A stretch of 48,139 nt of DNA, from contig PLYT01000099.1 of NCBI GenBank assembly GCA_003153475.1, forward strand, positions 274-48,412, in the 5' to 3' direction. Below, in pieces: positions 1-48,139 of this stretch. The notes beneath the pieces were generated by a model that saw nothing but the letters and a program-made list of their open reading frames with translations, did not search any database and was not told where the DNA came from. Origin of the DNA: Betaproteobacteria bacterium (lineage in GTDB: Bacteria; Pseudomonadota; Gammaproteobacteria; Burkholderiales; Casimicrobiaceae). The translations under genes and the position numbers were made by a program. Numbering within the stretch: position 1 is the stretch's first letter; each line of letters begins with the position of its first letter.

Positions 1-1190
1 ATCGGTTCGCCGACCGTGCCGAGCAGCCGCAGACTGGACAGGTCGTGTTTCTTCACCCATGAGTCGCCCCATTTGATGAAGGTGCGAATCGCGGTGGGCG
101 CGGTGTAGAAGATGCTGACCTTGTACTTGTCGATTATCTGCCAGAACCGATCGTTCTCGGGAAAGTTCGGCGCGCCTTCGTACATCACGACCGTCGCACC
201 CGCGGCGAGCGGCCCGTAAACGGTGTAGCTGTGCCCGGTCACCCAGCCGATATCCGCGGTGCACCAGAAAATGTCGTCCTCCTTGAGATCGAACACCCAC
301 TTCATCGTCATCAGCGTGTGCGTCAGATACCCCCCGGTAGTATGCACGACGCCTTTGGGCTTGCCGGTGGTGCCCGAAGTGTAGAGCGTGTACAGCGGAT
401 GCTCGGCGTCGAGCTGCGCGGCCTCGCACTTGCTGCTTTGCGCGGATACGAGTTCGTCCCACCACAGATCGCGGGACTTGCGCATCGCGACCTTGTTGCC
501 GACACGCTTCAGCACCACGACCTTTTGGATCGACGGGCACTTCTTCAGCGCTTCATCGACGTTCTTCTTGAGCTCGACGACCTGTCCGCGGCGCCATCCA
601 CCGTCCGCCGTGATACAGACCTTCGCTTCCGCGTCGTTGATCCGGTCGGCCAGCGCCTCCGACGAGAATCCGGCGAACACGACAGAATGAATCGCGCCGA
701 TTCGCGCGCACGCCAGCATCGCAATCGCCGCCTCGGGCACCAGCGGCATGTAGATCGCCACGCGGTCCCCGTCCTTCACGCCCAGGCTCTTCAGCGCGTT
801 GGCGCATCGCGCAACTTCGTCCGCGAGCATCTGGTAGGTGAGCACGCGCGAGTCGCCGGGTTCGCCCTCCCAAATCAGCGCGGCCTTGTTGCGGCGCGGG
901 CCCTCGAGATGGCGGTCGAGGCAGTTGTACGCGGCGTTGATCGTGCCGCCGAGAAACCATTTCGCGAATGGAAAATTCCACTCGAGCGTTTTGTTAAACG
1001 GCTTGAACCAATGCAGGTTGCGCGCGCATTCGGCCCAAAAAGTTTCCGGATCGTCGGCGGCCTGCCGCCACAACTCCTCGTACTCGGCCTGGCTCTTCAC
1101 CCATGCATGCGCGCTGAACTCGGCGGGCGGTGGAAATTTGCGCGCTTCGTTCAGCGTCGATTCGATATTAGTCGCTTCGTTGGAGGCCAT
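1..1190 (-). CDS. acs: Acetyl-CoA synthetase, C-terminal part cut off by window edge
   Basis: AMP-forming acetate activation (acetate + ATP + CoA to acetyl-CoA), cytoplasmic. About 396 residues are readable and the frame stays open at base 1. The start is the ATG at 1188-1190 ([16 protein letters not shown]). Family landmarks in order are the N-terminal ACS region ([20 protein letters not shown]), [13 protein letters not shown], the P-loop-like motif [20 protein letters not shown] and the downstream [20 protein letters not shown]. The adenylation hinge and the C-terminal acetylatable lysine lie outside the window. It lies 29 nt downstream of the GH57 gene on the same strand, so co-transcription is possible. 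Family identity is certain; acetate versus a close short-chain acid is inferred from the overall match to Acs. Confidence 0.95.
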
Positions 1191-1219
1191 CGCGATCGTA
1201 CCCGGCGAACTAGTCTGGA

Positions 1220-2674
1220 TTACACGCGACCGCGAGCTTCGCGCGTTTTCAGGCTCAGGTACAGAGTCGCCGCGTCGCCATTCTCGCGCCGGTTCGAATG
1301 GATATCGCGCAGGCGTTCGAGCAGCTCATTTTCGATGCTCGCCGAATGCTCCGCCGCCAACTCGACCGCGCGCGCGGCCCACCTGAGCACGACCCGCCCC
1401 TCCAGCCCGCCGAAGTCGTCGAAGAACCACGCGCAACTGGTCAGCGCCGCCTGCCCCGCCCGGACCATCTCGAACATCCGAAGCAGCGTCTCGCGATAGC
1501 CCGGGTCCCCGACTTTGTAGCGCCGGAAGAATTCGTCGTGAATCGCCGGATTCGCATCGATCAGCAGCCGGATACCGTCGCGCAGCGCCGCATGATGTTC
1601 CTTCACGAGCGCCGGCGCAAAACGGTCGTAGGTGATCTCGGCGTGATTCTTCACAAAGTCCATCGCCGCGCGGAACGGCCCGCGCCATTCCTGCGAGGTA
1701 TTTGGATCAAAACGGCATCCGCAATTCGAGCGCCAACGCTCGACCCCGTGCGGACAGCTCCACGAGGTCGTCGACGTCATCTCGAACGTCCCGGCCGCGG
1801 GATGCGTCGCCAGATAGTCGGCGCAGTTGGTGAGCACCACGCCGTCGCGGCGCTCGAGCAGTATCAGCGCGCGCGCCAGTTCGGCGGCGCCATGTTTGTT
1901 GTGATGTCCAAACGTTTCGCCGTCCGTCGCGAGCATCAGGGCCGCGCCCTCTTCGAGGCCGAGCGCGGTCACGGCGATCCATTCCGCAAGCCGCGCGCCG
2001 TCGGCCAGTCCGTCGCCGAAGGACGCGGTCGCGGACAATTCGCGGTCGTACCTGAAGACGGCGAGCTCGAAGTCACCGCTCTTCCACGTGAACGGTCCCG
2101 CCGAGCGCGAATCAGCCTTCGGTCCGCGCCATTTTCCCTGGTCCGGTCCGAGGATAATAAATTTGATACCCGCGGCGGCGACCGACGCCAGCGTGTCGTC
2201 GTCGGCAGCACACTCGGGCAGCCACATCCCGGCCGGCTTGCGACCGAAGCGCAGAACAAAATCCTCGACGCCCCACGCTATCTGCAATTCGCGGTCGCGC
2301 GCCGGCAGCAGCGGCAATATCGAATGATTGTACGGCTGCGCGATTGCGTTGCCGCGTCCACCGTGGCGCTCGGCCGAGAGCGCATCGCCGCGCGTCATCG
2401 CACGATACGCCGCCTTGCCATGCACTTGCAGCCAACCCGCCAGCGTCGGCCCGAAGTCGAAGTTCAGCGTTTCGTAGTTATTTCGAACATGCACCACCGG
2501 CCCTTCCATCGCATGCGCATGCGCGTTGGCGGTGTAACATTCGGAGAGAATCCGCTCGTTCCAGTTCTGAAACGGTGCGGCGCCATGTTCGGGGCCGATC
2601 AAACCCGTCCACGGACTCTCACGCGGAGGTTGATAGAAGTGTCCGTGGATAATTACGTAGCGCGGTTCACCCAT
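1220..2674 (-). CDS. GH57 family glycoside hydrolase with shortened DUF3536 region
   Basis: 484 residues. The N-terminus carries the GH57 signature [16 protein letters not shown] (about 7-22). WLPE at 151-154 holds the expected nucleophile Glu154, and [10 protein letters not shown] at 249-258 holds the expected acid/base Asp251. The family acts on alpha-glucans such as glycogen or amylose. Residues from about 300 on, with [11 protein letters not shown] and [15 protein letters not shown], match the start of DUF3536. From memory, GH57-DUF3536 proteins are usually about 800 residues, so this copy appears to lack the distal part. No signal peptide is seen, which fits cytoplasmic storage-glucan metabolism. 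The start is the ATG at 2672-2674, just before the HGHFYQPP motif; no clear Shine-Dalgarno (SD) sequence precedes it. Confidence 0.85.
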
Positions 2675-2859
2675 CGAGAACTATGTTGCGCCTCCGGGGC
2701 GGACTGCGATAGCGGCACGCCCGTCCAACAGCAAAACTTATCCGTCCTCTTTGCCGCATTCTGCCATGCTTATCAAGCGGCCGCCGCAAATTGCGCGCTA
2801 TCTATCCACAACTATTGAACAATTCCATCCACAGGGCAGGATTCTTGAAGAGAAGACAC

Positions 2860-2892
2860 CCGAAACCCAATCTGGGTTTCGGACTTCCCGTC
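2860..2892 (+). repeat. Short hairpin repeat (CCGAAACC / GGTTTCGG + ACTTCCCGTC), copy 1
   Basis: CCGAAACCC (2860-2868) pairs with GGGTTTCGG (2874-2882) across a 5-nt loop and is followed by ACTTCCCGTC (2883-2892). The same hairpin-plus-tail recurs at 7261-7312 and, inverted, at 34033-34065. It lies in the 2675-3246 gap, which otherwise holds a large dispersed repeat and no gene. It could be a REP-like element or a terminator; there is no T tract. Confidence 0.6.
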
Positions 2893-2989
2893 TGGTAAGA
2901 ATCAAGAGAATCGCGAATCCCGCGGGAGCGGTCTTCGCTCTCTCATTTCTCCGGGAAAGATCAAACAATCCCGTCCTTTGTTCGGACGC

Positions 2990-3192
2990 CTGCTTCGCGT
3001 CTTCGCGCCAAAACTTCTAACAGGGCGAAGCCCGCATCTTGTTTTTTCTTGTCCTACACCTGGTGCAGGGCTGTGCCCTGCCGGGGGCGGGAAGACGCGA
3101 AACGGGCGCTTCCGAGCGCCACGGCGCAGCCGTACCCGAGGCGGAGCGACCGCGGAGTCGAGGGAAATTGAAAATGCCGCGAGCCCCGCATC
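2990..3192. repeat. Dispersed GC-hairpin element, copy A (mosaic)
   Basis: This copy combines the inverted left half of the element (segments related to CTAACAGGGCG, CCTACACC and GGTGCAGGGCTGTGCCCTGC) with the right half in direct orientation (GACGCGAA..GGGCGCTTCCGAGCGC, ending CGCGAGCCCCGCAT). The rearrangement relative to copies at 24297-24518 and 25798-26012 suggests flipping or recombination between copies. It lies between the GH57 and MaoC genes, and no convincing ORF crosses it. Confidence 0.75.
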
Positions 3193-3246
3193 GGCATTTC
3201 ATCGACATTTCGTCGATAACCCGCGGTCTGCCAGCTATGCGCTCGC

Positions 3247-3669
3247 CTATGCGCAGGCGGCGCGGAAGCTTCCCTTGATTGCCGGCTCGCCTTTCTGGTT
3301 GAGCACGCTAAGCTCGCCCTCGATTTGCTTCTCGCCGTTCTTCTCGACCTTGTTGGTCACCTTGCCGGTGCAGATGACGACGTCGCCGGGCCATACGCGC
3401 GTCGCGAACCGGACTTGGAAGCGGCGCACGTTGCCGATTCCCACGTAGTCGGTCAGCGCCTTCGAAAGCAGCCCCGCGGTGTACATCCCCTGCGCGAAGA
3501 CAGTTGGGATACCGGCGGCCTCGACGAAGGTCTGATCGTAATGCAGCGGCACGAAGTCGCCCGATGCGCCCGCGTAGCGAACGAAATCCGGGCGGGTAAC
3601 TCCCTTGACTTCGAACTTGGGAATCTCGTCGCCGACTTTAACGGATTCGAATTTCAATTTTGCTGCCAT
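3247..3669 (-). CDS. MaoC-like hot-dog dehydratase
   Basis: 140 residues, a single hot-dog domain. The hydratase-2 motif YAGASGDFVPLHYD (about 32-45) carries the catalytic Asp and His of (R)-specific enoyl-CoA hydratases or 3-hydroxyacyl dehydratases. The start ATG at 3667-3669 is preceded by GGAGAAATATC, an acceptable SD. It lies 37 nt downstream of a FAS1-like dehydratase-domain gene. Such pairs (HadA/HadB-like) usually form one heteromeric hydratase, so the two products probably act together in fatty-acid or acyl-CoA metabolism. The substrate cannot be told from sequence. Confidence 0.88.
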   Translation of the reverse strand: MAAKLKFESVKVGDEIPKFEVKGVTRPDFVRYAGASGDFVPLHYDQTFVEAAGIPTVFAQGMYTAGLLSKALTDYVGIGNVRRFQVRFATRVWPGDVVICTGKVTNKVEKNGEKQIEGELSVLNQKGEPAIKGSFRAACA

Positions 3670-3706
3670 GATATTTCTCCAATTGAAAAGTGACTCGAAG
3701 GCGCGC

Positions 3707-4165
3707 CTAGGCCTTTACCGCCTGGCCGGTTTCGATCAGCGTCGCACGCGCGAGGGCGACTTTCTCGCCCTTTTGGTTGGTGTATTCGGTTTCAGTGATC
3801 AGCAGCGTCATCTTGCCGCCACGGCCTCCTTGTTTCTCGAGCACGTCCGCTACTTTGGTGACGCCGGTCAGCGTGTCGCCGACGAAGATCGGCTTGAAGA
3901 ATTCGAATTCCTGCTCGCCGTGCAGGATACGCCGCAAGTCGAAGCCGCCGAAGCCGGGGCTCGAGGTTTCGTCGGTCCAGAACGCGCTGGTCTGCAGAAA
4001 GGTGACGGGAACGGGAACCCCGCCGAGTTCCTTCTTCGCCAGCGCCTGGTCGAAGTAGAGCGGATTGGGATCCTTGATTGCGCGGGCGAACTCGCGAACC
4101 TTGCTCCAATCGACGTGCATCGTGAATGGTTTGCCGGTTTTACCGACGGCACTTTTGTCGGCCAT
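3707..4165 (-). CDS. FAS1-like dehydratase domain protein, partner of MaoC
   Basis: 152 residues with the MaoC-dehydratase N-terminal / FAS1-like hot-dog fold: VREFARAIKDPNPLYFD near residues 23-39, PVPVTFLQTSAFW, then LHGEQEFEFFKPIFVGDTL, which is typical of the family. This half usually lacks the full catalytic pair and completes the active site of its MaoC partner, here encoded 37 nt downstream. The start ATG (4163-4165) follows GGAGAGGATGAATCAAA, a good SD. The two genes form a minus-strand operon ending at 3247. Confidence 0.87.
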   Translation of the reverse strand: MADKSAVGKTGKPFTMHVDWSKVREFARAIKDPNPLYFDQALAKKELGGVPVPVTFLQTSAFWTDETSSPGFGGFDLRRILHGEQEFEFFKPIFVGDTLTGVTKVADVLEKQGGRGGKMTLLITETEYTNQKGEKVALARATLIETGQAVKA

Positions 4166-4379
4166 TTTGATTCATCCTCTCCATATTCGGACTGCCGGAG
4201 CGCTGCCGATCAAGTCCGCTACCATCGCGTCCGCTCGCAAGATCAATTCAGGCACCGGAGAAAATGCCGTACCACGGCGCGCCGCCCGCCGACAAGCGCA
4301 GGGGGCGCAGCACGACGGATTTGCTTGACCTGCCTGCTGGCGGCGGCTGCACACAGTGGATATAAACATTAAGGGCGTC

Positions 4380-5365
4380 ATGGCAGAAAAAGTGGAAGTG
4401 GAGCTGGTAGATCGGACGCAATTTTTACTCGAGCGCGATAACACCACGGCAGGACTCGCGAACCTCCTTGAAGTGAATCGCGCGCTGAGGCGCAACGCTT
4501 GGCCGAAGCCATTCGACGCGACCCGCCATTGCCTGCGCCTAGGAGATGCACGAGATCTGTCGTGGATTCCGAGTGGCACGATTCACTTGGTTGTGACGTC
4601 GCCCCCGTACTGGGTGCTGAAAGAATACCATAAGTCTGATGGTCAGCTTGGAGACGTTCAGGACTACGACCAGTTCCTAGATGAGCTCGATAAAGTTTGG
4701 CGTGAGTGCTTAAGACTCCTCGTACCGGGCGGACGAATTTGCTGCGTTGTTGGCGACGTCTGCGTTCCACGCAAGAAGAGCGGCCGACACTACGTAATGC
4801 CGCTCCATGCAGACATTCAAGTGCGATCCAGAAAACTCGGACTTGACTGCCTCACTCCGATTCTCTGGCACAAAATTGGAAATGGCGTTACCGAGGCTCA
4901 AGGCAACGGCGCCGGCTTTTATGGAAAACCATTTCAGCCCGGAGCGGTCGTCAGGAACGAGATCGAGCATCTTCTGTTTTTCCGTAAACCGGGGGGATAC
5001 CGGTCGGTTACTACCCTCCAAAAGGCGCTTTCGATGCTGACAGGGATGAAATGAAGGCTTGGTTCAGGTCTATCTGGACCGACATCCAGGGCGCATCGAC
5101 GCGCGCGGGTCATCCAGCACCGTTTCCCGCAACTCTAGCCGAGCGACTGATTCGGATGTTCTCGTTCGCCGGTGATATTGTGCTCGATCCGTTCGTAGGA
5201 ACGGGCACAACCTGCCTCGCGGCAATAAACACCGGTCGAAACTCAGTCGGCGTCGATGTCGAGCCGAAATATCTTCGCTTGGCTCATAATCGGCTTGTGA
5301 CAGAGATCGCCAAACCGCGATACATCTGCGCTACCAACCTGGATATCTCCCGCGAGGGCTTCTGA
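4380..5365 (+). pseudogene. DNA methyltransferase (N4-cytosine/N6-adenine type), split by a frameshift near 5040
   Basis: The first frame (4380-5054) has motif IV TSPPYW (about residues 73-78) and reads to KPGGYRSVTTLQKALSMLT before an early TGA. The second frame (through 5051-5365) continues the family with WFRSIWTDIQGASTR, HPAPFPATLAERLIRMFS and the AdoMet motif DPFVGTGTTCLAA. Motif IV preceding the FxGxG motif indicates a permuted (beta-like) enzyme; SPPYW favours m4C but does not prove it. One added base around 5036-5042 would join LSMLT to RDEMKAW in frame. The break is either genuine inactivation or an assembly error. The start is the ATG at 4380 after AAGGGC; an in-frame ATG at 4356 is the alternative. 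Base composition is visibly lower in GC than the flanks, suggesting transfer. Confidence 0.8.
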
Positions 5366-5382
5366 CGAGGGAGCCGCTGAAC

Positions 5383-6102
5383 TTGGAATACCGTTTGCTC
5401 GAGGCATTCAGGCGCGCTTTCGAAGGTAAACCATATCTGCACCGCGATTCCTCGGTTGGCGATCGAATCGCGCAATTTCTTTATGAAGACCTCTTTCAAC
5501 TGCGCACATCCAGAACTCTCGTAAGCAGAATCAAAAGCGGCGAGGTCGCGCTGAACTCACGGAATGAGCGCGTAGGCATAAAGGCGAGAAGAGGCGACGG
5601 CACGCTCGGCGAGCGAGTTCCTGGAACCAAATTGATTGTAGATCAGGGTTTTCAAGTACCAAGAGGTCATATAGCGACCGTCGAAATTGGCACGAAAGTA
5701 AAAGTCCTCGCCAAGTCGATGATAAAGCAGTTTGACCGCGTCAAGAGAGATCTCATAGGCCAAGTCGCGGAATTCAAAACTGGTGGCGGAACGCCGATAT
5801 GCGTTGGCATCGTCGGGATCAACTGGGCGGCGCGCTATCACTCGTTCGACGGGGAAAAGGAATATGACACCAAGGGCACATCATTGGAGCCACATCCAGT
5901 AAAGGAAGCCGAGAAGGCCGGGGAGCGGCTTGAGCGCGAAGCCAAGCCCGCATTCGATGAGTTCTTAATTCTTCGCTATCGAGCAACCAACGCGGAACCC
6001 TTCCCATTTGAGTGGGTGGATGAAGCTGCTACGGCAATGGCCTACGGTGCACTTCTGATTAGAGTATCAAGAAAATACGACCAACTTTTCGGACGACAAT
6101 GA
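5383..6102 (+). CDS. Probable restriction endonuclease partner of the methyltransferase
   Basis: 239 residues with a TTG start (5383-5385) about 10 nt after GAGGGAG. It begins 17 nt after the methyltransferase and overlaps the next gene by 4 nt, so the three form one transcript. I do not recognise a named enzyme. The conserved-looking core is LIVDQGFQVPRGHIATVEIG followed by TKVKVLAKSMIKQFDRV (about residues 84-120), then GGGTPICVGIVGIN. An acidic residue in a strand followed by a lysine-bearing segment (Glu101, Lys105/Lys107) is loosely compatible with a PD-(D/E)xK nuclease, and the position next to a methylase supports that. The catalytic assignment is inference. Lower GC than the surrounding DNA. 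Confidence 0.55.
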   Translation: MEYRLLEAFRRAFEGKPYLHRDSSVGDRIAQFLYEDLFQLRTSRTLVSRIKSGEVALNSRNERVGIKARRGDGTLGERVPGTKLIVDQGFQVPRGHIATVEIGTKVKVLAKSMIKQFDRVKRDLIGQVAEFKTGGGTPICVGIVGINWAARYHSFDGEKEYDTKGTSLEPHPVKEAEKAGERLEREAKPAFDEFLILRYRATNAEPFPFEWVDEAATAMAYGALLIRVSRKYDQLFGRQ

Positions 6103-6362
6103 ATATTTTTGTTTGCCCAAAATGCGGATACGGCAATATCAACGAGCTGTCACTGTGCGTCGTGATGCATCGAGTAACCGAATGGGAGCCTTCCGGCAGC
6201 CCCAAGGAATTTGGCGAACCCGAAGTCGATTGGGAATCTGAAATGCCGTACGATTCGCTGGGGCTACCCCATCGGGCACCGAAAGTGACGCTCGAATGTT
6301 GCCGCTGCGGCGAACAATTCGAAAAGCCCAAGCCCGCAGAGAGCGCTCGACGAATAGCTTGA
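6099..6362 (+). CDS. Small zinc-ribbon protein in the restriction-modification island
   Basis: 87 residues. Two Cys pairs, CPKCG (6-10) and CCRCG (about 70-74), flank an acidic middle (GEPEVDWESEMPYDSLGLP), as expected for a split zinc ribbon. The ATG overlaps the stop of the putative endonuclease (ATGA), so translation is probably coupled. I recognise no family. It might be an accessory DNA-binding or control factor of the locus, or cargo of the same transferred segment. No helix-turn-helix like that of classical C proteins is visible. Confidence 0.6.
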   Translation: MNIFVCPKCGYGNINELSLCVVMHRVTEWEPSGSPKEFGEPEVDWESEMPYDSLGLPHRAPKVTLECCRCGEQFEKPKPAESARRIA

Positions 6363-6392
6363 CTTTCTCCTTGTTGAGCCGAATTTAGTCGG

Positions 6393-7169
6393 CTACTCGG
6401 CGGCGCGGGGTGCGTCGCCGCCGTCAACAATCAGCAATGCGCCCGTGATGTAGCTCGCAGCCTCCGACGCCAGGAACAGGCACGGAAACGCGATTTCCTC
6501 GACCCGTCCGAATCGCCCGAGCGCGCGCGACCGCGCCACCATCTCCTTGACCTTCGGATTTGGCCATACGCGTGGCGCCGCCCCTTCGGTGTCGATAGGC
6601 CCCGGCGCGATACAGTTGACGCGGATTCCCTTCGAGCCCCATTCGCCGGCGTGCGAGACCGTCAGGTTGATAACGCCCGCCTTTGCCGCGCCGTACGGGA
6701 GCATCGTCGGCGATCCGTGTACTCCCGCCGTCGACGAAATATTGATAATCGAGCCGCCGCTCTTCTGTTCGATAAGCTGGCGGGCCGCCGACTTCGAGCA
6801 GAAAAACACGCCGTCGAGGTTGATTCCCACCACCGCGCGCCATCCGTTGGGCGAAAGATTCAGCGTCGGGGTGGTGATACTGGCGCCGTGATTGTTGATC
6901 AGCACGTCAACACGGCCGAATTGCTTGACCGCCTCGGCCACCATCTTGTCGCATTGCTCGGCGTCGCGGACATCGACCGGCGTCATCTCGCACTTCCCGC
7001 CGGCATGCCGGATTTCGTCGCGCACTCTTTCCAGGTTCTCGACCTTGCGGCTGGCTATAAGCACCGGCGCACCGCGCGCCGCGAATTCCTTGGCGATCGA
7101 CTCTCCGATACCGGTACCGCCGCCGGTCACGATCGTTACTTTACCTTCGACACTGAATGGATTCTTCAA
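6393..7169 (-). CDS. Short-chain dehydrogenase/reductase (SDR)
   Basis: Classical NAD(P)-dependent SDR of 258 residues. Features in order are the Rossmann motif TGGGTGIG (15-22), NNHGA (NNAG variant, about 92-96), ISSTAGVHG with the catalytic Ser, YGAAK (Tyr159, Lys163) and the terminal ALLIVDGGDAP. I chose the TTG at 7167-7169 because AAGGAG sits 7 nt upstream; the frame is open 16 codons further but with no better signal. The neighbouring plus-strand island ends 30 nt away. The substrate is unknown; 3-oxoacyl or alcohol oxidoreduction is typical. Confidence 0.9.
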   Translation of the reverse strand: MKNPFSVEGKVTIVTGGGTGIGESIAKEFAARGAPVLIASRKVENLERVRDEIRHAGGKCEMTPVDVRDAEQCDKMVAEAVKQFGRVDVLINNHGASITTPTLNLSPNGWRAVVGINLDGVFFCSKSAARQLIEQKSGGSIINISSTAGVHGSPTMLPYGAAKAGVINLTVSHAGEWGSKGIRVNCIAPGPIDTEGAAPRVWPNPKVKEMVARSRALGRFGRVEEIAFPCLFLASEAASYITGALLIVDGGDAPRAAE

Positions 7170-7260
7170 AATGAAACTCCTTGCTGGGATCGAGAAATAT
7201 ATCGCACTGTTCGGCAAGAATCGCGAGGGCCGCGCAGCGAGGCGAGCAAGGCGCAGATTC

Positions 7261-7312
7261 CCGAAACCTCATCGCGAAGCGACGGGTGAAAAAGGGTTTC
7301 CGACTTCCCGTC
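7261..7312 (+). repeat. Short hairpin repeat, copy 2
   Basis: CCGAAACCTC (7261-7270) and GGGTTTCCGACTTCCCGTC (7294-7312) match the other two copies apart from one change in the right arm and a longer loop of 23 nt. It occupies the 198-nt gap between the MFS and SDR genes, which holds no other feature I can support. Confidence 0.55.
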
Positions 7313-7367
7313 TTGATAAGAAGCGAAGCGATCGGCGGGTGTGGAGAGCAGAACGGTGGGCGAGCGA

Positions 7368-8594
7368 TCACGCCGCGGAGTCCAGGTTGCGGCCCAGGCG
7401 CTCGCTGCCGAGCATTATCACGACCGCCGCCGTCACCATCACCAGAGCCGCGACTCCCGCCAGCGTCGCCGGATAACCGTAGCGCTGCGCAAGCACCGCC
7501 TGACTGACTGCCGCGCCTGACGCGAGCAGCACGCCGGTCTGATACGCGAGTCCCGAGAACAGTCCGCGCACTTCGGGCGGCGACAGTTCCGTCAGATGCG
7601 CGGGGATTACGCCCCATGCGCCCTGCACCATAAACTGCATAACGAACGCGCCGATCGTCAGCACAACCAGCGTGCTCGGATAAATCCAGAGCGGGATGAC
7701 CAAGCCGGCGCAGACGACCGCGGTCGCCATCGCACGCCGCCGCCCGATCCGGTCGGACAGAAAGCCGAAGGTCAGGCCGCCGAGCAGCGCGCCGACGTTA
7801 TAGATGAGCGCGATGGTCGCGACGGTGCGGGTGTCCAGCCCGCGCGCTTTTTCGAGAAACGTCGGATACATATCCTGCGTGCCGTGCGACACGAAGTTCA
7901 TCGCGGTCATCAGGAGGCACAGGTAGAGGAACAGGCGCAGGTTGTCGCGAATCGCGTGGCGAATCTGTGCCATGTCGGGCCGGGTGCGCGCCCACGCTTC
8001 GGACTCGGGCACTTTGGTGCGGATATAGACAGTCAGCAGCGCGGGCGCGCCGCCGATGAAGAACATCGCGCGCCATCCGAAATGCGGAAACACAAAGAAG
8101 AACGCCGCCGCCGCAAGCAGGTAGCCGACTGCGTAGCCCTCCTGCAGCAGGCCCGAGAAAAATCCGCGCCATCGCGGCGACACCGCTTCCATCGCGAGCG
8201 ACGCGCCGACGCCCCACTCGCCGCCCATCGCGATTCCGTAAACCGCGCGCAGAAACAGGAACCATCCGTAACTCGGCGCCAGGCCGCTCAGCACTTCGAC
8301 GACGGAGTAGAAGACCACGTCGATCATCAGCGGGATGCGGCGGCCGTAGCGGTCGGCGATCCAGCCGAAGACCAGTGCGCCGACGGGGCGCAGCGCGAGC
8401 GTGGCGGTGATGGTGAATGCGATGTGCGAGAGCGGGCGATGGAATTCGCGGGCGATAGCGGGCATCACGAATACGAGGACGAAGAAGTCGAAGGCGTCGA
8501 GCGCCCAGCCGAGAAAACTGGCGAGCAGCGTGTGCGCGGCCTCGGCGGACGTGATCGAGCGCTCGGGCGCGTCGGACAGAGCGGCAGGCGGCAT
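7368..8594 (-). CDS. MFS transporter, organic acid/sugar symporter-like
   Basis: About 408 residues from the ATG at 8592-8594; a TTG three codons earlier is the alternative. Twelve hydrophobic segments, the loop 2-3 motif GWIADRYGRR, its second-half counterpart GFLSDRIGRRR, and DAFDFFVLVFVMPAIAREF in helix 1 resemble the sialate/lactate and aromatic-acid:H+ symporter groups. It is an inner-membrane secondary transporter. The neighbouring carboxylesterase (gap about 100 nt, same strand, upstream) may supply its substrate, but this is only positional inference. Confidence 0.88.
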   Translation of the reverse strand: MPPAALSDAPERSITSAEAAHTLLASFLGWALDAFDFFVLVFVMPAIAREFHRPLSHIAFTITATLALRPVGALVFGWIADRYGRRIPLMIDVVFYSVVEVLSGLAPSYGWFLFLRAVYGIAMGGEWGVGASLAMEAVSPRWRGFFSGLLQEGYAVGYLLAAAAFFFVFPHFGWRAMFFIGGAPALLTVYIRTKVPESEAWARTRPDMAQIRHAIRDNLRLFLYLCLLMTAMNFVSHGTQDMYPTFLEKARGLDTRTVATIALIYNVGALLGGLTFGFLSDRIGRRRAMATAVVCAGLVIPLWIYPSTLVVLTIGAFVMQFMVQGAWGVIPAHLTELSPPEVRGLFSGLAYQTGVLLASGAAVSQAVLAQRYGYPATLAGVAALVMVTAAVVIMLGSERLGRNLDSAA

Positions 8595-8698
8595 GGCGTG
8601 CAATGATTAGTCGAAGTGCCGACGCTGCGAAAGGCGCGCGGCCCGCGCCGTGAACCGCGGACTTGGCCGAGCGACCGGCTCGAACGATCCCCGCGCGC

Positions 8699-10240
8699 CT
8701 ATGCGCCGTGCGTCCAGGCGATGCGTTCCGCGCCGTAAGGATCGTTTTCGACGCGGCATTCGTTGTCGAAGATCATCGTCGGCCGGGTCGCGGTAGAATA
8801 CGCCGGCCAATTCGGGATCGCGTCGTTGTTGGGATTTCCGGATCGCGCGAATGCGATCCAGGTTTTGCTCATCCTGTCTGACAGCGCAAACCGCGTAGGA
8901 GAATCGCCGGTGAATGGCGCCGTGTGCAGGGTGTCGAACACGAAGGGAATTTCGAGTGCGTGCGACGACTTGAGCCTGCCGCCCAACACCGGCGTCTCCC
9001 AGGTAAACAGGTAAACGAATACCGGCGCGCCGCGTTGCGCGACTTTGCGATCGGCGATAACCAGCGACGGCATCCGCATCGCTTGGTCGGTCGCGATTGC
9101 GAGAATCAGGTCGCGCGGCGAATCCTTCGGACGCGCCCGGCGATAGGAGTCGAGAATCGCGTCGGCGCGATCGCCGACGAACATCCGCGCGCGTTCGCGT
9201 GTCGAAGCGTCGTCCAGTTTGTCGATCCAACCAGAGAGGCCGAAGAACAGCGCCATCTCGTCCTTGTTGGTTCCGATCATCAGAGGTATGCCGGCGGAAA
9301 TAACCGGCGCCGCGGGTTCGAACGGTCCTGCCGGAAGGTTCTTTCCGTCCACGACCGGGTTGAAGCCCATCCGCCGCCGATTCGCGAACGCCATCATGCT
9401 GACCTTTTTGACCACCGCGGATTGCGCGCGGTTCAGCTGCTCTGCCGGAACGCGGCGCAGTTCGCCGAGTTGCGATTCGCTGAGCCCCAGTTCCGCCAGC
9501 ACCTGTTTCGCCGTCGCGGTCGCATCGTCGCGCGACGCCATCTGCACCGCCGGACCGCTCTGAATAATCGCCTTGTGGAACAGACCGCGCGCCGCCGGCA
9601 TCGCCATCAGCACGCTGGTCTTGGCGCCGCCACCCGACTCGCCGAAGACCGTGACGGCGCCGGCATCGCCGCCGAAGCTCGCGATATTGTCGCGCACCCA
9701 TTCAAGCGCCGCGACGACATCAAGCATCCCTGCGCTGCCCGACGACGCGAACGCCTCGCCGCCGCCGAGTTCGTCGAGATGGAGAAACCCGAAGACGTTG
9801 AGCCGATGGTTTATCGTCACGACGACGACGTCGCCTTTGCGGGCGAGGTTACTGCCGTCGTACCAGGGCGAGGAGCCACTGCCAGCGATGAATGCGCCGC
9901 CGTGGCACCAGAACATCACCGGCCGTTTGCGCCCGTCGTTGACGGCAGGCGTCCACACATTCAGGACCAGGCAGTTCTCGTCCATCGGGAGCGGCTCGGC
10001 CATCTGGAACACCTTGAGCAGTTCGGCCGGCATCGCAAATGCGTTGTCGTCCTGAAACGCGCGCGGCCCGTAACTGAAGGCGTCGCGCACGCCCGTCCAC
10101 GGCAGTGGTCTAGTCGGCGGCATAAACCGCCGCGGACCATCTGCGGGACCGCCGTACGGAATACCTTTGAAGATGCTGACGCCCTGATTTACAACGCCGC
10201 GAACTTTGCCGCTCGAGGTTTCCGCGATCACGTGTTCCAT
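8699..10240 (-). CDS. Type B carboxylesterase
   Basis: 513 residues, alpha/beta-hydrolase fold of the cholinesterase-like family. The oxyanion loop CHGGAF is near 112-117, and the catalytic triad is Ser202 in FGESGGG, Glu328 in [10 protein letters not shown] and His427 in [10 protein letters not shown]. Other family signatures are KGIPYGGP (25-32) and [11 protein letters not shown]. It hydrolyses carboxylic esters; there is no signal peptide, so it is probably cytoplasmic. The ATG (10238-10240) follows GGGGAG at a good distance. Full length for the family. Confidence 0.93.
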
Positions 10241-10411
10241 TGTCGAGCTCCCCGCTTCCGACGCGCTGTCTAGAGTAAAGAAATTAGTTCATCTGAGGCA
10301 TGCGTACAAAGAGTCGGATGCGGCGTTGCTTGAGTTTGGCCCGCGCGATGCGCGATAAGTTGAAACTGTCGCCGCCGTTCACGGCTGTGCACGCGGCGAG
10401 AGTCGAATCGA

Positions 10412-11539
10412 ATGTACAACGGCATCAAGGTTATCGACGCCGACGGGCATGTGATGGAGCCCAACGAGTTGTACGACCAGTACCTCGAGTCGAAGTACAA
10501 GCCGGATCTCGAAGAGCTGAAGAACCTCGCGGCGACGCGGCCGTCGAAATATTTTTTCGGCTACTTTCATCAACTCAACACCGGCCGTCCGCTGGGTATC
10601 GCGAATCCGGAAAAGCCGCTGATGCGCACCGGACGCAGACCGCGTGGCGAGATGCCCGATATGCGCGGCGGGTGGAATCCGCACGTCAGAATCAAGGACA
10701 TGGACCGCGAGGGAATCGACGTCGCGGTGCTGTTCGCGACGGTGGTCTCGAGCTTCTGCGCGCTCAAGAGCGTCGAGTTCGAGCTCGCGATGATTCGCGG
10801 GTACCATCGATGGCTCGCCGACTACTGCTCGGCGTATCCGACCCGGCTGAAGGGCGTCGCGATTGTGCCGATGCGCGCAGCCGAGGACGCGGCGGCGGAG
10901 ATTCGCCGCGTCGCGAAAGAACCGTGGTGCGTCGGCATCTACCTGTCCTCACATATGGAGGACAAGCTGCTCGACCATCCCGGGTTCCATCCCATTTGGC
11001 AGGCGTGCGTCGAGACCGATTTGCCGGCCTGCTTCCACGGCGGCACGGCGCGTCCGCCATATGGATTGGGCACGTTCGAGATGGGCAATAATCTGTTCAT
11101 CCAGCACTCGGCGACCAACCCGTTCGAGGTGATGCGCGGGATTGCCGCATTCGTCGGCGGTGGCGTGCTCGACATTTTTCCAAAGCTGCGCGCGGCGTTC
11201 CTGGAAGCGGGAGTCGGCTGGCTGCCGTTCTGGATGGAACGGCTCGACGAGCACTACGAGCTGATGCCCGAATACGTGCCGTTTCTCAAGCGCAAGCCGT
11301 CCGAGGTGATTCGGAGCGAGAATTTTTTCATCTCATGCGATCCCGACGAGGAGGCGCTGCCGTTCGTGGTCAATACGATTGGCGCGGAACACATTCTGTA
11401 TGCGTCGGACTACCCGCACTTCGACGGGCGCTTTCCGAATACCGTGAGCCTGACCGCGGGGCGCAAAACCTTCGACGCGAGCGTGCAGCGCAAAATCCTG
11501 CACGAGAATCCGGCACGGCTGTACACGCGGCTCAAATAA
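10412..11539 (+). CDS. Amidohydrolase 2 family metal-dependent hydrolase (ACMSD-like)
   Basis: 375 residues, TIM-barrel amidohydrolase. The N-terminal strand VIDADGHVMEP carries the metal-binding DxH-type motif (Asp11, His13). CFHGGT and the late YASDYPHFDGRFP supply the other His/Asp ligands. Family members decarboxylate or hydrolyse aromatic or cyclic acids; the substrate here is unknown. The start is an ATG with only a weak GA-rich stretch upstream. A secreted acidic protein follows 18 nt downstream on the same strand. Confidence 0.9.
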   Translation: MYNGIKVIDADGHVMEPNELYDQYLESKYKPDLEELKNLAATRPSKYFFGYFHQLNTGRPLGIANPEKPLMRTGRRPRGEMPDMRGGWNPHVRIKDMDREGIDVAVLFATVVSSFCALKSVEFELAMIRGYHRWLADYCSAYPTRLKGVAIVPMRAAEDAAAEIRRVAKEPWCVGIYLSSHMEDKLLDHPGFHPIWQACVETDLPACFHGGTARPPYGLGTFEMGNNLFIQHSATNPFEVMRGIAAFVGGGVLDIFPKLRAAFLEAGVGWLPFWMERLDEHYELMPEYVPFLKRKPSEVIRSENFFISCDPDEEALPFVVNTIGAEHILYASDYPHFDGRFPNTVSLTAGRKTFDASVQRKILHENPARLYTRLK

Positions 11540-11557
11540 GCGAGAAACTTTGGGAGC

Positions 11558-12049
11558 ATGAAGATTTTCAGAATCGCGGGCGCGGTGTTTTTTTCGATAG
11601 CGCTGACATTGGGAATTGCGCGCGTCGCGCGGGCGCAGCAACCGGCCGAACATGACGAGCAGCAAGCGCAAGATTTGAAAAAGGCCGGCGACGTGGCCAA
11701 TCGCCATCGCGCGGAATTGATGAAAATTCAGCACGTGACCGGCGTCGTTGCCGAAGTCGGCGACGATAATGAAAATGGCTTGCTGGTTGAAATTGACGAC
11801 CCGGAAAATATCGACGACGTGACGCGTAAGCTGCCGTCGCAGATCGAAGGATACCCAGTTCAGGTCGATGTGGCGGTCGGCGATGACTCCAACGACAACG
11901 ACACCGACTCTGATGACGACGACGACGACGGCAAGACGAAGAAACCCGCACATTCGCTCGCCGGCGGGTTCATGAACCCGCACGACGCCAGCGGCAGCCC
12001 GACGCCGACACCCACCGCCACAGCCACTCCACGCGCGCCGACGCATTGA
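11558..12049 (+). CDS. Secreted acidic protein with Asp-rich tract
   Basis: 163 residues. A signal peptide (hydrophobic 5-24, cleavage likely after ARVARA) precedes a small domain whose pattern HRAELMKIQHVTGVVAEVGD then LPSQIEGYPVQVDV resembles the short alpha/beta module seen at the N-terminus of some exported trypsin-like or hypothetical proteins. The tail has an Asp/Asn run (about 114-128) and a Thr/Pro stretch (PTPTPTATATP) typical of linkers. I do not know the function. The Asp tract could bind divalent cations. It lies 18 nt after the amidohydrolase and may share its transcript. Confidence 0.7.
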   Translation: MKIFRIAGAVFFSIALTLGIARVARAQQPAEHDEQQAQDLKKAGDVANRHRAELMKIQHVTGVVAEVGDDNENGLLVEIDDPENIDDVTRKLPSQIEGYPVQVDVAVGDDSNDNDTDSDDDDDDGKTKKPAHSLAGGFMNPHDASGSPTPTPTATATPRAPTH

Positions 12050-12076
12050 GCGTCGCCGCCACGCGGATGCGCGAGA

Positions 12077-12105
12077 GCGGGGCTCGCGCCCCGCAGCCCC
12101 GGCAG
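12077..12105 (+). repeat. Fragment of the dispersed GC-hairpin element
   Basis: GCGGGGCTCGCGCCCCGC followed by AGCCCCGGCAGA corresponds to the left end of the 24297 and 25798 copies. Only about 30 bp is present. It lies between convergent genes and by itself would fold into a strong hairpin. Confidence 0.55.
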
Positions 12106-12144
12106 ATTCCCGAATGCTTAGCCTACGGAAATTAAAAGAGTCGC

Positions 12145-12603
12145 TTAGTAGGCGGGGGCGGACGCGGCGGACTTGCCGCGATGGCGATGGCTCATATGCT
12201 TTTCGCGCGGCGTGGTCTTCAACCTTAGATGTGGCGCCGCAGAATGCCGTTCGGCGTTACGCCTCACCTGATGCTTCCAGGTGAGCATCCGCCGCCGCAG
12301 AACGCTCGGGTTGATTCCGAGCGCGTCGCATACCGTGTCGAAGCTGAACGCATGACGAACGTTCGGACCCGCCATGATCCAGCGCTCCGCATCGACGAAC
12401 AGCAGGCGCTTGCGCGTGTTCCGCGACAGCACGCCCTGTTGATAGACGTTGATCGCGTCGGCCATCAACGCAAGCATCAGGCGCTGCTCGCCAGTCAGGC
12501 GATGACCGCCCGACAGATCATAGTACTGGCTGGGTAGGATTTGATTCAGGCCGACGAATCTTTCGACCGCCGCATCGGAACTGAGCTGGAAGCCTTCGGA
12601 CAT
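12145..12603 (-). CDS. Hypothetical protein with C-terminal helix-turn-helix-like segment
   Basis: 152 residues, not recognised. Residues about 85-110 (FSFDTVCDALGINPSVLRRR) read like a helix-turn-helix, followed by a basic tail (RRNAERH, KTTPREKHMSHRHRGK). The middle region LTGEQRLMLALMADAINVYQ is helical. DNA binding is plausible but inferred. The start is an ATG with no clear SD. It precedes, on the same strand, nothing closely spaced, so it is probably monocistronic. Confidence 0.6.
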   Translation of the reverse strand: MSEGFQLSSDAAVERFVGLNQILPSQYYDLSGGHRLTGEQRLMLALMADAINVYQQGVLSRNTRKRLLFVDAERWIMAGPNVRHAFSFDTVCDALGINPSVLRRRMLTWKHQVRRNAERHSAAPHLRLKTTPREKHMSHRHRGKSAASAPAY

Positions 12604-12633
12604 TTGCCACGCCTGCCGGGGAGTTAGCGTCCG

Positions 12634-12738
12634 TTACAGCGCGTCCCCACCGCGCCCCTTCGGACCTCCATCAACCGCGATGAAGTCGTCCCCATTCGTC
12701 CTGTAAACCATCGAGGGCGCCGCTTGGTTCCCATGCAC
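12634..12738 (-). pseudogene. Possible remnant of a PQQ-type quinoprotein C-terminus
   Basis: A 34-codon stretch reads VHGNQAAPSMVYRTNGDDF and then IAVDGGPKGRGGDAL before a stop. Pyrroloquinoline-quinone dehydrogenases end with a similar pattern (tyrosine, NGxxY/F-V-V-aGG, then GDAL). No upstream coding sequence in this frame resembles the rest of such an enzyme, so if real this is a decayed tail. The match rests on a short pattern and could be chance. It occupies most of the 210-nt gap before the phosphofructokinase gene. Confidence 0.3.
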
Positions 12739-12813
12739 CCGACTCTTTTTCCAGGTGCTGACGAATCGGAGGAGCGGATATTCCGCCGCTGCTGGCGCGC
12801 GGGTGGCGCGCGG

Positions 12814-13824
12814 TCAGGTCGAGAGCTGATGGACCAGGTCGATGAGCGCCGGGTCGAGAGTCCGGCGGCGGTCGGCGACATCGCTTAGCGCAACGCGAAC
12901 GATTTCGCCCCGTACTTCGCCAATCAGCGAGGGCGGCGCGCCATCCAGGATTGCCTGAACCGCCCCGACACCCATCCGGCTCGCCAGCAAACGGTCGCGA
13001 CCCGACGGCGCCCCGCCGCGCTGAACGTGGCCGAGCACGACCACCCGCGCTGGCATACCCAGGCGTGCGGTCAGCGCGTCGGCGACCGGTGTCACGCCGC
13101 CGGTGCGCGGTCCCTCCGACACCACGACGATCGACGAACGCTTGCCGCGGCGATGGCTCTCCTCGACGCGGTTGCATATTTCGTCGAGGCTGTGCGGGAT
13201 TTCCGGCACGATCACGACCTCGGCGCCGCCGCCCAGCGCGACCGCGACGGCGATAAAGCCGGAGTCGCGCCCCATCACCTCGACGCAAAAGACCCGCTCG
13301 TACGCGAATGCGGTGTCGCGAATCCGGTCGATAGCTTCGAGCGCCGTGTTCACGGCCGTGTCGAAACCAATCGAGTAGTCGGTGCCGCGAATATCGTTGT
13401 CGATTGACGCGGGGATTACGAACGCGGGCACACCGGTCTCGCCGGAGAAAATCGTTGCCCCAATCATCGAGCCTTCGCCGCCGACGACGATCAGTGCGCC
13501 GATATCGTGGCGGACCAGGTTCCGCGCGGCCAATCCACGCGCCGCCGACGTGCGGAACTCGTCGGAGCGCGACGTTTCCAGGAAAGTGCCGCCGCGCTGG
13601 ACGATATTGGCGACCGAGCGTCCCGATAGCGGCTCGGCAAGGTCGCGAATCAACCCCTCGTAACCGCGCCGGAAGCCGACCACTTCGATATTCGCGAGCG
13701 CCGCTGCGCGCACGACCGCACGAATGGCGGCATTCATGCCGGGCGCATCGCCGCCGGCGGTCAGAATACCTATTCGCCGCGGCTGGCTGCCATTCGACTT
13801 GGTTGATTCACGAGTGGCGTCCAT
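12814..13824 (-). CDS. pfkA: 6-phosphofructokinase (PfkA family)
   Basis: 336 residues. Phosphorylates fructose 6-phosphate in glycolysis. Motifs are LTAGGDAPGMN (21-31), GGEGS (115-119), PASIDND (138-144) with the catalytic Asp142, EVMGRDSG (182-189) and GHVQRGGAPS. Glycine at 118 is the residue associated with ATP rather than PPi use. Two departures from Escherichia coli PfkA are Glu117 where the Mg-binding Asp103 is usual, and Ser140 for Thr125. The start is the ATG at 13822-13824, immediately before the conserved N-terminus. The frame is open a further 91 codons, but that stretch runs through a dispersed repeat and is not coding. Confidence 0.92.
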   Translation of the reverse strand: MDATRESTKSNGSQPRRIGILTAGGDAPGMNAAIRAVVRAAALANIEVVGFRRGYEGLIRDLAEPLSGRSVANIVQRGGTFLETSRSDEFRTSAARGLAARNLVRHDIGALIVVGGEGSMIGATIFSGETGVPAFVIPASIDNDIRGTDYSIGFDTAVNTALEAIDRIRDTAFAYERVFCVEVMGRDSGFIAVAVALGGGAEVVIVPEIPHSLDEICNRVEESHRRGKRSSIVVVSEGPRTGGVTPVADALTARLGMPARVVVLGHVQRGGAPSGRDRLLASRMGVGAVQAILDGAPPSLIGEVRGEIVRVALSDVADRRRTLDPALIDLVHQLST

Positions 13825-13897
13825 CGGGTTCGGAGCCGGATCGAGATGAGCTCCAACCTCGAATCTATCGGTACGGATGCTCTGAAGGAACCTCGCG

Positions 13898-14098
13898 CGC
13901 GAGCCCCGCATCTTTCCGATTTCCCTCAACTGCGCGTTTGCTCCGCCGCGGGAGCGCTTATCGCGTTGCGCTCGCAACTCGCGCCCGCTGCGAGTCTTCG
14001 CGCCCAAACTTCCTAACAGGGCGTAGCCCGCATCTTTTTTTCCTACACCGGGTGCAGGGCTGTGCCCTGCCGGGGGCGCGGGGCGCGAGCCCCGCATC
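13898..14098 (-). repeat. Dispersed GC-hairpin element, copy B
   Basis: Near full length, in opposite orientation to copies C and D and more diverged. It holds CTAACAGGGCG, CCTACACCGGGTGCAGGGCTGTGCCCTGCC (two hairpin arms) and GCGCGAGCCCCGCATC at both ends. It fills most of the 13825-14140 gap between the pfkA start and the lipoprotein stop. Open frames across it are artefacts of its GC bias. Confidence 0.75.
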
Positions 14099-14140
14099 TC
14101 GATTCATATTCCCGCCCGCTCGCGACGCGGCTCCTCCGGG

Positions 14141-14647
14141 TTAGATTCGCGATGCCTGGAGACGCAGGAGCGCGGCTTTGGCTTCGTCCTGCGCGTCGGA
14201 AACGGTGGTCGAGTTGCGGTTCGCGGCGACCCGATAGTGATTGATCGCCTGTTGCTTGTTGCCCATCGCCTCGTAGGTGCGCGCGACGTTGATCTCGGCG
14301 CGATCGTCGGTGGGGCATGCGATCAACGCGTCCTGGTAGTAGCCGAGCGCCTTGGCAAAGTCGCCGCTGGCAAAGCGTTCTCCGCCGCGCTGCGACGCCG
14401 TCTGCTCGACCGTCTTGTCGCATCCGCCCTGCGCAACGCTGACGCTCGGCGCCTGCGATGCGTTCACGGCGCTCTGGAGCTGCGAAATCTCGCGCTGCTG
14501 CTCTTCGATCTGACCTTGCTGCTGTTGAACGAGCTGTTGGTTGGCCTCGAGCGCGTCGCTGGAGCATCCCGACGCGGCAAACACGGTGATTCCGAGCGCG
14601 GCAGCTCCGAGCGCGATCGCCAGTCGAATTTTGTTTGTCGCAATCAT
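14141..14647 (-). CDS. TPR-containing lipoprotein
   Basis: 168 residues from the ATG at 14645-14647, preceded by GAGG. An n-region with Lys/Arg, a hydrophobic core and the lipobox AASGC (Cys about 27) mark a lipoprotein. A Gln/Glu-rich coiled coil follows (NQQLVQQQQGQIEEQQREIS, about 34-60). The C-terminal part holds at least one TPR-like helical pair (RFASGDFAKALGYYQDALIA and ARTYEAMGNKQQAINHYRVA). The architecture recalls CpoB/YbgF-like envelope proteins, but this is not enough for a name. It is divergent from the carbonic anhydrase gene. Confidence 0.8.
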   Translation of the reverse strand: MIATNKIRLAIALGAAALGITVFAASGCSSDALEANQQLVQQQQGQIEEQQREISQLQSAVNASQAPSVSVAQGGCDKTVEQTASQRGGERFASGDFAKALGYYQDALIACPTDDRAEINVARTYEAMGNKQQAINHYRVAANRNSTTVSDAQDEAKAALLRLQASRI

Positions 14648-14733
14648 TCCGATCCTCAATACTGGCGCTTCACGGAATGTGTCAATGGCGCGGCGTATTG
14701 GCGCGCGCGCTGCGAATTCGAGGAGAGCGAACG

Positions 14734-15402
14734 ATGCGTAGAAACCGCGGGATCTTGACGGTCGTGGCACTTGCGATGCTGCTGATTTCGGTTCGCGCGG
14801 CGGTCGCGGACGAACACGCGCCCGCGATGAGCGCGGAACAGGCGCTCAAGCTCCTGCTGGAAGGCAATCAGCGCTTTATCGCCGGCAAAATGGAGCATCC
14901 GTATCAGACTCCAGCCCGCCGCGTTGAAATCGCCAAGGGACAGCATCCGTTCGCAGCGGTGCTCGCGTGTTCAGATTCGCGGACCGGGCCCGAAGTCGTC
15001 TTCGACCGCGGCCTCGGCGACATTTTCGTGGTCCGTGTCGCGGGCAACGTGGCAGACCAGGTCGTGATCGAAAGTCTGGACTACTCAGTTAAGCATCTTG
15101 GGGTGCGCGTGGTGATGATACTGGGGCATCGGCGATGCGGCGCGGTGATCGCGGCGGTCGAAGGGCATGAAGAGCCGGGCGATGTAGGCCCGATGCTCAC
15201 CGAGCTTTGGCCGGCGGTCGAAGCGTCGAAGGGTGCGCCGGGCGACCCGGTCGAAAATGCAGTGCGCGAGAACGTGAAGCTGGTGATGAAAAAGCTCGCT
15301 ACGTCCGGGGAATTGTCGGCGATGGTTAAATCTGGCGAGCTCAAAATTGTCGGCGGCGTTTACGATCTCGACACCGGCAAGATCGAGATGCTCCCCAACT
15401 AG
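14734..15402 (+). CDS. Beta-carbonic anhydrase with signal peptide (periplasmic)
   Basis: 222 residues, interconverts CO2 and bicarbonate. Zinc ligands Cys79 (ACSDSRTGPE), His132 and Cys135 (GHRRCGA) and the Asp81/Arg83 dyad are all present. A signal peptide (hydrophobic 7-24, ending RAAVADE) sends it across the inner membrane, unlike most cytoplasmic beta enzymes. The ATG at 14734 follows GAGGAGAG at 7 nt; upstream ATGs in frame have no signal. A perfect-looking hairpin at 15466-15490 ends the transcript. Confidence 0.93.
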   Translation: MRRNRGILTVVALAMLLISVRAAVADEHAPAMSAEQALKLLLEGNQRFIAGKMEHPYQTPARRVEIAKGQHPFAAVLACSDSRTGPEVVFDRGLGDIFVVRVAGNVADQVVIESLDYSVKHLGVRVVMILGHRRCGAVIAAVEGHEEPGDVGPMLTELWPAVEASKGAPGDPVENAVRENVKLVMKKLATSGELSAMVKSGELKIVGGVYDLDTGKIEMLPN

Positions 15403-15465
15403 CCGCCATAACGCCGGCGGGCGCTGCGCCGCATGCGCTGGCGACCCACCTTGGCGATGGACTTC

Positions 15466-15490
15466 GGGGAACAGGCGGACCTGTTTCCCC
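15466..15490 (+). terminator. Hairpin between convergent genes
   Basis: GGGGAACAGG (15466-15475), loop CGGA, then CCTGTTTCCCC. It lies between the plus-strand carbonic anhydrase stop and the minus-strand secreted-protein stop. There is no strong T tract, so termination is probable rather than certain. Confidence 0.5.
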
Positions 15491-15511
15491 GGTGGCTGTA
15501 TTAAGCAGACG

Positions 15512-15859
15512 TCAGTCGCCAGACGATGATTTCTCGCTACTCTCGGAATGCGTCGTTCCGTACGGTCCAGAGGTCGTCTTGCTCTTCGACTTCTCCTGCA
15601 TCGACGAATCCGAATCGTTCGACGAGTTTGAATTACTCGTAGTGGTTTCACTCGTGGTCGAAGACGGAGGACTGACCACCACGGCCGGCGAATTGACTGT
15701 CGTCTCCTTCGTCACCGTGCTGCTTGTCACGCTTGGCGCCGCCGGAACGGTCGTGACCGTGCTGCTTGATTCCGTCGAGGTTTGAGACCATGCACTGCCT
15801 GCAACGCCAACGGCCACGCCGATTGCGGCTGCGGAAATCCATACACTTAGAGATTTCAT
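15512..15859 (-). CDS. Small secreted Ser/Thr-rich protein
   Basis: 115 residues from the ATG at 15857-15859 (GGAAAATAAAGAAA upstream). A signal peptide (hydrophobic 5-24, ending AWSQ) precedes a low-complexity Ser/Thr/Val stretch (TVTTVPAAPSVTSSTVTKET) and an end SESSEKSSSGD. The similar ending SSSTTTEKSSSEKSGN closes the lipoprotein at 39114-39401, suggesting related surface proteins. The function is unknown; disordered envelope or extracellular material is likely. The 258-nt gap upstream (15860-16117) holds only a 12-bp palindrome that I can point to. Confidence 0.7.
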   Translation of the reverse strand: MKSLSVWISAAAIGVAVGVAGSAWSQTSTESSSTVTTVPAAPSVTSSTVTKETTVNSPAVVVSPPSSTTSETTTSNSNSSNDSDSSMQEKSKSKTTSGPYGTTHSESSEKSSSGD

Positions 15860-16019
15860 TTTCTTTATTTTCCTGTTCAAAGATCGGTTTGTTGGGCGAG
15901 AGCCACACTGCAGAACTAGGACACCAGGTCTGCGCGCATCCCTGGAAAAATGCGGTCGTGACAGGCATCTATCGGGCATGAAATGCGCGCGACTGCGGCG
16001 CGACCCGTGGATCCCGCGA

Positions 16020-16031
16020 TGACAGCTGTCA
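16020..16031. promoter_or_regulatory. 12-bp palindrome TGACAGCTGTCA
   Basis: A perfect inverted repeat about 160 nt upstream of the Ser/Thr-rich protein start on the minus strand; read on that strand it begins with a TTGACA-like hexamer. No good -10 was found at the right distance. It could be an operator, or chance. Confidence 0.25.
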
Positions 16032-16117
16032 AGTCACCACGCTAACTAAGTGCGGCTACGGTAGCTATCGTGCGCGATGCGAAATGGTTACACGCAGACC
16101 CACGCGCGTCGAACCTG

Positions 16118-16564
16118 CTAATGCGTGGGCTGAGTCACGATCACTCCGGCGAACGACGACGCCTGATGACCCTCGGTGGTGGTCGCCGTCACCGTCACAA
16201 CGTAACTACCCGGCACCGTATAGGTGTGGAACAACGCAATCGGCGGCATCGTCGAGACATGGCCGTCGCCGAAATTCCACCTGAACGATTGCAGTTGCGC
16301 GCCGGACTCGTTGCCGCTCGCGACAATGAAGCCGACGGTCAGCGGCGCGGGACCGTAGCCGGGCATGGGCTGCAAAATAATCTGCGGAATCACCGGCATC
16401 GCCATCGGCGTGCGCGTCGCCGTCGCCGCGGGCGCGCCGGACTCCTGCGCGATTGCCCGAGTGCGCATCGGCGCCGCGACGAACAGCACCGCGACTAGCG
16501 CGACGATCGCGCCTTGCGCGGCTGTCACCCAACAGTTGCGAATCAAGTTCTGTCTCGACACCAA
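16118..16564 (-). CDS. Secreted protein with a PKD domain
   Basis: About 148 residues. A signal or anchor segment (hydrophobic about 18-33) and a Pro/Ala/Thr linker lead to one PKD-type beta-sandwich: PLTVGFIVASGNESGAQLQS, then FRWNFGDG (WxFGDG hallmark), FHTYTVPGSYVVTVTATTTEG. PKD domains mediate protein or carbohydrate contacts on exported proteins; here it is the whole mature protein. The start is uncertain: TTG at 16562-16564 or the adjacent GTG; neither has a clear SD. Confidence 0.75.
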   Translation of the reverse strand: MVSRQNLIRNCWVTAAQGAIVALVAVLFVAAPMRTRAIAQESGAPAATATRTPMAMPVIPQIILQPMPGYGPAPLTVGFIVASGNESGAQLQSFRWNFGDGHVSTMPPIALFHTYTVPGSYVVTVTATTTEGHQASSFAGVIVTQPTH

Positions 16565-16577
16565 GCGACCAGCAACT

Positions 16578-16692
16578 CTATTGCATCACGATTCCGCCGT
16601 CGGGATGCAGAATCGATCCGCTGTAATAGCGGCCCGATTCCGCTGGCGCCGCCGGTGATTAGAGCACATTTGTTCTCCAGCCTCAGGCTCAT
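16578..16692 (-). pseudogene. Remnant of a short-chain dehydrogenase (ends only)
   Basis: Starting at an ATG (16690-16692) with an AGGAG-type SD (CAGGAGTTTTGCG), the sequence reads MSLRLENKCALITGGASGIG, the standard SDR N-terminus. Within a few bases another frame reads GRYYSGSILHPDGGIVMQ and a stop, a typical SDR C-terminus (DGG near the end). About 200 central codons are missing and the frames do not match, so this is an internal-deletion remnant. The gap to the next gene holds nothing else. Confidence 0.6.
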
Positions 16693-16808
16693 CGCAAAAC
16701 TCCTGTCGAGATAAACGAACTAATGCTGGGTTGTTACCACGCCGCGACGCCGCGCATCCAGCGGACTAATACACGGCCACTGCGGCGCGTTTGCCTGCGC
16801 GGAATTCT

Positions 16809-17714
16809 ATGCTCGCGTTCATTCGTCGATTACATTTAAGGGCGATGACACCTGAACCAGCGGCTACCGTAAATCCGGAGCCGACTCACCGGCACGTCGA
16901 GGTTGAAGGGCTAAAGCTGCACTACCTGGACTGGGGCGGCGATTCGGACAAACGAACTTTCGTCTTGCTGCACGGCGGCGCCGCGCATGCGCACTGGTGG
17001 GACAGTGTCGCGCCGCTGCTTACGCCGTATGGCCGCGTGCTGGCACTCGATTTTCGCGGCCATGGCCGCAGCCAATGGGCGGTGCCACCGCATTACGGCC
17101 CGCCCGCGTATCTAAATGACGTCCACGGGCTTATCGAGAGCCTGCGCACGCGAGTGGTGCTGGTGGGGCATTCGATGGGCGGCGCGGTTGCGCAATGGGT
17201 CGCAGTGACGCACCCGGAGATGCTCGAGGCGTTGATCATCGTGGACGCGCCGCACGGACCGCCGCCGCTGTTGCGGCGCTTGATGTGGCGATGGCGCCGG
17301 CGCTCGCAAGGCGGCAAGCGCCCCGAGCTGCGCACAGCGTCCGACGTAATCAAGAAATTTCGACTGTCGCCACCCGGGACCAATCTGACGCGGCTGGAAT
17401 TGGAACGGCTCGCGCTGCACGGCGCAGAGCAGTTGCCCAACGGAAGGTGGGCGTTCCGCTTCGATCCTGAAACTCGCGCGTGGCGGAAACCCGGCGCACG
17501 GATGACGCGGCCGAAGCTCAAAAATATATCGATGCCGACGCTGCTGCTGCGCGGCGATCAAAGCGCACTGGTCAGTTCATCGCACGTGAAGCGGATGAAT
17601 CGGAAGATCCGCGGCTCCGTGTACAAAGAAATTCCGCACGCGTACCATCACGTGCCGCTCGACAACCCCGGCGACACTGCGTCCGCGATCATCGAATTCG
17701 TCGAACGCCTGTAG
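16809..17714 (+). CDS. Alpha/beta hydrolase
   Basis: 301 residues from the ATG at 16809. An in-frame TTG (16791) and an ATG (16845, after AAGGGC) are alternatives, and conserved sequence begins only near EVEGLKLHYLDWGG. Motifs are LLHGGAAHAHWWD (oxyanion region), the nucleophile elbow GHSMGG, the acid in LLLRGDQSALV and the catalytic His in the HAYHHVPLDNP segment. The general fold is certain, but esterase, epoxide hydrolase or lactonase activity cannot be told apart. It ends 8 nt before a convergent gene. Confidence 0.85.
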   Translation: MLAFIRRLHLRAMTPEPAATVNPEPTHRHVEVEGLKLHYLDWGGDSDKRTFVLLHGGAAHAHWWDSVAPLLTPYGRVLALDFRGHGRSQWAVPPHYGPPAYLNDVHGLIESLRTRVVLVGHSMGGAVAQWVAVTHPEMLEALIIVDAPHGPPPLLRRLMWRWRRRSQGGKRPELRTASDVIKKFRLSPPGTNLTRLELERLALHGAEQLPNGRWAFRFDPETRAWRKPGARMTRPKLKNISMPTLLLRGDQSALVSSSHVKRMNRKIRGSVYKEIPHAYHHVPLDNPGDTASAIIEFVERL

Positions 17715-17722
17715 CGGCAGCG

Positions 17723-18064
17723 CTACGCGCGCAGCAGGAAGTCGCTGAGATCCATCGCGTATTGCCCGTCGCTCAGCGTCATCGACTTGGGCGAGCGCTT
17801 GAGCATCAGGCGCGAGATATCCTGTCCGGCCGGCAGCCGATACACGATATCGCCGGCGCCCATCGAGAAAATTCGCACGCGTTCCTCACCGCGGCGTTCC
17901 TGCCCCGCCACTTCGTAGGAACTCACGTGAAAGACGAAGCCGCGCGCGCGCACCAGCGTGCCTTCCGTCTCCTCGATGACGCCCACGAAGATGCGCGTGT
18001 TGTCGTCCTTGAACAAGCGACGGTCGATCAGGACGATTCGGTCCCCCTCCGCGAGTGCCGCCAT
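17723..18064 (-). CDS. Conserved-looking hypothetical beta-rich protein
   Basis: 113 residues, strong SD (AGGAGGAATTCACG before the ATG at 18062-18064). The N-terminal half GDRIVLIDRRLFKDDNTRIF and VGVIEETEGTLVRARGFVFH alternates short strands as in a small SH3-like or PilZ-like barrel. The C-terminal half has RIFSMGAGDIVYRLPAGQDI. No family is recognised and no signal peptide is seen. It is downstream of the large TPR/PIN gene on the same strand but separated by 244 nt, so functional linkage is uncertain. Confidence 0.65.
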   Translation of the reverse strand: MAALAEGDRIVLIDRRLFKDDNTRIFVGVIEETEGTLVRARGFVFHVSSYEVAGQERRGEERVRIFSMGAGDIVYRLPAGQDISRLMLKRSPKSMTLSDGQYAMDLSDFLLRA

Positions 18065-18109
18065 CGTGAATTCCTCCTCTGCTCATGGCCCGTTGGCTGA
18101 AGCTGAATT

Positions 18110-18232
18110 TTACTCGATTGCGGGGGCAGACACGATGCGGCCCGGCACGCGTATCCGGCGGCGAATTTCCGCATCGGGAAAATCCAGCCTCCCGCGCAAT
18201 TGCGGAAGTCCGGAACGTAACTGCGAATGCAT
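18110..18232 (-). CDS. Possible 40-residue ORF
   Basis: The reading MHSQLRSGLPQLRGRLDFPD then AEIRRRIRVPGRIVSAPAIE has protein-like composition and fills the 244-nt gap between the TPR/PIN gene and the 113-residue gene. It has no SD and no recognised homology, so it may be spurious. The rest of this gap shows nothing. Confidence 0.2.
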   Translation of the reverse strand: MHSQLRSGLPQLRGRLDFPDAEIRRRIRVPGRIVSAPAIE

Positions 18233-18308
18233 TTAACGGGCAATGCCGCGCCGGCGGCGCCGGAAATTCGGCGCCACCGCGCAGCTATCGATCGATTCGG
18301 TCTATCAA

Positions 18309-21300
18309 TCAGGCACTCAATTGCATTTCGCTCTGCGCCGTCCAGCCGCGCACCACGTCGCTGAGCTCGCGCGCTCGAATCAGATCCAGCCCGAAGCGAA
18401 TCGGCAGCGACCGCGGCAGTGTTTCGATTACTTCGCGTCCGCCCGCGCGCAGCGCCAGCCGATCCAGCAGCCGCGAGGTCACGGTTCGCCGCTGCCCGCG
18501 CAAATACGGGTCGTTGTAAAGCTTGACGATCAATTCCGTGCCCAGCCGCATCGTGTCGGCCAGCGTCATCGTGTCGCTGGCAAAGGAATCGAGCGCCTGC
18601 TTGAGCGGGAACTGGTCCGGATTCCAGACCGCAACCGATCCCGCACGCATCAACGTCTCGACGCTGGGCGTGGTAAACGAGTATCCCCACCCGGCGAGCT
18701 TGGTGCTGGCCGTCGCCAGCTCCGCGGGATCCAGGTTGCCGGCCTTCGCCCGCGCCTGCAGCGCGGCTTCGGTCCACACCCGGCGCACGCCGAATTCGGT
18801 CTTCGCCAGATCGGCAAGAATCCGATCGTCGGTCCAGAGCACGTGCCCCGGCAGCGACGCCGTGACGATACTCTCGGCGCCATGACGGCCAAAGAAACCG
18901 ATGAGCCGATCGCGACGCTCGGGTTCGATTGCGGCCAGCACCGCGCCGTCGCGCACGCGGCAGACCGACTGCAGTGCGTCGGCAAGTCCCTTCAACTGGA
19001 TGTCCGCGCGTTTGCCGTCGTTGGCGTTGCCGGTGATCGATGCCGAGAATCCCGGCGGCAGGCGCAGCAACGTGTCTTCGAATGCCAGGCGGCGCAGTTC
19101 GGCCAGCGTTGCCTGCGAAATTACGAATTGCTTCGGCCATGTCGCCAGCAGCGAGAGCCGGCCGAGCATGCACAGCGTGGCAATCGCGGTGAGATCGAGC
19201 ACCACGGCGTTAGCGCGCTCAAAGGCTCCCAGAGCCACTGCCAGCTCTTCCGCAGAGCCCGTGCAGCATTTGATAGGCGCCTCGGGCCGCTGCGCCAGGA
19301 CGAATACCGTCTGGAGATCGTTCAGGTTGATCCGCTCCGCCACGGCATGAATCGGCACCGGCTTGGTCGAGTAAGTGCGTTCGGCAAGTTTGAGCGCGTC
19401 CTCGCGTTTGCCGGTCCCGTTGCCGACGCTGTGAACATTGCCGTTCCCGTTCGCCGCGGTCAAATCGAAAAATGGCTCGAAGCCGTCCTGCATCTCGCTC
19501 CACGGAATAACTTCCGCGCGCGCCTGCGTCGCCTCAATTTCCGGCTGGCCCGGAAAGCGCGCCTGCCAGTTGAGCAGGCAGTCCATGTAGCGCCACGAGT
19601 ACTTGCTGATCATCTGCTTGACGGTGGCGTTGCGCCGGCTGAAGCGTCCCTCCGGCAATTGGAACTTATCGCCCGCCTTCTTGCCTTTCAGCGCGCGAGT
19701 CATCGGATGCTGCGGGCCGTATTCGTCGAGCGCTTCATCGGCATCGCTCGCGTCCTCGAGCACGATCCATCGCTCGGCGGTGGAATTTTCCTCGATAAAT
19801 GAAACCGCGGTCCCCGGCATCGCCGTGTCGAAGTCCGGCACGTGCGGCATCGGGCCGACCGGTCCCAATGCAGTCAGATACGCGCGATGCGAATCGACGT
19901 TGCCAGCCTGGCGGTGCAGCAGTTCGTAAGCGTAGGCGAGCGCTTCGTTGGCGCGTCCGCCGTCACGCATGAACTGCACTGCGGCGCGGCCGAGTGCCGG
20001 CGCAATCTCGCGCGGCGACGGCATCGCATTCGGATCGGCGACGACCAGGTCCACCTTCCCCAAACGCGCCGCTACGATCGAGCGACGCAGCTTCATCACG
20101 CGATCCTCGGGATGCTCCCGCAGATAGTTTTCGATCGCGGCGAGCGCTGCCTCGGGATCGTTGCGCTCGAGCTTGTCGAGATTAGCCAGCGGATCGGAGT
20201 TCTCGGCCGGTTCCTCGAGATGAAGCTGGCGGCTCAGATCGGTCACGATATCTTCGCGGCCGAGACGGGTCGCGCAATCGAACAGCCGGCGCGTGTCGGT
20301 GCCGGCGCTGCCCACCGGCGCGAGCGCCTGCCACAGCGGCAGCGCCGCGTTGTAACGTCCAAGGTCATGCAGCAGCGCCGCGAGTTTGCGCCGATTGTCG
20401 GGCGAAGTGTCGGGCGCGAGCGCGGCCAAAGCGTCGTCGGCAGACTTCGAGGCCTCGCCGAACTTGCCCTGCGCCAGGCGCAGGCTGGCGCGCAGCGTCA
20501 GCAGCGTAACTTTCGGCAGGCGCCCGTCGGCAATCGCGCTCAGCAGCGAGTCCGCCTCGTGATAACGCTCCATCGACGCCAACGCATCCACTGCGCATGC
20601 GACGGCGAACGGGAAGTCGCCGCCCGGAATCGATTCGGGACGTGCAATCGCGCGCATCAGCAGTTCGACCGCTTCCTGCAAGTCGCCCGGTTGGTCGCGC
20701 TCACGCAGCGTGACCGCCAGGTGATATTCGGTGTCGTCGCGACCGCCAACGGCGGCGGCGCGGCGCAGCACTTCGATCGCCTCGTTCAGACTGCCGCGCG
20801 AGCGCAGCACGATTCCGTACTCGCACAGGCCGTTGGCGTCCTCACGCTCCAGGCCGTGCGCCTGCTCGATATCCTTGCCGGCGCCGTCGGTATCGCGCAG
20901 CGCAATCCGCGCCTGCGCGCGGCCGATGAGCGACTGTACTTCGCCCGCTGCCGAGCCCTCGGTCTGCGCCAGCGTCAGCGCCTGCGTGAAGCATCCTTCG
21001 GCTTCGCGCACGCGGCTCTCGTCGTTGTGCGGCGGCGTTTCGGTGGCGCCGGCGCCGCCCGCTTCGAGCTCGCCGAGCAAAATCGCCTGGCCGAGCACCA
21101 GCCACGGAACGGAATTGTTCGGCAACGCTGCGCTCGCCAGGCGCGCGTAGCGCTCCGCGCGATCGAAATGCCCGTCGAGCAGCGCGCGCCGCGCCATCAC
21201 GACCGCCACTTCGGGATCGGAGGAGAGTTCGGGCGCCACACTTTCCTCGAGCGCTTTCGCATCGAGCGTTCGCGGCGCATTGTTCAGCCACAGCGCAACG

Positions 21301-22169
21301 GCGCGGCCGCTGCTCGGAAACTGCATCCGCAGTTTGTCCGCCAGCGCAAATGCGCGATCGCGCTCGCCGAGCAATTCATGCGCCAGCGCCTCATTGGTGC
21401 AGGCGTTTTCATCGTCGGCCTGCAACGACTTGGCCGCGATGAACAGCATCGCCGCCTTGCGCCGCTCGCCTTCCTTCAACCACGCCGCGCCAAGATACGA
21501 CAGCACCCGGAACTTGTGCGCGTTCGAAAGCGTGCTCCACTTCTGTTCGCGCAGTCGCAGCAGCGCGAGCCTGGCCAATTGATGCTGGCGGCTTTCAAGA
21601 AAAGCCGCGGCGGCCGAGATCTCCTCTCCCAGTGCATCGGACGGTCCCGCCGCCGCGGGCTCACAGCGCGCCTCCAGATGCACCACCGCGTCGGCGCGCG
21701 TCAGGGCCTGGCGCTTGGCGGCGGTGCCAAACTCGGTCAGAATCTGCGGATACTCGTCCAGCAGCTGCTCGATATCGTCCCAGGTCAGGACCTCGATTGC
21801 GGAAATCGTGCCGGCACGGTTCGCACGATTGAGGTCGAACAGCGAGCGCTGCAGGCCGTCGGGCTTGGAACCCGTGGTCGCGATCACGAAGCGCCCGATT
21901 GGAAGCTTCAGGCTCGCGGCCCGCTCGACGGCATCCTTGATCTCGGCGACGGACAGTTCCGACCGCGCGTCGCGCAGCTCGCACTTGACCGCGGCCAGCC
22001 GTGGCCGTCCGCTGATCTCGACGAGGTTAATCCCCTTTTCGGCGCGTTCCGGGTCGCGGTAGCGCTCGAGTTGGGGAAGCTGCCAGTGACGCCGCAGCAG
22101 CTTCAGACAGAGTCTTTCGAACTCGTCTGCACTCCTGGGCAGCGGATATCCCGGGGCGAATTTAGCCAT
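18309..22169 (-). CDS. Multidomain protein: degenerate Mrr-like domain, TPR solenoid, Gre-C-like domain, PIN nuclease
   Basis: 1286 residues from the ATG at 22167-22169; the frame is open 24 codons further to a GTG. Numbering below includes those 24. Residues 37-173 follow the type IV restriction Mrr pattern (FERLCLKLLRRHW, GINLVEI, AAVKCELRD, FVIATTGSKPDGLQ, VLTWDDIEQLL), but the usual catalytic Asp and the QxK are replaced (Asn72, Lys86/Glu88), so it is probably a non-cleaving binding module. About 205-790 is a TPR-type solenoid. About 805-875 resembles the C-terminal domain of GreA/GreB (PGTAVSFIEE, HPMTRALKGKKAGDKFQL). About 1010-1165 is a PIN domain with VVLD (Asp1016), TLAEL (Glu1048), WTDDRILADL (Asp1138/1139/1144). 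A helical tail follows. A possible TTCACA-17-TAGTAA promoter leaves only about 10 nt of leader. Divergent from abcF. The role is inferred: stress- or phage-responsive RNase that contacts RNA polymerase. Confidence 0.8.
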   Translation of the reverse strand: MAKFAPGYPLPRSADEFERLCLKLLRRHWQLPQLERYRDPERAEKGINLVEISGRPRLAAVKCELRDARSELSVAEIKDAVERAASLKLPIGRFVIATTGSKPDGLQRSLFDLNRANRAGTISAIEVLTWDDIEQLLDEYPQILTEFGTAAKRQALTRADAVVHLEARCEPAAAGPSDALGEEISAAAAFLESRQHQLARLALLRLREQKWSTLSNAHKFRVLSYLGAAWLKEGERRKAAMLFIAAKSLQADDENACTNEALAHELLGERDRAFALADKLRMQFPSSGRAVALWLNNAPRTLDAKALEESVAPELSSDPEVAVVMARRALLDGHFDRAERYARLASAALPNNSVPWLVLGQAILLGELEAGGAGATETPPHNDESRVREAEGCFTQALTLAQTEGSAAGEVQSLIGRAQARIALRDTDGAGKDIEQAHGLEREDANGLCEYGIVLRSRGSLNEAIEVLRRAAAVGGRDDTEYHLAVTLRERDQPGDLQEAVELLMRAIARPESIPGGDFPFAVACAVDALASMERYHEADSLLSAIADGRLPKVTLLTLRASLRLAQGKFGEASKSADDALAALAPDTSPDNRRKLAALLHDLGRYNAALPLWQALAPVGSAGTDTRRLFDCATRLGREDIVTDLSRQLHLEEPAENSDPLANLDKLERNDPEAALAAIENYLREHPEDRVMKLRRSIVAARLGKVDLVVADPNAMPSPREIAPALGRAAVQFMRDGGRANEALAYAYELLHRQAGNVDSHRAYLTALGPVGPMPHVPDFDTAMPGTAVSFIEENSTAERWIVLEDASDADEALDEYGPQHPMTRALKGKKAGDKFQLPEGRFSRRNATVKQMISKYSWRYMDCLLNWQARFPGQPEIEATQARAEVIPWSEMQDGFEPFFDLTAANGNGNVHSVGNGTGKREDALKLAERTYSTKPVPIHAVAERINLNDLQTVFVLAQRPEAPIKCCTGSAEELAVALGAFERANAVVLDLTAIATLCMLGRLSLLATWPKQFVISQATLAELRRLAFEDTLLRLPPGFSASITGNANDGKRADIQLKGLADALQSVCRVRDGAVLAAIEPERRDRLIGFFGRHGAESIVTASLPGHVLWTDDRILADLAKTEFGVRRVWTEAALQARAKAGNLDPAELATASTKLAGWGYSFTTPSVETLMRAGSVAVWNPDQFPLKQALDSFASDTMTLADTMRLGTELIVKLYNDPYLRGQRRTVTSRLLDRLALRAGGREVIETLPRSLPIRFGLDLIRARELSDVVRGWTAQSEMQLSA

Positions 22170-22282
22170 AGTGTAACATTTACTAACAGATTGGCGGGTT
22201 GCTGTGAAGACCCGCAACCACGGCCGCGCGCGGGGGGTCACTTTCGAGCCTCGCGCACCGCTGGTAGGATTACTTTTTTGCC

Positions 22283-24280
<1,998 letters not shown>

Positions 24281-24296
24281 GAGCGAAAAACGATGG

Positions 24297-24518
24297 TATG
24301 CGGGGCTCGCGCCCCGCACCCCGGCAGGGCACTGCCCTGCACCCGGTGTAGGAAAAGAAAAATAGGATGCGGCCGCAACGGCCTGTTAGAACTTTAGGCG
24401 CGAAGACGCGAAGCGGGCGCTTCCGAGCGCATCGGCGCAGGCATGTGCCAGTGGCACTACCCGAGACGGAGCGAACGCGTAGTCGAGGGAGACTTAGAGT
24501 GCCGCGAGCCCCGCGTAC
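24297..24518 (+). repeat. Dispersed GC-hairpin element, copy C
   Basis: Full-length copy bounded by TATGCGGGGCTCGCG and, inverted, CGCGAGCCCCGCGTA. Internal hairpins are GCGGGGCTCGCGCCCCGC and GCAGGGCACTGCCCTGC. It differs from copy D mainly by about 16 extra bases (near TGTGCCAGTGGCACT). It lies exactly between convergent genes (abcF stop and epoxide hydrolase stop) and could end both transcripts. Confidence 0.8.
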
Positions 24519-24535
24519 AATCAATTCTCTCCGCG

Positions 24536-25693
24536 CTATTGCTGACCTTTGAAAAACTCCCGCACGTCGGCAGCGAGCAGCCCCGGTTCTTCCATCGCCG
24601 CAAAATGCCCGCCCTTGGGCATCACGGTCCAGCGCTGGATATTGTACGCACGCTCGGCCCAATGTCGTGGTGGGCGCACGAGTTCGGCGGGAAACAACGC
24701 AAACGCCGTCGGCGCCTCGATTCGAGTGCCCGGCTTGAGCCGCCACGGATGGTGCCGCGCTTCGTAGTAGAGCCGCGTCGAAGAATTTATCGACTGCGTG
24801 ATCCAGTAGATCATCACGTTCGTCAGCAACTCGTCGCGGGTGAAACTTTTCTCCAGCTCGCCGTGACAGTCGCTCCAGGTGCGGAACTTCTCGACGATCC
24901 ACGCGCACAGTCCGGCCGGCGAGTCGTTCAATCCGTATGCCAGCGTCTGCGGCTTGGTGCCCTGAATCCACTGGTAGCCGGTCTCATGGGTGCGGAATTT
25001 TTCCAAGTCAGCCAGGAAAACTTTCTCTTCCGCCGTTAACTCGGGAGCATTGCGGCCCTCGGCCGGGCCGACCGCAATCATGTTGAGATGAATCCCGTAC
25101 ACGCTGGCGGCGTGCACCTCGCCGATTCGCGACGTTATCGCCGCGCCCCAGTCGCCGCCCTGCACCGCGTAGCGATTGTAGCCGAGCACCTGCGTTATCA
25201 GCTTGTGAAAAATATCGGCCATCGCCTGGATATTCATCGCACGGGCACGCGCGTGATCCGAAAATCCGTAGCCCGGCAGCGACGGCGCTATCACGGTGAA
25301 CGAATCCTTCGCGTCGCCGCCGTGCGCCGCCGGATCGGTGAGCATCGGGATAATCTTCATGAACTCGTAGATCGATCCTGGCCATCCGTGAATCAGCACC
25401 AGCGGCTTGGGATTCGGTCCCTTGCCTTTCTCGTGGATGAAATGGATTCCCAGCCCGTCGATGTCAGCTTTGAAGTGCGCGAAGCGGTTGATCTCGCGCT
25501 CATTGGCGCGCCAGTCGTATTTTGTCCTCCAGTACTCAACCAGTTCCATTACGTAGGCGAGATTCGCTCCATACTCCCACCCAGTATCGGGCACCGCGTC
25601 GGGAAATCGTGTGCGCGTCAGCCGCTCCTTGAGGTCGGCAATCACCGCGTCGGGCACTGCGATACGAAACGGAACCGCCTTTCCATCTGCCAT
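24536..25693 (-). CDS. Epoxide hydrolase (EHN-domain, microsomal-type)
   Basis: 385 residues. The N-terminal EHN domain (FRIAVPDAVIADLKERLTRT) leads into an alpha/beta hydrolase with HGWPGS (102-107), nucleophile Asp181 in GGDWG and His363 in GGHFAAMEEP. It converts epoxides to vicinal diols through an alkyl-enzyme intermediate. Cytoplasmic; full length for the family. The start is the ATG at 25691-25693. With the neighbouring oxidoreductases and GSTs it suggests handling of epoxidised hydrocarbons. It is flanked on both sides by copies of the dispersed element, an arrangement that could permit deletion or inversion by recombination. Confidence 0.92.
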   Translation of the reverse strand: MADGKAVPFRIAVPDAVIADLKERLTRTRFPDAVPDTGWEYGANLAYVMELVEYWRTKYDWRANEREINRFAHFKADIDGLGIHFIHEKGKGPNPKPLVLIHGWPGSIYEFMKIIPMLTDPAAHGGDAKDSFTVIAPSLPGYGFSDHARARAMNIQAMADIFHKLITQVLGYNRYAVQGGDWGAAITSRIGEVHAASVYGIHLNMIAVGPAEGRNAPELTAEEKVFLADLEKFRTHETGYQWIQGTKPQTLAYGLNDSPAGLCAWIVEKFRTWSDCHGELEKSFTRDELLTNVMIYWITQSINSSTRLYYEARHHPWRLKPGTRIEAPTAFALFPAELVRPPRHWAERAYNIQRWTVMPKGGHFAAMEEPGLLAADVREFFKGQQ

Positions 25694-25797
25694 GTTAGCT
25701 GTACCTCGGATTTTGGTCTCGGGATTACGGCCAAAGTGCTACAAGGAATCGTGTGATTTCGTCAACCCGATTTCCCGCGCCGGCGCACCCGCGCGCA

Positions 25798-26012
25798 ATT
25801 GTATGCGGGGCTCGCGCCCCGCACCCCCGGCAGGGCACTGCCCTGCACCCGGTGTAGGAAAAGAAAAACAGGATGCGGCCGCAACGGCCTGTTAGAACTA
25901 TAGGCGCGAAGACGCGAAGCGGGCGCTTCCGAGCGCAACGCCGCAGGCGTACCCGAGGCGGAGCGAACGCGTAGTCGAGGGAGACTTAGAGTGCCGCGAG
26001 CCCCGCATACAA
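25798..26012 (+). repeat. Dispersed GC-hairpin element, copy D (best preserved)
   Basis: About 215 bp with terminal inverted repeats: ATTGTATGCGGGGCTCGCG at the left and its complement at the right (CGCGAGCCCCGCATACAAT). Same orientation as copy C and nearly identical apart from a short indel. It occupies most of the 25694-26020 gap. No coding capacity is visible; the size and terminal repeats are MITE-like. Confidence 0.8.
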
Positions 26013-26020
26013 TCGATCGC

Positions 26021-26548
26021 CTATCGTTGCTCGGCCGCCGCCGCGGTCTGCGACTCCGCGTAGCGCTTGAGGCCCCAGGTCGCCCACGAGCGCAGCTTCG
26101 GATCGGTCTCGTCGCGCAGGATGCAGCGGAATATTTTGGCGATGCGCCGTTGCGGCTTTTGAATCGCCAGCGTCAGCGCCGCGGTACGGCGCACCTTGAT
26201 GCTCTTATCCTCGCGCAGCCTTTCGGCAAGCAACGGCACCGCGTCGATCGGATTCTCACCGTTCTTGCATCGGTCGCATCCGAGCGAATGCACCGCCGCC
26301 TTGCGAACCTTCAGCTTCGGATCGTGCAGCGTCAGCACCAGGCGCCGCAGCGATTCGACGTCCCAATTGTGGTCGAGAAACATCGCGCACCGCTGCCGCA
26401 CTCGCCACTCGGGATGCGACAGACCGGCGCGGATTTCCGGCAGCGCGTCGTCGCCCGCTTTCTGCAACTCAGTCCACGCGCCGAGCAACGTCTCGCGGTT
26501 GGCAAGCTGTTCGACGTATCGCGAAATATTCTGTTTTTGCTCTGCCAT
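26021..26548 (-). CDS. HEAT-repeat protein
   Basis: 175 residues from the ATG at 26546-26548, with GGAGG 8 nt upstream. Successive HEAT-like helical pairs are visible (LPEIRAGLSHPEWRVRQRCA, LRRLVLTLHDPKLKVRKAAV, LLAERLREDKSIKVRRTAAL, FRCILRDETDPKLRSWATWG), covering most of the protein. The repeats probably form a small curved scaffold for protein contacts. A CDRCK segment might bind metal. The specific role is unknown. The gene has a long leader with a strong hairpin (26593-26639) and a probable promoter at 26773-26800. Confidence 0.8.
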   Translation of the reverse strand: MAEQKQNISRYVEQLANRETLLGAWTELQKAGDDALPEIRAGLSHPEWRVRQRCAMFLDHNWDVESLRRLVLTLHDPKLKVRKAAVHSLGCDRCKNGENPIDAVPLLAERLREDKSIKVRRTAALTLAIQKPQRRIAKIFRCILRDETDPKLRSWATWGLKRYAESQTAAAAEQR

Positions 26549-26592
26549 TTTTTTTCCTCCAGCCGCCGAATCCCGCGCCCGCAAACGAATTA

Positions 26593-26639
26593 ACCCCGTG
26601 TTTGCCTGACCGGATATTCGGTCTGACGAACACGGGGTG
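26593..26639 (-). promoter_or_regulatory. Long two-part hairpin in the leader of the HEAT-repeat gene
   Basis: ACCCCGTGTTTG (26593-26604) pairs with CGAACACGGGGT (26628-26639, one G-T type mismatch), and inside it GACCG (26608-26612) pairs with CGGTC (26619-26623), with symmetric 3-nt internal loops. It lies between the probable promoter and the start codon. It could be an attenuator, an RNA-protein binding site, or a terminator of a short leader RNA. Confidence 0.5.
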
Positions 26640-26772
26640 TCCCCGTCTTCGCTCGGGCGATGCGCCGAAACTTTCAGCGCCAGGGCCCGGATATGTTTAC
26701 GCCGCCGTGTCGGACGTCAGCGACCGCTGGTTTAGGGCGGCCGTCTTCCCTCGCGGCACGGTCGGCATACCG

Positions 26773-26800
26773 ATCATAGTACCGCGCGATATGCAGTCAA
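26773..26800 (-). promoter_or_regulatory. Sigma70-like promoter, TTGACT-16-TATGAT
   Basis: On the minus strand, TTGACT (26800-26795) and TATGAT (26778-26773) are separated by 16 bp. It points to the HEAT-repeat gene and predicts a leader of about 218 nt. No ORF in the leader is convincing. Confidence 0.5.
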
Positions 26801-26828
26801 TATGTGAAATCAAAAATCGCGCGGCCGG

Positions 26829-27272
26829 CTATTTCTTCGCGAGCGCTTCCTTCGCGAGTTCGCTGGCTGTCTTGCCGTCCAGCCTGGCGCCGAACTTTTC
26901 GCGCAGGGCCTTCATGATGGCGCCCATCTGCGACGCGCCACCCGCCATCGCCGCCGCAATTTCAGCACGCACTTGGTCGGCCGATGCCGTCGCGGGCAGA
27001 TACGACTCGAGAATCCTCGCTTCAATCTCATTCTGCTCGATCAAATCGACGCGCGCCGCCTTGCGCGCGAACTCGAGCGACTCTTCGCGCTTGGCCCGTT
27101 CGCGTTTGAAGATTTGCAGAATCTCGTCCGTGGTCGCTTCGGTGTTGGGCGCCCGCTTCTCGGCTTTTTCGAGCCTCGAAATCTCCGTCATCACTCCGCG
27201 CAGCGTCATCGTGCGCAGCTTGTCGCCGCTTTTCATCGCGGCCTTCAAATCAGCCTGGATTTTTTGTTTCAC
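26829..27272 (-). CDS. yqeY: GatB/YqeY domain protein
   Basis: 147 residues, full length for the YqeY family. It has the typical start MKQKIQADLKAAMKSGDKLR with TMTLRGVMTEI, then ESYLPATASADQVRAEIAAA and a C-terminal tail-domain pattern MGAIMKALREKFGARLDGK. The domain matches the tRNA-binding tail of GatB, so a role in tRNA amidation or tRNA binding is assumed, though YqeY function is not well settled. The start is a GTG (27270-27272) without clear SD. A gap of 110 nt separates it from the upstream secreted-protein gene. Confidence 0.93.
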   Translation of the reverse strand: MKQKIQADLKAAMKSGDKLRTMTLRGVMTEISRLEKAEKRAPNTEATTDEILQIFKRERAKREESLEFARKAARVDLIEQNEIEARILESYLPATASADQVRAEIAAAMAGGASQMGAIMKALREKFGARLDGKTASELAKEALAKK

Positions 27273-27382
27273 AATTTGGATTTCTGTTTCGCGATGCTTG
27301 CAGCGCGACGCGGCCCGCGAATTCGCGAGCCGGAGTCCGCCGCTGTCCGAGTATCAGTACCGGCGGCTGTTTCGGCGTCCGC

Positions 27383-27931
27383 CTACTTTTTCTTCGTCGG
27401 CGCCGCGGCTGCGGCGGCGCCGGGAGCGGCGGCGACCGGATTGCCGCTCGCGTCGACGTCCTGCCACTTCGGCGGCTCGACTTCCGTCCACTTGCCGCCA
27501 TCTAGACGATAGTTGAACACCAGCACCTTCTGCTTGCCGGTCGCCTTGCCCTTGCCCTCGCCGCTCTTGGACGGCGTATATTCCGCCGCCTGCAGCTTGG
27601 CGCTCACGGTCCACTTCCCTTCCTTCATCGTCGGCATATACAGAAACTTCGCGTGCTCGAGATCGACGTACGGCTTGCCCGACGACTTCTTCTCGCTCTC
27701 CTCACTGAGAAAGCTGTCGGACTCGTTCGCCACCGTTTCGGACAACTGCTGACGCTGCGCCGCGGGAATCGGATTCTCCTTGGCCGGGCCCGGCGCGCTC
27801 GGCCCACTCGGACCGGCGTTATTGAAGAGAGACTTTTTGACTTCGATCGCCCTTGCGCGACCGGGCGTCAGCAATGCCAGAGCCAGCAGCCCCGCCATCG
27901 CCAGAGTAGTAGTAGATGGTTTTGATGCCAT
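27383..27931 (-). CDS. Secreted hypothetical protein
   Basis: 182 residues from the ATG at 27929-27931, preceded by AGGAGGTGAGG. A signal peptide (hydrophobic about 10-24, cleavage after GRARA) exports it. The mature part has an acidic helical region (SETVANESDSFLSEESEKKS), then a probable beta domain (FLYMPTMKEGKWTVSAKLQA, VLVFNYRLDGGKWTEVEPPK) and an Ala-rich tail ending TKKK. Not recognised. Position between TonB and YqeY genes says little about role. Confidence 0.7.
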   Translation of the reverse strand: MASKPSTTTLAMAGLLALALLTPGRARAIEVKKSLFNNAGPSGPSAPGPAKENPIPAAQRQQLSETVANESDSFLSEESEKKSSGKPYVDLEHAKFLYMPTMKEGKWTVSAKLQAAEYTPSKSGEGKGKATGKQKVLVFNYRLDGGKWTEVEPPKWQDVDASGNPVAAAPGAAAAAAPTKKK

Positions 27932-28036
27932 ACCGCCCTCACCTCCTCTTCGGATTGGCCTTATATCACGCTGCTTGTGGATTAGCACGATTTCCGAGAC
28001 GCGCAAGCGATGCGCGCGGGCGCGGTATTGGCCCGC

Positions 28037-28855
28037 TCAGCGGCCGGCGCTGGCCTCGGTCAGGGCGAAGCGGATTGGAACCAGCACCCAGCTTTCGACC
28101 GTGACGCCACCGCTGCGGGCCGGGACAAATCGCCACTTCGCGCGGACAGCGTGCAGCGCCGCGTCGTCCAGTAAGTCATACCCCGAACTCTCGGCTAGCT
28201 CGGCCCGCTCGACGCTGCCGTCGGCGCCGACCAGCACGTGAATCGTCACGATACCCTGTTCTGCGCGGCGGCGTGCGGCGGTCGGATATGCGGGCGGCGG
28301 ATTTTTTGCGTAGTCGGCGTGCGCCAGCGAGCTGCCGTCGCCAACGCCGTCGCCACCCGTACCGTCCGCACCGCCGATTCCCGCGCCGGTCGAACTATTC
28401 GAGTCCGCGGAACCAGTGCCGGCCCGCGGCGACTTTCCGTCTCCCGCGGCGTCGCGCGCCGGTGACGAACGTATCGCCTGTACAGCAGAACTCGTGGCGA
28501 CGGGTGCGATACTCGCGACTTCGGCGCCCGTAGGCTCGACTTCGTGGCGGATTTCGGCCCGCGGCGTCGCGCGTGCTTTCGCCGCCAACTTTCCGCTGAC
28601 GCGCGCCGGAGCGTTCACGCCTCGCTTCGCACTTCTCGCTCCGCCGCCGGCAGAGCTGTCACCCACTTCAACAAGATACGCGAGCACCAAGTCACCGTTC
28701 GGCTGCGCAATTGGACGCGCGATAAACACGATCGCCGCAAGCAGCGCCGCATGCACGATAACCGACGCGCACAACGCCGCGAGATGCGGCTGCCCACGGC
28801 CCGCGTCACGCTCATCACAGTGAAGCGATTCGTATTTGAATTGTCCGTGGTCCAA
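28037..28855 (-). CDS. tonB: TonB family energy-transducer protein
   Basis: About 272 residues. An N-terminal membrane anchor (LAALCASVIVHAALLAAIVF, about 25-44), a long Gly/Ala/Ser-rich periplasmic linker instead of the usual Pro-rich one, and the C-terminal TonB domain (AYPTAARRRAEQGIVTIHVL, GSVERAELAESSGYDLLDDA, VRAKWRFVPA). With ExbB/ExbD, TonB passes proton-motive energy to outer-membrane receptors; none of those genes is in the window. The start is uncertain: TTG at 28853-28855 is the longest choice. The 600-nt region upstream (28856-29460) has no gene on this strand. Confidence 0.88.
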   Translation of the reverse strand: MDHGQFKYESLHCDERDAGRGQPHLAALCASVIVHAALLAAIVFIARPIAQPNGDLVLAYLVEVGDSSAGGGARSAKRGVNAPARVSGKLAAKARATPRAEIRHEVEPTGAEVASIAPVATSSAVQAIRSSPARDAAGDGKSPRAGTGSADSNSSTGAGIGGADGTGGDGVGDGSSLAHADYAKNPPPAYPTAARRRAEQGIVTIHVLVGADGSVERAELAESSGYDLLDDAALHAVRAKWRFVPARSGGVTVESWVLVPIRFALTEASAGR

Positions 28856-29139
28856 TGTCGCCTGACCGCGACTTCGCCAATTGAAGTGGCCAGGAGCGAC
28901 CGGACGATGCCGCGCGAATCCGCGGCGGCACGACGTGACTCTCCTGAAGCCTCCCTCGCCCGCGAAGGTGCATTGCGGCTCCCTCGATTCGCGCGGTCAC
29001 CTGGCTTGATGGACGCGGTCGTGGCGCCCAGTTTACAGTTGCGGGGCAGCGCCGGCGTTTCACCGGCTTCCCCGCGCGAATCTCATTGAACACTACGCGG
29101 CCTGCACGCAGAGTCAACCGGAACGCGCGTAAGATCGCG

Positions 29140-29215
29140 CGCTGGGATTCTTCGCTCCGTCAGGCTCCGCTCAAAATGACACACGGAGCCGATGCGCTCG
29201 CTCGGAATGACGCAA
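29140..29215. repeat. Junk-type intergenic repeat related to TTCGCTCCG..CTCAAAATGAC
   Basis: GATTCTTCGCTCCG, GCTCCGCTCAAAATGACAC and GCTCGCTCGGAATGACGC are successive related stretches of a motif common in intergenic DNA of several environmental phyla, as far as I recall. It sits with element copy E in the 28856-29460 gap. Confidence 0.4.
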
Positions 29216-29242
29216 GAAGCGACGCACTCGATCACCATCTTT

Positions 29243-29357
29243 TTCGCGTCCTCGCGCCCAACCTTCCTAACAGGCCGCTGCGGCCGCATCGGGTCCGTTT
29301 CCCTCCACCGGGTGCAGGGCTGGGCCCTGCCGGGGGTGCGGGGCGCGAGCCCCGCAT
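29243..29357 (-). repeat. Dispersed GC-hairpin element, copy E (half element)
   Basis: Inverted copy of the left half only: CTAACAGGCCGCTGCGGCCGC, CCACCGGGTGCAGGGCTGGG, then GTGCGGGGCGCGAGCCCCGC. The right half is absent. It ends just before the TetR promoter and may insulate that operon from upstream transcription. Confidence 0.7.
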
Positions 29358-29370
29358 TCCAACTTGGGGT

Positions 29371-29399
29371 TTGACAGTTAAATTACATCGCGCTATGAG
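29371..29399 (+). promoter_or_regulatory. Sigma70 promoter of the TetR operon, TTGACA-17-TATGAG
   Basis: Consensus -35 TTGACA (29371-29376), 17-bp spacer, TATGAG -10 (29394-29399). Transcription would start near 29406, just ahead of the 16-bp palindrome. The -10 contains an ATG that opens the frame of the regulator, which is why that upstream ATG is not taken as the start. Confidence 0.7.
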
Positions 29400-29414
29400 G
29401 TTTACCTCAGAATA

Positions 29415-29430
29415 TGAATCTAGATTCATT
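29415..29430. promoter_or_regulatory. Perfect 16-bp palindrome, probable TetR operator
   Basis: ATGAATCTAGATTCAT is its own reverse complement and begins 15 bp after the -10 hexamer. TetR-family regulators usually bind such sites and repress their own operon. Binding here would block promoter clearance. No second copy was noticed in the window. Confidence 0.7.
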
Positions 29431-29460
29431 GAAACCGCTGCATCCGCGCGGGATACAACG

Positions 29461-30240
29461 ATGAGTGTGCAGGAACGCCATCGCCGCGAACGCCTGGCAC
29501 GCGGGCAGGCAATCCTCGGTGCGGCCGCAAAAGTATTTGCCAGGCATGGGCTGGAGGGCGCGACTATCGAGATGGTTGCGCGCGATGCCGAAGTCGCCGT
29601 CGGCACAATCTACCTCTACTTCGCGTCGCGCGACGACTTGTACTTAAGCCTCATCGCCGAGCGCGCCGAACAGGTGCGCCAGCGCTATCTCGATATTTTC
29701 GCGCGCCGGCTGGACCCGCTCGATGAACTCAAGACGGTTGCCGCGGCCTATCTCGACTACCTGCGTGAGTCGCGCGAGCTTTTCCTGTCGCAGCACTCGG
29801 TGGTGTACGCGCAGTTGCAAAAGCGGCTGAAAAGGCCTTCCGAGCTGCGCAACTTTCAGCGCGTGATGGATCTCAGCCATGAGGTCTTCGGACTCTGGGA
29901 GCGCACCGTTCGCCGTGCGTTCGAGGGCGGCGTAATCGCCAATTCGATGGGCCCAAAAAAAACCGCCGCCGTCATCTGGGCCAGCATGAACGGCGCGTTC
30001 ATGCTGATGGGTGACGACAACTTCTTCCGCGGTGTTACCGGACTCAACCCCGAGCACTTCCTCGACGAGGCGCTCGAGTCGCATCTGGCCGCCTCGCAGT
30101 TGACCGCGGCGCATCGAAGCGCCCGCAGAGCCCGCACTGCGGCGTCGAAAAAATCCGCCCGCGCGGTCCGCACGTCCCGCGCACGAAATAGCAAAATTCA
30201 AGACTCGCAAGAGATCGCCGCACCGCCGCTCGCGCGTTAG
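29461..30240 (+). CDS. TetR family transcriptional regulator
   Basis: 259 residues from the ATG at 29461. The N-terminal DNA-binding domain reads ILGAAAKVFARHGLEGATIE then MVARDAEVAVGTIYLYFASR, the canonical TetR HTH (GTIYxYF). The ligand-binding half is helical. The last 35 residues are unusually basic and Ala/Ser-rich (AHRSARRARTAASKKSARAV), beyond the usual TetR length. It probably represses its own operon through the palindrome at 29415-29430, with the downstream oxidoreductase/hydrolase pair as targets and an acyl-CoA or lipophilic compound as a typical inducer (inference). Confidence 0.92.
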   Translation: MSVQERHRRERLARGQAILGAAAKVFARHGLEGATIEMVARDAEVAVGTIYLYFASRDDLYLSLIAERAEQVRQRYLDIFARRLDPLDELKTVAAAYLDYLRESRELFLSQHSVVYAQLQKRLKRPSELRNFQRVMDLSHEVFGLWERTVRRAFEGGVIANSMGPKKTAAVIWASMNGAFMLMGDDNFFRGVTGLNPEHFLDEALESHLAASQLTAAHRSARRARTAASKKSARAVRTSRARNSKIQDSQEIAAPPLAR

Positions 30241-30271
30241 CGCCGGGAGTGCGGGAAAAGGAGAAAGGTCG

Positions 30272-31576
30272 ATGAAATTTACCTGGTTCCATCTGATGCC
30301 CTACCGGTTCCTGCCGGAAGACTTCAAGGAAAAGTACCACAGCGTGTGGGTTGATATCCCGCGCGACCTTTACGATCCGAAAGTCGGGCATCGGCTGTAC
30401 AACGACTACCTTGATCAGCTCGAGTACGCCGACGCGATGGGCTTCGACGGGCTGGGCGTCAACGAGCATCATCAGAACGCGTACGGCATGATGCCCTCGC
30501 CGAACATCATGGCCGCCGCGTTGACGCGCCGCACCAGGAACGCGAACCTGGTCGTGCTGGGCAACTCGATCGCGCTGTACAATCCGCCGATTCGCGTCGC
30601 CGAGGAATTCGCGATGCTCGACGTGATTTCCGGCGGCCGCCTTATCGCCGGGTTCCCGGTCGGCACCTCGATGGACACCAACTTCTGCTACGGCGAAGTT
30701 CCGGCCACGCTGCGCGAGAAGTACTACGAGGCGCACGACCTGATCATCAAGGCCTGGAAGGAAAAGGACATGTTTTCCTTCAACGGCAAGTACACCAAAC
30801 TGCGCTACGTAAACCTGTGGCCCAGACCGCTGCAACAGCCGCATCCGCCAATCTGGATTCCCGGCGGCGGCTCGGTCGAGACCTACGACTTCTGCGCCGA
30901 TCACGGCTATCAGTACAGCTTCCTGTCCTACTTCGGCTACATCGCCGGCAAGAAGGTCGCCGACGGCTACTGGGAGGTGATGGCGAAGAAGAACAAGCCG
31001 CTCAATCCCTTCAGCCTGGGATTCGCGCAGGTCGTCGCCGTGTCCGAGACCGACGAGCAGGCGGAGAAGGACTACGCTCCGCACATGGACTACTTCTACA
31101 ACCGCTGCCTCCACGTCTATAACGGCTTCGCCGACGCCCCCGGCTACCGCACCGTCAAAACCATCAAGGCCGGCATCCTGGGCCAGGTTGGCGAGCAGGC
31201 CGCGCTGCGGCGCGAAGGCCTGAAGTGGAAGGACTTCGTCGATCAGGGCTACGTGATCGCGGGCTCGCCCAAGACTGTGCGCGAGCGCCTGCGCGAGGCG
31301 ATGAAGTCGCTCAACTGCGGGCATCTAATGATGCTGATGCAGCTCGGCTCGATGCCGCCGGAACTGGTGCGCAAGAGCACCAGCCTGTTCGCCACTGAGG
31401 TTATGCCTTACATGCGGGACCTGTGGTCCGATTGGGAAGACAAGTGGTCGCCCAAGCGCGACCTCCCGGCCGCCGATTTCGCGATGCCGGCACCGGTGCA
31501 TTTCCAGAAGACTGAAGTTAACGGCAAGGCTCGCGGATCCGCCGGAGCTTCAACGGAGGCCCGCAGCGCGAAATGA
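30272..31576 (+). CDS. Luciferase-like (LLM class) flavin-dependent oxidoreductase
   Basis: 434 residues, TIM-barrel bacterial-luciferase fold. Hallmarks are WFHLMPYRFLPEDF, LEYADAMGFDGLGVNEHHQN and ISGGRLIAGFPVGTS. Members use FMNH2 or F420H2 to oxidise or reduce diverse compounds; the cofactor cannot be decided here. AAGGAGAAAGGTCG gives a strong SD. The start is 31 nt after the TetR gene, and the ATGA overlap with the next hydrolase gene means translational coupling. The C-terminal about 40 residues (beyond the barrel) are Ala/Lys-rich and poorly conserved-looking. Confidence 0.93.
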   Translation: MKFTWFHLMPYRFLPEDFKEKYHSVWVDIPRDLYDPKVGHRLYNDYLDQLEYADAMGFDGLGVNEHHQNAYGMMPSPNIMAAALTRRTRNANLVVLGNSIALYNPPIRVAEEFAMLDVISGGRLIAGFPVGTSMDTNFCYGEVPATLREKYYEAHDLIIKAWKEKDMFSFNGKYTKLRYVNLWPRPLQQPHPPIWIPGGGSVETYDFCADHGYQYSFLSYFGYIAGKKVADGYWEVMAKKNKPLNPFSLGFAQVVAVSETDEQAEKDYAPHMDYFYNRCLHVYNGFADAPGYRTVKTIKAGILGQVGEQAALRREGLKWKDFVDQGYVIAGSPKTVRERLREAMKSLNCGHLMMLMQLGSMPPELVRKSTSLFATEVMPYMRDLWSDWEDKWSPKRDLPAADFAMPAPVHFQKTEVNGKARGSAGASTEARSAK

Positions 31577-32358
31577 ACACGACTGTAAAACTGTTAAACG
31601 GAAAGTTCTCGCTCGAGATGCAGACCTATGGAAGCGGCGGCGAGCCGCTGCTGTTCCTGCACGGCGCCGGCGGCCTGATGCCGGTCGAGCCGTTCCTCGA
31701 GGAGCTGGGCAAGGACTTCAAGGTCTTCGCGCCGCAGTTCCCGGGCTATGGCGAATCGACCGGCAGCGAGCATATCGACGACATCGCAGACGCCGTCCTG
31801 TTCTTTCACGAGCTGATGGACGAGCTGGGCATCCCGACTGCCAACATCGTGGGCCATTCGATGGGTGGGATGCTCGCGGCGGAGGTCGCCGCGTTCGACA
31901 TCCATCGCGCGAAGAAGCTGGTGCTGGTTTCACCAGCCGGTTTCTGGATCGACGAGCTGCCGATACCCGATCTGTTCGCCGCGCAGTTGACCGAGATCGC
32001 TAACCTGCTCTTCTACGATCCGAAATCGCCGGCCGCGATGCTGATGACGGCGATTCCCGAAGACTTCAAAGCGCTCGAGACCATGTACGTCGAGCGGGTG
32101 AAGCGACTTGCAACGGCCAGCAAATTTCTGTGGCCGATTCCCGATCGCGGACTCAAGAAACGCGCCTATCGGATCAAGGCGCCCACGCTGCTGCTGTGGG
32201 GCGAGAACGACAAGTTGATTCCACTGGCCTATGCGAAAGAATTCAGCAGCCGTATCAAGAACACCAAGCTCGAGACGATCAAGAAGGCCGGCCACATGCT
32301 GATGTACGAACAGCAAGAACAATTCGTCGGCGCGGTCCGCAAGTTCCTGAAGGGTTAG
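31573..32358 (+). CDS. Alpha/beta hydrolase, partner of the LLM oxidoreductase
   Basis: 261 residues. FLHGAGG oxyanion region (28-34), GHSMGG with Ser96, Asp213 in GENDKLIP, His241 in KKAGHMLM. It overlaps the LLM gene by 4 nt, so the two products are made in proportion and probably act in sequence, for example oxygenation of a ketone or cyclic compound followed by hydrolysis of the ester or lactone. That pathway is inferred. A strong terminator hairpin starts 34 nt after the stop. Confidence 0.9.
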   Translation: MNTTVKLLNGKFSLEMQTYGSGGEPLLFLHGAGGLMPVEPFLEELGKDFKVFAPQFPGYGESTGSEHIDDIADAVLFFHELMDELGIPTANIVGHSMGGMLAAEVAAFDIHRAKKLVLVSPAGFWIDELPIPDLFAAQLTEIANLLFYDPKSPAAMLMTAIPEDFKALETMYVERVKRLATASKFLWPIPDRGLKKRAYRIKAPTLLLWGENDKLIPLAYAKEFSSRIKNTKLETIKKAGHMLMYEQQEQFVGAVRKFLKG

Positions 32359-32390
32359 CCGCGAATCGCACGTAAAATTGACTGACGAAA

Positions 32391-32473
32391 CGGCGGCCGG
32401 AGTGACACCACTCCGGCCGCTGCATTTTTGTGGAACGTCTAAGTGCTCGAAGACGCCGGGCGCGGCCGGCCCG
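32391..32473 (+). repeat. 83-bp direct repeat with terminator hairpin, copy 1
   Basis: GCGGCCGGAGTG (32393-32404), loop ACAC, CACTCCGGCCGC (32409-32420), then TGCATTTTT: a 12-bp perfect stem with a T tract, ending the TetR-LLM-hydrolase operon. The hairpin plus 45 bp more is repeated at 34091-34173 with one difference (base 32444 T, C in the other). Confidence 0.88.
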
Positions 32474-32535
32474 CCACGCCTCGCGCGCGCAGAGTTCTAT
32501 GGCGCATTGGGTCTACAGGACAGCGATCCATCTAA

Positions 32536-33132
32536 CTATCGCTCAGTATTCCCCACTGCATGTTTCGTCCTCGGACGATTCACATAGTGAACCCAACATG
32601 CGTCGAAGTCATCAAAGATCGGTTCTTCAGCTCCGTCTCCAGCGTCGTAGTTGAGTTTGGTGCCCAAGGCCACTTCATAGTCGCCGGTCTTCGTAAAGAT
32701 CGGTCCAACTGGCGCCAACGCGTGCGGATCATCGTCTCCATAGCGCGAAACCGCCAATGGGCCTTGCGCCTCGCTAGTGCGAATGCTGACGCGTTTAAGC
32801 TTTGCGAACGTATCGGGTGGAATTGCGGGGGCGATCCGGTCTTTCGGCACCGGCTTGAATGAAAGCATCCGTCCCGTCGCCAGATCAGGATCCAGGATCA
32901 TGAACTGATAGCCGTCGTGCGGCTTCAATAATTCCACCGTCAGCATGTCGCCGCGATACAGCGTTTCGGTTGGACACTTTAGCGATTTCTGCTCGACCAC
33001 CGGTCCAGCTCGGCGCCGCCCGGCAGTCGGCATAAGTGTGAGCGCCGTTTCGGGAACCTGCGCGAATGACAGCCCGATCCAAACGAAGCTAAGCATCACG
33101 GGCGCGCCGAATCGAAGCCAGAAGCCTGCCAC
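32536..33132 (-). CDS. Secreted hypothetical protein, low-GC module
   Basis: About 198 residues from a GTG (33130-33132) that gives a normal signal peptide (MAGFWLRFGAPVMLSFVWIG, ending SFAQ). The frame stays open 30 codons further but then overlaps the upstream gene. The mature protein has a possible beta-sandwich (TLYRGDMLTVELLKPHDGYQ, FMILDP) and one conspicuous Cys each side (LKCPTE, DACWVHY). No family recognised. It lies 16 nt after the broken M15 peptidase gene, so the two were likely one operon. GC is lower than in the surrounding DNA. Confidence 0.6.
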   Translation of the reverse strand: MAGFWLRFGAPVMLSFVWIGLSFAQVPETALTLMPTAGRRRAGPVVEQKSLKCPTETLYRGDMLTVELLKPHDGYQFMILDPDLATGRMLSFKPVPKDRIAPAIPPDTFAKLKRVSIRTSEAQGPLAVSRYGDDDPHALAPVGPIFTKTGDYEVALGTKLNYDAGDGAEEPIFDDFDACWVHYVNRPRTKHAVGNTER

Positions 33133-33148
33133 GAGCGATGTGCTACTT

Positions 33149-33893
33149 TTAGAATTGTACGTGATAGTGGTCTTCTTCCTCAAGTGGACCGTGGCCCAGC
33201 ACGCGTTGGACGGCTTCTTCAAACGCTTTGCGCTGCGCGGGCAACATCGTGCGGCTCCTCACGTCAACAGCCTCACCTCGAAGATGTAATGAAATATATT
33301 GGCCTCTCGATACTTGCTCTTCAACTACGCGGGTCATCGCGGCGATCGTGTCGTCTTCACTCGCCCCCATACGGCGTCGATTCTGGTAAGCAGTCATTAT
33401 CTCATTGTAAGCGTCTCGATCTCTGTACTGAGTCTCGCGATTCCTTCCATAGTATATGTTTGCCCACATCGCACGCGCCTGTTCCTTCGGCGCCCGAGTT
33501 CCGCTGAGAATCTCCAACCTACCGCACGTTCTTATGTAGTAGTCCCCAGCGATAGCCTTCAGAAGACTCCGCGCGTCGGCCGACAACTGAACGTGACCGA
33601 CGAACGCGTAATGATCCCCTCCTCCGGAATCCCGGGGAGGAATGAAACCCATCTCGGCTGGCGCGGGCTAGGGTTGCTCTACCGACCACGCCATCCTCGT
33701 CAAGATGCTCTCTTCGCTGGTACTCCATCGTTGGTTCTTCCGTCGCATCGTCGAAGTCGCCGGTAACTGGACGATCGAAGAGCCCTTTGGAAGCAAGGAA
33801 CTGCTGCCACGTCCCGACATCGCATCGCTGCATACGCATCCCCGACAATCGAAGTATTCTCATTTGGTTAATCCGTTGCGGCACCATCCGCAC
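33149..33893 (-). pseudogene. Peptidoglycan-binding/M15-type peptidase, broken by a frameshift
   Basis: The first frame (from 33893) has a PG_binding_1-type domain: MRMQRCDVGTWQQFLASKGL, FDRPVTGDFDDAT, then LDEDGVVGRATLARASR. It then runs into a nonsense tail. The second frame (from about 33667 to 33149) continues PAPAEMGFIPPRDSGGGDHY and holds an M15-like zinc peptidase: SLHLRGEAVDV (His and Asp ligands) and EEDHYHVQF (final His). Removing one base near 33665 would join the halves. The intact protein would cleave peptidoglycan cross-links or stem peptides, as in phage endolysins and cell-wall carboxypeptidases. It has no signal peptide and lies in a lower-GC segment flanked by direct repeats. 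Confidence 0.65.
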
Positions 33894-34032
33894 GAAAGGT
33901 AAGAAGCGGAGCGTTCAGGCGCACCCCCCCGTTCAGAGCACAATCTTAAATTCACGCATTCGTCAGGATGAACTATTTCAGCGCGAATGGTCGGCGAACC
34001 CGAGGGGGGCGCTCGCGCTTCCTTTCTGATAG

Positions 34033-34065
34033 GACGGGAAGTCCGAAACCTCGTTGAGGTTTCGG
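34033..34065 (-). repeat. Short hairpin repeat, copy 3 (inverted)
   Basis: GACGGGAAGT (34033-34042) then CCGAAACCTC (34043-34052), loop GTT, GAGGTTTCGG (34056-34065). Read on the minus strand it is the same hairpin plus ACTTCCCGTC as at 2860 and 7261. The 33894-34183 gap otherwise holds only the second 83-bp repeat. Confidence 0.6.
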
Positions 34066-34090
34066 TGTCTGTTCAGGTGGAGTTGAAATG

Positions 34091-34173
34091 CGGCGGCCGG
34101 AGTGACACCACTCCGGCCGCTGCATTTTTGTGGAACGTCTAAGCGCTCGAAGACGCCGGGCGCGGCCGGCCCG
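34091..34173 (+). repeat. 83-bp direct repeat with terminator hairpin, copy 2
   Basis: Same sequence as 32391-32473, exactly 1700 bp away, with one mismatch. The hairpin is at 34093-34120 with TTTTT after it on the plus strand. Here it lies just beyond the minus-strand stop at 34184 and could serve as that gene's terminator only in the reverse sense (no T tract on that strand). Confidence 0.88.
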
Positions 34174-34183
34174 GCGCGCTGTT

Positions 34184-34957
34184 TTAGCGCGACGCGGTCT
34201 TTCCGGAATCGAACTTGAAATTGAATTCGGTGGTCTTGCCAGCCGTCACTGCAACTGTGCCGACCTCCGTACCCAGAAGTTCGTGCCAAATTTTGACCCG
34301 GTACTTCCCCGGCGGGACGTTATCGATCTCATACTCCCCGTGCAGGTCTGTCACTGCGTAGTATTGATTGTCGGCGAGGTAGACGTACGCCCGCATCCAC
34401 GGATGAATTTCGCAACTGATCGCCACTGGTCCTGGCGCAGGCGCTCCGATTTCTTTCCGCACGGCTCTGCCGGGGTAAAGGCCAATGTCGACCTGGGCCG
34501 GGAGCGCCCTCGCTGTGTGTAGAATCGGGTCAGCGTTGCTGATCTCCAGTTCATCGTGGGATTGCATCACCAGCACGTGCGGGACGAAACGGCATCCCAG
34601 ATTGGTAAGCCTGAAAACGGCGTAGGCAGGCCTCACAGCCGAGGATACTTCTTTTGGCGCTCCTTCCAGGGTTACTACAGCGTTTTGCAAGCCATGCTCG
34701 GCGCCACCAACCAGGAGGCTCTCGTTTGGCACGTTCTGGCACACGTCTTTGTCCTTGATGATTTTCAGGGGCTCGAGTTTCGGCAGCGCTCCTTCAACCT
34801 GGACGACGCCCGTGATCCTGCCGCCGGCGGGGCGGATTTCGGATGAGCCTGCGGCGTACAGACTGGCAGCGGTGCTCATCAGCATGATGCAGAGGCATGC
34901 GGCGACAGTCACGACAACTTCGCCGGCCGTTCGGTTCCCTGCCTTGAGTGCACCCAT
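34184..34957 (-). CDS. Exported cupredoxin-like / carboxypeptidase-regulatory-like protein
   Basis: 257 residues from the ATG at 34955-34957, preceded by GGAGGTCC. Signal peptide (hydrophobic 13-33, cleavage near LYAAG). A beta domain holds FVPHVLVMQSHDELEISNAD and AISCEIHPWMRAYVYL, whose His, Cys and Met spacing resembles a plastocyanin-type copper site. The C-terminal part (YAVTDLHGEYEIDNVPPGKY) is a carboxypeptidase-D regulatory-like strand set. Such proteins accompany periplasmic electron-transfer operons. It is the last of five minus-strand genes running from 38307; copper binding is inferred. Confidence 0.8.
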   Translation of the reverse strand: MGALKAGNRTAGEVVVTVAACLCIMLMSTAASLYAAGSSEIRPAGGRITGVVQVEGALPKLEPLKIIKDKDVCQNVPNESLLVGGAEHGLQNAVVTLEGAPKEVSSAVRPAYAVFRLTNLGCRFVPHVLVMQSHDELEISNADPILHTARALPAQVDIGLYPGRAVRKEIGAPAPGPVAISCEIHPWMRAYVYLADNQYYAVTDLHGEYEIDNVPPGKYRVKIWHELLGTEVGTVAVTAGKTTEFNFKFDSGKTASR

Positions 34958-35003
34958 TGTGGACCTCCGGTCCAATTCGTCCGCGCCGCCATCGGCTCGG
35001 CGC

Positions 35004-35873
35004 CTACGGTTCGGCGTGGAAGATCCCCATGGCGCCGTTGTATTGATGCGCCCGATCGAGATCCATGAATCGATAGTCACCCGGCGCGCTGACTTTGAAC
35101 TCGAATACCGCCCCGGCACTGGGACCGACTCCGAGGTTGTCGATCCCGTGAAGCGGGTTGGCCGGATTGCCGCCTTGATAGACTGTGCTGAAGATGACTC
35201 CGGCAACGTGGAAGGTTGAGGTAAGGTTCGGTCCGGCGTTGACGAAGAACACTCGCACCGGCTTTCCCACTTTGATCGGAATCGGATGCTCGGCGCCGCT
35301 CTTGTTCAGTTCGCCGTTAAAAACCACGAAGTCGGGGTGCCCTTCCAGCATCTTGGTGTGATCGGGAATGATGCGTCCGTTCGGGCGGGGCGTGCCGTAA
35401 AACTCGCTCTGAACCAGCGTGATTTCCTGCGCCTCTCCGGACGGCCATCCTTCCTTCGGATCCACAATTACCGCTCCGTACATTCCGTGGCCGATGTGAT
35501 CGAGGATCGGAATCCCGTTGCAGTGATAAACGAAGACTCCCGGCACCTCAGCGCGAAACTTGTAGTTCAGCGGATTTTTCGTATCGCCGCCGAAGTACTT
35601 CTCCGGGAGTTGGGCCGCATGGATGTTAAGGCCGTGCGCATCGGGAGTGTGATTGAGTAATTCGACGCTGACCTCATCGCCCTGCCGAATCCTCAACTGC
35701 GGGCCGGGGACGGTGCCGTTGAAGGTCCAGGCGTCGTAGGTCATTCCGTCTCCAATATCGACGCGCTTCTTCTCGACCGTCACGGTGAAAGTCTTGACCG
35801 GGGCCTGGCCCAGGGCCGGCGCCGATGCCGCGGCAAGAAGAACCAACACGATGCCCAAGGCCGCCTTATTCAT
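35004..35873 (-). CDS. Two-domain copper protein, NirK-like (possible nitrite reductase)
   Basis: 289 residues, signal peptide 1-22. Two cupredoxin domains. Domain 1 has TFNGTVPGPQLRIRQGDEV, His80 and His85 (AHGLNIHAA), His117/Cys118 (YHCNG), His126 and Met131. This matches the type 1 (His-Cys-His-Met) and type 2 (His, His) copper ligands of NirK, including the His-5-Met spacing. Domain 2 has FHVAG (His222) and AHQYNGAMG (His276) for the third type 2 ligand. NirK reduces nitrite to NO in the periplasm. A different small multicopper oxidase role is possible because the protein is shorter than typical NirK. The neighbouring cytochromes could supply electrons. Confidence 0.78.
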   Translation of the reverse strand: MNKAALGIVLVLLAAASAPALGQAPVKTFTVTVEKKRVDIGDGMTYDAWTFNGTVPGPQLRIRQGDEVSVELLNHTPDAHGLNIHAAQLPEKYFGGDTKNPLNYKFRAEVPGVFVYHCNGIPILDHIGHGMYGAVIVDPKEGWPSGEAQEITLVQSEFYGTPRPNGRIIPDHTKMLEGHPDFVVFNGELNKSGAEHPIPIKVGKPVRVFFVNAGPNLTSTFHVAGVIFSTVYQGGNPANPLHGIDNLGVGPSAGAVFEFKVSAPGDYRFMDLDRAHQYNGAMGIFHAEP

Positions 35874-35930
35874 AAGCGGCGCCGCCGGAGACTGGAGTCA
35901 TGCTATTGCTTCCTCCGTTGTTCGCAGTAC

Positions 35931-36302
35931 TCACTTGGTTTTGCAAAAATGCCGGACGTAAGCGAGCAGGTTATGAATCTCGTCGTCGCTCAGCGCTTCT
36001 CCCCATGATGGCATGTCATTGCTGCGGCCGATCGACGCGCTACCGCCCTTGATCTCTTCGAAAACCTTCTCGTCGGCATCCTTCGCCATAATGTCGCAGT
36101 CGTGGAAGTTACGGGGGTGGGTGGCCAGGGTCGTTCCGTCGGGCCCGTCGCCGAACCCTGTGGTGCCGTGACATCGTGCGCAGGTGTCTTGAAACATTTG
36201 TTCGGCGGTGGGAGAGTCGGCGGCCCACGCCGTAACGGCGGTCGGACCAATCACCAGCGCCACGCCAAGTATCGTGCTCAAGAGACAGACTATCCGCCGC
36301 AT
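35931..36302 (-). CDS. Periplasmic c-type cytochrome (mono-heme)
   Basis: 123 residues. Signal peptide (hydrophobic 4-25, ending WAA), heme motif CARCH (about 41-45) and a distal axial Met in NDMPSWGEALSDDEIHNLLA. Class I cytochrome c fold, as in small electron carriers. It lies 57 nt upstream of the NirK-like gene on the same strand and is the likely electron donor to it. Confidence 0.92.
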   Translation of the reverse strand: MRRIVCLLSTILGVALVIGPTAVTAWAADSPTAEQMFQDTCARCHGTTGFGDGPDGTTLATHPRNFHDCDIMAKDADEKVFEEIKGGSASIGRSNDMPSWGEALSDDEIHNLLAYVRHFCKTK

Positions 36303-36424
36303 ACCTTCCCTATTGCCTATTGGCTCCCGTTTGCCAGCCCATGCACTTTAGCACCCGGCGATGCGGGCGGGTATAGCGACCGCGCAATTTTCTTCGTTCC
36401 CCTGCCGCACCAGAACTTCAGGGC

Positions 36425-36703
36425 CTATCTTGCCTTGAGATACTCGACCAATGCGCGGGCATTGTCGGCCGGCATGTTGCCCAGCATTCGCATGTGCATT
36501 ATTTCCTGGTCCCACTCATACGGAGCTTTTTCCCCCGGCGGCCGCGGGTTGTGACATTGATTACAATAAACTGGCCAAAGTTTCGCTCCCTTCAAGATCA
36601 GCCGCCGCTTCTCATCTTTGCTCATGGTCTGTGCCGAGACCGGCCTGCATACCGACCCGAGCGTCACGGCCGCGAGCAAAATCGCGATGAATAATTTTCT
36701 CAT
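36425..36703 (-). CDS. Small periplasmic c-type cytochrome
   Basis: 92 residues from the ATG at 36701-36703 (GAGGAG upstream). Signal peptide 1-24 (ends PVSAQ), one heme site CNQCH, axial Met in GNMPADNARALVEYLKAR. Its size and spacing suit a minimal cytochrome c. Start is 14 nt after the stop of the outer-membrane barrel gene, so the two are co-transcribed. It probably shuttles electrons between the periplasmic partners. Confidence 0.9.
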   Translation of the reverse strand: MRKLFIAILLAAVTLGSVCRPVSAQTMSKDEKRRLILKGAKLWPVYCNQCHNPRPPGEKAPYEWDQEIMHMRMLGNMPADNARALVEYLKAR

Positions 36704-36717
36704 GATGACGCTCCTCT

Positions 36718-38307
36718 TCAGAATCCGACCGTGAACTGGGTGAGGAAGGCGTGATCGTTCGGAATCGAGCCCGCGGCTGTGGACACGCCCAGGTTCGAAA
36801 CGAAAACCCCGCCCGCCCGCGGCAATTCGAGGTCGAACTCGTTCTGCCACACGATCGACGGCGCCACCCAGTAATCAAGCCCCAGGGCGACTTCGCGCGA
36901 GTGCGGCGCGAACAGCGCCGGCGAGCCGCTCAGACCGAAATCTGGAATGAGCCCGACCTGAAGACCGCCGACGCCGATGCCGGTTGCGCCCTTGATGTCT
37001 TCGAATGCGACGGCGTGCTGGTTCACTCCGGAATAGCGCACCAGGGGCTCCAATCGATGAATGTAGTTGTTGACCTCGTCGGGCAGGCCCGGCAGGTTGA
37101 TTCCGTTGAGGAAGTAACCCGCCTGCAGGTACCATCCCTGACGACTATCCTGCGGCAGGCCGCCCCCCATCTGGCGGTACGATTGCACCCACTCACCGCG
37201 CGTCTGCAGGTTCCCGTAAAAGTAGTTAAAGTCCACGCCCCACGAGTTGAACCAGTTCCCATTCATCCACTTGCCATTATAAGTTGACGCGCCAAGCTCG
37301 AGCCGCCCCAGGTGCGAGTCGATTGGGAGCGGGTAGAAGCGCACACGGGCGCCGATCGACTTGCCGTTGGTTTGGCTGGATGCGATAGCGGTTGGACCTC
37401 CGAGCGCCGCGCCCGGAACGGGCTCGCTGAAATTGGGGCCGTTTCCACCCCACACCGTGTAGTCGACGTCCTGGCCGAGCTCTCCCCACTGCAAGCCGCC
37501 GCGCAGCTGGAGCCCGATTTCGCTCGGCGGAACCACCGCCTCGACTCCGAACGGCAGCGGAGCGCTGACAAACCGGTTCACCCACATCGGACTCTGGTTT
37601 TCGTACCAGTCGCCGAAGGGTTGATCGAACAGTCCCAACACGATCGTCATGTAGTCATTGAGGGTAATCTGAAAATCCGCCAGCGGTATGTCGGTCGCGG
37701 TCCCGGTCTGGCCGAAGCTTCCCTCGAATTCGCCTTCGAACAGGATCCAGTCGGTCGGGCGGTACAGGAACATCGGCTCAAAATTGAAAAAAAACGAGTT
37801 TTGCGTCGCGTGGTGGAACCCATCCAGCGCGCCGCTTTGCTGGTCGTAGACGAAATCCAAGCCGGCGGCCCCCGTGATCTGGAAAGTGTGCGAGCCCAGG
37901 TAGCGGCCGAAGTCGGAGGCGAACTCTGGCGCCGGAATGGGTGCAGCGACCTTGGCCGTCAGCGTTTTGACCTGCACGTTAGTCTGCTCGAGTTCAAGCG
38001 TTGTCGCCTGTAATTTTTTATCGGTGTTCTCCAGCTGTTGGGTTGTGGCCTGAACCTTTGTGCCCTTTTGCTCGAGCTGCTGAACTTTTATTTCGAGCAC
38101 CTGGATTTGCTGGCGGTCGCGTTTGCGCTCCTCGCGAAATTCCCGCGCCTCGCGCGCGCGATCCTGCGCAAGCTGTTTGAGCTCGCGCTGGATCTCGCTC
38201 AGCGTCGGCGCATCTGTTGAATCCGCCGCTCGACATACTGGCGCGATGGCAAGCCCCAGGAGTATCGCCAATACCGTGAATGTCTGCCTGAATCTGGGTC
38301 GTGACAT
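36718..38307 (-). CDS. Outer-membrane beta-barrel (porin-like) with N-terminal coiled coil
   Basis: 529 residues from the ATG at 38305-38307, preceded by AAGGAG. Signal peptide (ending CRAAD), then a coiled coil of about 100 residues rich in Gln/Lys/Glu (RQQIQVLEIKVQQLEQKGTK), then alternating beta strands with aromatic girdles (FQITGAAGLDFVYDQ, WGVDFNYFYGNLQTRGEW). The last residue is Phe (FLTQFTVGF), the usual recognition end for outer-membrane barrel assembly. The coiled coil suggests a trimeric porin reaching the periplasm or cell wall. It heads the cytochrome/copper operon, as in porin-cytochrome conduits, but has no heme motif. Confidence 0.85.
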   Translation of the reverse strand: MSRPRFRQTFTVLAILLGLAIAPVCRAADSTDAPTLSEIQRELKQLAQDRAREAREFREERKRDRQQIQVLEIKVQQLEQKGTKVQATTQQLENTDKKLQATTLELEQTNVQVKTLTAKVAAPIPAPEFASDFGRYLGSHTFQITGAAGLDFVYDQQSGALDGFHHATQNSFFFNFEPMFLYRPTDWILFEGEFEGSFGQTGTATDIPLADFQITLNDYMTIVLGLFDQPFGDWYENQSPMWVNRFVSAPLPFGVEAVVPPSEIGLQLRGGLQWGELGQDVDYTVWGGNGPNFSEPVPGAALGGPTAIASSQTNGKSIGARVRFYPLPIDSHLGRLELGASTYNGKWMNGNWFNSWGVDFNYFYGNLQTRGEWVQSYRQMGGGLPQDSRQGWYLQAGYFLNGINLPGLPDEVNNYIHRLEPLVRYSGVNQHAVAFEDIKGATGIGVGGLQVGLIPDFGLSGSPALFAPHSREVALGLDYWVAPSIVWQNEFDLELPRAGGVFVSNLGVSTAAGSIPNDHAFLTQFTVGF

Positions 38308-38561
38308 GCGTCGCTCCTTGGGCGCGTGCGCTGCGCCATCAACTGATCGCCTTGGGTCGCGAGACCTTGGGGGCAAGTAAGGCTGCGGAACCCGGCCTGA
38401 ATTTCCTTTTGGACTTTTGAATGACCCGACTCTTAGCCCCGTACCGAATCCACCGTCAAGTCGCGGCGCGGCTGACGACCGCCGCCGGCGCGACGCGACA
38501 ACTACAATAAGATGATCGCGCGCCCTTGAATCTCGGCGCGCGCGCGGTTACCGTCGCGCGC

Positions 38562-38993
38562 ATGGCATCACCATCGTCCGGCGTCCAGGCTCCCTCGCGC
38601 GGCTGGTTCATCACCACTATCGTGGTGCTGTTCTGCCTGCTCGCGTTCTCCGACTTCACCAAGGCAATCCAGTACGCGCGAGATCCCGCGGTCGGCGGCC
38701 TCGTCATCCTCGGGCACAAATTTCATGGCGTGGCGAAGAATGTGGTGCTGGGCCCACTGTTCGGGATCTTCCTGCTGACCTATGCATGGGGACTGTGGAA
38801 GATGCGCCGCTGGGTCGCGCCAATCTCGGTGTTCTATGCGTTTTACGTGCCGGTGAACATGGTGCTGTTCTGGTCGCTCCATCAACTGCCGCCGCCGACC
38901 GCCAAGTTCATCGTCATGTACTTATTTCTCTCACTCACGGGTTCCATCGGCACGGCACTGTATCTCGCCTATCATCGCGATCGTTTGAGCTGA
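38562..38993 (+). CDS. Small integral membrane protein
   Basis: 143 residues with four hydrophobic segments (around WFITTIVVLFCLLAFSDF, VVLGPLFGIFLLTYAWGLW, VAPISVFYAFYVPVNMVLFW, KFIVMYLFLSLTGSIGTALY). No family is recognised. It might be an anchor or small transporter-like protein. The start at the ATG 38562 is chosen because the frame upstream, back to a TTG, is too GC-biased to judge; no SD. It is divergent from the porin operon. Confidence 0.65.
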   Translation: MASPSSGVQAPSRGWFITTIVVLFCLLAFSDFTKAIQYARDPAVGGLVILGHKFHGVAKNVVLGPLFGIFLLTYAWGLWKMRRWVAPISVFYAFYVPVNMVLFWSLHQLPPPTAKFIVMYLFLSLTGSIGTALYLAYHRDRLS

Positions 38994-39113
38994 CGCGGAC
39001 GCCGCGAACCAGATCGCGGTAGGCCACCCCGTGTCATCCATTTTGTTATGTGAAGAACCGAGACAGTCGATCCGCGCCACATGGTAGCCGACAGATCCTG
39101 ATATGTTGCAGGT

Positions 39114-39401
39114 ATGAAAAAGATTACGAGAATTGCCGCAATTTACACCGCCATCGGGGCGCTTGCACTTCTGATGGGCTCCGCCGTCATCGGATGCAAC
39201 CAAGACGCGACGCCGGGACCGGCTGGCGCTCCGGGCGCCAGCGGAGCGACTGGCGCCACTGGTTCGCAGGGCGCGGCCGCGCCTGCCAATCCGGCGACGT
39301 CGGAGAAGTCCAGCTCCTCGACTACCACCACCAACGACGCGAACGGCCCGGGAAGTAGCACGACCACCGAGAAGTCGTCGAGCGAGAAGAGCGGCAACTA
39401 G
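39114..39401 (+). CDS. Small lipoprotein with collagen-like repeats
   Basis: 95 residues. Signal with lipobox VIGC (Cys about 28) followed by Gly-X-Y triplets (GPAGAPGASGATGATGSQG) and a Ser/Thr/Glu-rich tail (SSSTTTEKSSSEKSGN). The tail resembles that of the secreted protein at 15512-15859. Collagen-like bacterial lipoproteins are surface-exposed adhesion or spacer molecules; function here unknown. A perfect hairpin at 39417-39441 ends the gene. Confidence 0.72.
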   Translation: MKKITRIAAIYTAIGALALLMGSAVIGCNQDATPGPAGAPGASGATGATGSQGAAAPANPATSEKSSSSTTTTNDANGPGSSTTTEKSSSEKSGN

Positions 39402-39416
39402 ATCTGCGTGAATTGC

Positions 39417-39441
39417 GGGCGGCTCCATCGCGGAGCCGCCC
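39417..39441 (+). terminator. Hairpin after the lipoprotein gene
   Basis: GGGCGGCTCC, loop ATCGC, GGAGCCGCCC, a 10-bp perfect stem. The following sequence (GCCCCTCTGC) is not T-rich, so efficiency is uncertain. Confidence 0.55.
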
Positions 39442-39538
39442 GCCCCTCTGCTCAGCCGACGCGGCCGCGATGAACCTTCTGCGCGCGACCGCCGACCGTC
39501 GCTTGCCGACTCGGCGCTGGCGCGACTAACTTGCGCGC

Positions 39539-41026
39539 ATGGCTCGATCCAAACGAATCGCGCGCCGCCCTTCATCGTCGCGAGTCACCGGACTATCCGC
39601 GCGCGAGAGATGGCTTTCGATTCTCGCGAAGTTCGCGCGCGACATGCGCGAGCCTGCGACCAGGCATTTCTGGGCGCCGCAGTTCGAATGTGCGACGCGC
39701 GAGCGGCTGGCCGACATTCAGAATGAAAAACTTGCCGCGATGCTGCCGTATCTCTATGAGCACAGCGCGTTCTATCGCGCGAAGCTTAAGGCCGCGAAAC
39801 TCACCCCGCGCGACCTCAAATCGGTAGCCGACCTGCCGAAATTCCCGATCGTCACCAAGGACGAGATGGCGCGCGACGTCGCCGCGCGTCCGCCGTGGGG
39901 AACCTACACCCCGATCGACGACAAGATCTGGCGCGCGCGCGGATGGATGGTCTTTTCGACCTCCGGCACCACCGCGACGCCGCGGTCGTTTCGCTACACC
40001 GCGCTCGACGCTGAGCTATGGGCAACCACCAGCGCGCGCGCGCTTTACGCGATGGGCGTGCGCGCCGGCGACACCGCATTGACCTGCACCAACTACAACC
40101 CGCACGTTTTTTTCTGGTCGATCCATCACGCGTTCAACTTGATGCGCGTGGCAGTGCTGCCGGGCGGCGTTGCTACCCAGCGCCGTTTGCAGATGCTCGA
40201 TCTCTACCAGCCCACAATTCTCGCCGCGACGCCATCGTATTCCCTGCATCTGGCCAACGCGATGCGCGAGGCTGGCGGCGACCCGGCGTCAAGTTCCGTG
40301 ATGAAAGTCATTTGCGGCGGCGAGCCCGCCTCGGGGATCGCCTCGACCCGCGCGCGCATCGAGACCACCTGGAACGCACAGCTGCATGACGTGTACGGAT
40401 GCACCGAAGCGGTACCCGGCGGATGGGCCTTCACCTGCCGCGAAGGGGTCAGGCGCGTTGCGCGCGCGACCCACCAGCATCCAGTCGCGACACACGTTCA
40501 GGAAGATCTGCAGATCTGGGAGGTTGTGGATTCCGAGACACTCGAACCCGTCGCGCCCGGCGGACGCGGACTGACGGTCGTCACCAATCTCAACTCGGAA
40601 GGCTCGCCGCAACTGCGCTTCATGGTCGGCGACTTCGCGGAGTTCGACTACGGCAAATGCGCCTGCGGCCGGACCTTCGCCCGCGCCCGCGGCGGATTCA
40701 ACGGCCGCGCCGACGACATGCTCAACATCCGCGGCCTCAAGCTGTTTCCGGCCGTGGTCGAGGAAATCGTGCGCGGCTTCGACGCGCTCGGTAACGAATT
40801 TCAAATCGTGCTCGAGACCGACGGTGTCATGGACACTTTCACCATCGTCGCCGAGACCTCGCAGCCGGTCGATGAGTTTTTCGCGCGCGAGCTGTCCGCG
40901 CGGCTCGAGGCCGAAGTAATCCGCCAATGCGAACTGCGCCCACGCATCGAGCTGATGCCGCCCGGCACCCTGCCGCGCACCGAATTCAAAGCGCGCCGTG
41001 TGATCGACCGCCGCCGGATACTCTAA
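39539..41026 (+). CDS. Phenylacetate-CoA ligase family (PaaK-like) adenylating enzyme
   Basis: 495 residues. AMP-binding motif FSTSGTTATPRSF, substrate/adenylate motif YGCTEAVPGGW and C-terminal hinge GRADDMLNIRGLKLFP match PaaK-type ligases, which make acyl-CoA from aryl- or arylalkyl-carboxylates. A CxC near 380 (CACGRTF) recalls the zinc-like cysteines of this group. Cytoplasmic. The start is an ATG after a GC-rich stretch with no clear SD. It precedes two GST genes, consistent with an aromatic or xenobiotic degradation cluster, but each GST has its own promoter. Confidence 0.9.
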   Translation: MARSKRIARRPSSSRVTGLSARERWLSILAKFARDMREPATRHFWAPQFECATRERLADIQNEKLAAMLPYLYEHSAFYRAKLKAAKLTPRDLKSVADLPKFPIVTKDEMARDVAARPPWGTYTPIDDKIWRARGWMVFSTSGTTATPRSFRYTALDAELWATTSARALYAMGVRAGDTALTCTNYNPHVFFWSIHHAFNLMRVAVLPGGVATQRRLQMLDLYQPTILAATPSYSLHLANAMREAGGDPASSSVMKVICGGEPASGIASTRARIETTWNAQLHDVYGCTEAVPGGWAFTCREGVRRVARATHQHPVATHVQEDLQIWEVVDSETLEPVAPGGRGLTVVTNLNSEGSPQLRFMVGDFAEFDYGKCACGRTFARARGGFNGRADDMLNIRGLKLFPAVVEEIVRGFDALGNEFQIVLETDGVMDTFTIVAETSQPVDEFFARELSARLEAEVIRQCELRPRIELMPPGTLPRTEFKARRVIDRRRIL

Positions 41027-41045
41027 CTGCCGCGAAATTTTGTTC

Positions 41046-41074
41046 TTGACCGCAGCCGTCCAGCTGCCTACGTT
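41046..41074 (+). promoter_or_regulatory. Promoter TTGACC-17-TACGTT, 9 nt before a start codon
   Basis: TTGACC (41046-41051), 17-bp spacer, TACGTT (41069-41074). Its -10 ends 9 nt before the GST ATG (41084), so the mRNA would have almost no leader and no SD. The same geometry occurs for the second GST. Confidence 0.5.
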
Positions 41075-41083
41075 AGTTGCATT

Positions 41084-41695
41084 ATGAAACTATACGATTT
41101 CACCCTCGCACCCAATCCGCGCCGCACCCGCATCTTCATCGCGGAGAAGGGACTCAAGATCGACACCGAACAGGTCAACATTTTCGAGGCCAAGAACCGC
41201 ACGCCCGAATTCCTCGCCAAGAATCCGGCCGGTGGGCTTCCGGTGCTGCAACTCGACGACGGCTTCCACCTGGCCGAGTCGGTCGCGATTTGCCGCTACC
41301 TCGAGGGTTTGCATCCCCAGCCCAACCTGATGGGCAAGGACAGCCGCGAGCAGGCGGTGATCGAGATGTGGAACCGACGGATGGAGCTGAATCTGTTTGC
41401 ACCCGCCGGGCGCGCGTTTCAGCACACCAACGAACTGTTCAACGGCCGCATCAAGCAGTTTCCCGACTACGGCGCGACCCAGCGCGAAACGGTGACGCAG
41501 CAGATCCAATGGCTCGACGCACAGCTCGGCAACCGTCCGTTCATCGCCGCCGATCGTTTCACGATAGCCGACATAACCGCGTTGGTGGCGATTGATTTCG
41601 CGGCCGGGTTTGCCGGCGTCAAGCTGGATCCCGCGCTGAAGAACGTTGGACGATGGCATCAGACGGTCTCGAGCCGGCCAAGCGCCAAAGCGTAG
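41084..41695 (+). CDS. Glutathione S-transferase (GST), first of tandem pair
   Basis: 203 residues. N-terminal thioredoxin-like domain (MKLYDFTLAPNPRRTRIFIA, GGLPVLQLDDGFHLAESVAI with cis-Pro and the glutathione-binding Glu-Ser), then an all-helical C-terminal domain (DRFTIADITALVAIDF, the conserved N-capping box). Conjugates glutathione to electrophiles, for example epoxides made by flavin oxygenases. Its paralogue follows 68 nt downstream. The probable promoter at 41046 implies leaderless translation. Confidence 0.9.
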   Translation: MKLYDFTLAPNPRRTRIFIAEKGLKIDTEQVNIFEAKNRTPEFLAKNPAGGLPVLQLDDGFHLAESVAICRYLEGLHPQPNLMGKDSREQAVIEMWNRRMELNLFAPAGRAFQHTNELFNGRIKQFPDYGATQRETVTQQIQWLDAQLGNRPFIAADRFTIADITALVAIDFAAGFAGVKLDPALKNVGRWHQTVSSRPSAKA

Positions 41696-41725
41696 TTTTG
41701 CATCGTCGCCGGCATCGCCCGCGGG

Positions 41726-41754
41726 TTGACGGATCGCGCGCACAGTTTTAAATT
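41726..41754 (+). promoter_or_regulatory. Promoter TTGACG-17-TAAATT, 9 nt before a start codon
   Basis: TTGACG (41726-41731), 17-bp spacer, TAAATT (41749-41754), then 9 nt to the ATG at 41764. A close match to consensus, and the same geometry as at 41046. Confidence 0.6.
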
Positions 41755-41763
41755 GCAACCACT

Positions 41764-42372
41764 ATGAAAATCTACGAATTCACCCAGGCCCCGAATCCAC
41801 GCCGCGTGCGAATCTTCCTCGCGGAAAAAGGCATCACCGTTCCCCTCGAGCAGATAAATCTCGCCGCCGCCGACAACCGCAAGCCCGAGTTCCTCAAAAT
41901 AAATCCGATGGGCGGCCTACCGGTGCTCGAACTCGACGACGGAATTCATATCGCCGAGTCGGTCGCGATTTGCCGCTACTTTGAGGAGACGCATCCAAAG
42001 CCGCCGCTGATGGGCATCGACGCAAAAGACAAGGCCGTGGTCGAGATGTGGCAGCGGCGCATGGAATTCGAAATCCTGATGATGACAGCCGGCGCGTTCC
42101 GCAACATGAGCGATTTTTTCAAGGGGCGCATCCCGCAGGTGAAGGAGTACGGCGAAGTTTGCCGCAACGCCGCGTTGAAGCGCCTGGAATGGCTCGACAC
42201 CGTACTCGCCGATCGTGAATTCATCGCCGGCCCGCGTTACACGATCGCGGACATCACCGCGATGGTCGGAATCGATTTCGGGCGCACCACCGGCATCAAG
42301 ATTCTCGAGAATCAAAAGAATCTCGCGCGATGGCATCAGGCGGTCTCGAACCGTCCGAGCGCCAAAGCCTAA
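41764..42372 (+). CDS. Glutathione S-transferase, second of tandem pair
   Basis: 202 residues, colinear with the preceding GST (NPRRVRIFLAEKG, GGLPVLELDDGIHIAESVAI, RYTIADITAMVGIDF). The two share long identical blocks, so they arose by tandem duplication and then diverged, especially in the middle (FNGRIKQF versus FKGRIPQV). Both lack the Tyr of classical GST N-termini, as beta/theta-like bacterial members often do. The gene ends at a terminator shared with the oxidase operon. Confidence 0.9.
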   Translation: MKIYEFTQAPNPRRVRIFLAEKGITVPLEQINLAAADNRKPEFLKINPMGGLPVLELDDGIHIAESVAICRYFEETHPKPPLMGIDAKDKAVVEMWQRRMEFEILMMTAGAFRNMSDFFKGRIPQVKEYGEVCRNAALKRLEWLDTVLADREFIAGPRYTIADITAMVGIDFGRTTGIKILENQKNLARWHQAVSNRPSAKA

Positions 42373-42402
42373 TCAACTCCGAATCGATCGCAAGATTGCG
42401 AC

Positions 42403-42433
42403 AAGGACGGCTCGCCGGAGCCGTCCTTCTTTT
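42403..42433. terminator. Bidirectional terminator between GST and oxidase operons
   Basis: AAGGACGGCTC (42403-42413), loop GCCG, GAGCCGTCCTT (42418-42428), then CTTTTT on the plus strand. Convergent genes end on either side (42372 and 42434). Confidence 0.82.
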
Positions 42434-42928
42434 TCAATGCGCCCCGACGCTTGCGGCTTCCGCCGCACTTGATGCAAACGCCGTCGGATTGGCCGGATAA
42501 ATCGGCGTGTAGATCTTGTACAGCATGAAATAAATCACGACGCCGGTCACCGATACGTACATCCACAGCGGCCAGGTGATTCGCGCGATTCGGCGATGCC
42601 GCTGGAAGTTGCCCTTGAGTGCGAACGTGATCGTCGCAATCGCCAGCGGCACGATCAGTCCCGCCAGAATCACGTGCGGTATCAGAATCGCGAAGTACAC
42701 CGGCCGGATCCATCCTTCGCCGCCAAAGCGAACGTTGCCGACGTGATAGTGGTAGGTCAGGTACGACGCCAAAAAAATCGTCGACACCGCCATCGCGCTA
42801 ATCATGCACGCGCGATGCGCCTTCACCCGCTTATTCTTGATGAAGATGAATCCCGCGAGCAGCAGAATTGTCGCGCATCCGTTCAGAACCGCGTTCAAAG
42901 GCGCGAGCGAATGATACGAATCCATCAT
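42434..42928 (-). CDS. DUF420 membrane protein, cytochrome oxidase assembly-like
   Basis: 164 residues, four hydrophobic segments, with LTYHYHVGNVRFGGEGWIRP and ARITWPLWMYVSVTGVVIYF typical of DUF420. The Bacillus/Staphylococcus CtaM protein, needed for aa3-type oxidase assembly, belongs to this family from memory. It is the last gene of the oxidase operon, 99 nt after subunit IV. Start ATG at 42926-42928, or the adjacent second Met. Confidence 0.85.
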   Translation of the reverse strand: MMDSYHSLAPLNAVLNGCATILLLAGFIFIKNKRVKAHRACMISAMAVSTIFLASYLTYHYHVGNVRFGGEGWIRPVYFAILIPHVILAGLIVPLAIATITFALKGNFQRHRRIARITWPLWMYVSVTGVVIYFMLYKIYTPIYPANPTAFASSAAEAASVGAH

Positions 42929-43027
42929 CGTCCCGCTCCGCTCGCGGTAGAGAGTTGCCGGTACACTCCCGCGCTCAAATCAATCCGCGCGTGAGTGCGG
43001 AATCTTCGGCGATCTTCGCCGGCTTGT

Positions 43028-43441
43028 TTAGTTATTCGCAGCGGGTGGCGCCTGCTCGGGCGGCGGCGCAACGGGATTCGCACCCATCTCGGCCGGATTC
43101 GTCACTTTGATTTTGTGATCGAACTTGGTCCACATCCGCGTCGTCAAATCGGGCAGCAGCATCAAGCACAGGAACGTGAGCAGCAATACCGGCGTGATCG
43201 CAATCACCCACAGCCCGCGCCGCTCCATCGCCAGATGCATGAAGTACATCGCGACCAGCACCGCCTTCGCCCACGCCAGCGCGATGAGCAAGCCGACTTT
43301 CGCGAACTGCGGCAACCCGATCGCATAAACGCCCAGCTCGATGCCGGTCAGCACCGACAGGTAGATAAAGACTGCGATGTAATTCGGTTCCGCATGTTCC
43401 TCGTGAACTTCGTGTCCGGAAACTGCCGCTTGCGTTGTCAT
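43028..43441 (-). CDS. ctaF: Cytochrome c oxidase subunit IV family protein
   Basis: 137 residues. Three hydrophobic helices, with YIAVFIYLSVLTGIELGVYA, then LIALAWAKAVLVAMYFMHL and VIAITPVLLLTFLCLMLLPD: the family's WAKA..VAxYFMHL motif is clear. The C-terminus carries a soluble Pro-rich tail. Stabilises the oxidase in the membrane. It follows the second subunit III by 81 nt. Confidence 0.88.
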   Translation of the reverse strand: MTTQAAVSGHEVHEEHAEPNYIAVFIYLSVLTGIELGVYAIGLPQFAKVGLLIALAWAKAVLVAMYFMHLAMERRGLWVIAITPVLLLTFLCLMLLPDLTTRMWTKFDHKIKVTNPAEMGANPVAPPPEQAPPAANN

Positions 43442-43522
43442 AACTTGATGATCGTCCCCGCGCGTTGTCTTTTGCGAAAGTGCTTCCTTATATTCTGCGC
43501 GCCGCCTGGATCAGCGCTCTGA

Positions 43523-44146
43523 CTAGATCAGATAGATGAACGTAAAGATCAGGATCCAAACCAAATCGACGAAGTGCCAATAGAGTCCCGCGACTTCGAC
43601 CAGCCCCGCTTTCGCCTGCGGCAGCTTGCCCATCAAGCCGCGAATCAGGAGCACGCTGTTGTACACCACGCCGCCGAAAACGTGACAGCCGTGGAATCCA
43701 GTCAAGATAAAAAACGTCGCATCGAACAGGTCGCGCTTGACCGACATCCCCTTCGCGCCGAGCAGATCGTGCCACTCATGCGCCTGCAACCCAAGGAATG
43801 CGACGCCGCCCAGCACTGTCAGCGCCATGAAGAGCCGGAACCTCGACTGGTCGCCGCGCTGGATTCCGCTCAGCGACTCGACCATCGTGACGCTCGAACA
43901 AATCAGAATGAAGGTCATGATCGCGGTGGTCGTGATGCCGAGATAATCGGAGGGCGACGGCCAGTTCGGATTGCCGATCCGAAGCGCGCCGTACGCCGCG
44001 ATACCCGCGCCAAAGGTCATCGCGTCGGCCGCCAGGAACGTCCACATGCCGAGCTTGCCCAGATTGCCGGGCGTAAGTGACGGTTCTAACTGGTCGATCA
44101 CAACCGCGCCTTGACCGTGGGTATCTACTGCAGCAGCCTCACTCAT
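43523..44146 (-). CDS. ctaE: Cytochrome c oxidase subunit III (second copy in operon)
   Basis: 207 residues from the ATG at 44144-44146 (AGAGG 9 nt upstream); an ATG three codons earlier is too close to the SD. Six to seven helices, family motifs LQAHEWHDLL, FFILTGFHGCHVFGGV and YWHFVDLVWILIFTFIYL. Subunit III helps channel O2 and stabilise subunit I. A different subunit III lies at 44504-45163, so the operon encodes two, which may correspond to fused or split subunits of alternative complexes. Confidence 0.9.
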   Translation of the reverse strand: MSEAAAVDTHGQGAVVIDQLEPSLTPGNLGKLGMWTFLAADAMTFGAGIAAYGALRIGNPNWPSPSDYLGITTTAIMTFILICSSVTMVESLSGIQRGDQSRFRLFMALTVLGGVAFLGLQAHEWHDLLGAKGMSVKRDLFDATFFILTGFHGCHVFGGVVYNSVLLIRGLMGKLPQAKAGLVEVAGLYWHFVDLVWILIFTFIYLI

Positions 44147-44220
44147 CTCGACCATCCTCTTTCAGGCAAATAGCTATAGTCAATTCTCATCGAACAGCTA
44201 TTGTCGTAACGCGGCCGGCC

Positions 44221-44469
44221 CTACCGGTCGGCCGCTTCCGGGTTCTTGCGTCCGCGTCGAATCGCGAACACGACGATCCCGCCAATCGCGCCGAACGTCA
44301 CATACGGCCCCAGCAGCATGAACAGCACGCTGGTGTTGAAGGCATGACCAGCGCTGTCACCCGGCGACAGCCCGCACATAGCGCACGCGCTGGCGACTTG
44401 CGGCGCCAGGCCGACGAGCAATATCGCGATCGAAACCGCCGCCGCCTTGAGTCCTGAAATTTTTATCAT
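44221..44469 (-). CDS. Small membrane protein with CxxC motif in the oxidase operon
   Basis: 82 residues. N-terminal hydrophobic segment (signal or anchor), then ASACAMCGLSPG with two cysteines three apart, then a second hydrophobic segment (LFMLLGPYVTFGAIGGIVVF) and a basic end. AGGAGAG precedes the ATG. The CxxC faces the periplasm if the usual positive-inside rule holds. It sits between the two subunit III genes. It might deliver copper or handle redox of the CuA ligands. Family not named; this is inference. Confidence 0.65.
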   Translation of the reverse strand: MIKISGLKAAAVSIAILLVGLAPQVASACAMCGLSPGDSAGHAFNTSVLFMLLGPYVTFGAIGGIVVFAIRRGRKNPEAADR

Positions 44470-44503
44470 TTTCTCTCCTGAGTCGCCGAACTAATCCGAC
44501 AAA

Positions 44504-45163
44504 CTACATCAGATAAACTAGCACGAACAGCAGCGGCCAGATCGCGCAAACGAAGTACCAGTACACCGCGCACAGCTCTACGCCGCTCGCATTGCGCGCG
44601 TTGTAGCGCCCGCGCATCGCCGTCGTCGCGACGATCGCAAGCCAGATCACGCCTGCGGTCACGTGCGCGCCGTGGCACCCGATCAATAGGTAGAAGGTGC
44701 CGCCGTACGAGCCGCTCGAAAGCTTCAGTCCGTGCCCGACCAGGCGTACCCATTCGCTGCCCTGCACCAACAGGAACGTCACGCCCAGCACCAGCGTCAG
44801 CGCAAGGTAACGGCGCGTCAGCCGCTGGCGGCTCCGATGCACGGCGCGGACCGCGAGTCCCATCGTAGCCGCGCTCGACATCAGCACGAAAGTATTCACC
44901 CACGTGACCGCGATCGGAAGCCGGGGCAACGTGGGTGGCGGCCAGAACGCCGCTTGCAGACGGAAAATCAGGAACGACCCGATCAGTCCGCTGAACAGCA
45001 TCATCTCGGACGCGATCACCATCAGGATCGCGATCATGCCGTTGCTGATAAACTTCCGCTCGCCGCGATCGCTGCCCGCCGCCGCTTCCGCTCCGCCGCC
45101 GCGCCGGACCGGCGCCACGAACGGCCGGATTTTTGCCGTCGATGCTGTCACTACGGGAGCCAT
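44504..45163 (-). CDS. ctaE: Cytochrome c oxidase subunit III (first copy in operon)
   Basis: 219 residues. A longer N-terminal tail (Gly/Ala-rich, to about 37) is followed by helices with FISNGMIAILMVIASEMMLF, VQGSEWVRLVGHG, YLLIGCHGAHVTAGVIW and VYWYFVCAIWPLLFVLVYLM. This is a heme-copper oxidase subunit III but clearly a different subtype from that at 43523-44146. Start ATG lies 1 nt after the stop of the 40-residue ORF upstream, implying translational coupling. Confidence 0.9.
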   Translation of the reverse strand: MAPVVTASTAKIRPFVAPVRRGGGAEAAAGSDRGERKFISNGMIAILMVIASEMMLFSGLIGSFLIFRLQAAFWPPPTLPRLPIAVTWVNTFVLMSSAATMGLAVRAVHRSRQRLTRRYLALTLVLGVTFLLVQGSEWVRLVGHGLKLSSGSYGGTFYLLIGCHGAHVTAGVIWLAIVATTAMRGRYNARNASGVELCAVYWYFVCAIWPLLFVLVYLM

Positions 45164-45164
45164 C

Positions 45165-45287
45165 CTAGTGCTTCACGATTATCGTCACGACGGAGATGGC
45201 GATGAGCGCCACCATCACGCCGATCAGAATCTTCAGCGTCCTCCAGATTTCCTGCTTCCGCTCTTCGCGGGTCACCAACGTCGCCAT
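45165..45287 (-). CDS. 40-residue single-helix membrane protein in the oxidase operon
   Basis: MATLVTREERKQEIWRTLKI then LIGVMVALIAISVVTIIVKH: a charged N-terminal half and one hydrophobic helix. It starts 9 nt after the ctaB stop and its stop codon is 1 nt from the subunit III start, so it is packed like a real operon gene. It is too short for most gene callers. It may be a small oxidase subunit or assembly peptide, similar in size to the tiny fourth subunit of aa3 oxidases; no homology can be shown by eye. Confidence 0.6.
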   Translation of the reverse strand: MATLVTREERKQEIWRTLKILIGVMVALIAISVVTIIVKH

Positions 45288-45296
45288 CGCGATTAC

Positions 45297-46202
45297 TCAC
45301 ATATGATCGAGCACAAGAACCAATAGTACAATCGGCAGATACACCAGCGACGCAAGTAGTAATCGGCGCGCTGCACTGAGATTGGCCGGCTGAGTAACCA
45401 TTAAGTATCCGAACGTGAGCATTCCGGCGCCGAGCGCCGACGCAACCACCAGGTAAAAGACTCCCGCGAATCCGAGAATCGTCGGAATTATTCCGAGCGC
45501 GACCAAACCGGCGCTCGCCGCGATCACCACCGGGTTGGACGGGTTTCCGCCGCGCCGCGTATCAGATGGCAGGAGCCAGATACCCGCGCGCGCAAAGTCA
45601 GTCCGATAGAGCCGTGCGACGGCGAAGGTATGCGGCAACTGCCACAGGAACATTAATGCGAACAGCAGCGCCGGCTCCAGCGCCAGAGTGCCGCGCGCCG
45701 CAGCCCATCCCGCGACCGGCGGCAGAGCGCCGGGAATCGCGCCGACGACGTTGCACATCCAGGTATGCCGCTTCATCGGCGTGTACGCGCCAAGATAAAT
45801 CACGGTCACCGACGCGATAACAACTGCGCACAGCAAGTTCGTAGTCAGCGACAGATAAACGAGACCCCCGGCGGCAGCGGCCGCGCCAAATACCAGCGCC
45901 TCCTGCGGGCGCATCCGCATCGCCGGAAGCGGGCGATGCTGCGTGCGACGCATCAGCGCGTCGGTGTCGCGTTCGACGTATTGATTGAGCGCCAGCGTGC
46001 CGCCCGCGGCCAGCGCGGTCCCGAGAATCAGATTCATCGCGAGCGTCAGATCGAATCCCGCGCGCCCGCCCAGGTAAAAGCCGGCCAGCGTCGTAACCAG
46101 CACCATCAGGACCACGCGCGGCTTGGTCAACTCGAAATAATCAGCAACGCGGCCGTGCGGCAGCGTCAGCGAAGAGTCGGCGGTCGCTACTTTCACGTTC
46201 AC
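45297..46202 (-). CDS. ctaB: Protoheme IX farnesyltransferase (heme O synthase)
   Basis: 301 residues, UbiA-family prenyltransferase with about nine helices. The Asp-rich motif NQYVERDTDALMRRTQHRPL binds the Mg-farnesyl diphosphate, and the second is YTPMKRHTWMCNVVGAIPGA. Adds farnesyl to heme B to give heme O. The start is a GTG that overlaps the ctaA stop by 4 nt (GTGA), so the two are translationally coupled. Confidence 0.95.
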   Translation of the reverse strand: MNVKVATADSSLTLPHGRVADYFELTKPRVVLMVLVTTLAGFYLGGRAGFDLTLAMNLILGTALAAGGTLALNQYVERDTDALMRRTQHRPLPAMRMRPQEALVFGAAAAAGGLVYLSLTTNLLCAVVIASVTVIYLGAYTPMKRHTWMCNVVGAIPGALPPVAGWAAARGTLALEPALLFALMFLWQLPHTFAVARLYRTDFARAGIWLLPSDTRRGGNPSNPVVIAASAGLVALGIIPTILGFAGVFYLVVASALGAGMLTFGYLMVTQPANLSAARRLLLASLVYLPIVLLVLVLDHM

Positions 46203-47194
46203 GCGACCACCCGATTACCGACGACACCACTGACCGAGGTTCGCGCCGGCGCGGCCGCTCCAATGCGATGCGGCACGCCGAGGATTTTTCGCGCGCGAAT
46301 CGTTAGCGTGAGGCTGATCGCGAGCACCGCGGCGCCAATAGCTACATGGCTGGTGGTTGGCAATACACTTCGTCCACTCCAGATAGTCAGTGCGCCCAGA
46401 CAAATCTGAAGGACCAATAGTAAGAACATTCCGAGCGCGGGACGTCGGAGCGCGGGAGTATCGCGATGCATCCGGATAACGCGCGCGACCGTCCATAACA
46501 CCATCGCCGTGACGACCAGAGCGCCGCATCGATGGGCATAGTTAATCGCGATGTACTCATTCCAATACGGCGGCACGAGCTGTCCAAACGACAGCGGGAA
46601 GTCGGGAATCACCAAACCCGCGCTCATGTGCCGCATGAGTGCGCCAATCAATATTTGCAGATAGACGATCGCGGTCGTTGCCAGCGCCAGCGTCGCCAGC
46701 GGTATTCGCGTGGCAGGTTCATCAACCTGCGGCGTCGAGTCCCACTTCGGATTGGTGAAGATCGCGATCGATACCATCAGGCAGAACAGCGCTTGCGCCG
46801 TGGCCGCGTGCGTAACCGCGATGGCCAGCGGCAGTTCGAACAGCACCGTGATCCCGCCGAGAACTGCCTGCATGATAATCAACCCAAACGCGATGAACAC
46901 CAGTTTGCGGACCCATCGCCGCGGCTCCGCGCGCCACGCCCACGCCATCAGGACCAGCGTCAGGACCACGACGGTGCCGGCAGCCACGCGATGCCCAAAT
47001 TCGAAGCGGATGCCGCCTTCCCACGCCGGAATCAGTTTGCCGAACGCGAGCGGCCAATCCGGAACCGCGAGCGCCGACCCGGTCGATGTGACCAGCCCGC
47101 CAATAAAGATCAGAAAAAAAGTAGCGCACGCCGTCAGCACCGCGAAGCGATGCAGAGCACGCGCCTTTTCACCACTGACTGACAACTGATTCAT
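46199..47194 (-). CDS. ctaA: Heme A synthase (CtaA/COX15)
   Basis: 331 residues, about eight helices. The pairs of heme-ligating His are in EFGHRVAAGT, AVTHAATAQAL, NYAHRCGAL and TTSHVAIGAAV. Motif GGLVTSTGSALAVPDWPLAF at the first helix-loop is typical of the family. Converts heme O to heme A, so the adjacent oxidase is an aa3 type. Start ATG after GCGGGA. Gap of 18 nt from the ctaD stop. Confidence 0.95.
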   Translation of the reverse strand: MNQLSVSGEKARALHRFAVLTACATFFLIFIGGLVTSTGSALAVPDWPLAFGKLIPAWEGGIRFEFGHRVAAGTVVVLTLVLMAWAWRAEPRRWVRKLVFIAFGLIIMQAVLGGITVLFELPLAIAVTHAATAQALFCLMVSIAIFTNPKWDSTPQVDEPATRIPLATLALATTAIVYLQILIGALMRHMSAGLVIPDFPLSFGQLVPPYWNEYIAINYAHRCGALVVTAMVLWTVARVIRMHRDTPALRRPALGMFLLLVLQICLGALTIWSGRSVLPTTSHVAIGAAVLAISLTLTIRARKILGVPHRIGAAAPARTSVSGVVGNRVVA

Positions 47195-47212
47195 TCCCGC
47201 TTGTGCGACTGC

Positions 47213-48139
47213 TTAGTCCGCCGCCGGTGTCGAGTGTTCGAGCAACAGCGATTGCGGCAGGTAATCCTCCGCAACTTCCGGCGAGCTGTACTCGTACGGT
47301 CCTCGGTACACGGTCGGCAACGCGCCGGGCCAGTTACCGTGCCCCGGAGGCGACGGCGCCGTCCACTCCAGGGAATTCGCGTGCCATGGATTCTCAGACG
47401 CCTTCGCACCCTTGAAGTAGCTGTAAATTATGTTGGCCCAAAAGATGAATTGTGCGGCGCCGAGCACGAATGCGCTGATCGAAATGAATATGTTGATCCC
47501 CTGCAAGGGTTTCAGGAAGTCATACTGCATCGGATTGTAGATTCGGCGCATGTGCCCGCCCATCCCCAGAATATGCATCGGGAAGAACGTGCAGTTAAAC
47601 GCGACGAAGGTGATCCAGAAATGTATTTTGCCGAGCGTCTCGTTCATCATTCGGCCAAACATTTTCGGATACCAATAGGCAATCCCCGCGAATACTCCGA
47701 ACAGGCTACCGCCGAATAGTACGTAGTGGATATGCGCAACGATGAAGTAGGTATCGTGGATGTACATATCCACCGGCGTGCACGCCATCCAGATTCCCGA
47801 CAGTCCGCCGATGACGAACATCGCGACGAACGCCAGTGCGTTCAGCATCGCAGTCGTGTAGTGGATGTTGCCCTTGTAGAGCGTGCCCAGCCAGTTGAAG
47901 GTTTTGATCGCCGACGGCACCCCGATGATCATCGTCGTGATCATGAAACTGCTGCCGAGCGCGGGATCCATTCCCGACTGGAACATGTGATGGCCCCATA
48001 CGATCCACGACAGGAACGCGATCGTGGCCATCGCGTACGCCATCGCGCGATAGCCGAAAATCGGCTTGCGCGAAAAAGTCGCAATGACGTCCGACGCGAT
48101 CCCCATCGCGGGCAGAATCATGATGTAGACCTCGGGGTG
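47213..48139 (-). CDS. ctaD: Cytochrome c oxidase subunit I, N-terminal part beyond the window
   Basis: About 308 C-terminal residues are present; the frame is open at base 48139 with HPEVYIMILPAMG. It has the CuB ligands WGHHMFQSGMDP, K-channel helix NIHYTTAMLN region, and the heme ligand segment YFIVAHIHYVLFGG (His to heme a3 and a). The active-site Tyr of the HPEVY motif is present. The C-terminal tail is Pro-rich and soluble. It reduces O2 to water and pumps protons. The promoter and the start lie to the right of the window. Confidence 0.95.
   Translation of the reverse strand, partial: HPEVYIMILPAMGIASDVIATFSRKPIFGYRAMAYAMATIAFLSWIVWGHHMFQSGMDPALGSSFMITTMIIGVPSAIKTFNWLGTLYKGNIHYTTAMLNALAFVAMFVIGGLSGIWMACTPVDMYIHDTYFIVAHIHYVLFGGSLFGVFAGIAYWYPKMFGRMMNETLGKIHFWITFVAFNCTFFPMHILGMGGHMRRIYNPMQYDFLKPLQGINIFISISAFVLGAAQFIFWANIIYSYFKGAKASENPWHANSLEWTAPSPPGHGNWPGALPTVYRGPYEYSSPEVAEDYLPQSLLLEHSTPAAD

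Follow-up and report, generated by a model that had tools for sequence, protein, structure and literature searches.

A conserved porin-cytochrome gene module that includes a NirK-like copper protein with a degraded type 2 site

Several described systems share parts of the gene set considered here. In Nitrosomonas, the ncgABC-nirK cluster, like our locus, brings nirK together with genes for a copper protein and a pair of small cytochromes; its NirK is catalytically active, and to our knowledge it contains no porin. In copper nitrite reductases the type 2 copper is held by His100, His135 and His306 (PMC4770552). Other clusters combine porins with cytochromes. The Geobacter extHIJKLMNOPQS cluster encodes the porin ExtI, of the Pfam phosphate-selective O/P type, with c cytochromes, a Rieske protein and cytochrome b; its cytochromes are multihaem, and no NirK or cupredoxin appears in the cluster as outlined in PMC5877670. 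In the MtrAB/MtoAB/PioAB and PCC3/PCC4 clusters, a porin gene adjoins a gene for a multihaem cytochrome (PMC5566968). The rus operon of Acidithiobacillus brings together an outer-membrane porin part, a small cytochrome, a blue copper protein, an aa3 oxidase and ctaA/ctaB, as outlined in PMC10654088, where the porin part belongs to Cyc2, a porin-cytochrome fusion. In the open-access PMC literature, outside which most subscription papers lie, we recognised no description of the NirK clade or of the module described below.

In this work, we analysed a stretch of 48,139 nucleotides (the window) of a soil-type bacterium. A sequence-only reading had noticed five co-directional genes on its minus strand, from 38307 to 34184, and this layout was borne out. 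The first gene encodes a porin (36718..38307; 529 aa) that matches PF07396 (Porin_O_P) at 21.5 bits, the cut-off being 20.9. It is followed by cytA (36425..36703), the 92 aa precursor of a small monohaem cytochrome c with a single CNQCH, which begins 14 bases past the porin stop, and by cytB (35931..36302), the 123 aa precursor of a monohaem class I cytochrome c with a single CARCH (PF13442, E 1.7e-9). Then come a gene for a NirK-like two-domain copper protein (35004..35873; 289 aa) and a gene for a secreted protein (34184..34957; 257 aa) with a carboxypeptidase-regulatory domain (PF13620/PF14686, E about 1e-8). The remaining intergenic gaps are 122, 57 and 46 bases. The proposed order of porin, two cytochromes and NirK-like protein was therefore correct; the fifth product, described as cupredoxin-like, has no Pfam copper domain, and Pfam gives only carboxypeptidase-regulatory/fn3 domains for it. 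A histidine and a Cys-x-x-His-x-x-Met pattern, found by eye, form a candidate type 1 site, and the protein could thus have a cupredoxin-like part. No homologue of this gene was matched by tblastn beside related modules.

The porin has a signal-like N terminus (by eye), a helical or coiled-coil part at about residues 36-121, seen in a low-confidence model, and then a barrel part. The AlphaFold model, made from seven sequences, is poor (pLDDT 33.8). Porin_O_P was matched in 11 of the 29 aligned porin-family members, and the profile of all 29 finds mainly coiled-coil matches in PDB, with OprP (2o4v) at E 0.054. With at most three first-look candidates scored per genome, the family is present in at least 7 of 395 phylum genomes, all of which are also in the class set.

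The earlier reading had offered a conduit or a respiratory module, and the former is not supported. No CxxCH was found in the 16 porin ORFs checked, no MtrB/PioB-family Pfam match was found in the 29 porins (the barrel model is the poor one noted above), and each aligned cytochrome ORF has one CxxCH (15 of cytA, 16 of cytB). Unlike the Mtr/Mto/Pio and PCC3/PCC4 clusters, the module has no multihaem partner encoded with the porin; unlike Cyc2, the porin is not fused to a haem domain; and unlike the Ext cluster, it has no multihaem ExtKL/M/N/S cytochromes beside the porin. For the porin of the window, no Ext model appeared in the NCBIfam profile search; in L142, an operon without NirK, cytochrome b reaches 250 bits to NCBIfam ExtP, below the cut-off of 290.

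The NirK-like protein is related to copper nitrite reductases. TIGR02376 covers residues 26-287 at 156.7 bits, about half of the cut-off of 296.3; sequence matches to the NirKs in PDB have E about 1e-47; and the best structural matches are NirKs, with a VIA Z of 28.6 to 4kns (N. europaea). The protein had been called shorter than usual, which is unremarkable, since 4kns is only 285 residues long, and 251 of these align. For family analysis, 32 regions with NirK matches were analysed; L088 (a fragment) and L085a and L086a (laccase-like) were excluded from the tree and the residue counts. Note that in this tree, which includes no laccase row, the outgroup rows do not lie on one side of a branch, L087, L004 and L095 are long, and the inner forks of the 17-row NirK-like clade are weakly supported. 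Because the protein falls inside the NirKs of this laccase-free tree and NirKs also lead its structural matches, the grouping with laccase-type proteins that the earlier reading had raised does not apply. In two-domain laccases, HxH motifs occur in pairs and serve a trinuclear copper site; the window protein differs, with HGLNIH and YHC at the corresponding places. A search of the window's own bin for Cu-oxidase PF00394 gave no match at E<=0.001.

The alignment and residue table show which copper sites are kept. The type 1 equivalents His95, Cys136, His145 and Met150 are all present as H80, C118, H126 and M131 (35481..35636, minus strand; codons 35636-35634, 35522-35520, 35498-35496 and 35483-35481). 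Two type 2 ligands, His100 (H85) and His135 (H117), lie between these residues, and the catalytic His255 is kept as H222. However, the third type 2 ligand, His306, is replaced by Leu272 (35058..35060, minus strand), and the catalytic Asp98 by Asn83 (35625..35627, minus strand); a further histidine, His276 (codon 35048-35046, minus strand), lies four residues beyond Leu272. The claim that type 1 and type 2 ligands are kept is thus right for the former and wrong for the latter. In summary, the protein shares with 4kns and 3wia (Geobacillus type) the two-cupredoxin fold, the type 1 site, His100, His135, His255 and a similar length, and differs from them in His306, Asp98 and the TIGR02376 score.

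Similar losses occur across the clade. In its 17 sequences, the type 1 ligands and His135 are always present and His255 is present in 13, whereas His100 is found in 6, Asp98 in 5 and His306 in 4. In 21 other NirKs, Asp98, His100, His255 and His306 are kept in all, the type 1 Met in 20 and His135 in 19. When the columns of the clade are ranked by conservation, those of Asp98, His100 and His306 come within the lowest 3-16%, and the comparison of 13 type-2-lost with 23 kept proteins (also excluding L072 and L080) gives the largest differences at His306 and two residues beyond His255. Of the 14 proteins encoded in modules, 10 lack one or more type 2 His. The full catalytic set is kept in two module members, L078 of the clade and the distant L098, and all sites are intact in L081 and L083, which belong to a neighbouring NirK branch and adjoin norCB. 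Since these four keep the full set, the comparison of sequences suggests that the module's ancestral NirK was probably a working nitrite reductase. A parsimony count gives two changes for the loss of type 2 His, and allows regain.

The order porin-cytA-cytB-NirK is colinear in 14 genomes including the window's, and is therefore no chance grouping, although the 14 modules represent fewer independent lineages, because G101-G104 share flanking genes. Type-2-lost members also occur without an adjoining module (L073 and L077), and L074 has cytB only. In addition, 20 porin places lacking NirK were analysed; those left out are mostly weaker or fragmentary, e.g. G117, G120, G127, G154, G185, G206, G233 and G243. 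It is mainly at these NirK-less loci that bc or oxidase genes adjoin the core: a Rieske/cytochrome b operon is complete in 8 loci and cut by the contig in one, coxB-coxA-coxC lies beside the core in L135 and L148, and a PF00127 (plastocyanin-like) gene is found at 4 core loci. Near the 14 NirK modules, within the stretch read, such genes were seen only in L067, where a Rieske/cytochrome b operon follows a second porin-cytA core, and in the window, 5.2 kb upstream of the module. There, aa3-type oxidase genes (43523..48121) lie on the same strand as the run, all identified with Pfam: two COX3 genes (43523-44155 and 44504-45163), ctaB/UbiA (45297-46202), ctaA/COX15 (46199-47194) and a partial COX1 (47213-48121; also TIGR02891), the contig ending at 48412 of C9. 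The conserved order favours the respiratory module of the earlier reading, and so do the Rieske/cytochrome b and aa3-oxidase genes linked with porin-cytA cores elsewhere.

We consider it rather probable that the run encodes a periplasmic and outer-membrane module for electron transfer in aerobic respiration, in which a NirK has turned into a blue-copper carrier and is no longer a nitrite reductase. Key parts of the type 2 copper site are lost, and therefore the likely role of the NirK-like protein is to carry electrons and not to reduce nitrite. In such a chain, cytA, cytB and the NirK derivative would serve as electron carriers, the last taking an electron onto its type 1 copper and handing it on without reducing nitrite itself. 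A likely source would be a Rieske/cytochrome b complex and the likely sink the aa3 oxidase, while the porin would pass a small or anionic solute through the outer membrane. At NirK-less loci, plastocyanin-like proteins may fill the role of the NirK derivative. This reading is supported by the conserved gene order, the contrast between an intact type 1 and a degraded type 2 site, the purifying selection described below and the recurrent links of the porin-cytA core to Rieske/cytochrome b, plastocyanin-like and aa3-oxidase genes. Against it count the type-2-lost members that have no module or only cytB beside them, the occurrence of bc or oxidase genes mainly at NirK-less loci, the NorB of the type-2-lost module genome G146 and a possible remodelled metal site.

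Alternatively, the protein may still be an enzyme, with a type 2 pocket rebuilt from His135, the histidine four residues beyond position 306 and a variable position 100 to suit a different small substrate or a different metal. His135 is invariant in the clade, the +4 His is present in 14 of 17 members, and 16 carry a possible ligand (His, Met, Tyr or Gln) at position 100. A remodelled metal site in the window protein is possible, because two of the three type 2 histidines are kept and the +4 His occurs in 12 of the 13 type-2-lost members. However, members of the clade differ in this pocket, which thus does not resemble a conserved new active site: the Asp98 position is D/N/E/Y/F, position 306 is S/L/G/T/Q/D/H, and L071 has only His135 left, positions 100, 306 and +4 being Gly, Ser and Ala. 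We regard a rebuilt enzyme as unlikely.

A path resembling that of the rus operon appears similarly doubtful. Here electrons from an outer substrate, a metal or an organic compound, whose oxidation the earlier reading had also offered, would enter a porin-bound cytA and pass through cytB and the blue-copper NirK derivative to the aa3 oxidase. The constant position of cytA after the porin (34 of 34 loci read), the order porin-cytA-cytB-coxB-coxA-coxC-ctaG-Rieske-cytb in L135 and the ctaA and ctaB beside the window oxidase are consistent with it. Against it, the porin ORFs have no haem motif and each module cytochrome has a single haem; nothing points to a cytA inside the barrel, and the porin model is poor. 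In contrast to rus, porin and cytochrome are separate genes here, and the copper protein derives from NirK or is plastocyanin-like. In its extended form, which we hold to be equally doubtful, an unfused porin and a monohaem cytochrome of an uncultured lineage would draw electrons from an outside donor, the type-2-decayed NirK would act as a rusticyanin-like relay with the aa3 oxidase as sink, and plastocyanin-like proteins and the NirK derivative would be interchangeable carriers of one modular system.

Even less probable is a working nitrite reductase with its own electron donors and a nitrite channel. In its favour, fold and sequence are those of a NirK, and the catalytic set is complete in two module members, L078 and L098. 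NorB at >=70% identity was found in 2 of the 14 module genomes, G145, which is that of L078, and G146 (partial), a type-2-lost genome; L079, whose module keeps the three type 2 His, has a qNor 2.2 kb away on the other strand. Counted together, NorB or qNor occurs in 2 of the 4 genomes whose module keeps all three type 2 His and in 1 of the 10 others, a weak association; the MAGs are incomplete. However, His306 is Leu and Asp98 is Asn in the window protein, most module proteins lack a type 2 His, and NorB at this identity was seen in those two module genomes only: it was not found (>=70% identity) in the nearest relative, G100, and gave no match at E<=1e-15 in the window's bin, which is incomplete and mixed. 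Nitrite reduction by the window protein, one of the options of the earlier reading, is disfavoured because of the two replacements and the lack of a NorB match in the bin.

The NirK-like gene is under purifying selection, with dN/dS of 0.04-0.14 in four pairs. One of these pairs the window with L021 (record palsa_1115, genome G100), a copy of 83% identity; G100 may belong to Binatia (Desulfobacterota_B), a class assignment for which passages of PMC8262859 give no link. As no 16S was found in the bin, its lineage was judged by Obg. A pseudogene or misassembly, for which only the mixing of the bin (two Obg genes of different lineages) would speak, is highly improbable, since the L021 copy has the same two substitutions, its dN/dS with the window is 0.14 and the module is present in 14 genomes.

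Weak homology would count this family as nirK, yet the site that makes the enzyme is substituted, which calls for caution in nirK surveys. The type 1 copper site persists and selection is strong, while the catalytic site shows different substitutions, and the decay of an enzyme to an electron carrier therefore becomes a testable case, for which nature provides graded steps: the full set in L078, only Asp98 replaced in L075 and L079, one ligand and Asp98 replaced in the window, and only His135 left in L071. The findings point to a modular porin-cytochrome-copper respiratory system.

Five genes run along the minus strand of the window from 38307 to 34184. They encode a porin, the small cytochromes cytA and cytB, each with a single CxxCH motif, a NirK-like protein and, last, a protein of 257 aa carrying a carboxypeptidase-regulatory domain; judged by eye, all five have signal-like N termini. 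The succession of porin, two cytochromes and NirK-like protein noted in the sequence-only reading is real and conserved. In a species-genome scan, the order porin-cytA-cytB-NirK was kept in five of seven relatives, and it occurs in 14 genomes when 32 fetched regions and the window are counted. Across these genomes, identity falls to 31% for the porins and 53% for the NirKs, except for one NirK at 35% (locus L098), which belongs to a remote branch of the NirKs and retains the full catalytic set; the porin-cytA-cytB trio therefore accompanies two NirK lineages. Locus L067 (4384-10408) contains tandem porin-cytA-cytB cores, one leading into a NirK-like gene and the other into a Rieske/cytochrome b operon. 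In the window, an 11-codon frame (35866-35901) overlaps the NirK-like start codon (35873) and has a better ribosome site than the NirK-like gene, so that a start shift or coupling is possible there. Elsewhere in the window, a frame of 1310 aa (18309-22241) contains TPR and PIN-TPR-GreABC (PF20698) domains.

The window belongs to a mixed bin: its contigs C2 and C17 carry Obg genes of different lineages, despite a listed contamination of 2.8%. Against the Obg query from the genome of locus L023, one shows 72% identity, with a score near those of genomes G100, G145, G150 and G151, and the other shows 52% and resembles the Obg of the bin's genus-mates (G001, G002, G004 and G006). Because the bin is mixed and the NirK-like gene is 80-83% identical to that of G100 (recorded as 'Deltaproteobacteria bacterium palsa_1115'), we take the window contig as belonging to the class of G100. 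NirK-like matches (E<=1e-25) are present in 39 of the 148 genomes of this class, and the porin family (E<=1e-15) in 39 of 148.

The NirK-like protein had been thought to keep its type 2 copper ligands, but one of the three is replaced. Compared with the NirK checklist in the available text of PMC4770552 (seven copper ligands, an Asp and a His), it retains the four type 1 ligands, His100, His135 and His255, and has Leu272 in place of His306 and Asn83 in place of Asp98; the copper-site motifs align without gaps. It belongs to a clade of 17 proteins (tree support 99/95), in which the type 1 ligands and His135, the neighbour of the type 1 Cys, are found in all members, Asp98 in 5, His100 in 6, His255 in 13 and His306 in 4. 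In 21 other NirKs, Asp98, His100, His255 and His306 are invariant, as are His95, Cys136 and His145 of the type 1 site; Met150 is found in 20 and His135 in 19. The three type 2 histidines are retained in four of the 14 module proteins (L075, L078, L079 and L098) and the full catalytic set in two (L078 and L098). The replacements vary, being Met, Tyr, Gln or Gly at position 100 and Ser, Leu, Gly, Thr, Gln or Asp at position 306, and at position His255+2 the proteins that have lost the type 2 site carry small or polar residues instead of Ile, Val or Met. The genes are not decaying, since dN/dS is 0.140, 0.127, 0.128 and 0.042 in four pairs. Two NirK relatives without the module (L072, 7071-7967; L080, 7663-8577) have Gln at position 135, and are flanked by a luciferase-like monooxygenase and a universal-stress-like gene (named by eye). 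In L085 (5541-8594) and L086 (5205-8230), a type-2-intact NirK shares one run with a laccase-like copper protein and a cytB-like cytochrome.

With His306 and Asp98 replaced, the protein is probably not a nitrite reductase. In a search of 20 genomes, close NorB matches were found in G105, G126, G130, G145 and G146, and distant ones (26-28%) in G126, G150 and G151, that of G151 being a qNor 2.2 kb from its module (L079) on the opposite strand; the same search found no NorB in the window's bin or in G100. The module of G146 is of the type-2-lost kind, yet this genome has NorB (partial). The distribution weakly backs the loss of nitrite reduction.

It is conceivable that the type 2 site has been remodelled rather than lost. 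A His at 306+4 occurs in 14 of the 17 clade members and in 12 of the 13 type-2-lost ones, and position 100 holds a possible ligand in 16 of 17. The structure model (pLDDT 72.8) best matches N. europaea NirK (4kns; Z 28.6, rmsd 2.3, 251 residues), followed by Geobacillus NirKs; residues 273-280, which include the new His, have pLDDT <50, and the model therefore does not give its geometry.

The partners of the core bear on the role of the NirK derivative. Among 20 further porin loci, porin-cytA-cytB occurs in order in 15, cytB lies ahead of the porin in one, and four combine porin-cytA with a plastocyanin-like gene (PF00127) without a cytB match. Because this gene occurs in place of cytB, the NirK derivative may be read, by analogy, as an electron carrier. 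Eight of the 20 loci continue with a GltD-like Fe-S flavoprotein, a Rieske protein, cytochrome b and another cytochrome c, as does the second core of L067; in L129 the contig ends within the GltD-like gene. The core of L135 leads into coxB, which includes a haem domain, and then into coxA, coxC and ctaG, with Rieske and cytochrome b genes behind them; in L148 the order is coxB-coxA-coxC-plastocyanin-porin-cytA. In L137, coxA/coxB lie past the operon on the opposite strand, and L140 has a coxC piece at its edge. The window itself encodes aa3-type oxidase genes (COX3, COX3, ctaB, ctaA and COX1; 43523-48121, minus strand, COX1 cut at the contig end), which share the strand of the porin and begin 5.2 kb upstream of it. 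Since Rieske/cytochrome b and oxidase genes accompany the core, an aerobic respiratory setting is likely.

According to the available text of PMC5877670, the Geobacter ext cluster encodes a phosphate-selective O/P family porin with cytochromes, a Rieske protein and cytochrome b, and the title of that paper implicates ExtI in selenite and tellurite reduction; in the rus operon, as described in the available part of PMC10654088, an aa3 oxidase is encoded together with an outer-membrane porin-cytochrome, blue copper proteins and a small cytochrome. The present module shares some parts with each, yet on these accounts is a member of neither, and the PCC3 and PCC4 clusters differ in that their cytochromes are multihaem in the available text of PMC5566968. 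Of the functions first proposed, the respiratory module is supported, nitrite reduction is improbable and a conduit stays a conjecture: the run probably encodes an electron-transfer module whose blue copper protein derives from NirK.
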